Below are positions 1-28,748 of a stretch of DNA of 28,748 nucleotides, piece by piece; position 1 is the first letter of the stretch; each line of letters opens with the position of its first letter. The translations under genes and the position numbers were made by a program. This DNA is from a virus: IMG/VR virus record IMGVR_UViG_3300011253_001134, positions 1 through 28,748 of that record. The stretch is one strand, 5' to 3'. The notes under the pieces are model-generated. The model was not told where the DNA came from. It was given only the letters and a program-made list of their open reading frames with translations, and made no database searches.

Positions 1-717
1 CAGAGTATAACTAACCCTGTCATTCGTCGTTTCTGGAAAGTGGAGTTTCCCGCTTTAACAACCAGGGAGCAGAACGAGTTGGTGCGGTCTGCTGAGACGA
101 CCTTCCACATCCTTATCTCCGATCCTCGGATTGCTGCTATTGTTGCTCAGCATAAATCATTGATAGAGCTATCTAACCCTACTCAAATTTTTCTGGCGAA
201 AATCCCCCAAGGTGATTTCGGTATTCAGCGCAGCGCTACCATAGGCTCTCTGCTTCTAGGACAGCTCTACAATACGATCCAACAATGTCCCGTAGATCAT
301 CTGTCCGTTTATGTCCTTGATTGCCACCATCTAGCGCCCAGCACACTTATAGAAATGCTTACAGCAGGCTCGCAGTACGGTCTGAGAATCACTCTTGCCC
401 ATCAGACACTTTCGCAGCTAGACTGGCGACTAAAGGACGCGATTTTAGGGTGTGCAGATTTTCGGCATGTCTTCCGGGTTTCGCAGAAGGATGCTGACGA
501 GTTGGATAGAATAAATGGCCCAGATAATATCAACGTTCGACCGAACGAATTAGCTCCAGGTATTTACAGAACCTATCCGATCAACAGGCTCCAGCCAGAT
601 AACCCTGCTACCCTTCCTTTAACCGTTCCCAACGAGAAGGCGCGGGAGAGGGTATTGCGTGCCAACGAGAAGTACCATCGACCTATTGACCTCAATGCAA
701 GAGTGGAGAGTTTTTGA
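1..717 (+). CDS. HerA/VirD4-like conjugation ATPase, C-terminal part (5' truncated by window edge)
   Basis: The reading frame is open from base 1 with no stop, so this is the 3' end of a longer gene; the ATG at 40 is probably internal. About 238 residues remain. They align in order with the C-terminal half of the T4SS DNA-binding/DUF87 motor ATPases: an NPVIRRFW motif near the start, a hydrophobic strand ending VYVLDCHHLAP at the Walker B position, then YGLRITLAHQTLSQLD, which is the usual 'Y-L-LAHQ' segment after Walker B. The family normally has D-E-F after the strand; here it is D-C-H, so the catalytic glutamate is missing and the copy may be structural. The stop overlaps the ATG of the next ATPase (TGATG), which indicates translational coupling. 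Family call is fair; function in transfer is inferred. Confidence 0.6.
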   Translation, partial: QSITNPVIRRFWKVEFPALTTREQNELVRSAETTFHILISDPRIAAIVAQHKSLIELSNPTQIFLAKIPQGDFGIQRSATIGSLLLGQLYNTIQQCPVDHLSVYVLDCHHLAPSTLIEMLTAGSQYGLRITLAHQTLSQLDWRLKDAILGCADFRHVFRVSQKDADELDRINGPDNINVRPNELAPGIYRTYPINRLQPDNPATLPLTVPNEKARERVLRANEKYHRPIDLNARVESF

Positions 718-2780
718 TGGAAATGATTTTAATCCTTTGGGGGCTTCCGTTGTTTTCGGCTTTAATTATGCCGAAAGGTAAAGCGAATGACATCCGCCTG
801 TATATCGCGCTAGGAGGACTTCTTCTTTGGTTTGTGGCTCTAGTATTATTCATTGGAATTGCTATTGAACTTGGTCGGGATGATGGGGCGAACGTTTTAG
901 AAATTGCTATCGCTATAGGCGCTATGTATCTCTTTGGCGCTGTTGTCGCTTGGTGGGGCGGCATGATCCTCACCTTTAGAGATGATCGTAAGGTAGCCTC
1001 CGCTGTTTGGTCTGAAGCAAATAGAGACTTACTCGATCAGCTTCCAGCTCTACCTCTGGATGCGAATGTATACACAGCAAAGGTTATATCGCTCTTGAAG
1101 CATAATCTTCCCTATAAGCTAACATCGGATTTGGAGGCTAATCTAGCGGAGTGGTATGTACGTTCGAGAGGACCGCTTACCGAACAGTTTTATAAAGATA
1201 AGTTAGATCACGAGTGCAGGCATTCTTTTTGGCCGTTGTTTTTTATCGGCGCTCGTGCGGTTATAAAACCAGACGCTTATATTTCTGAAATCAAGCATCA
1301 GTTGGCAAACATGGACCGGACAGCGATGCTGTACTCTGAGCCAGAGACGATGGCCAACTTTCTGAATGTTGTCTTCTACTACCTACCAAAACATATGTCA
1401 GACGATGGGGATACCCCGCTACGTGCCGTCATCCCTGACGAGCAAGTGGTTCAGTATGAGCGCACGTTCCTTTCTATTGATCCAACCAAGAAGTTAGGAT
1501 CGATCCTCGACCTCACGATTGGCTTCTCGATCCCCGAAGAACTCCGCACCAGGCACACCCATATGGTTAGCAGCTCTGGCCACGGCAAAACCACGGCGCT
1601 GGAGTATATGATTGCCCAGGATGCTAAAGACCTTGATACGTCGATCGTTGTCATCGACAGCCAAGGTCAGATGATCCCCCGGTTGCTGCTATTAGCTGAC
1701 ATCAATCCAAACAGGTTTGTTGTAATTAACGCCGATGATGTGAAAAATCCGATTGCCCTTAATCCGTTCTCAATTGGAAGCAAACGTGTCCGGGATTACG
1801 ACGAGAAAACTCAGGAGCAATTGGTAAACACCGTTATCGAGCTGTATGAGTTTATGTTCAGCTCAATCATGGATGGAGCGGAGCTTACAGGTAAGCAGGG
1901 AGCGCTATTCCGATACCTTTGCCGTCTTCTTTTGAAGGTGCCCGATGCGACCTTGCGAGACATGACGTATATCTTGCAGCACGGGACGGCGAAGTATCAG
2001 AAGTACATCAAAGAGCTGACCCCAGCGGGACAGGACTTTTTCAATCATCAGTTTGCCGACAAGAAGGGCGACCTGGTGAGAACGAAGCAAGAGGTGTTGC
2101 GCCGCTTGTCCCAGCTCCTAGAGAACCCAACCTTCGAGCGGATGTTCTGTCAGCCTGAGAACCACCTTGATCTGTTTACCGAGATGGCATCGGGTAAGAT
2201 CATCCTGATTAATACGTCACTTGAAATGCTTCGTGAGGGAGCGTCCCGAGTGATGGGCCGGTTCTTTATCGCCCTGATCCAGTTTGCCGCCCAGGAGCGC
2301 AACGTAGGCCGTCCCAGTCCCTGCTACGTCTACATCGATGAGTTTCAAGAGTATCTAGGTTCGAGTGTTGCCCGCATGTTGGAGCAGTCCCGAAAAGCTA
2401 ACATCGGTCTGATCCTCTCTCATCAGGGCCTCTATCAGCTGGAGGACGCCCAGGTGTCTGGTGCTGTGCGGACGAACACTGCCATTAAGATGGTTGGCTC
2501 CCTGGACCCGTCTGAGGAGGCGCAGATGGCGAAGCTTATGAGGACGGAGCCTGACATGCTGCGACAGCCCCGAGGGACGTTCTACACCTCTTTGGTGGGA
2601 GGTGGGGCATTCCCTGTTGCGTATCCCAAGGACTATCTCTCGACACTCCCCCAGCGATCCTTAGTTGAGCTTATCGAGCTGCTGAATTTGAGCCGTAAAC
2701 GATTCGCCGTGCGCGGCGTATATACTGACCCTTCTTCTGCTTCTTCTGGGGCTACCTCCACAGATAGCACCACGCTCTAA
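717..2780 (+). CDS. Membrane-anchored HerA/VirD4-like type IV secretion coupling ATPase
   Basis: 687 residues. The N-terminus holds two or three membrane segments (about residues 2-20, 28-55 and 60-85), followed by a cytosolic domain. Walker A is SSSGHGKTT (about residues 284-292), and Walker B is VYIDEFQ (about 535-541) followed by a LILSHQGLYQL sensor-like segment. This is the DUF87/T4SS DNA-binding ATPase architecture: hexameric motors that pump DNA at the inner membrane. I chose the ATG at 717 over the TTG at 714 because GGAG at 705-708 lies 8 nt upstream and the ATG overlaps the preceding stop. The tail after about residue 665 is Ser/Thr-rich and probably disordered. Together with the preceding ATPase it resembles a paired coupling-protein locus of conjugative elements. 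It is unusual next to phage structural genes. No relaxase of MOB type is seen in the window. Confidence 0.75.
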   Translation: MEMILILWGLPLFSALIMPKGKANDIRLYIALGGLLLWFVALVLFIGIAIELGRDDGANVLEIAIAIGAMYLFGAVVAWWGGMILTFRDDRKVASAVWSEANRDLLDQLPALPLDANVYTAKVISLLKHNLPYKLTSDLEANLAEWYVRSRGPLTEQFYKDKLDHECRHSFWPLFFIGARAVIKPDAYISEIKHQLANMDRTAMLYSEPETMANFLNVVFYYLPKHMSDDGDTPLRAVIPDEQVVQYERTFLSIDPTKKLGSILDLTIGFSIPEELRTRHTHMVSSSGHGKTTALEYMIAQDAKDLDTSIVVIDSQGQMIPRLLLLADINPNRFVVINADDVKNPIALNPFSIGSKRVRDYDEKTQEQLVNTVIELYEFMFSSIMDGAELTGKQGALFRYLCRLLLKVPDATLRDMTYILQHGTAKYQKYIKELTPAGQDFFNHQFADKKGDLVRTKQEVLRRLSQLLENPTFERMFCQPENHLDLFTEMASGKIILINTSLEMLREGASRVMGRFFIALIQFAAQERNVGRPSPCYVYIDEFQEYLGSSVARMLEQSRKANIGLILSHQGLYQLEDAQVSGAVRTNTAIKMVGSLDPSEEAQMAKLMRTEPDMLRQPRGTFYTSLVGGGAFPVAYPKDYLSTLPQRSLVELIELLNLSRKRFAVRGVYTDPSSASSGATSTDSTTL

Positions 2781-2786
2781 CATACG

Positions 2787-2803
2787 TCCTCATACTGACC
2801 GAT
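2787..2803 (+). repeat. Intergenic motif, copy 1 (TCCTCATACTGACCGAT)
   Basis: A 17-base motif in the gap before the Replic_Relax gene. It matches 15 of 17 positions with TCCTCATGCTGACCGTT at 4476-4492, also intergenic. The conserved core is TCCTCAT-x-CTGACCG. It may be an operator or replication-protein binding site; only two copies are seen. Confidence 0.4.
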
Positions 2804-2824
2804 CTTTCTTTGGCGTGTCTACAT

Positions 2825-2838
2825 GCTAGACTATTAGT
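2825..2838 (+). promoter_or_regulatory. Extended -10 promoter giving a probable leaderless mRNA
   Basis: TGC-TAGACT (2825-2832, extended -10) ends 6 nt before the ATG at 2839, so the predicted transcription start is the start codon itself. No Shine-Dalgarno site is present. The -35 is weak. Confidence 0.5.
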
Positions 2839-3732
2839 ATGGCACGCTTAGACACACTCGGTCGGTTGGCATTTAATGTTCGACCCGACGACATAGACCT
2901 CTCCATTCATCCGCGACCCGCAGAAGTGGAGATACTTTCATTCTTAAACATACACGGGGCAGTTAACACTAACTTCCTACGTGAGTGGTGCAGCTACAAG
3001 CACCCAAAGAACACTCAGCAAGCGCTGCTACGGCTCTGGCGGGGTGGTTATATCTTTTGCCCCCGGCAACAGCGATCCGCTGACAATAACAACGCTTGTG
3101 TGCGGGTATACGAACTGGACGACCGAGGGCGTCACTACCTGGATCGCAGAGATATCCTAGCGACAGAACGTCACCGATCTAACTGGTGGCTTCACGACTA
3201 CATGGTTTCATGTGTGTCTGCATCAATTCACATTGCAGCTCGTAAGGCGGGTTACGAGTTCATCACCCGACCTTACCTTCTTGATCGTTCTGGGGGCCAA
3301 ATCTGGCGAGAGGTTCAGGGGAAGAAGCTCATCCCTGATGATCTTTTTGCATTAAAGTCACCAGATGGCTTTTTCCGTGCATTTTGTGTTGAGGCTGATC
3401 GCAGCAGTGAGGCAGGAGTAACGTCGAAGCCTAATGCCAAATCCTACGAACGAGCTATCTCACAGTACGCTGAGTTCATTGGCGACAATCTCTATAAAGA
3501 GCATTTTGATCTGAAGGCACGAATGTTTGTGCTAACTGTCTTTAACGATAAGCCGAGTATGCGCCTCTATAATCGCTTGATCGAGGAGCAGCTGGGCGAG
3601 TGTAGCTACATGCTGTCTCAGACCGTAGATAATTTCCAATCCGACTGGCAACCTCCGAAGGAAACCTTCGACCATCTCTTTACTGGAGAGTGGCAGCGCG
3701 TCGGGCACAATCCGTTTAACTTAAACAAGTAG
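2839..3732 (+). CDS. Replic_Relax (replication-relaxation) family protein, PD-(D/E)XK-like
   Basis: 297 residues. The N-terminal third (about 27-105) reads as a winged helix, with a helix-turn-helix around residues 40-72 and a charged wing ending YELDDRGRHYL. The C-terminal part carries IPDDLF (165-170), then VEADRSSE (184-191) and KSYERAISQY (201-210). This P-D...E-x-D...K order is the signature of Replic_Relax proteins and resembles a PD-(D/E)XK nuclease core. The family is associated with plasmid and conjugative-element replication/mobilisation in actinobacteria, firmicutes and CPR bacteria. It follows two coupling-type ATPases, so a role in DNA processing for transfer or in plasmid-style replication is plausible but inferred. 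The start is supported by an extended -10 element at 2825-2832, which would make the mRNA leaderless. Confidence 0.75.
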   Translation: MARLDTLGRLAFNVRPDDIDLSIHPRPAEVEILSFLNIHGAVNTNFLREWCSYKHPKNTQQALLRLWRGGYIFCPRQQRSADNNNACVRVYELDDRGRHYLDRRDILATERHRSNWWLHDYMVSCVSASIHIAARKAGYEFITRPYLLDRSGGQIWREVQGKKLIPDDLFALKSPDGFFRAFCVEADRSSEAGVTSKPNAKSYERAISQYAEFIGDNLYKEHFDLKARMFVLTVFNDKPSMRLYNRLIEEQLGECSYMLSQTVDNFQSDWQPPKETFDHLFTGEWQRVGHNPFNLNK

Positions 3733-3738
3733 TATACT
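3733..3738 (+). promoter_or_regulatory. Candidate -10 (TATACT) for the CHC2 gene
   Basis: TATACT lies directly after the preceding stop codon. The predicted start would give a leader of about 20 nt that contains the GGAGG at 3757-3761. No good -35 is seen. Confidence 0.35.
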
Positions 3739-3765
3739 TAGGCTTGGGCAACCCGTGGAGGATGA

Positions 3766-4290
3766 ATGTCCATGTACCTAGACTTCGCCAAGATCAAGGA
3801 AGATCATCCGATTGAGGGGATGATTGAACGACTTGGCCTTCAGCTGAAGACCAACGGCAAGCAGATGCGCGGTAAATGCCCGGTGTGTGAGGGAAGCGGA
3901 GATCGCAACCTCGTCATCACCCCGGAAAAGAACGTGTACTACTGCTTTGCTGACCAAAAAGGGGGCGACGTGATCGCTCTGGTCGCACACATCAATGGCT
4001 GCGGCGTCAAAGAGGCGGCGCAGTGGATTGCAGGAGACACTTCCGAAAGGGAGACCGTTCCCAAGGAGAAGAAGGGGTTTAAGCCCCTCGATTACCTGGA
4101 CGCTGAACATGAGGCCGTACTGGCTGTTGGGTTTGAACCCGATGACGCCAGGGCTTTAGGTATCGGCTATGCCCCCCGAGGCGTTCTGCGTGGCACCGTG
4201 GCTGTGCCCATTCGGAACCCTGATGGGAGCCTGGCCGGTTACATCGGCATCCAAGAAGCTACCCTCCCGCCAAAATGGGAGATCAACTGA
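3766..4290 (+). CDS. CHC2 zinc-finger, primase-like short protein
   Basis: 174 residues. The N-terminal domain has CPVC (38-41), then VYYCFADQKGGDVIAL (57-72), the CHC2 zinc-finger pattern found at the N-terminus of DnaG-type primases. The fourth ligand position, normally C or H, appears to be D63. Residues 130-174 (GIGYAPRGVLRGTVAVPIR, then an LPPKW ending) match the start of the TOPRIM_N region, and the protein stops there. Stand-alone CHC2 proteins of this length occur on mobile elements, so I read it as complete rather than broken. It has no TOPRIM catalytic core, so it is unlikely to be a primase alone; DNA binding is more likely. GGAGG at 3757-3761 is only 4 nt from ATG 3766 and 10 nt from ATG 3772, so the second ATG is possible. 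Confidence 0.7.
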   Translation: MSMYLDFAKIKEDHPIEGMIERLGLQLKTNGKQMRGKCPVCEGSGDRNLVITPEKNVYYCFADQKGGDVIALVAHINGCGVKEAAQWIAGDTSERETVPKEKKGFKPLDYLDAEHEAVLAVGFEPDDARALGIGYAPRGVLRGTVAVPIRNPDGSLAGYIGIQEATLPPKWEIN

Positions 4291-4313
4291 GCGCTCCGGC
4301 GCTCTTTCTTTTT
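4289..4313 (+). terminator. Rho-independent terminator after the CHC2 gene
   Basis: Stem GAGCGC (4289-4294) / GCGCTC (4299-4304) with loop TCCG, followed by TTTCTTTTT. The stem begins inside the stop codon of the preceding gene. It closes the left module. Confidence 0.85.
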
Positions 4314-4317
4314 GCCC

Positions 4318-4343
4318 AAAAAAAATGGCCCACCACGGGGCCA
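4318..4343 (-). terminator. Leftward rho-independent terminator
   Basis: On the minus strand, TGGCCC (4343-4338) and GGGCCA (4331-4326) form a 6-bp stem that is followed by eight T (4325-4318). It implies a leftward transcript from the gap 4344-4560, although no convincing minus-strand gene lies there. It sits only 4 nt from the rightward terminator, so the two may jointly insulate the module boundary. Confidence 0.6.
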
Positions 4344-4347
4344 CTGC

Positions 4348-4492
4348 GCGCTACTCACCAGCTCGACGGCTGTACCGACTATATAGCGCATCTCGCTTGT
4401 TAAAAAAAGCCCTTTATGAAATATTTTGTTACCTCAAACCATGCTAACAATTAGCTGATCTAGCTGCCTCATGGTTCCTCATGCTGACCGTT
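4348..4492. other. Structured intergenic region with inverted and direct repeats
   Basis: No protein gene is convincing here. Visible structure: GCGCTA (4348-4353) pairs with TAGCGC (4384-4389) around an inner CAGC/GCTG stem; AACCATG (4437-4443) pairs with CATGGTT (4470-4476) around the palindromic AGCT-GATCT-AGCT; CCTCATG is repeated at 4467-4473 and 4477-4483, exactly 10 bp apart. The second overlaps the motif TCCTCATGCTGACCGTT (4476-4492). It could be an operator, an iteron-like origin element or a small RNA gene that uses the leftward terminator at 4318-4343. I do not recognise a known RNA family or tRNA. Confidence 0.4.
4476..4492 (+). repeat. Intergenic motif, copy 2 (TCCTCATGCTGACCGTT)
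   Basis: Matches 15 of 17 positions with the motif at 2787-2803. It is preceded by a half-repeat (CCTCATG at 4467) one helical turn upstream. Confidence 0.4.
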
Positions 4493-4564
4493 TAACATGG
4501 AGTGGAATTAGGTTATCTGGGTTTTGCGGGAGAAACATATAAGACACTCTCCGCCAAAAAAACT

Positions 4565-5086
4565 ATGGGTTACTACATGTATCTTTATCGTGAGCATCAC
4601 GCCACGCCAGCTAATGAGCAGATGCCTGACGCATCCGCGTCTGCTGAGGCTCAGGTGTGGCCTGAGTATCCAACAATGGTGCGCGAGACTATCGGAAAAT
4701 GGTGGAAGGCTTATCAAATACATGGATGGATTGTAGACAACGTTTGTAAGGATAGTGACATCCCTATGGTATGTGACGTTTCACGCAGCGAGCTAGCTAA
4801 GCTACTAGAAGTCGTTGATGAAGTTTTGAACGCATCTGAGTTGGTTTCGGGGCGGATGAGCCTGGGCTACTCCCCTACCGATGAGGGTAAAGTGCATTTC
4901 TTCAAAGACGGCAAACTAATTGCTGACCCTAGAGTTGCCAAACGTCTCCTTCCAGTCGGAGGAAATGACCCTGACAAGCTCGTTTACGATCAATACTATA
5001 TTGATCAGCTTGAAGCCGTTAAGACTGCCTTGCAAGCCGCGTTGGCCTCTCCGGCACACATGCGCTTTAGCTACGCGATGAGTTAA
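4565..5086 (+). CDS. Conserved phage hypothetical protein (MYLY.../KWWKAYQIHGW family)
   Basis: 173 residues from ATG 4565. The protein begins MGYYMYLYREHH and contains KWWKAYQIHGWIVDNV (about 47-62), a Ser-Arg-x-x-Leu-x-x-Leu helix, a KRLLPVGG segment and a YDQYYIDQLEAVKTALQ C-terminal helix. This order matches a widespread phage protein of unknown function, usually seen as D-MYLY ... YWRKANAIHNWFV ... YDEYYFEDL. The match of the first residues to the family favours ATG 4565 (or 4574) over the upstream in-frame GTG at 4502. There is no Shine-Dalgarno site; TATAAG at 4538-4543 is a possible -10. Transcription ends at the terminator at 5123-5150. Confidence 0.6.
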   Translation: MGYYMYLYREHHATPANEQMPDASASAEAQVWPEYPTMVRETIGKWWKAYQIHGWIVDNVCKDSDIPMVCDVSRSELAKLLEVVDEVLNASELVSGRMSLGYSPTDEGKVHFFKDGKLIADPRVAKRLLPVGGNDPDKLVYDQYYIDQLEAVKTALQAALASPAHMRFSYAMS

Positions 5087-5122
5087 GCACTCCTTATTAC
5101 TGTCGTGCATGAGCTGCGAAAG

Positions 5123-5150
5123 CACCGGGCTAACCCCCGGTGTTTTTTTT
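5123..5150 (+). terminator. Rho-independent terminator
   Basis: Stem CACCGGG (5123-5129) / CCCGGTG (5136-5142), loop CTAACC, followed by eight T (5143-5150). It separates the upstream gene from the DUF932 transcription unit. Confidence 0.9.
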
Positions 5151-5152
5151 AG

Positions 5153-5161
5153 TGGTATCAT
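5153..5161 (+). promoter_or_regulatory. Extended -10 promoter of the DUF932 gene
   Basis: TGG-TATCAT starts 2 nt after the T tract of the terminator. It predicts a leader of about 30 nt with GGAGGA at 5187-5192 before the ATG at 5197. Confidence 0.45.
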
Positions 5162-5196
5162 TAGTGCAGACTACAACTGTACCTATGGAGGACGCA

Positions 5197-5910
5197 ATGT
5201 CCCTAATGATCCACGCAGGAGCGGAGCATGTTGATTATGCTGCCGTGCAAGAACTCGAAACGCCCGAAGGCACCGACACGCACTGCCCCATCGCTCACAG
5301 GGATGTGGTGGACATGGTGAAATACTCGCTGGGCTTCTATGGCCACGATGTCACCACCGAGCATCACGCGATCACACCGGACGGCGCACGCTATTTCGGC
5401 ATCCTTTGCCTCAAGTCACCCTACGGCGACTATACCGACATGGTTGGCCTGCGGAACTCGCACGACAAGAAGTTCCCTATCGGGATCAGCTTCGGGAGCC
5501 AGGTGTTCGTCTGTGACAACCTTGCCTTCAATGGCGATCACGTCATCAAGCGCCGCCACACCCCGAGGGCCAAACGCGATCTTCCTGGTCTCGTTGCCGA
5601 GATCGTTGAACCGTTGGGCGAACGCCGGAAAGCTCTGGCTGTCACCTATGATGGTTTCAAGGAAACGACGCTGGAGGACGACCAGGCCGATGCCGCGATC
5701 ATGCGTCTCTACCGCCAAGGCGTTATCAACGTTCAGCGTATCGCCAACATCGCTAGCGCCTGGGACGAACCCCCGCACGACTGGGGCGACAAGACAGCAT
5801 GGCGACTTTTCAATGCCGCTACGTTCTCCCTCAATGGCCGCGTTGCAGAAGACCCCTCAACGACCGCGAACCTACACCAGGTCATCGAAGGTGTCTGTGA
5901 AGCAGCCTGA
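5197..5910 (+). CDS. DUF932 family phage/plasmid protein
   Basis: 237 residues. The central segment (MVGLRNSHDKKFPIGISFG, then VFVCDNLAFNGDHVIKRRHT, about residues 80-125) is the core DUF932 signature, found in phage and plasmid proteins of unknown biochemical role, often near replication or recombination genes. The upstream GTG-started extension (from 5140) is non-homologous and runs through the terminator T tract. ATG 5197 has a strong GGAGGA 4 nt upstream; ATG 5206 is an alternative. Codon choice is noticeably richer in G and C at third positions than in the tiny genes at 7.5-10.5 kb. The gene has its own promoter and terminator and so forms a single-gene unit. Confidence 0.75.
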   Translation: MSLMIHAGAEHVDYAAVQELETPEGTDTHCPIAHRDVVDMVKYSLGFYGHDVTTEHHAITPDGARYFGILCLKSPYGDYTDMVGLRNSHDKKFPIGISFGSQVFVCDNLAFNGDHVIKRRHTPRAKRDLPGLVAEIVEPLGERRKALAVTYDGFKETTLEDDQADAAIMRLYRQGVINVQRIANIASAWDEPPHDWGDKTAWRLFNAATFSLNGRVAEDPSTTANLHQVIEGVCEAA

Positions 5911-5915
5911 AAACC

Positions 5916-5956
5916 GGGCACGGAGTTATCCACACTCCGTGCCCATTTATTTATTT
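5916..5956 (+). terminator. Strong terminator with a DnaA box in its loop
   Basis: An 11-bp perfect stem, GGGCACGGAGT (5916-5926) / ACTCCGTGCCC (5934-5944), is followed by ATTTATTTATTT. The loop and its edges read TTATCCACA (5926-5934), a perfect DnaA box. Confidence 0.8.
5926..5934 (+). promoter_or_regulatory. DnaA box (TTATCCACA)
   Basis: Exact match to the strict DnaA-box consensus, placed in the loop of the terminator. A second perfect copy is at 7452-7460 and a third, inverted, at 27632-27640. Confidence 0.45.
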
Positions 5957-5963
5957 CGTAAGT

Positions 5964-6089
5964 TATAATTCAGAGGACAGGGGTAGTACCTTGTCAATTC
6001 CCGCCTTGGAGCCTCCTCCTACTTTTCAGACTAAACAAAACTCTCTCTCCAACCTTACTGTAGGACTTCGTAGCAGATCGTTTCTGCTA
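5964..6089 (+). promoter_or_regulatory. Promoter and about 120-nt leader of the metallophosphoesterase gene
   Basis: TATAAT at 5964-5969 is a good -10 without a clear -35. It gives a leader to 6097 with no convincing ORF. The leader ends in a hairpin, TAGCAGA (6071-6077) / TCTGCTA (6083-6089), 8 nt before the start codon. A CCTCCTCC run at 6014-6021 could pair with Shine-Dalgarno-like sequence. A translational control role is possible but unproven. Confidence 0.4.
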
Positions 6090-6097
6090 GCGGGAAA

Positions 6098-7321
6098 ATG
6101 GCCACTAAAAATAAAATCGACGGTCGCTACAACGCGACAGAGCATGGTGCCTTTATTCGAGAGCTTATTAGTGAGGAAAACAACTGGGGAAAGTACACAC
6201 GCAGCCAAGTAGCCGAGATGGCATCAGAGAAATGTGGATATAAGGTCACAACTGAGAACGTGCGCTCCATCTTACGTGGTCAAGACGCGCAAGGCTTCAC
6301 CACTCACCAGATGCCGAAAAACCAATATACTGGTCGATCCGACCGGGTAGATCAGGAGGCCGACCGACTAGGTGTCGGAAAGGGGAATTGGAGCAGTGCC
6401 TGGATCAAGGAGGATAACGTGTCGATGTATGTCAGGAACGACATGCCTCAGCAGAAGATCGAAGACCTGGTGGCCGAGAGCATCGATGCGATGCAGAAGC
6501 ACAAAGTCACCTATCCGAAGATCAAACGCACAAAGGTCACTGACCCTCACTTGTTGGTTATCGATCCAGCTGACGTACACATTGGAAAGCTAGCTCTCTC
6601 TGTTGAGACGGGAGAGGACTACAATATCGAGATCGCAAAGAAGCGATGTATCGAGGGGGTAGAGGGACTAATCCAAAAGTCACAGGGTTTTCCTATTGAG
6701 AGGGTGATGCTCGTGATTGGTAATGACATCCTTCATTTTGATACGCCAAAGCGAACAACGACATCTGGCACCCCACAGGACACAGACGGGCAGCTCCATC
6801 AGATTTATCTGGAGGGGCTGAATTTATATGTGCAGCTCATCGAGCGTTTGATGCAGGTTGCCGATGTTGAGGTGGTGTATAATCCATCTAACCACGACTA
6901 CATGTCTGGCTACATGTTGGCGCAGACCCTAGCCGCTTGGTTCCGACAATCGAAGAATGTAAGTTTTGATGTTTCTATCCGTCACCGGAAATATACCAAG
7001 TACGGTGAAAACCTCATCGCCACGAGCCACGGAGACGGCGCAAAGCACGCTGATATGCCGATGCTCATGGCCGCAGAGGCCGACGATTGGTCATCTACAA
7101 AGTTTCGATACATCTATCTACATCACCTCCACCATAAGAAGGTGACGAAGTGGCAAGCAGCTGGCGACCTCCCAGGCGTTACGTTGCAAATCCTCCGCAG
7201 CCCGTCAGCAACAGATGGATGGCATGATCGAAAAGGGTATGCGTGCCAGCCAAAGGCCGTAGAGGGCTTTATTCACCATAAGACGAGTGGCCAAGTAGCC
7301 TCACTAACTCACTATTTCTAA
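6098..7321 (+). CDS. Calcineurin-like metallophosphoesterase (phage type)
   Basis: 407 residues. The C-terminal domain has the metal-ligand motifs of metallophosphoesterases in order: DVH (159-161), GND (208-210), SNHD (264-267), HGD (311-313) and HHLHH (342-346). The segment after GND, LHFDTPKRTTTSGTPQDTD, is typical of a phage subfamily seen near replication and packaging genes. Residues 1-70 look like a separate helical, possibly HTH, DNA-binding domain, joined by a polar linker. A nuclease or phosphodiesterase acting on phage or host nucleic acid is the likely activity; the substrate is unknown. No Shine-Dalgarno site is visible; a hairpin lies just before the ATG. A 42-codon ORF follows after 1 nt. 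Confidence 0.75.
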   Translation: MATKNKIDGRYNATEHGAFIRELISEENNWGKYTRSQVAEMASEKCGYKVTTENVRSILRGQDAQGFTTHQMPKNQYTGRSDRVDQEADRLGVGKGNWSSAWIKEDNVSMYVRNDMPQQKIEDLVAESIDAMQKHKVTYPKIKRTKVTDPHLLVIDPADVHIGKLALSVETGEDYNIEIAKKRCIEGVEGLIQKSQGFPIERVMLVIGNDILHFDTPKRTTTSGTPQDTDGQLHQIYLEGLNLYVQLIERLMQVADVEVVYNPSNHDYMSGYMLAQTLAAWFRQSKNVSFDVSIRHRKYTKYGENLIATSHGDGAKHADMPMLMAAEADDWSSTKFRYIYLHHLHHKKVTKWQAAGDLPGVTLQILRSPSATDGWHDRKGYACQPKAVEGFIHHKTSGQVASLTHYF

Positions 7322-7322
7322 T

Positions 7323-7451
7323 ATGGACGAAGATAAATTTATTTCCAAGATAAACCACGCAGTCATCGACTATGAAGATGGGATGATCCTGTTTGAGGAG
7401 CTTGTAGAGACACTCGATACCGTAGTGGCAACGATGAAGAAGGGACTTTAG
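7323..7451 (+). CDS. Small acidic protein of unknown function (42 aa)
   Basis: An ATG one base after the preceding stop opens a 42-codon frame beginning MDEDKFISKINHAVIDYEDG and ending in TAG at 7449-7451. It is predicted helical and acidic, with a hydrophobic heptad pattern. Its tight spacing to the metallophosphoesterase gene suggests coupled translation. I recognise no family. A DnaA box follows immediately. Confidence 0.45.
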   Translation: MDEDKFISKINHAVIDYEDGMILFEELVETLDTVVATMKKGL

Positions 7452-7460
7452 TTATCCACA
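7452..7460 (+). promoter_or_regulatory. DnaA box (TTATCCACA)
   Basis: Perfect consensus, directly after the stop of the 42-codon ORF and 31 nt before the -10 of the next gene. DnaA bound here could affect that promoter or form part of an origin. Confidence 0.45.
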
Positions 7461-7468
7461 GGTGTCTA

Positions 7469-7504
7469 TTGTTATCTCTCACAGCTTTTGTATAGTGTGA
7501 GTAT
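7469..7504 (+). promoter_or_regulatory. Promoter of the small-gene operon, near-leaderless
   Basis: TTGTTA (7469-7474), a 16-nt spacer, and TATAGT (7491-7496), which ends 8 nt before ATG 7505. The expected transcription start lies 0-2 nt from the start codon. It probably drives the run of overlapping small genes. Confidence 0.6.
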
Positions 7505-7837
7505 ATGAGTATCAATAAAACATTAAACGAACGAGAGAACACACATGGGGACTACGTAGCCAATGCGAGTGCTGCAATGACATTAATCAGCGCTGCAATG
7601 TCCCAACCTGGATGGGAAAAACTCCCCGCCTACCAGCAATACACCCTCATTATGGGCTATGTAAAGGATGGTAGAATCCTCGCCGGAAATCACAACTATG
7701 ACGATCACTGGCACGACAAATCTTGTTATCCAGCATTAGTAGAAAAAGAACTCACCAAAGAATGGAACGACACGACTACATCTCAGCATACTGCCAAGGC
7801 TTCTTCGACCACGGACGAGCAACAGGCTATTACTTAG
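7505..7837 (+). CDS. DUF6378-like phage protein
   Basis: 110 residues. It has the pattern of DUF6378 phage proteins: ERENTHGDY (10-18), a helix with LPAYQQYTLIMGYVKDGRIL (40-59) and DDHWHDKSCYPALVEKEL. The family is common in tailed phages and has no known function. Its last 25 residues, polar and Thr/Ser-rich, fall in the region that encodes the next gene in another frame, so the conserved domain ends about where the overlap begins. The start follows a promoter by 8 nt and lacks a Shine-Dalgarno site. Confidence 0.65.
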   Translation: MSINKTLNERENTHGDYVANASAAMTLISAAMSQPGWEKLPAYQQYTLIMGYVKDGRILAGNHNYDDHWHDKSCYPALVEKELTKEWNDTTTSQHTAKASSTTDEQQAIT

Positions 7838-7947
7838 TAGATATCGAACTTTATAACTTAGATGACCAAGAGATTAGACGAATTAAGGAGTTTGCTAGAA
7901 AATCCTACGCACGGCGTCACGCAACAACCAAGGCAGACGTTAGCTAG
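7762..7947 (+). CDS. Small phage protein (61 aa), overlaps both neighbours
   Basis: From ATG 7762, the protein MERHDYISAYCQGFFDHGRA... is 61 residues, with a helical start, a Tyr-rich middle and a basic C-terminus (RRIKEFARKSYARRH). It overlaps the DUF6378-like gene by 76 nt and the next gene by 86 nt in other frames. The amino-acid pattern looks protein-like here, while the DUF6378 tail in the same DNA looks low-complexity. No homologue is recognised. Confidence 0.5.
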   Translation: MERHDYISAYCQGFFDHGRATGYYLVDIELYNLDDQEIRRIKEFARKSYARRHATTKADVS

Positions 7948-8194
7948 CATCGACCTCCCTAAGAAACCTGGCCACTGCATCCCGTTCACCCTGCGACACG
8001 CACCCAGGCAGAAGCCAGATGGCTACAAGGAAGCTCTGCTAAAGCGCAGTAGGACAACCGGGAGAAAGGTTAAAGTTATCCCGACTGATGGGATCACCGA
8101 GTGTAGTTGTGGAGTAGAGTTTAAAGTTAGCCGTCACTGGTATAACGGAGACTGGCACTGTCATGGATGCCTTAAAAAAATAAATGTTATATGA
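7862..8194 (+). CDS. Small zinc-ribbon-like protein
   Basis: 110 residues. The C-terminal 30 residues contain C-S-C-G, then W-H-C-H-G-C, a C-x-C...C-x2-C zinc-ribbon-like knuckle. The basic middle (KEALLKRSRTTGRKVKV) could contact nucleic acid. The N-terminal 28 codons overlap the preceding 61-residue gene in another frame. The stop overlaps the next start (ATGA). It is probably part of the early small-gene operon; the function is unknown. Confidence 0.55.
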   Translation: MTKRLDELRSLLENPTHGVTQQPRQTLASIDLPKKPGHCIPFTLRHAPRQKPDGYKEALLKRSRTTGRKVKVIPTDGITECSCGVEFKVSRHWYNGDWHCHGCLKKINVI

Positions 8195-8484
8195 AAGACA
8201 AAGATTGTTGGAAAGACCCAGATAACTGCTTCTGTGATGTGGGTGAATTAAAGCCAGTAGAGGAGATATTTACTAGCATTGCGAACGCTCCCTACGCCGA
8301 AGAGATGCGTGCCTGGCTTACATCAGACCGCAAAACCCTCATACAGGAGATAGTGGAGATGTTGGAGGGGATGAAGAAGCCTTTGATTAGAGGGTTGGCG
8401 TTCCGTGAGCAAAACATTAATGCCGCTGGCTACAACCAAGCCCTACAAGACGCTATTACAAGGATTAAGCAAATGGATGTATGA
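8191..8484 (+). CDS. Small hypothetical protein
   Basis: 97 residues with ATGA overlaps at both ends, which is strong evidence for a real coupled gene. An acidic, Cys-containing N-terminus (KDKDCWKDPDNCFCD) is followed by amphipathic helices. I recognise no family. It belongs to the dense cluster of small, probably early, phage genes. Confidence 0.6.
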   Translation: MKDKDCWKDPDNCFCDVGELKPVEEIFTSIANAPYAEEMRAWLTSDRKTLIQEIVEMLEGMKKPLIRGLAFREQNINAAGYNQALQDAITRIKQMDV

Positions 8485-8756
8485 AATTTGAATTAACAAA
8501 AGAACAAAACAAACACGTACAGAGCCTACAGTGGTTATTCACTGGCCCAAGAGGTAGTGGTAGGACGACACTATTGGCATATGTGCTTATTCAAACTGTT
8601 TTGGAAACAGGAGTTTCGCAAAGGATTGTTGACCACCACCCGGACAAGCGTGCTGATCAACTTCTTGCAAGGGAGATAGAGGTAATTATCGGTGAAAACG
8701 ATTTGCCATTGGCAGTTAATCGAGTTGCACTCACTCTTTCGATGCGAGCAACTTAA
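8481..8756 (+). CDS. Mini P-loop-like protein (Walker A with Arg)
   Basis: 91 residues. Residues 20-33 read FTGPRGSGRTTLLA, a P-loop-like motif after a short strand, as in the start of many NTPases, but the invariant lysine is arginine. No Walker B, sensor or other NTPase motif follows, so the protein is about the size of the first quarter of an ATPase. It may be a truncated ATPase, a nucleotide-binding inhibitor of a host motor, or a coincidental loop. It is coupled to the upstream gene by ATGA. A short direct repeat starts at the base after its stop. Confidence 0.5.
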   Translation: MKFELTKEQNKHVQSLQWLFTGPRGSGRTTLLAYVLIQTVLETGVSQRIVDHHPDKRADQLLAREIEVIIGENDLPLAVNRVALTLSMRAT

Positions 8757-8779
8757 CAGTCTAACTAAGTAAGTATGAA
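8757..8779 (+). repeat. Start-region direct repeat, copy 1
   Basis: A 23-base element, CAGTCTAACTAAG followed by TAAGTATGAA, that spans the start codon of the 56-residue membrane protein. It matches 22 of 23 bases with 8924-8946, which spans the start of the next gene. Confidence 0.7.
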
Positions 8780-8945
8780 ATTGATATCATCGCTATTATT
8801 GATTATATTTTGGGCGCTCATTACCCAGCTATTCGAGCTCTCGAGTACCGTAGTGACTTTGCAGGCTTTATTTCTGTACGTCTATGTCTGGTACTTTCAC
8901 TTGGGCCTCATGGATGAAATTGCCAGTCTAACTAAGCAAGTATGA
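8775..8945 (+). CDS. Small two-helix membrane protein (56 aa)
   Basis: A 56-codon frame from ATG 8775, beginning MKLISSLLLIIFWALITQLF, with a second hydrophobic stretch ALFLYVYVWYFHLGL. Two transmembrane helices are likely. Its stop overlaps the next start (ATGA). Both its start and the next gene's start lie in copies of the same 23-base repeat. It could be a small membrane toxin, superinfection or defence factor, or holin-like protein; nothing decides between these. Confidence 0.55.
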   Translation: MKLISSLLLIIFWALITQLFELSSTVVTLQALFLYVYVWYFHLGLMDEIASLTKQV

Positions 8946-8946
8946 A
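8924..8946 (+). repeat. Start-region direct repeat, copy 2
   Basis: Differs from copy 1 only at one base (AAGCAAG instead of AAGTAAG). It encodes the C-terminus of the 56-residue protein and the start of the HNH-like gene. Confidence 0.7.
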
Positions 8947-9310
8947 CCCCATAGAACAAGGACGACCTAAATACCCTTCAGACAGCAAAAGTGCTGAGTA
9001 CATGCGTTCTTACTACAAGAAAAATCCTTGGGCTAGAAAATACAACACATCTCTCTTAGCGGCTAAACGTAAAAACTTAGAACACACAATGAGGACAGCG
9101 GATTTCAAAGAGTTGTGGTTTAGAGACAAAGCATACGAGTTAAAAGAGCCGTCCATAGACCGTATTGATCGTCACGGGGGGTATGTGAAAGAAAACTGCC
9201 GTTTCATTGAACGTAGGGAGAATTGCGGAAGGGATAACCGAGGACGAGTTGCAACGGAAGCTCAGCGTGAAGCCGGTCGTAGAAATTTAACAGGTTGGAA
9301 TAAGAAATAA
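8942..9310 (+). CDS. HNH-type endonuclease-like protein
   Basis: 122 residues. SIDRIDRHGGYVKENCRFI (71-89) is the signature of a class of HNH-related phage/homing nucleases (x-S-x-D-R-I-D-x-x-G-x-Y-x-x-x-N-C-R-W). The N-terminus is basic with MRSYYKKNPWARKY (21-34). The C-terminal TEAQREAGRRNLTGWNKK is weakly like the helical NUMOD-type motifs of homing endonucleases. A free-standing nuclease, possibly selfish, is the best reading. The flanking direct repeat may be a trace of its insertion. Start by ATGA overlap. Confidence 0.6.
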   Translation: MNPIEQGRPKYPSDSKSAEYMRSYYKKNPWARKYNTSLLAAKRKNLEHTMRTADFKELWFRDKAYELKEPSIDRIDRHGGYVKENCRFIERRENCGRDNRGRVATEAQREAGRRNLTGWNKK

Positions 9311-9314
9311 AATT

Positions 9315-9566
9315 ATGTCTAAAAGTATTGAATCCCAGGTAGAGGAGTTCACAAAAGAAACATTATTATTCAAAGTGAAAGTGGGTGAAGGTGACATTGA
9401 AAAGATGGCTCGCCTACAGAATCTATTTATTGAAGCCCTCCAAGAACACGGAGAAGCAGTACGTAAGCAGATCGTTGCAGGGATAATGAATGATCCAGAG
9501 CTACCTATGCCCAGGACACGTGAGGTAGCTTGGATACTGAAAAAGTTAAATGATAAGAAGTTATGA
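9315..9566 (+). CDS. Small helical hypothetical protein
   Basis: 83 residues, charged and predicted helical throughout (SIESQVEEFTKETLLFKVKV...). No Shine-Dalgarno site; the start follows an A-rich stretch. It is coupled by ATGA to the following gene. No family recognised. Confidence 0.5.
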   Translation: MSKSIESQVEEFTKETLLFKVKVGEGDIEKMARLQNLFIEALQEHGEAVRKQIVAGIMNDPELPMPRTREVAWILKKLNDKKL

Positions 9567-9892
9567 TTACCTACGAGCTAGCAAAGGACTTAAAGGATGC
9601 GGGGTTTCCATTCAAGGAGAAGCACGCTGTTGAGATTGATGGTCAGCTCTATAAAGCATTTACCTTATCAGAGCTTATAGGGGCTTGTGGGGAAGAGTTT
9701 CTGGGGCTTACCAAGCTCAACGATGACGACCCAGATAAAGCAGAAGGTGGTTGGTATGCTGACACCAGGACGGAGGGGTGTAATTGTGACTACGAGTCTG
9801 ATCCTCACTTCAACTGGAAATCAGAGTTTGGCAAAACTCCAGAAGAAGCAGTAGCAAAGCTTTGGTTAGCACTGAACAATGAGAAAGCTTAA
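9563..9892 (+). CDS. Conserved phage protein (TPEEAVAKLWLALN family)
   Basis: 109 residues. ELAKDLKDAGFPFK at the start, TLSELIGACG in the middle and GKTPEEAVAKLWLALN at the end match a very common phage protein of unknown function. An inserted Asp/Cys-rich stretch (GCNCDYESDPHFNW) lies between. Start by ATGA overlap; the 3' end overlaps the first zinc-ribbon microgene by 14 nt. Confidence 0.6.
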   Translation: MITYELAKDLKDAGFPFKEKHAVEIDGQLYKAFTLSELIGACGEEFLGLTKLNDDDPDKAEGGWYADTRTEGCNCDYESDPHFNWKSEFGKTPEEAVAKLWLALNNEKA

Positions 9893-9983
9893 CTGCCACA
9901 TCTGTAAAGACACCGAGGAAAGCCTAGTGCGTTTAGATGCTGGGTGGACTTGTGTAAAATGTCAGTATGAGAAAGTGCTTTAA
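9879..9983 (+). CDS. Zinc-ribbon microprotein 1 (34 aa)
   Basis: A 34-codon frame with CHIC near residue 6 and CVKC near residue 25: a C-x2-C...C-x2-C zinc ribbon and little else. It overlaps both neighbours (14 and 17 nt). It begins MRKLNC, similar to the following microprotein (MRKCFNC), suggesting duplication. Such single ribbons can bind RNA polymerase or nucleic acid; the role is unknown. Confidence 0.45.
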   Translation: MRKLNCHICKDTEESLVRLDAGWTCVKCQYEKVL

Positions 9984-10086
9984 TTGCCGGAATGAATATG
10001 AGGGGGATGCGCTGTATTGTACCGACTGCAAGGACAAGCCCCGGCAGCAAACACAAGGAACATACGTTATTTATGATAAGATTTGA
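9967..10086 (+). CDS. Zinc-ribbon microprotein 2 (39 aa)
   Basis: A 39-codon frame beginning MRKCFNCRNEYEGDALYCTD, with C-x2-C (4-7) and C-x2-C (18-21). It is a minimal zinc ribbon of the zinc-ribbon_2 style, followed by a short basic/Gln-rich tail. It overlaps the preceding microgene by 17 nt and lies 3 nt before the next gene. Confidence 0.45.
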   Translation: MRKCFNCRNEYEGDALYCTDCKDKPRQQTQGTYVIYDKI

Positions 10087-10089
10087 ACT
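10074..10089 (+). promoter_or_regulatory. Extended -10, near-leaderless
   Basis: TGA-TAAGAT (10074-10082) ends 7 nt before ATG 10090, the same spacing as at other starts in this window. It overlaps the end of the preceding microgene. Confidence 0.4.
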
Positions 10090-10284
10090 ATGAACGACAA
10101 CCTAAACGACCTCGATCTTGAGGCAAAGATTTACGAAGCGAAGATGAAGGCATTTGATGAAGACCTGGCCGAACTTCAGAACAAACATCAAATCACTTTG
10201 ATGGCAGTCAACATGGCTGACCCTTCAGGATTGGTGCGACCAGTGATATTAAAACAGGAATTAGCAGCAAAGACCGAGAAGTAA
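10090..10284 (+). CDS. Small helical hypothetical protein
   Basis: 64 residues, highly charged and probably a helical hairpin (LEAKIYEAKMKAFDEDLAEL). An extended -10 lies 7 nt upstream and there is no Shine-Dalgarno site. It is 1 nt from the GroES-like gene, so the two are probably co-translated. No family recognised. Confidence 0.5.
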   Translation: MNDNLNDLDLEAKIYEAKMKAFDEDLAELQNKHQITLMAVNMADPSGLVRPVILKQELAAKTEK

Positions 10285-10285
10285 T

Positions 10286-10531
10286 ATGTTTGAAGCGATC
10301 AACCAGTACGTTATCCTCAAGAAGGTGGAGCAAAAAACAGCTAGTGGCATTGTCTTAACCGAAGGTGAGGATACCAAGATTAAATCCTATAAGGTGGTGG
10401 CAACGACTGGGGAAACCAAGGCACTACTGGACAGAACTATCATGGCTCATGTGGGGATGGTGTCTGACTTGGGTCAAGGATACTACTCAGTCCTTACTGA
10501 GGAGATTAGAGCTGTGAAGACGGATGCTTAG
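10286..10531 (+). CDS. Mini GroES-like co-chaperonin
   Basis: 81 residues. The start INQYVILKKVEQKTASGIVL lines up with the first strand and mobile loop of GroES: E. coli GroES has the same V-I-V-K...E-x-K-x-x-G-G-I-V-L-T pattern, and the I-V-L tripeptide (22-24) is what contacts GroEL. The end (YYSVLTEEIRAVKTDA) matches the last strands of Cpn10. The protein is about 15 residues shorter than bacterial GroES, with the roof region reduced. Phage co-chaperonins such as T4 gp31 help GroEL fold the coat protein; the nearby packaging and head genes fit that role. Family assignment rests on pattern only. Confidence 0.6.
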   Translation: MFEAINQYVILKKVEQKTASGIVLTEGEDTKIKSYKVVATTGETKALLDRTIMAHVGMVSDLGQGYYSVLTEEIRAVKTDA

Positions 10532-10539
10532 TTCTATTG

Positions 10540-10553
10540 TATAATTTTGTTAT
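10540..10553 (+). promoter_or_regulatory. Near-leaderless promoter of the packaging operon
   Basis: A perfect TATAAT (10540-10545) ends 8 nt before ATG 10554. There is no clear -35 and no ribosome binding site. Confidence 0.55.
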
Positions 10554-10871
10554 ATGGATGACTTTACAGGCGAGAAACAGGCATCACCTGCTGATCGCAT
10601 CAAACCTTGGCAGTTCCCGAAAGGAGTAAGCGGCAACCCTAAGGGGCGGCCTAAATCTCCAATCACTCGAATAAAAGAAATCTGGAACGAAAATCCAGAG
10701 CTTTATGATAAGTGGGTTGCTGAATACATGGAAGATAAAAATAACCGGAAACACGTTGTAGAGATGATTGAAGGAAAGCCAAAGCAACAAACTGATATCA
10801 CTTCGGGGGGTGAGCCAATTCAAGGATTTAATTTCATACGCGCTGATGAAGCCGACGATACGTCCAACTAA
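10554..10871 (+). CDS. Terminase small subunit-like (DUF5681-type)
   Basis: 105 residues. WQFPKGVSGNPKGRPKS (19-35) is the FxxGxSGNPxGRPK motif of DUF5681 proteins, which sit directly upstream of terminase large subunits. The middle is helical, and PKQQTDITSGGEPI near the end is typical of small terminase tails. It would recognise viral DNA and recruit the motor. It overlaps the large-subunit start by 26 nt. Confidence 0.7.
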   Translation: MDDFTGEKQASPADRIKPWQFPKGVSGNPKGRPKSPITRIKEIWNENPELYDKWVAEYMEDKNNRKHVVEMIEGKPKQQTDITSGGEPIQGFNFIRADEADDTSN

Positions 10872-12360
10872 AAAACAACAAATAGCGTGGGATCGCTGGT
10901 GGGACTTAATTACTAAGTTTATTGTTTTGGGTGGAGGAGCAGGCGGAGGAAAGTCTTGGGCGGGCTGTGAAATGGTCTTAACGGATTGTTACCGGTACCC
11001 TGGAGGAAGCTTCTTCCTTGCTCGCAACGAGCTTAAGCGGCTTATGGGAACGACTTACAAAACCTGGTTGAAGGTTTGTAAGCATCATAAAATTCCTGAT
11101 AGTGATTGGAAGCTGGACGGCCAATACAACATCATTAAGTTTAAGAATGGAGCTGAGGTTCATTTGCTCGATGTGGCTTATAAGCCAACTGACCCAATGT
11201 ATGAACGGTTTGGGTCTTATGAGTTTACCAAAGGCTTTGGAGACGAGATAAATGAATGGCAGTTTGATGCGTATGATGTGCTTAAGTCCCGGATCGGTCG
11301 AAACAACTCTTTTGATGCTAAAGCAGGACGCATGATTACTCCCCCTGCGGACTTTGAGGGGAACGAACATAAGTACCCTCATATTGAGGTGGTCCCACCG
11401 AAGTTTCTTGGTGGGTGTAACCCCGCGAAGAACTGGGTATATCAGGAGTTCTATAAGCCTTGGCGCGATAACGTCCTCCCGGCTGAGAAGGCTTTCATAC
11501 AATCTTTATACACAGATAACCCCTACACCGCTAAGAGCTATGGGGAGCAACTTGCTGCAATTAAAAATGACGTTAACCGGCAACGATTAATGGATGGAAA
11601 CTGGGATTATTCTGACAATCTTTCAGCCCTAGTGTCCTACGGTGCCCTGGCGGACTTGCCAAGCAATCCTAAGCAAACAAGTGGTACTCGCTATTGCGTC
11701 ATTGATGTGGCTGGGGGCGGCGGGGACAACGCCATTGCGAACCTGTTTGACGGGTGGCACTCATACAAGCGGGTTCTCTTGCCTGCAACTGACGATCCTC
11801 AGCTCCTTCGAGATGAGGTTAAGCAGCTTTTGAGTGATGAAGATATTCTCTATAGCAACACTTTATACGATGCGAATGGCCTCGGCTGGGCTTTGGGGGG
11901 TGGGGATCTCCAGGGGCTACGGCCCTTCGTGGGTTCTCGTTCTCCGCTCGCGACTAGGGACCAAATTAATCTCCGCTCCCGGAAGCGGTACGACCCAGAA
12001 GCTCAAGCTCCAAACTTTAATCACGTAAAAAGCCAGTGTGCCTGGTTCTTGGCTGAAAAGATTAATTCTCATGCAGCCAGCATGGCTCCGGGGAACCATG
12101 TGGCGACTGTTATTGAGGACTTGACTGCTTTGCTTATCCAGAAGGACCCCGAAAAGGAAGGAAAGCTATCTCTTAAGCCTAAAGAGGATGTTCGGCAAGA
12201 CTTGGGGCGATCCCCTGATGATGGCGATACATGGATTATGCGGGCATGGTTTGATGTCTATGAGCTGTCAGAAAAAGGTGATCCCGCTAGGAGAGACGAC
12301 CATTCTGGTTATTACAGCGAGCTTGAATACTCACAAGTCGGCGGTGGTGTGAGGAAGTAG
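10846..12360 (+). CDS. Terminase large subunit
   Basis: 504 residues from ATG 10846; the frame is open further upstream (to 10768) but that part only shadows the small subunit. The ATPase domain has Walker A GGGAGGGKS (29-37) after a RWWDLITKFIVLGG strand, and Walker B KGFGDEINE (129-137) with D133-E134. The nuclease domain shows the RNase H-like acids at YCVIDVAGGG (D287) and TLYDANG (D342). It is the packaging motor that threads DNA through the portal and cuts concatemers. It is followed by a 29-nt gap with a promoter, then the portal gene. Confidence 0.85.
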   Translation: MKPTIRPTKKQQIAWDRWWDLITKFIVLGGGAGGGKSWAGCEMVLTDCYRYPGGSFFLARNELKRLMGTTYKTWLKVCKHHKIPDSDWKLDGQYNIIKFKNGAEVHLLDVAYKPTDPMYERFGSYEFTKGFGDEINEWQFDAYDVLKSRIGRNNSFDAKAGRMITPPADFEGNEHKYPHIEVVPPKFLGGCNPAKNWVYQEFYKPWRDNVLPAEKAFIQSLYTDNPYTAKSYGEQLAAIKNDVNRQRLMDGNWDYSDNLSALVSYGALADLPSNPKQTSGTRYCVIDVAGGGGDNAIANLFDGWHSYKRVLLPATDDPQLLRDEVKQLLSDEDILYSNTLYDANGLGWALGGGDLQGLRPFVGSRSPLATRDQINLRSRKRYDPEAQAPNFNHVKSQCAWFLAEKINSHAASMAPGNHVATVIEDLTALLIQKDPEKEGKLSLKPKEDVRQDLGRSPDDGDTWIMRAWFDVYELSEKGDPARRDDHSGYYSELEYSQVGGGVRK

Positions 12361-12372
12361 CGTCTTATGCGG

Positions 12373-12389
12373 TATAATATACGCAAACT
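12373..12389 (+). promoter_or_regulatory. Promoter before the portal gene
   Basis: TATAAT (12373-12378) ends 11 nt before ATG 12390, giving a leader of about 5 nt. No Shine-Dalgarno site. Confidence 0.45.
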
Positions 12390-14168
12390 ATGAACATCTT
12401 TGAATACGTCCGCGAGCAGCAGAACAGCTATGAAAGTGATACAGTCACTGTCTCCGGTAAGGACTTTAATCAGAAGGAACGCATTGACCAGATTGAGATT
12501 GCCTCTTTGTGCTTGTACGAAGAAGATAACTCCGACGCGATTTTAGGTGAGCTTGTCTATGACGACATCATTACCGACAAGGTGGAGAAGGAAGCGCAGA
12601 TACTAGACTTTGATACCAAGCATCTCGACATCTCACCGGATAAACCAACTGAGGAGAGCCGATATAAAGCTATGCTTGCATCTAACGGGACGCGCGATGA
12701 AATGGATCGCGACCGTTATGGTTCCTTTTTTAACAAATGGGTACGCACATACAGCAAGTATGGTGGAACCCTGAGTAAGGAAACGGAGGACGGCCCACAG
12801 GTTGTCTCCTGGCATAACGTCATCACTGACCAAACAGACATCCTATCTGGCGTCATTATTGAAAAGCATTACTACACTCCAGCCGAATTGAAGAAGATGG
12901 GTGGGGCATGGGACAACGTAGACGACGCTATCAAGCTCGCTATGCAGCATAAAGAAAGCTCTGCTACACAGATCGGGCGCAAGAGTGACACCCAGGGTCA
13001 CTACATCGAGGTTCACGAAATTCACGGTGAGCTATCTGAGGACATCTACAAGGAAGATGGCGATCCTCTCAAGTTCCAACGGAAGATGATCATCGTTGCT
13101 GGTGTTAATGCTTCGAGCGATGAAGGAGATGATACAGAGAAGGGAGTTATTTTATACGAAGCCGACGAAACCAAAAACCCATATAAATTTATGGCCCGTA
13201 ATCCGATTGATGGGATTGCTCTTGGGCGTGGATTGGTTGAGGAATTACTACCACAGCAGATCACTCATAACTTCATCCTCAATGAGGAAATGAGAATGGT
13301 GGCTATTGCAGGTAAAATCTTTGCGAAGACAAACAAGAAGGAAATCCCTAACAATGTCGGTAAGTTCGACCACTTATCAGTCTTCAAACTTAATGACGAC
13401 GAGTACTTTGAACTTACCTCAGCCGTTCCTAGCTCGCTCCCAGGCTTCCGCGATCTGCGTCAGCACATCCTAGAGAACGTTCGGAACATCTCAGGGATGC
13501 ACGAAGCTGTCTCTGGAGAGGAGGGCAAGGCCAACAAACCTCTCGGCCTCCACAAGCTACAGAACATCGAAGGACACAGCCGCTTCAAGCCAGATCGTCA
13601 AGAGATCGGTTTCCACTTTGAGGAGATCGTCAAAGACTGGACCCTCCCTAAAGCCCTCAAGCGTCTTCGCAAGAAGGATGAGCTTTACACCAATTTTAGC
13701 GATCAACAGCTGATCCAGCTGGATCGAGTGATTATGAATAAGGCTCTGTCTCGGAAGTTTACAGAGATGACCCTAGCAGGCCAGGTAATCACTCCAGAGG
13801 CGTTTGCTGAGGTTGAGGCTGGTCTAACCCGCAAACTGTCTGAACAGGGCAAGAAGCGGCTTGTGAGCGGTCTGAGGGACTTCCTACGGATTGACGATGG
13901 GGATGTTCGGATCGCATTCACGGATGAGAGCTTTGATAAGGGCGACTTCTTCGAGAGCCGCGTCAGCTTTGTGCAGCTCCTAGGGCCTCAAGATCCTTGG
14001 TCCCGTGCCATGATTCGAAAGTCTATGGACGAGGCCGGTATCACCCCGGAAGAACTAGCGATTGAGGAAGAACGTGCCGCGCAGCTCGCGCCAGATCAAG
14101 CTGGGGGGAGCGCTAGCGGTGTCGAGTTACCAGGCAATGAGCAACAGGCTCCAGCACAGCAAGTCTAA
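12390..14168 (+). CDS. Portal protein
   Basis: 592 residues, placed between terminase and scaffold as portals are. Features: FFNKWVRTYSKYGG (about 111-124), VVSWHNVITDQTDIL, a YYTPAELKKMGG segment, a long central helix region (ARNPIDGIALGRGLVEELLPQ) and HKLQNIEG. The C-terminus is acidic and Gln/Ala-rich. Size and pattern fit the large portals of podoviruses rather than the small HK97 type. It forms the dodecameric ring at the capsid vertex. Assigned mainly from position plus pattern. Confidence 0.7.
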   Translation: MNIFEYVREQQNSYESDTVTVSGKDFNQKERIDQIEIASLCLYEEDNSDAILGELVYDDIITDKVEKEAQILDFDTKHLDISPDKPTEESRYKAMLASNGTRDEMDRDRYGSFFNKWVRTYSKYGGTLSKETEDGPQVVSWHNVITDQTDILSGVIIEKHYYTPAELKKMGGAWDNVDDAIKLAMQHKESSATQIGRKSDTQGHYIEVHEIHGELSEDIYKEDGDPLKFQRKMIIVAGVNASSDEGDDTEKGVILYEADETKNPYKFMARNPIDGIALGRGLVEELLPQQITHNFILNEEMRMVAIAGKIFAKTNKKEIPNNVGKFDHLSVFKLNDDEYFELTSAVPSSLPGFRDLRQHILENVRNISGMHEAVSGEEGKANKPLGLHKLQNIEGHSRFKPDRQEIGFHFEEIVKDWTLPKALKRLRKKDELYTNFSDQQLIQLDRVIMNKALSRKFTEMTLAGQVITPEAFAEVEAGLTRKLSEQGKKRLVSGLRDFLRIDDGDVRIAFTDESFDKGDFFESRVSFVQLLGPQDPWSRAMIRKSMDEAGITPEELAIEEERAAQLAPDQAGGSASGVELPGNEQQAPAQQV

Positions 14169-14170
14169 TC

Positions 14171-14371
14171 ATGGATGAAAAACAACAAAAGCTAGCTAAA
14201 GCGTTTGCTGGCATGGGAGAAATCTACGACTTCGTTAAGGACGATATGCTCTCATTTGGTACAATGAAGACAGATTGCAGCGATGCTGAGTTAGGCGCTC
14301 GCTACAGAGTACGAGAGGAGTTGAAGGAAGAACTTCGCCTCAAATTTAAAGCCTACGAGCTTCTTGATTGA
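14171..14371 (+). CDS. Small structural-module protein
   Basis: 66 residues, helical and charged, 2 nt after the portal stop. It may be a head-completion or assembly factor by position. No family recognised. Confidence 0.45.
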   Translation: MDEKQQKLAKAFAGMGEIYDFVKDDMLSFGTMKTDCSDAELGARYRVREELKEELRLKFKAYELLD

Positions 14372-14376
14372 CGATA

Positions 14377-14440
14377 GGGCTTATGCCCCTTCGCCAGTTC
14401 GGAAGTGAACTGCGTTAACCGCCTCGCCCCCATTAAGGGC
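14377..14440 (+). promoter_or_regulatory. Three-hairpin intergenic leader before the scaffold gene
   Basis: In the 88-nt gap three small stems occur in a row: GGGC (14377-14380)/GCCC (14385-14388), CAGTTC (14395-14400)/GAACTG (14407-14412), and GCCC (14426-14429)/GGGC (14437-14440). None is followed by a T tract, so this is more likely an mRNA-processing or translation-control leader than a terminator. Confidence 0.4.
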
Positions 14441-14459
14441 AGTAATAAATACCCACCGT

Positions 14460-15041
14460 ATGGAGCAATACGAGAATGATGGAACACAGGAGCCAACAGT
14501 AGAACCTACTGAAACACCTGAGACATTAGAAGCTAACGAAACTGACAATGGAACACCAGACAGCGATGGATCGGATAGCAGCGATGCGAAACGAGACTGG
14601 CGAGCCGAGTACTTCAAGCTCAAGCAAGAGCGTGAAGAAGGCAGTCAAGAAAGCGGTGAAAGCCGTGAAGAAAATCGTCAGCAAGTAGTAGCTTCTGATG
14701 ATGCCCTCCTAGGCCGATTAGAGGCCCGAGGCGTAATGGATGCCGATGACCAAGACTTCGTTTTGAAGACAGCAAAGGTTCTCGGTGTCTCGCCAATCGA
14801 CGCACTTAATGATGATGTTGTTAAGAGCCGACTTGAGGCAAACCAAAAGGTGCGTGAAACTGCGGCAGCTACCCCGCAATCATCAAGCCGGAGCGGACAG
14901 ACTTCAGCTAAAGAGACAGTAGATTACTGGCTCGGAAAACCTGATACTGAATTACCGCCGAAGGAGAATAAAGAACTCCGGCGAAAGGTTATGCACGCTC
15001 GCAACGAGAAAGCTACTCGAAGGCAGATGTTTAACCACTAG
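14460..15041 (+). CDS. Capsid scaffold protein
   Basis: 193 residues. A very acidic, disordered N-terminus (QEPTVEPTETPETLEANE), a central charged helix (WRAEYFKLKQEREEG) and a basic C-terminus (ENKELRRKVMHARNEKATRR) give the usual scaffold layout, directly upstream of the coat gene. It would guide procapsid assembly and be lost on maturation. Assignment by position and composition. Confidence 0.65.
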   Translation: MEQYENDGTQEPTVEPTETPETLEANETDNGTPDSDGSDSSDAKRDWRAEYFKLKQEREEGSQESGESREENRQQVVASDDALLGRLEARGVMDADDQDFVLKTAKVLGVSPIDALNDDVVKSRLEANQKVRETAAATPQSSSRSGQTSAKETVDYWLGKPDTELPPKENKELRRKVMHARNEKATRRQMFNH

Positions 15042-15082
15042 CCAAACTCTTAGGTAGCTACTTAAACGTAACTACTTAACAT

Positions 15083-15952
15083 ATGGCAATTGTAAATAAG
15101 GAGGTCTGGAAAGAAGCCCTCCAAGAAAAGCTAGAAGAAGCCACGCTATGGAAGACTGTTGCTGAGGTGACATACACTTCTGACAAAACAGTTCACTTCC
15201 CTTATCGTGACCTACCAACTGCATCAAGCTACACCCGTGGCGCGCAGTACTCACCAGCAGACCCAGTATCAACTGATGACACTATGGTGATCGATGACGG
15301 GGAGATCGTATCTGAGTTCATGGACAAGGCTGACCTTGCACAGAACGGATACATCAACGAAGTTGAAATGGGACAAGCTCAAGGTATCGTTATCAACGAA
15401 GTGATGGAAAGCACTTTGACTGCATTGCACTCACAAGCTGGCCTCTCACTCGATGATGGCGACTTTGGTGGAACTCCCACAAACCCGTTGCAAGCATCAG
15501 GTGGCGCGTCAGGTAACATCGCTACTGTATTCCAAAAAGCTCGTACTCTTATTGCCTCACAACGAGGTGGTATCCAGTACATGAACCGCTTTGGGATGTC
15601 AGCAATCGTTGACCCGCAAAACTTCGAGTACATTGTTTCATTTGCACAAAAGAACGGTTTCATGTTCGCTGATGACGCCCTAACAGGCGGATCAGTACCA
15701 GTGATCAACGGTTTCCGTGTTTACGAAAGTAACCTCTTGGACACCACAACTGATGCTGGAACAGTCCACTGTCTCTTTGGTGTAAACCGAATGATGCACC
15801 TAGGTGTCCTTAACACTACTTTTGGAGACATCGACGTTATCGAGAACCCAGACCGACGTTCTGGTATCGACGTTATCTCACGAGTAGATCGTAAAGGTAA
15901 GATTTGGAACAACCACGCTAACTTCGTCATTGACGTAGAACTCGTAGGCTAA
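15083..15952 (+). CDS. Major capsid protein (HK97 fold likely)
   Basis: 289 residues. MAIVNKEVWKEALQEKL forms an N-arm helix; VHFPYRDLPTASSYTRG is an E-loop-like segment; the A-domain region includes YMNRFGMSAIVDPQNFEYI; the end LFGVNRMMHLGVL... is typical of coat proteins. Position after the scaffold and before the adaptor supports it. Codon use is more biased (repeated ATC, AAC, GGT) than in neighbours, as in highly expressed genes. There is no Shine-Dalgarno site despite this; the leader is A/T-rich with two CTACTTAA repeats. Confidence 0.75.
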   Translation: MAIVNKEVWKEALQEKLEEATLWKTVAEVTYTSDKTVHFPYRDLPTASSYTRGAQYSPADPVSTDDTMVIDDGEIVSEFMDKADLAQNGYINEVEMGQAQGIVINEVMESTLTALHSQAGLSLDDGDFGGTPTNPLQASGGASGNIATVFQKARTLIASQRGGIQYMNRFGMSAIVDPQNFEYIVSFAQKNGFMFADDALTGGSVPVINGFRVYESNLLDTTTDAGTVHCLFGVNRMMHLGVLNTTFGDIDVIENPDRRSGIDVISRVDRKGKIWNNHANFVIDVELVG

Positions 15953-15955
15953 CCC

Positions 15956-15981
15956 TCCCATCAGCCCTTCGGGGCTTGGGA
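15956..15981 (+). terminator. UUCG hairpin after the coat gene (partial terminator or mRNA stabiliser)
   Basis: AGCCC (15963-15967) and GGGCT (15972-15976) close a TTCG tetraloop, extended by TCCCA/TGGGA (15956-15960/15977-15981) past a 2-nt bulge. No T tract follows. It may protect coat mRNA or attenuate read-through into the tail genes. Confidence 0.55.
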
Positions 15982-15990
15982 CTGTAAACA

Positions 15991-15999
15991 TGGTAAAAT
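15991..15999 (+). promoter_or_regulatory. Extended -10 promoter for the tail module
   Basis: TGG-TAAAAT (15991-15999) follows the hairpin. The predicted leader before ATG 16022 is about 15 nt and has no Shine-Dalgarno site. Confidence 0.45.
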
Positions 16000-16021
16000 G
16001 TAGCCAGTCCTAAACCCCGAT

Positions 16022-16702
16022 ATGGCAATCAATACACAATCAGAACTTATAGAGCACCTACGTTTTATCACGGGTGAAAACAGCAACTCGCTCCCAGAAG
16101 CAGATGCTGTGCGTTTGCTTAACTTCGGGCTAGATAACTACACACACCTCGCCTTTACCGCTGACGGGAAATGGCAGATTGATGAGGCAGAAAATACTGA
16201 CATGCCCGTTGCTACCGCAACGCTGTCCTCGGGGGCGTATCAGCTCCCTCTTGATGAACGCTTCCTGGCTATCAGCTTTGCTGAAATTGAAGACGCAGCC
16301 GGAAACCGGACAGCCCTGTCAAAGTTTGACCGTTCGCTGGATGGCAGGGTGACCATAAAGACTACAGAAACCGGACAGCCCTCTGCTTATGATTACGATG
16401 CTAAGGTGCTTACCTTCGACCTTTATGCAGACGCTGATTACACAGTTCGGGTCTTCTTCACTCGCCCCTTCAGACACCTTGTGGTTGGTGACAGTGATCA
16501 GGTGACTGGTATCCCAACTATTCACACTGAATACGTGGTCAATCATGCTGCTCACCGCCTATCCCTCCGAACAGGAAACGAGCACCGCTCGCAACTCAAG
16601 CAGGAGCTGATACAGGGCGCTAAAGATATTCAGGACGATTACGGTCAGTTTGACGAAGACGGACCAGTTTCATTAGAAATAAGCGTAGATATACGAAAAT
16701 AA
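16022..16702 (+). CDS. Head-tail adaptor / connector protein
   Basis: 226 residues. The helical N-terminus (TQSELIEHLRFITGE...EADAVRLLNFGLDNY) and the position after the coat gene match gp4-like/connector adaptors that plug the portal. A β-rich middle follows (GAYQLPLDERFLAISFAEI), then a C-terminal helix (SQLKQELIQGAKDIQDDYG). It would join the portal to the short tail. Confidence 0.55.
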   Translation: MAINTQSELIEHLRFITGENSNSLPEADAVRLLNFGLDNYTHLAFTADGKWQIDEAENTDMPVATATLSSGAYQLPLDERFLAISFAEIEDAAGNRTALSKFDRSLDGRVTIKTTETGQPSAYDYDAKVLTFDLYADADYTVRVFFTRPFRHLVVGDSDQVTGIPTIHTEYVVNHAAHRLSLRTGNEHRSQLKQELIQGAKDIQDDYGQFDEDGPVSLEISVDIRK

Positions 16703-16703
16703 T

Positions 16704-17126
16704 ATGGCAAATGGTTTATACACAAAAGGAATAGAGCAACAGGGATTAGGAAATATTGATTTCGAGAGCGATACAATTGTTCTCATCCCAATGGCTACCA
16801 CTCACACATTTGATTTCACAGGTGATAGTTTCATTAGTGACATCATTGCCGACATGGCTAGCGGGGCTTCAAAGATCACTCTTGCATCCGTCACCTTCAA
16901 CATTGATGTAGGTAACACTCGGGTAGAGTTTGATGCTACTGACGTTTCAGAAGCCTCACAAACATTCTCATCTGATAAATTCATCATTGCGAAGGACACT
17001 GGCTCCGACGCTACATCTCCCTTGGTTTGCGGCCTGGACAATGCCAACGGTACGGCCTCTCCTTTGAATGGGACTTATGGAGTGACGGTCCCAGCGGAGG
17101 GCTTCTTCTCAATCTCAACCTCTTAA
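16704..17126 (+). CDS. Structural protein of unknown role (β-rich)
   Basis: 140 residues, rich in Thr/Ser/Asp with alternating hydrophobic strands and no charged helices, as in virion proteins. It starts 1 nt after the adaptor stop, and TATACG (16690-16695) lies 8 nt upstream. It could be a capsid decoration, tail or head-fibre protein. Confidence 0.45.
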   Translation: MANGLYTKGIEQQGLGNIDFESDTIVLIPMATTHTFDFTGDSFISDIIADMASGASKITLASVTFNIDVGNTRVEFDATDVSEASQTFSSDKFIIAKDTGSDATSPLVCGLDNANGTASPLNGTYGVTVPAEGFFSISTS

Positions 17127-17129
17127 CCT

Positions 17130-18110
17130 ATGGCAGTCGCATACGGATCACACTCAATCACCAGCGCTGAAAATACAACTTCCGTCGCGGCAACTAAACC
17201 CAGCAGCCTCGCTTTGGGCGATCTTCAGGTGTGTTATCTGATCGGCTCTGAGTTCACTGATATCACTGCCATCTCTGCTTCGACACCCGCAGGCTGGACA
17301 AGCTTGGGCGAAACAGACAGCGGCCTCGGTGGAGACAGCATCCTGGCTGCGTTTGCTAAGATTGCAGACAGTTCGGACGTTGCTGCATCTACTTTCACGT
17401 TCGCTTTTGATGACACTATGGAAAAGATCACAGCGATGTTAGTGCGCGTAACTACAACCAGCAGCTTCACCGATGTGACTTCACAAGTTGTGGCCACCCT
17501 TGCTACTGATGTTAGTACAGGAGGGGAAAACTCAATCTCCGCTTCTGGTCTGGTGCCAACTCGGAGTTCTTCTCTCCTCCTTATTGGAGCGGGGGCAGCT
17601 GAGGATTTTGACATTGCATTTTCGACTTATGCGACCACTAACAACAACCCCACCTGGACCGAGGGGGCTGAAACCTACCACGACCCATCTGGTGTTGGGC
17701 TAAATTCCGCCTTTGCATATGGGGCATATTCAGAAGGAACAACCACAGGCGATTTTTCAATAGCTGTCGATGCAAACGGTACTTTCGTCATGGGGCTTAT
17801 CGCCATTAATGAAGATGTTGGGGCCACTGTCACTACTACCCACTTAGCTGTTTCTCCATCTTTCAATAGCCCGCAGATGATAGCGGGAGCTGCCGTCACC
17901 GCTTCTCATTTAGCGGTTTCTCCCACGCTAACCTCTCCCACCCTCACAGTTAAGAACTCAATATGGTCAAACGGCACCCGGCCAGTTGCCACAGTCGCTG
18001 AGGTCAATGCTGAATTTATGGATGGAGACAACTACCAATTTATGGATGGAGACAACAAACTGTACACAGAGGCGCAAGATACTAGCTGGAGTAATCAAAC
18101 AAGACCATGA
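17130..18110 (+). CDS. Virion surface protein with β-sandwich and C-terminal repeats
   Basis: 326 residues. Residues 1-230 have the pattern of a common phage β-sandwich (KPSSLALGDLQVCYL..., TPAGWTSLGE, ASTFTFAFDD). The C-terminus is repetitive: HLAVSPSFNSP then HLAVSPTLTSP; SIWSNGTRP then TSWSNQTRP; and FMDGDNYQ then FMDGDNKL from a 24-bp DNA repeat at 18013-18060. It probably sits on the tail or capsid and binds a surface glycan; this is inferred. Confidence 0.5.
   Translation: MAVAYGSHSITSAENTTSVAATKPSSLALGDLQVCYLIGSEFTDITAISASTPAGWTSLGETDSGLGGDSILAAFAKIADSSDVAASTFTFAFDDTMEKITAMLVRVTTTSSFTDVTSQVVATLATDVSTGGENSISASGLVPTRSSSLLLIGAGAAEDFDIAFSTYATTNNNPTWTEGAETYHDPSGVGLNSAFAYGAYSEGTTTGDFSIAVDANGTFVMGLIAINEDVGATVTTTHLAVSPSFNSPQMIAGAAVTASHLAVSPTLTSPTLTVKNSIWSNGTRPVATVAEVNAEFMDGDNYQFMDGDNKLYTEAQDTSWSNQTRP
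18013..18060 (+). repeat. 24-bp tandem duplication in a virion gene
   Basis: AATTTATGGATGGAGACAAC occurs at 18013 and again at 18037, period 24 bp (8 codons, FMDGDN motif). Near-identical at DNA level, so a recent in-frame duplication. Confidence 0.8.
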
Positions 18111-18364
18111 GCCCCGAGGTGCGCGAAAAGTTCCAGGCTTTGGAGCGTCAGATTGAGGAGATGCGATCTGGCCGCGACCTTCAGCTTAACGCCGCCATTA
18201 GTCGTTTCGTCGTAGGTAATACCTTAACAGTTGTAGATGCTGACCAATCCGCTGCTGACCTAAACACTGTGGCCGATAGCGTGAACGTAGCAAAAGACTA
18301 CGATTTCAAGTTGATTATTAGAGATAGCAATGGGAACGAGTATAATATAGGTAGATACGAATAA
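18107..18364 (+). CDS. Small structural-module protein
   Basis: 85 residues with a short N-terminal coiled coil (REKFQALERQIEEMRSG) and a β-rich remainder. ATGA overlap with the upstream gene and 1 nt from the next one. It could be a trimerising fibre or chaperone component. No family recognised. Confidence 0.5.
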   Translation: MSPEVREKFQALERQIEEMRSGRDLQLNAAISRFVVGNTLTVVDADQSAADLNTVADSVNVAKDYDFKLIIRDSNGNEYNIGRYE

Positions 18365-18365
18365 T

Positions 18366-20060
18366 ATGACTGACTTCAACATCCCTAATCGAGACGGACA
18401 GACACGACAAAAAAACGTCGGGGATGTTTATGGTGAGCTATGGGCCACTCGTAATATTGATCTCACTACAAGCCCTGGGAAGATCAAATTGGCGCGTCCA
18501 ACCGAACAAATTGTTACGGATACCCAGCTTGAAGGCGACCGTATTGAAGGGATCGCGGTGTATGGAGGGTCTTCTGATGTCCACTTTTTAACTGATAATC
18601 ACCTTTATAAAATCTCAGTAGATGGGACCGGCTTTTCTGAACGTGTTGCTGTCAGTGGCGGTAAGGATTTAATCTCCGCCTTTGACCTTCTCCTAATTCC
18701 CACTGATGACGATATTGCTTCGTGGAATGATTCTACGCTTGTGACGGACTACTGGACAAATACTTTAAGTGGGACTGCTTTGGATACGAACTACCCCCAC
18801 AACCTTCACTTGAGTGAGGAGGGGCAAGCTACGCTTACTGTTACTGATGGTCCAAAAATTAGATACTACCGTAAGACGGGAACGACTAAGCACTTCTCTA
18901 TCAATCTACTAGAGCAGCATATAGCCATTTCCTTAGCGAGTGGATCGCGAAGTAACTGGGTTGGAACTTATTCCACTACTGGTGACAATGCGTTTGTGTA
19001 TGAGTGGAAGGTCGGGAATGAAGAAGCCACAGAAAAGTATGAGGTTGAAGCACGCGCTGTTCTTGCTATGCAGACTTTAAACGATGTTCCATATCTCATC
19101 ACCGAGCGTGGTGAGTTGCAGAAGTTTAACGGTGTTGGCTTTACTACAGTGAACACTCTCCCGATTTATAACGAGCCTATCTTCCTTGATGGTGTAGAGA
19201 CTGCACTGGTTCAGTCGAATAACTCCTCCCGGCCGGTTCATCCAAAGGGCATGAAGCGCTTTGCTGATGGCTTGTTGATCACAATCAATACCGAAGCGGT
19301 TGATGGCGATAATCCAAATGATCGCGCATTGAGCGGGAATTGGTATTTTAATCCTGCGAATAACTCTCTCCACCACCTTCATGGATTTGATGGAGACGCT
19401 GAAACTAACAGTTCTGCTCCTCTGTTTACCGTCAACGATAAAAATGGCCGTGTGTACTTTGGCGGGGAAAAGATCCTTTCAGGGTCCAGTGACGAAGTGG
19501 GACTTTTTAGAGAAAATCTGACCGCCGATGCGGTGAACTATGGCTACTTCGTAACAACGGAAATGCACGCGGATAACTTTGAAGATATTTTTAAGTCGAT
19601 GTTCCTTTCATCGTTACAGGATACGTCTGATAAGATCGTGGTAAAATACAGGGAAGGAAAATCATTATCCTTACCCATCTTTGGTGAAGCCACTTGGTTA
19701 GATGGAAGTACATTTAACACAACTGAGGACTTTTCAGCTCTCTCTGTAGGTGACGAAATTGAGATTATGCGAGGTGCAGGCGCAGGGCGATGTGCTCACA
19801 TTACTGAAATTAGTGCCAGCGCTAGCACGTACTCAATCACCCTTGATACAGAGATCGGTACCGCCGGAGAATTATTTAATGCGAAAGGCGATAACTGGGC
19901 GATCCGTGACACCTACACCGGCACACAACGCAAGCGGCGCATTCCGATCAATGCTGTAGTCCCGCACTCACAATATAAGGTTTATATGGAAGGCAAGAAT
20001 GGATACCCAGAAATAAGCCGAACCACAGTGACTAGCGGCGTTAAGAAACCAAACAAATAA
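18366..20060 (+). CDS. Large tail protein, β-propeller-like
   Basis: 564 residues, almost entirely β. Repeated blades of the form 'IEGIAVYGGSSDVHFLTDNHLYKIS', 'NDVPYLITERGELQKF' and 'DKNGRVYFGGEKIL' suggest a propeller, as in the tail hub or stabilisation proteins of podoviruses. No signal peptide or enzymatic motif. It likely forms part of the short tail. The stop overlaps the following start (TAATG). Confidence 0.5.
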   Translation: MTDFNIPNRDGQTRQKNVGDVYGELWATRNIDLTTSPGKIKLARPTEQIVTDTQLEGDRIEGIAVYGGSSDVHFLTDNHLYKISVDGTGFSERVAVSGGKDLISAFDLLLIPTDDDIASWNDSTLVTDYWTNTLSGTALDTNYPHNLHLSEEGQATLTVTDGPKIRYYRKTGTTKHFSINLLEQHIAISLASGSRSNWVGTYSTTGDNAFVYEWKVGNEEATEKYEVEARAVLAMQTLNDVPYLITERGELQKFNGVGFTTVNTLPIYNEPIFLDGVETALVQSNNSSRPVHPKGMKRFADGLLITINTEAVDGDNPNDRALSGNWYFNPANNSLHHLHGFDGDAETNSSAPLFTVNDKNGRVYFGGEKILSGSSDEVGLFRENLTADAVNYGYFVTTEMHADNFEDIFKSMFLSSLQDTSDKIVVKYREGKSLSLPIFGEATWLDGSTFNTTEDFSALSVGDEIEIMRGAGAGRCAHITEISASASTYSITLDTEIGTAGELFNAKGDNWAIRDTYTGTQRKRRIPINAVVPHSQYKVYMEGKNGYPEISRTTVTSGVKKPNK

Positions 20061-21580
20061 TGGAACCTTTAGATAACCGAATATTGGACAATCAGAGTGA
20101 GGCAACTCCTCAAGACAGCCTCTCTATCAATGCTTCTGACCTTGCTGGTGGGGAAACTCGCCCCAACATTCCAGCTCCACGGGCACGCCAAACGCCTAGT
20201 GACTTTGTACGCGGGACAATCTCTCCCTTCGTCCAGGTAAATTCCGAGGAAAGCCGGGAGAGGGATCGTGTTTTTGATGATATTCAGGACGTTGGCCGAA
20301 ATCAGCCCTCTTTTGACGATCAATTTGGGCGTCAGCTCCGGCAGATGGGTACACCAGACGCTGTTAACAGGCTCCGTGACGTAAATTCACAACTCACTGC
20401 GATGAACACTCAGTTTGACCTGGGAAATGTGGACCTCCAAGGCGCAGCCGGTCAAGAGGTGGGGGCACTGTCCCGTGAAGTCACCCAAAACGAGAAGGCT
20501 CGTGCCGTTCGCTCAGCAGGGTTGGCAGCTGAGAGCCAAATCCTTCAAGGTAACATCGAGACTGCTCAGTCAATCGCACGAGATGCGGTGAATTTTGCCT
20601 TTCAGGACCGAAAGCTAGAGCTTGACCAGCTAGAAGCGCAATATGACGCCCTACAGGACCGTGTAAGCGGTCAAGAGGCCCAAGTGCTAGATCAGCGCCG
20701 TCGAGAGTTAGATGAGGCTCAGAGACAGCTTGAGCGCGTTGAGAGCAGTGTTGAGGTTGCCGTTGCTTCTGGTGCCGCCACTCCGTCCGAGATGGACCAG
20801 CTCACAGGCGACACAACCTCAGATGAGGAGAAGATTGCCCTAGCACAGTCGATTGTTGGCCGTGTTGCCTCACAGGACCGGGAACTTGAGCGACAAAAGA
20901 ACATTGCACAAATGCGATCTGCCCAAGCATCCGCAAACAAAGCTCAGTATGAACTTGGTTTAATCAAGCAAGCAGCCGCAGATCGGGCCGAAGCTATAGA
21001 AAGTGGCGCTCTCCTCCCTGAGCAGGCAGAAACCATAGACAAAATTGATAAAGAGTTCCGGGCTGAGCCTGTCGTCAAGGCGTACAACGAAGCTGTAGCA
21101 AAGCGCTTTGCTTTTGATGAAGTGATTAGCAACGGCGTAAACGGTGTACAGGACTTGATTTTGGTTTACGACTTTATGAAGTCTGTTGATCCAACATCAG
21201 TAGTTCGTGAAAGTGAGTTTGATAATGCTGCCAAGAGTGGAAATATCTTCTCAGGGCAATATACGAAATTCAACGAAGGATACTTTGGGGAAGGCGGGCA
21301 ATTGCCGCCAGACGTTAAAGAAAGTTTCTTAAACGCCGCCAATGCCTCTTACCAAGGTACGCAAACTCAGTACTTTAACGTACAGAGCCAATTTGGTGAA
21401 AAAGTAGACCGTCGCCTCGGGATTGATGGTGGAGTGCAGTACCTACTACAGTACCAAGAGGGCGCCCCTGCTAATCGCGATGCTAGCGCTGATCCTGAGA
21501 ACGCACCATCCGGCTCCATTATTGAGCTTGATGGTGTTCGATATCGCAAGATGGATGACGGTAATCTAATCGAAATATAA
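20060..21580 (+). CDS. Internal virion / ejection protein, coiled coil
   Basis: 506 residues. An N-terminal Pro-rich linker is followed by long heptad helices between about residues 100 and 320 (for example LELDQLEAQYDALQDRVSG and RRELDEAQRQLERVE), then a globular end closing with IIELDGVRYRKMDDGNLIEI, a short β motif seen at the C-terminus of many phage virion proteins. In place of a tape measure it probably travels into the cell with the DNA. Function inferred from layout. Confidence 0.5.
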   Translation: MEPLDNRILDNQSEATPQDSLSINASDLAGGETRPNIPAPRARQTPSDFVRGTISPFVQVNSEESRERDRVFDDIQDVGRNQPSFDDQFGRQLRQMGTPDAVNRLRDVNSQLTAMNTQFDLGNVDLQGAAGQEVGALSREVTQNEKARAVRSAGLAAESQILQGNIETAQSIARDAVNFAFQDRKLELDQLEAQYDALQDRVSGQEAQVLDQRRRELDEAQRQLERVESSVEVAVASGAATPSEMDQLTGDTTSDEEKIALAQSIVGRVASQDRELERQKNIAQMRSAQASANKAQYELGLIKQAAADRAEAIESGALLPEQAETIDKIDKEFRAEPVVKAYNEAVAKRFAFDEVISNGVNGVQDLILVYDFMKSVDPTSVVRESEFDNAAKSGNIFSGQYTKFNEGYFGEGGQLPPDVKESFLNAANASYQGTQTQYFNVQSQFGEKVDRRLGIDGGVQYLLQYQEGAPANRDASADPENAPSGSIIELDGVRYRKMDDGNLIEI

Positions 21581-21581
21581 T

Positions 21582-23069
21582 ATGGCACGAGGAGACATAA
21601 TTACCCTAGACGAACTCAAGGCGCGACATAGTGATACCTTGTTTGCAAAGAAGCCTGCGGAACCTGCATTGGGCGCAGACACGTCACAAACCGAAAGTAA
21701 ATCTCGGTTTGGTAATTTTTTTGCTGGCGCTGTTGACGGGTTCTCTGGTGCAGGCCGGACAATCCAATCTTTGCTACCTAGTAGCATATCGACCATCGGC
21801 GGGGGAGAAACCGCTAATGAAATGGGCCGCGATGCTCGGTTGCAGAGCATGGGCGCTGACCCTGATGCGCTCTCTACAAAGGTAGGTGAATTTACCGGCG
21901 AGGTTGGCACTTTCATTGCCCCTGGTGGCGCTGCAAGCCGGGTTGCAAAAGGTGGCTCTCTCTTAGCTCGTGGTGCCGCTCAAGGGGCCGCTTCATTTGG
22001 CCAGGAATCTCTAAATCAAGGTGGAGTTGACGCAAGTTCGTTTGCTGCTGGCGCGACCGACGCAGCATTGCCTTTTGCTGGCAAGTTCTTGAGCTTGGGG
22101 GGAGAGCTTTTAAAGGGCCTTTCTGGTGGTCTTACCGGACAGGGAGTGGACGTGATCGACGCAGCTATGTCTCGGCCAGGTGCGGCTTTTAACGCAGCTG
22201 GGCCTGACGCGAAGACTGCCCTTAAAGACCTTGCTGGTACCGTTAAAGCGGGAGTGGCTTCTTTGAATAAAAAGGCTGGGTCTGAGTATGCTGATCTTGT
22301 CTCTAAAGCAGGAGTAAAAGAGCTTCCTAAAGATAAGGTAGTCACTAACATTACAGCCCGCCTTGCCGAGTTGGCTGATGGGTCTGTTGCTGATGACGGG
22401 ATCAGGTTCGTAGATACGCCTTTCACGGAGGCCGAAGAAAAGCAGCTTACTAAGGTGTTTAATAATGTTAAAAACTGGAGCGATTTCACCCCTGAAGGCG
22501 TGAACAACCTCGCTAGAAAAATCAGCCGTTTCAGAAGGGGCGCTCAGGATAGTGCAAACTTTGACCGGGTGATTGATACTGTCAAAAGAGAATTACGAGA
22601 GGAAGTAGGCAAGGTTGCCCCTACAATCAAAGAAGCAAATGAGCTTTTCGCTGAAAAGATGGACCTTCTAGACGAAATCGATAATGTGCTCAAAACTGAT
22701 ACTAAGTTTCAGGGGCGTGAAGGGATTAGAAAAACAGCCGAGGCTCTCGGTCGGATATTCAGTAGTGGTAAGGAATTTTCACGCGAGGCGGTAGAAGACC
22801 TAGAAGCAGCAACTGGTTTAGATATTATCGGCACCATCGCGGGCATCCGTCTCTCAGATACAGCTCCCCGAGCAGCATCTGGACTAGGTGACACTATCGG
22901 TAATGTTGTGCGCCCGGTCGCGAGCGTCACATCTCGTAATCTAGTCCCTCTTGCCGGTACAGTAAAAAATGAGTTGATCGATCGCATAACGGCGATCCCA
23001 GGAGTAGACCCAGCGGCGCGAGCGGTCATCGTAAACACGTTTGCCGAATTTTTCCGCGATGAGGAGTAA
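21582..23069 (+). CDS. Internal virion / DNA-ejection protein, Gly/Ala-rich
   Basis: 495 residues. Residues 45-190 are rich in Gly, Ala and Ser with amphipathic stretches (FIAPGGAASRVAKGGSLLARGAAQGA), typical of podovirus ejection proteins that line or pierce membranes. The C-terminal half is helical and charged. It starts 1 nt after the upstream stop. With the preceding coiled-coil protein it would form the ejectosome. Confidence 0.5.
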   Translation: MARGDIITLDELKARHSDTLFAKKPAEPALGADTSQTESKSRFGNFFAGAVDGFSGAGRTIQSLLPSSISTIGGGETANEMGRDARLQSMGADPDALSTKVGEFTGEVGTFIAPGGAASRVAKGGSLLARGAAQGAASFGQESLNQGGVDASSFAAGATDAALPFAGKFLSLGGELLKGLSGGLTGQGVDVIDAAMSRPGAAFNAAGPDAKTALKDLAGTVKAGVASLNKKAGSEYADLVSKAGVKELPKDKVVTNITARLAELADGSVADDGIRFVDTPFTEAEEKQLTKVFNNVKNWSDFTPEGVNNLARKISRFRRGAQDSANFDRVIDTVKRELREEVGKVAPTIKEANELFAEKMDLLDEIDNVLKTDTKFQGREGIRKTAEALGRIFSSGKEFSREAVEDLEAATGLDIIGTIAGIRLSDTAPRAASGLGDTIGNVVRPVASVTSRNLVPLAGTVKNELIDRITAIPGVDPAARAVIVNTFAEFFRDEE

Positions 23070-23133
23070 CGTTTCCCAAGCAACACACATAGCCACTAAT
23101 ACGACTGCAATAATTAAAAGTATACTCATAGTG

Positions 23134-23139
23134 TATAAT
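23134..23139 (+). promoter_or_regulatory. -10 element (TATAAT) before the fibre gene
   Basis: TATAAT in the 113-nt gap before the fibre gene gives a leader of about 37 nt that includes TTATCAACA (23171-23179), a one-mismatch DnaA box. No clear -35. Confidence 0.4.
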
Positions 23140-23182
23140 TAACCACATAACGCCTTTGAACTCAAACTAGTTATCAACATTT

Positions 23183-24613
23183 ATGGCAAACACCACCGAC
23201 CGATCACCTCTAAATGAGAACCCAAACGACAGTGACCTACTGGATATCGTTGATGTTTCTGATACTACTGATAATGCCCTAGGGACATCTAAAAAGATTA
23301 CAGCTGCGAACCTGCTTGGTGGTAAGGCAGACGCTTCACACACTCATCCCCTGTCTGAGGTTACAGATAGTGGCGCTCTAGCTGCATTAGATACAGTGGA
23401 TACTGCTCAAATTGCTGATGACGCCGTAACAGCTGCCAAGCTTGCAGATACCGCCGTTACCGCTGGCTCATACACCAACACAGACATCACTGTTGATGCC
23501 CAAGGCCGCATCACAGCTGCTTCAACAGGGACAGGGGGAGGCGTAGACACCTCTGGAACGCCTGTAGCCAATGACTTTGCCCGCTTCACAGACGCAGACA
23601 CCATCGAAGGCCGATCATACGCAGAAGTGCGTGCCGATCTAGGTCTTGAGATTGGAACTGACATCGACGCCGCAGGAACCGATAACTCTACAAATGTGTC
23701 CCTCGCTGGAACCCCTGACTATATCACCCTAGCTGGTCAGGTTCTTACGCGAAATCAGATCGATCTCACCGCTGATGTTACTGGTGTATTACCTGTCGCT
23801 AACTTCGCCACTGGTACTCCAGACGGATCGAAATTTGTCCGTGATGACGGGACACTGCAATCAATCCCAGGTGGAGGTGATGCGCTTGTTGCCAACCCTC
23901 TCTCACAGTTTGCTGCGACTACCTCAGCACAATTAGCGGGTGTCCTCTCTGACGAGACAGGCTCTGGCGCTGCTGTCTTCGCTACTAGCCCAACGCTTGT
24001 CACTCCGACCCTTGGCGTAGCTACAGCCACCTCAGTTAATGGCCTTGATCTCACTGAGAACTCAGACGGGTTTGAAATCGCTGGTGGTTCATCGAACGAA
24101 CGCACTTTGACTGTAACAGGCGGCGATATCACTCTTTCAGGTGGCGCGACCACTAAAGGTGATATTCTGGCTTCTGATGGTTCAGAATTTGATAACGTAG
24201 CAGTTGGAGCTAATGGCACTAAGCTAGTAGCTGATAGTGCTGAAACAAACGGCGTTAAGTGGACTGAGGATGTTGAGATTAAGGGTATCACGATCCCTGA
24301 TCCGACCAGCTCAGAAGACATCGGCCTATTCTTCACTGACGTGGCAATCACCGTAACTCAAATGAATGCCGTCCTACGAGGTTCATCAACTCCGTCTGTA
24401 ACCTGGACTGTGCGCCATAACTCCGACCGATCAGCGACAGGCGCTGAAGTAGTGACAAGTGGGACAACCACCACTTCAACAACCACTGGTTCAGAGGTAA
24501 CTTCATTCAATGATGCAACTATCCCTGCTGGTTCATGGGTGTGGCTCGAAACTACTGCTCAGTCTGGCACTGTTGACGAGCTTACGTTATCGATTGAGTT
24601 TTCACGCGACTAA
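23183..24613 (+). CDS. Tail fibre protein
   Basis: 476 residues. It shows classic fibre repeats: ADASHTHPLSEVTD, then TAQIADDAVTAAKLADTAVT and ITVDAQGRITAASTGTGGG, with LVTPTLGVATATSVNGL further on. Composition is low in Cys and aromatic residues. The last 110 residues (ITIPDPTSSEDIGLFFTD onward) form a separate β domain, the likely receptor-binding tip. It has its own promoter-containing gap. Confidence 0.75.
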   Translation: MANTTDRSPLNENPNDSDLLDIVDVSDTTDNALGTSKKITAANLLGGKADASHTHPLSEVTDSGALAALDTVDTAQIADDAVTAAKLADTAVTAGSYTNTDITVDAQGRITAASTGTGGGVDTSGTPVANDFARFTDADTIEGRSYAEVRADLGLEIGTDIDAAGTDNSTNVSLAGTPDYITLAGQVLTRNQIDLTADVTGVLPVANFATGTPDGSKFVRDDGTLQSIPGGGDALVANPLSQFAATTSAQLAGVLSDETGSGAAVFATSPTLVTPTLGVATATSVNGLDLTENSDGFEIAGGSSNERTLTVTGGDITLSGGATTKGDILASDGSEFDNVAVGANGTKLVADSAETNGVKWTEDVEIKGITIPDPTSSEDIGLFFTDVAITVTQMNAVLRGSSTPSVTWTVRHNSDRSATGAEVVTSGTTTTSTTTGSEVTSFNDATIPAGSWVWLETTAQSGTVDELTLSIEFSRD

Positions 24614-24625
24614 TGCAAACCAAAA

Positions 24626-24642
24626 TATAACTCCTCAATAGT
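24626..24642 (+). promoter_or_regulatory. Weak -10 element before the DNRLRE-like gene
   Basis: TATAAC (24626-24631) ends 11 nt before ATG 24643, matching the spacing at 12390. Confidence 0.3.
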
Positions 24643-25791
24643 ATGCCAATTGAAATAAAACTACAGGACCGCATGCGAACGCTTAGCCACGACAAGCGTG
24701 TTGAGCTTAAATGCGATGAGATGGTAAAAATTCTGTCAGGTGACAGAGAGCGGGTGCAATACTCTGGTGCTGACTACGGCATCGAGATTATCTCCATTGA
24801 GAAACTAAAGAGTGGCGTCTCTGTCTTAGCAAAAGTCTGGGATAAAGATGGCAAGCAAATTGGCTTCGGCACTGATGGTTCAGTTGAGATCGAGCGCTTC
24901 CGCATTTTCAATCCGCCGATCCTAGTCCGCGATCCTAGAGGTGACATCACGAAGACATTCGAGATTGTAGACCCGCTTGACGGCTCAGTTGAGTGGAGGG
25001 AGGTTGTTCGATACCGGGAAGACCCAAAGCAGGCTTTGCTGGAATCTATCGCACACACAGTAAGCGTCAAAACACAGATATTCGATGATAGTAATATCGA
25101 AAAAGGGAAGGTTGGAAATACGACGAGCACACTGTATCCAAACTCGGGCGCCTCAACCGCCCCAGGGGACACAGAGATGTACTATATTGCAACCTCTGAT
25201 GACTGGGCCACCGCTCGCGGGAGAACCGCGAACCAAAACAAGAATACAGATGCTGTGCTTCAAGCACGTGTGCGTTCTCATACCGTCACGGACAGATGGT
25301 TGTCGCTATACAGATCTACTGTTGGTTTTGACACTTCAGTAATTGATACAGACACTATCGATAGTGCCGTTTTGTCTCTATATGGAACCACTATAACTGA
25401 TACACACTTTAATCAATCTGTATGTATCGACTTCCACAACACTGTTACTGAGCCAGGCTTTGCGTTAAGCAACTATGCAACCTCTAACTATGACGAAGTA
25501 GAGCAGGCAACCCGACAGGACTTAGGCAGTATGTCAACGAGTGCATACAACGATTTCACTCTGAACGCCACTGGCGAGGGAAACATAGATAAAACAGGAA
25601 ATACGTACTTTGCTACTCGGATTAGCTGTGACTTTGACGATGCAGAACCTACTTGGAGCAATAACGTAAGTGCCACGTTTGCTTTCAGCAGCGCTGATGA
25701 AGCTGGTACATCGCAAGACCCGAAGCTAGTTGTTGAACACACAGCTGGGGGAGGGGGAGCGCCAAGTCGCCGCGCGATGCTCATCACTTAA
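24643..25791 (+). CDS. Structural/adhesin protein with DNRLRE-like β-sandwich
   Basis: 382 residues. The N-terminal 150 residues are a mixed α/β domain of unknown type. From about residue 190 the pattern W-L-S-L-Y-R-S-T-V-G-F-D-T-S then IDSAVLSLYG is that of DNRLRE/CBM-like β-sandwiches used in adhesins. The end is a Gly-rich linker plus basic tail (GGGGAPSRRAM). Probable accessory fibre or receptor-binding protein at the end of the tail module. Confidence 0.5.
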   Translation: MPIEIKLQDRMRTLSHDKRVELKCDEMVKILSGDRERVQYSGADYGIEIISIEKLKSGVSVLAKVWDKDGKQIGFGTDGSVEIERFRIFNPPILVRDPRGDITKTFEIVDPLDGSVEWREVVRYREDPKQALLESIAHTVSVKTQIFDDSNIEKGKVGNTTSTLYPNSGASTAPGDTEMYYIATSDDWATARGRTANQNKNTDAVLQARVRSHTVTDRWLSLYRSTVGFDTSVIDTDTIDSAVLSLYGTTITDTHFNQSVCIDFHNTVTEPGFALSNYATSNYDEVEQATRQDLGSMSTSAYNDFTLNATGEGNIDKTGNTYFATRISCDFDDAEPTWSNNVSATFAFSSADEAGTSQDPKLVVEHTAGGGGAPSRRAMLIT

Positions 25792-25795
25792 TAGA

Positions 25796-25812
25796 TGATA
25801 TACTTACCTTAT
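25796..25812 (+). promoter_or_regulatory. Extended -10, near-leaderless promoter of the lysis cassette
   Basis: TGA-TATACT (25796-25804), a perfect TGN extension, ends 8 nt before ATG 25813. Confidence 0.55.
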
Positions 25813-25977
25813 ATGCAATGGATTAAATCACGCACACTTTGGACGCTTGTATTTATGTTCGCCTTCAATGGTTGGAATGCTATCTCAGGTTCGTTCGATC
25901 CAAATATCTCACTCTTTATCAACGCAATCTTTACAGCCCTTGCTGGACACTTCCGTATTGATGCACGGGTTCAATAG
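25813..25977 (+). CDS. Holin-like small membrane protein (54 aa)
   Basis: 54 residues from ATG 25813, beginning MQWIKSRTLWTLVFMFAFNG with a second hydrophobic stretch (ISLFINAIFTALAGHF). Two membrane segments and a short basic N-terminus are typical of holin-like proteins just before phage endolysins. The frame also has an upstream ATG (25798), but the promoter at 25796-25804 makes it unlikely. It may instead be a general small membrane protein of the lysis operon. Confidence 0.55.
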   Translation: MQWIKSRTLWTLVFMFAFNGWNAISGSFDPNISLFINAIFTALAGHFRIDARVQ

Positions 25978-25984
25978 GTAGCCT

Positions 25985-26287
25985 ATGTCAAAGGAGCAAG
26001 AGAGTCTAATCAAGCAAATTGCACTTGAGCTTGCTGGCTCTATGCAACAAGGCCGAGACAGGGAGGTGTCTGGGCTGTTTCGCGATATCAAGAGTAGCAT
26101 CGAAGGTTTGGAAGGCGATGTTAAGGGATTAAAAAAAGCCGTCCAAGCACTGGAAGCGGACTACAAGACGAATGTGCTGCCAAATATCAAGACATGGAAT
26201 GGTGCGGCAGATAATCAAAAGCGCGGGTTTTGGACAGTTTTTGGGGTAGCTGTGGTCGCCTTGTTAGGCTTAATCGGTATACAATGA
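25985..26287 (+). CDS. Coiled-coil protein with C-terminal membrane anchor (XhlA/holin-like)
   Basis: 100 residues: a helical heptad region (ELAGSMQQGRDREVSGLF... to VQALEADYK), then a C-terminal transmembrane helix (FWTVFGVAVVALLGLIG). This is the XhlA layout, a hydrophilic coil with a tail anchor, found in phage lysis operons. Its stop overlaps the next start (ATGA). Confidence 0.55.
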   Translation: MSKEQESLIKQIALELAGSMQQGRDREVSGLFRDIKSSIEGLEGDVKGLKKAVQALEADYKTNVLPNIKTWNGAADNQKRGFWTVFGVAVVALLGLIGIQ

Positions 26288-26787
26288 AAAAACTAGAAAC
26301 CATAGCGTTTATATTTATAATCTGGCTGATCCTCTATACCGGGGCATCGCTGTTTATTCCGTTCTCATTCTTTGTTGATGTCTCACGTTTGGACGCGCAA
26401 GACGTTTGTCTTGGAGATAACCATGTAGAGTATTCTTCTGAACGTAAAATTGCCGCTCCCTGGAGCTGGCTAAAGATCGGTGTGGAAGGTGGGACCTGGG
26501 GCCAGGTGGTTAAGTTTGAAGACCAAAAGGTATTGGAAACCACAATCTTCCGTGCCTTGCCGGATGGCACACAGGCTGGTCCTAATAACTTAGTTTCATT
26601 CGGATACGAGCCAAACACCGATAGTGCTACCTACAACGCTGCATTTACAGAGCCATTTAATGATCCAGGGATTTACGGTGTAAACGAGTGGATCACCATT
26701 TGGCCGCTTCCGTTTGTCCCTATTAAGAAGTTCAACCCAGCTGGGGATACAATGTTTGCTGTAATTGATTGCTCATATGAACGATGA
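26284..26787 (+). CDS. Membrane-anchored exported protein
   Basis: 167 residues from ATG 26284 (the open frame upstream overlaps the preceding gene and is a shadow). One N-terminal transmembrane segment (KLETIAFIFIIWLILYTGASLF), then a β-rich outer domain with few Cys. It may be a periplasmic or surface factor of lysis or superinfection exclusion. No family recognised. Confidence 0.5.
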   Translation: MKKLETIAFIFIIWLILYTGASLFIPFSFFVDVSRLDAQDVCLGDNHVEYSSERKIAAPWSWLKIGVEGGTWGQVVKFEDQKVLETTIFRALPDGTQAGPNNLVSFGYEPNTDSATYNAAFTEPFNDPGIYGVNEWITIWPLPFVPIKKFNPAGDTMFAVIDCSYER

Positions 26788-26965
26788 CACTCCCTGGGCG
26801 CGATATGCCAGACTATCTCGGGAGTTAGCCGAGTTTGATGCTGAAATAAAGAACGACCTGGAAGACGGTAAGGACACCCCGCGCGCTGATGACTGTCTAA
26901 TTTGCCTACTGTTATTCATGCTGCTGACGCAGATTGCTATACTAATTATATTGTTATGGAAATAA
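26777..26965 (+). CDS. Small tail-anchored membrane protein (62 aa)
   Basis: 62 residues from ATG 26777: a charged N-terminal helix (ARYARLSRELAEFDAEIKND), then a hydrophobic C-terminus (CLICLLLFMLLTQIAILIIL). It overlaps both neighbours by about 10 nt. It could be a holin, antiholin or small spanin-like partner. Confidence 0.5.
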   Translation: MNDDTPWARYARLSRELAEFDAEIKNDLEDGKDTPRADDCLICLLLFMLLTQIAILIILLWK

Positions 26966-27543
26966 ACAGAGACTTCGATTTATCGCATAACTCCTGGGCC
27001 GGAAATGATCCTCGATCTATCTTGCTGCATACGACACTGGGGGGCGGGAATATCACCGGGGTTATTGATACGCTCGAAGCTCGTGGCCTTTCATATAACT
27101 ACGTCATTAAGAATGGCATCGTTTACGAACTGGTGCCCTACACCCGTTGTGCGTGGCATTCTGGTGTTGTATCTGGCATGAACCTTCGAGCTTTGGCGTT
27201 CTACAAAGACGGTAAAGGCCCAAACAACCCTAACCGACATAGCGTCGGTATCGCCTTTGACTATTCCCAAGGAGAATTTCAGCTATTAGAGAAGGATATT
27301 GATGCAGCTATTTTGTTGATTAAGTGGCTTGGCCAAGAGACTGGGCATCGGTACAACGCAGATAACATCTTTTTTCATCGTGAAGTCACAAGCTACAAAC
27401 CACTAGAAGTGAAGCACTATCGCGATCAGGTGCTTGAGGCATTGGTGGGAGACAAAGATGATAAAGACCAGGGGGAAACAGCAAAGGCTGAGTTGCTACG
27501 TCGAGTGCTTATCGAAATCATTAAGCGCTATACCCGCATGTAG
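26956..27543 (+). CDS. N-acetylmuramoyl-L-alanine amidase (Amidase_2 type) endolysin
   Basis: 195 residues from ATG 26956. The Amidase_2 pattern is visible: SILLHTTLGG (H25, where the family has HHT), YNYVIKNGIVYELVPYTRCAWHSG (residues 47-70, H68), SVGIAFDYSQG and FFHREVTSYK (H141). It cuts the amide bond between muramic acid and the stem peptide. The final residues are helical and basic. It has no signal peptide, so export would need a holin. Fourth ligand region (KPLEVKHY) departs from the usual K-x-D-P. Confidence 0.75.
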   Translation: MEINRDFDLSHNSWAGNDPRSILLHTTLGGGNITGVIDTLEARGLSYNYVIKNGIVYELVPYTRCAWHSGVVSGMNLRALAFYKDGKGPNNPNRHSVGIAFDYSQGEFQLLEKDIDAAILLIKWLGQETGHRYNADNIFFHREVTSYKPLEVKHYRDQVLEALVGDKDDKDQGETAKAELLRRVLIEIIKRYTRM

Positions 27544-27545
27544 TT

Positions 27546-27674
27546 ATGCAATTTTTAGGGTATTTCATCTGTGTATTATATGGCCTATTTTCAAGGCATT
27601 TTCCCAATGAAATTGACAAGGTTCGGGACTATGTGGATAAGACCACTAAAACCCCCAGAGGTAGGGTAGACTAA
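27546..27674 (+). CDS. Small protein with hydrophobic N-terminus (42 aa)
   Basis: A 42-codon frame beginning MQFLGYFICVLYGLFSRHFP and ending in a basic stretch (KTTKTPRGRVD), 2 nt after the amidase stop. A membrane-seeking N-terminus and a basic tail suggest a small membrane peptide. It contains the inverted DnaA box at 27632-27640. Confidence 0.4.
   Translation: MQFLGYFICVLYGLFSRHFPNEIDKVRDYVDKTTKTPRGRVD
27632..27640 (-). promoter_or_regulatory. DnaA box (inverted, TGTGGATAA)
   Basis: Perfect consensus on the minus strand, inside the 42-codon ORF after the amidase. Confidence 0.35.
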
Positions 27675-27716
27675 TTAGATCAGCTTTCGGGCTGACTTAA
27701 AAGATAACCAATCTGT

Positions 27717-28049
27717 ATGAAACGCATTGCGTTGATTATGGTGGGAACTGTTGCACTTGGAGGTGCATTAACATACGGCCCTAAGTTGGCCGAGGAACGA
27801 AAGACCTTATATGAGGCGGCACAAGCCCCTCAAACCATTGAAATAGAGAAAGAGGTGCCAACACTGGAGATGCGCGTAAAAAGCGCCCAGGAGGCAGAAT
27901 TTGAGGCTGTAGAGGCCGCTGCACAGGCAGCGTATGACACAGCACTCAACCAAGCGATGCTTGAGATTGAATTGGAGGTCACAGCCCAGTTTAAGCAAGA
28001 GATCGAGGCTCGTGAGGTCGAGCTAGAGAAGGAAGCAGAGCGATACTGA
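27717..28049 (+). CDS. Signal-anchored coiled-coil protein (N-terminal half of a lysozyme gene?)
   Basis: 110 residues. A basic start and hydrophobic segment (MKRIALIMVGTVALGGALTY) form a signal or anchor; the rest is a Glu/Ala-rich heptad coil (EFEAVEAAAQAAYDTALNQ...VELEKEAERY). It ends at a UGA, after which the same frame continues without stop for 107 codons into a lysozyme domain. An anchor-coil-lysozyme order is normal for phage muramidases, so this may be one gene interrupted by a stop. GATAAC lies 8 nt before the ATG. On its own it could act as a spanin-like component. Confidence 0.6.
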   Translation: MKRIALIMVGTVALGGALTYGPKLAEERKTLYEAAQAPQTIEIEKEVPTLEMRVKSAQEAEFEAVEAAAQAAYDTALNQAMLEIELEVTAQFKQEIEAREVELEKEAERY

Positions 28050-28073
28050 ACTGTCAGCCGCGTAGAGGCGCTA

Positions 28074-28370
28074 GTGCGCCGTACCTTCCCTGAACGCCCA
28101 CATACGGCAATAGCAATCGCCGCATGTGAAAGTGGCTTTGAGACTGACATCCAAAGCAAGCACATCCAACCTTATGGTCGCGAGGAAAGTTTCGGACTAT
28201 TCCAAATTCATGCACGGGTTTGGCATCAGACAGCCCTGGACATAGGACTGCCAGATTACAAGACAGACCCCGAGCAAAATGCAGCAATGGCACGCCACAT
28301 TTACGAGGCTGCTGGAAATTCATTCCAGCCCTGGACTTGCTACTCGAAAAACATGATCGCGATGAGATAA
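28074..28370 (+). CDS. Lysozyme-like / SLT transglycosylase domain protein
   Basis: 98 residues from GTG 28074 with a GAGG ribosome-binding-like site at 28065-28068. The domain has AACESGFETD (catalytic Glu likely E19), REESFGLFQIHARVW (37-50) and a NAAMARHIYEAAG helix, all typical of transglycosylase-like lysozymes. It is in frame with the upstream coiled-coil ORF across a single UGA (28047-28049), and ACT GTC AGC CGC GTA continues as protein-like sequence. By UGA readthrough it would be membrane anchored; from the GTG it would be a free domain. A terminator follows at 28374. Confidence 0.65.
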   Translation: MRRTFPERPHTAIAIAACESGFETDIQSKHIQPYGREESFGLFQIHARVWHQTALDIGLPDYKTDPEQNAAMARHIYEAAGNSFQPWTCYSKNMIAMR

Positions 28371-28373
28371 AGA

Positions 28374-28399
28374 AAAACCCGCCGTAGATGGCGGGTTTT
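28374..28399. terminator. Bidirectional terminator between convergent genes
   Basis: A perfect 10-bp stem, AAAACCCGCC (28374-28383) / GGCGGGTTTT (28390-28399), with loop GTAGAT. A tracts and T tracts on both sides let it end rightward lysis transcripts and the leftward operon. Confidence 0.85.
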
Positions 28400-28418
28400 C
28401 TGCGTCTGGGAATGGTGG

Positions 28419-28682
28419 CTAGAAGGGAACGTCGTTCGGATTATCTGGGCTTGCCTTTTCCTCTGGCTTCCAGGTGTTCAGAGCAAAGTATGGTCGCTTA
28501 TCTGCATCCTTTGGTTTAAGGAAATCAAAGTTCACCCAACCATCCTCTTTCTTGTATTTTTGCAGCTGTGCTACAAACTCATCAACCTTGATTGATACGC
28601 CACCGAGTACGAAGTCTGGTGCACCATCTCGCTTGCGAGTAAAGATCATTCCGTCTGCAAATACCTTTTCTTGTTGTTCCAT
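28419..28682 (-). CDS. Small protein with SSB-like acidic C-terminal tail
   Basis: 87 residues on the minus strand, convergent with the lysis cassette. The body has KVFADGMIFTRKRDGAPDFV, then VSIKVDEFVAQLQKY and GWVNFDFLKPKD, a β pattern found in small proteins of phages and uncultured bacteria. It ends PDNPNDVPF, like the D-D-x-P-F tail by which single-strand-binding proteins recruit partners. A DNA-binding role in replication or recombination is plausible. It heads the end of a leftward operon whose upstream gene lies beyond the window. Confidence 0.55.
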   Translation of the reverse strand: MEQQEKVFADGMIFTRKRDGAPDFVLGGVSIKVDEFVAQLQKYKKEDGWVNFDFLKPKDADKRPYFALNTWKPEEKASPDNPNDVPF

Positions 28683-28747
28683 GTTTTTTGTTTTAATTCA
28701 ACTAATAGCTCCCGCTCCCGCTCCTGCTCCCGCTCCTGCTCCTGCTC
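28646..28747 (-). CDS. Possible 3' end of an upstream leftward gene in a hexanucleotide repeat
   Basis: Reading the minus strand in the frame that ends at TGA 28648-28646 gives a Glu-Gln/Glu-Arg repeat (EQEQEREQERERE), then LLVELKQKTWNNKKRYLQTE and a stop, overlapping the start of the 87-residue gene. The other two frames give Gly-Ala or Ser-Arg/Gly repeats with nearer stops. The charged-repeat frame looks the most protein-like past the repeat, but the choice is uncertain. Confidence 0.3.
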   Translation of the reverse strand, partial: EQEQEREQERERELLVELKQKTWNNKKRYLQTE

Positions 28748-28748
28748 C
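28708..28748. repeat. Hexanucleotide tandem repeat at the window edge
   Basis: GCTCC followed by C or T, repeated about 7 times (28708 to the last base). All three minus-strand frames stay open through it. Such a repeat often breaks assemblies, so this edge may be a contig end. Confidence 0.85.

Follow-up and report, generated by a model that had tools for sequence, protein, structure and literature searches.

A possible MOBC-type mobilisation module carried by a group of uncultured temperate phages

The left 5.9 kb of the viral DNA analysed here (the window, all 28,748 nucleotides of a linear IMG/VR fragment) may be a MOBC-type mobilisation module inherited within a group of integrating temperate phages, a reading we favour tentatively. 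Throughout a group of uncultured viruses these genes are a standard component, and in the window the kit is real and belongs to the phage genome itself. By analogy, its best reading, at somewhat under even confidence, is that of a mobilisation module like the one of plasmid CloDF13 placed on temperate phages, and the main rival is a role in lytic replication.

The module spans positions 1 to 5910, with all of its genes on the plus strand, as are the phage genes. It comprises the C-terminal half (238 aa) of B, a short second T4CP/TraG-like ATPase (1-717; phrog_5156, 1e-6); A, a type IV coupling protein-like ATPase of 688 aa (714-2780; DUF87/TrwB_AAD_bind); R, a Replic_Relax (MOBC-type) protein (2839-3732; PF13814, 9e-7); a CHC2 zinc-finger, partial primase-like protein of 174 aa (3766-4290; PF01807, 6e-10; phrog_47, 6e-18); and, as its last gene, a DUF932 protein (5140-5910; PF06067, 2.5e-6), which is 53-65% identical across the phage group. 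An ORF of unassigned function at 4502-5086 (plus strand, no Pfam match) is an insertion between the last two genes and lies outside the conserved module. The first-pass annotation had described a plasmid- or ICE-like cassette in the same orientation as the phage genes, containing a Replic_Relax protein with nuclease-like motifs and a CHC2 protein, and this description holds, although the cassette does not end at 4290 as proposed, since the unit includes the DUF932 gene.

Of the packaging, head and lysis genes noted downstream, those found, all on the plus strand, were an SbcD-like phage exonuclease directly after the module (6098-7321; phrog_704, 1e-70), the terminase large subunit (10768-12360; phrog_979, 5e-21; phrog_2, 1e-17), a probable portal (12390-14168), assigned by position and a weak relation to ctPCi537, the major head protein (15083-15952; phrog_267, 3e-16) and an amidase/endolysin (26902-27543; phrog_1794, 8e-9). 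The portal clusters with those of eight other module phages. Near the right edge, a small minus-strand gene (28419-28682) is 33% identical (E 1e-18) to L089:3929-4243; its counterpart in relative G002, which carries RecT/exonuclease genes, adjoins the YqaJ and RecT genes, so the genome continues rightward past the window. With its terminase, portal, HK97-type capsid and lysis genes, and with the integrase seen in relatives only, the phage qualifies as a tailed temperate one (Caudoviricetes).

The order A-R-CHC2 was present in 22 of 32 distinct IMG/VR contigs, 20 of them also with the DUF932 gene, while in the remaining 10 the start of the contig cuts into the block. Because the order recurs in 22 viral contigs, it is not due to chance. 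Relatives have an integrase upstream of the module and a terminase downstream, the terminases of module phages belong to several different families, and one relative, G029, is a complete 43.4-kb circle whose tape-measure protein leaves the podovirus label given earlier without support. The integrase is indeed missing from the window, but in relatives it lies just upstream of the point at which this record starts; the N-terminal half of B, the inverted-repeat site described below and the integrase are probably beyond the left edge. The element is probably not a phage-plasmid, as had been suggested: relatives carry an integrase and yielded no family match to a ParA-type ATPase, rather than having replication and partition genes instead of integration, and the window is cut at the integrase's place. 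Single-protein scans of viral contigs with A, R and portal, and of genome contigs with A, returned no relatives, and alignments were required to find them. Searches of named phages by tblastn gave no match for R and, for A, a sole match to plasmid-like Mwe-JY31. To find hosts, 385 genomes from the class to which Afipia locus L085 belongs were searched for DUF932, without a strong match.

R matched PF13814, the profile designated MobC in CONJscan (PMC5357655), with 29.6 bits against a cut-off of 25.3, as a MOBC protein should. Its predicted model (pLDDT 92.6) has a MarR-like winged helix at residues 22-106 followed by a PD-(D/E)XK domain; structure comparison paired it with PD-(D/E)XK nucleases (Foldseek E 1e-3 at best), while the VIA-align matches were to winged helices only, that one domain filling the list. 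Among 96 homologues, H119 is invariant, and D167 and E185 are conserved in 94 and 95, respectively; P166-D167, E185 and D187 are conserved in the manner of a MOBC nuclease domain. The catalytic set is not canonical, the usual K position being D/E. R is thus a MOBC-type protein with conserved catalytic-type residues, for which nicking is putative.

A has Pfam matches to DUF87 and TrwB above the cut-off (4e-7 and 2e-5) and a VirD4/TrwB-type ATPase core with Walker A (GHGKTT) and Walker B (YIDE) motifs, the Walker residues being invariant in 42 homologues. The Foldseek top matches of its predicted fold were all TrwB (E 2e-11), and VIA Z scores were 28.5 for VirB4, 28.0 for TrwB and 27.7 for DotL, against 22.9 for HerA. 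TrwB and the model aligned over 346-355 residues. Between the strands of the ATPase core, the model has an all-helical stretch (residues 356-492, approximately) that corresponds to the all-alpha domain of coupling proteins. A is therefore a type IV coupling protein-like ATPase, with a predicted fold nearest to TrwB/VirB4. Judged by hydropathy only, A of the window has three predicted N-terminal hydrophobic segments; no membrane segment is predicted for A in roughly every second phage, nor in 43 of the 80 elements. In an unrooted tree of A, the phages group together on long branches. A relaxase-type gene adjoins A. T4SS genes were not found, with neither VirB4 nor VirB10 in 21 phage records, so a helper T4SS would be needed. 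The two tandem ATPases originally claimed are one intact gene, A, and the C-terminal half of its paralogue, cut by the window edge: ORF 1-717 matches the B-family HMM (E 5e-31), is 34% identical to B of element L037 and has a degenerate Walker B (VYVLDCHHL), with Walker A not in view.

Relatives share a conserved, nested inverted repeat of GACCC type between the integrase and B, which on sequence grounds is a candidate oriT. A model of this site built from nine phages, L085, L086 and L037 not among them, matched these three bacterial elements at the start of B (1e-11, 2e-9 and 2e-5, respectively). A DNA-only site pattern led to eight new contigs, of which two had the complete site (4e-11 and 1.5e-9) and were alone in carrying the module; the other six, with neither full site nor module, look like chance matches. 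The candidate was found only in relatives; a search of positions 1-6100 of the window for tandem and long inverted repeats gave no oriT candidate, the site probably falling in the part beyond the left edge. The site has no Rfam match, and searches for it failed in roseobacter-type elements and in roughly one in three of the phages tested. An attP identity was rejected, since the repeat accompanies the module in elements and, in L095, is separated from a tRNA-Gly by int. The tRNA did not turn up in a second copy, and the att site itself is putative.

Alphaproteobacterial integrative elements and a small number of plasmids also carry the module, with no phage genes beside it. A and R are adjacent in most of 80 chromosomal loci and in a Sulfitobacter plasmid, and similar pairs are found in a Methylomagnum plasmid and plasmid-like Mwe-JY31; two of the plasmid-like records contain Rep genes of their own and so do not depend on the pair to replicate. 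In the alphaproteobacterial elements (L009-L088) and the plasmids of Sulfitobacter mediterraneus and Methylomagnum ishizawai, A and R, and often B, are homologous to those of the phages, CHC2 or DUF932 is present in a few, and L085, L086 and L037 have the phages' cis site; unlike in the phage group, phage structural genes were not found nearby. Their A is at best about 42% identical to that of the window (38% in the Sulfitobacter and 35% in the Methylomagnum plasmid). The cassette does occur in hosts lacking these phage genes, one half of what the first-pass annotation named as refuting its reading, but it does so as a shared module rather than across an integration junction at 4.3-4.6 kb.

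The nuclease and the coupling protein-like motor probably act together at the inverted repeat, and it is plausible, at slightly below even chances, that they do so in mobilisation. Following excision of the prophage by the integrase encoded upstream, R would bind and nick the nested inverted repeat described above, and A, with B or its degenerate form, would take the nicked circle as coupling protein and DNA motor, a role suggested by fold and gene linkage. As the phage lacks a T4SS of its own, the strand would be fed to that of a co-resident conjugative element, and CHC2 and DUF932 might, more speculatively, help to establish or prime it in the recipient. The phage would then have two routes, the virion and helper conjugation, as MobB/MobC give CloDF13 its transfer. 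A little more cautiously still, we propose that these uncultured temperate phages, a widespread group, keep as a core trait a complete self-mobilisation kit of relaxase-type nuclease, coupling protein, second motor and oriT-like site, shared with integrative elements, and spread by virions and helper-T4SS conjugation. Mobilisation is favoured by gene order, recurrence, folds, catalytic-type residues and a cis site common to phages and elements, and, by analogy, by the co-occurrence of PF13814, VirD4 and integrase in IME_Class_8 (PMC5357655). Against it, A often has no predicted membrane segment, while CloDF13 MobB needs its membrane domain for mobilisation (PMC7431656), the degenerate B (c5) is unaccounted for, and the site was not found in the phages and elements mentioned above.

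The replication alternative, which we consider rather unlikely, holds that R nicks the inverted repeat as an origin, that A and B are replicative or strand-displacing motors, that CHC2 assists priming and that rolling-circle concatemers are packaged, the likeness to conjugation reflecting shared ancestry rather than transfer. The block lies between integrase and terminase, a frequent place of temperate phages' replication genes, CHC2 is primase-like, and the frequent absence of a membrane segment from A also fits; moreover, the module may serve replication because none of the 21 phages has DnaB and the complete circle G029 contains no other recognised initiator or replication gene. Nevertheless, G002 and G030 encode a separate DnaD/DnaT-like replisome organiser (a weak Pfam match, 0.006), the plasmid-like carriers have their own Rep, and the fold of A is coupling protein-like. 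In addition, Bacillus phage 268TH007 encodes not only a pair distantly like A and R but also a helicase loader, DnaB, primase and polymerase of its own, and a sister phage does without the pair (PMC9476937).

HerA-type ATPase and nuclease pairs are known defences, and both A and B show matches to mad8, a MADS ATPase, across the ATPase core, so that the pair could attack incoming DNA or, given the MarR-like winged helix of R, control lysogeny, with the repeat as operator or self-recognition site. Such a role in exclusion, defence or regulation is improbable: unlike a HerA core with a known partner nuclease, R has no PADLOC family match and A is nearer to TrwB/VirB4 than to HerA, and the block is fixed in the phage group whereas defence genes are usually variable. 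Very improbable is an accessory role in which A and B pump phage DNA into or out of cell or capsid; a SpoIIIE/FtsK protein of phage Pony was proposed to aid DNA injection (PMC3853050), but the phages have their own terminase, and A sits in an early block with a nuclease and cis site and is present in capsid-free elements. Finally, chimeric joining during assembly, or a prophage inserted next to an integrative element of the host, the latter raised on first reading, could draw on the linear record, the phage-free hosts of the cassette and G001 (L006), which contains an integrative element and, further along, a terminase and second integrase. This reading is refuted for the group, and hardly credible for the window: the gene order recurs in 22 contigs, and many phages, differing in terminase family and including one complete circle, have the A-R-CHC2-DUF932 block placed between integrase and terminase.

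These observations suggest that the phage group may have more than one way of moving from cell to cell. Were the module to mobilise, a single element would join transduction with conjugation, and the limits that phage receptors place on host range could be bypassed; a replicative role would instead make it a phage replication system assembled from conjugation parts. The cis site obtained from the phage-element comparison makes the choice between the two directly testable in laboratory strains.

Mobilisation has its closest known counterpart in CloDF13, whose plasmid-borne region encodes the T4CP MobB and the PD-(D/E)XK-related MOBC relaxase MobC but not a T4SS (PMC7431656, PMC12857230). Here the carriers are temperate phages, a second ATPase, CHC2 and DUF932 are added, and A often has no membrane domain; the likeness rests on protein families rather than on a direct sequence match. 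IME_Class_8 of streptococci combines VirD4, Rel_PF13814/MobC and an integrase, the same families in a compact integrative unit, but is Gram-positive, with a serine integrase and no phage genes (PMC5357655). The pairing of T4CP-like and Replic_Relax proteins in phages, first regarded as new, is not wholly so, having a distant precedent in Bacillus phages: a type IV secretion/FtsK-like ATPase adjoins a replication-relaxation protein in Tyroviruses (Thrax phages, gp17/gp18) and in 268TH007 (gp32/gp33), with no CHC2-DUF932 block and, in the accessible parts of the reports, no cis site described (PMC9703825, PMC9476937). The 268TH007 pair is only distantly similar to A and R, and it is accessory and absent from relatives (PMC9476937). 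P1-like plasmids that gained mob/oriT are likewise phage-derived with conjugation functions but lost their virion genes (PMC10879196). Whereas those published elements traded virions for mob genes, the phages described here retain full virion gene sets and have mob-type genes and a candidate oriT as fixed components.

This 28,748-base linear IMG/VR virus record begins with the C-terminal half of a short ATPase of TraG/VirD4-like type (B, 1-717), followed by a DUF87/TrwB-like ATPase (A, 714-2780), Replic_Relax (R, 2839-3732), CHC2 (C, 3766-4290) and DUF932 (D, 5140-5910) proteins, and then by an exonuclease, small genes, terminase, portal, capsid, and tail-region and lysis genes. The integrase and the cis site, a nested inverted repeat between integrase and B in relatives, are missing because the record is cut at that end, and statements on both for the window's phage rest on relatives. 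The last bases (28708-28748) form a hexamer-type tandem repeat, GCTCCC/GCTCCT, which may be why assembly stopped at the right end.

Further viral contigs with the module were gathered by alignment-based scans. A, R and C lie on one strand in constant order in 22 of 32 distinct viral contigs (window counted), with D also present in 20 of these 22; the remaining ten begin within the A-R-C-D block, a contig end falling inside it. Within the DNA searched, the block was not found in contigs carrying only a distant DUF932 (<45% identity). Of the 33 records searched for them (viral record G001 included), 24 contain a terminase and 17 a phage integrase; the integrase lies upstream of the block in 17 loci. 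The viral record G029 is a complete 43.4-kb circle (exact terminal repeat of 127 bp) encoding integrase, B, a small gene, A, R, C, D, TerS, TerL, portal, capsid and tape measure, and in G015, with a 135-bp repeat (97.8%), the integrase frame is continuous across the joined ends. The terminases of module phages fall into several unrelated clusters, and the block is therefore more constant than the adjoining packaging genes. The first-pass annotation had allowed for a prophage beside a host conjugative element, which the recurrent block order, the varied terminases and the G029 circle contradict for the phage group; chimeric assembly likewise fails there, given the order in 22 contigs and the complete circle.

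The phage contig G003 carries sugar-nucleotide and glycan genes at both ends (L092:65-1311, L094:6313-9458), by eye transketolase-like, sugar transferase, epimerase and DegT-type aminotransferase genes. In another phage locus a tRNA-Gly gene (L095:3485-3560) directly upstream of the integrase is a possible attachment site; a second copy was looked for and not found.

Outside phages, A adjoins R in most of 80 loci from fetched genome contigs. Almost all of these loci are alphaproteobacterial; they carry tyrosine or serine recombinases together with cargo, and no phage genes were seen near them. The IMG/VR record IMGVR_UViG_2898945296_000003 (L006) contains an A-R integrative element like that of Phaeobacter marinintestinus, with terminase and a second integrase further along. 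A RuvC/RNase H-like small protein, adjoining an XRE-type regulator, recurs in the alphaproteobacterial elements (L017:4529-5014, L006:7441-7926, about 35 more). A-R-type pairs also occur on Sulfitobacter and Methylomagnum plasmids and in 'Microcystis phage Mwe-JY31' (L004, PP438423.1), deposited as a complete phage genome. Its scanned proteins comprise Rep3, ParA, a T4CP-like ATPase, a protein in the Replic_Relax position, TPR and Schlafen-helicase, with no structural gene recognised among them; from Rep3, ParA and this absence it looks like a plasmid.

A near-perfect inverted repeat lies upstream of B, or of its degenerate relative c5, in 13 of 18 phages tested (score 13-20, against 7-11 in shuffles). 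Conserved and nested in structure, it occupies the gap between integrase and B/c5 in L007, L095, L113, L103, L107, L124, L127, L096 and L125, with inner arms near GCCACGACCCAATG, a variable loop and an outer pair TTCCGCACCA..TCG / CGACGAAC..GGTG.GCGGA. As single-stranded DNA its predicted folding is much stronger than that of shuffled sequences (z -4.3 to -10). A covariance model built from nine phages, short-calibrated and hence with rough E-values, matches two phages outside its training set (L126, 4e-5; L128, 0.002) and the bacterial elements L085 (1e-11), L086 (2e-9), both Afipia-type, and L037 (2e-5), at the B start or just before it. The bare DNA pattern retrieved 11 contigs from all IMG/VR, three already known and eight new; L201 (4e-11) and L198 (1.5e-9) have the full site with c5-A-R-C, and the other six have neither. 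Site and module thus coincide in phages and elements, indicating that the site travels with the module between them. The repeat is a candidate oriT.

The predicted structure of A (pLDDT 77.7) has a confident ATPase core, with TrwB occupying the top Foldseek rows and VIA Z of 28.5 for VirB4, 28.0 for TrwB and 22.9 for HerA. Simple hydropathy prediction places membrane segments in the window's A and none in about half of its relatives, and orthology of A across the phage group rests on long tree branches. In the window's B, Walker B is degenerate and Walker A is not in view; its closest relatives are ATPases of 385-475 aa from bacterial elements that also have A and R. The degenerate c5, which sits directly upstream of A in 12 phages (L090:19045-19812, L096:3819-4634, 10 more), is mostly 245-340 aa long and has no Walker A (hhalign to B 97%, E 4e-11); it is possibly an inactive partner subunit. 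Over their ATPase cores, A (window 714-2780) and B (L037:7389-8786) also show similarity to the MADS defence component mad8 (2e-13, 4e-11). The R model (pLDDT 92.6) has a MarR-like winged helix at residues 22-106 and a C-terminal domain with Foldseek neighbours XisH, SdaI, FokI, BstEII, MunI and nickase Nt.BspD6I, at a best E-value of just 1e-3; P-D...E-x-D/E and an invariant H119 are kept in about 90-96 of 96 homologues.

Together, the MOBC-type R, the coupling-protein-like A and the hairpin site that phages share with elements correspond to the parts of a mobilisation system, and we tentatively favour this role for the phage module. VirB4 and VirB10 genes were not found in 21 phage records, and a helper would therefore have to supply the T4SS for transfer. 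Lytic replication, the main rival role for the module, is somewhat less likely. In its favour, DnaB was not found in the 21 phages and no replication initiator was recognised in the G029 circle; against it, G002 and G030 encode a separate organiser-like protein, plasmid-like carriers of the A-R pair possess Rep, and in Bacillus phage 268TH007 a distant A/R-like pair stands next to a full replisome. Relaxases can serve both mobilisation and replication, and both may therefore hold.

The motor and Replic_Relax pair alone has already been noted in Bacillus phages (PMC9703825, PMC9476937). In the open-licence papers searched, no phage group was found in which the pair, CHC2, DUF932 and an oriT-like site together form a fixed early block that integrative elements also share. 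As a mobilisation system, the parts of the phage module resemble CloDF13 mobB-mobC (PMC7431656) and IME_Class_8 (PMC5357655).
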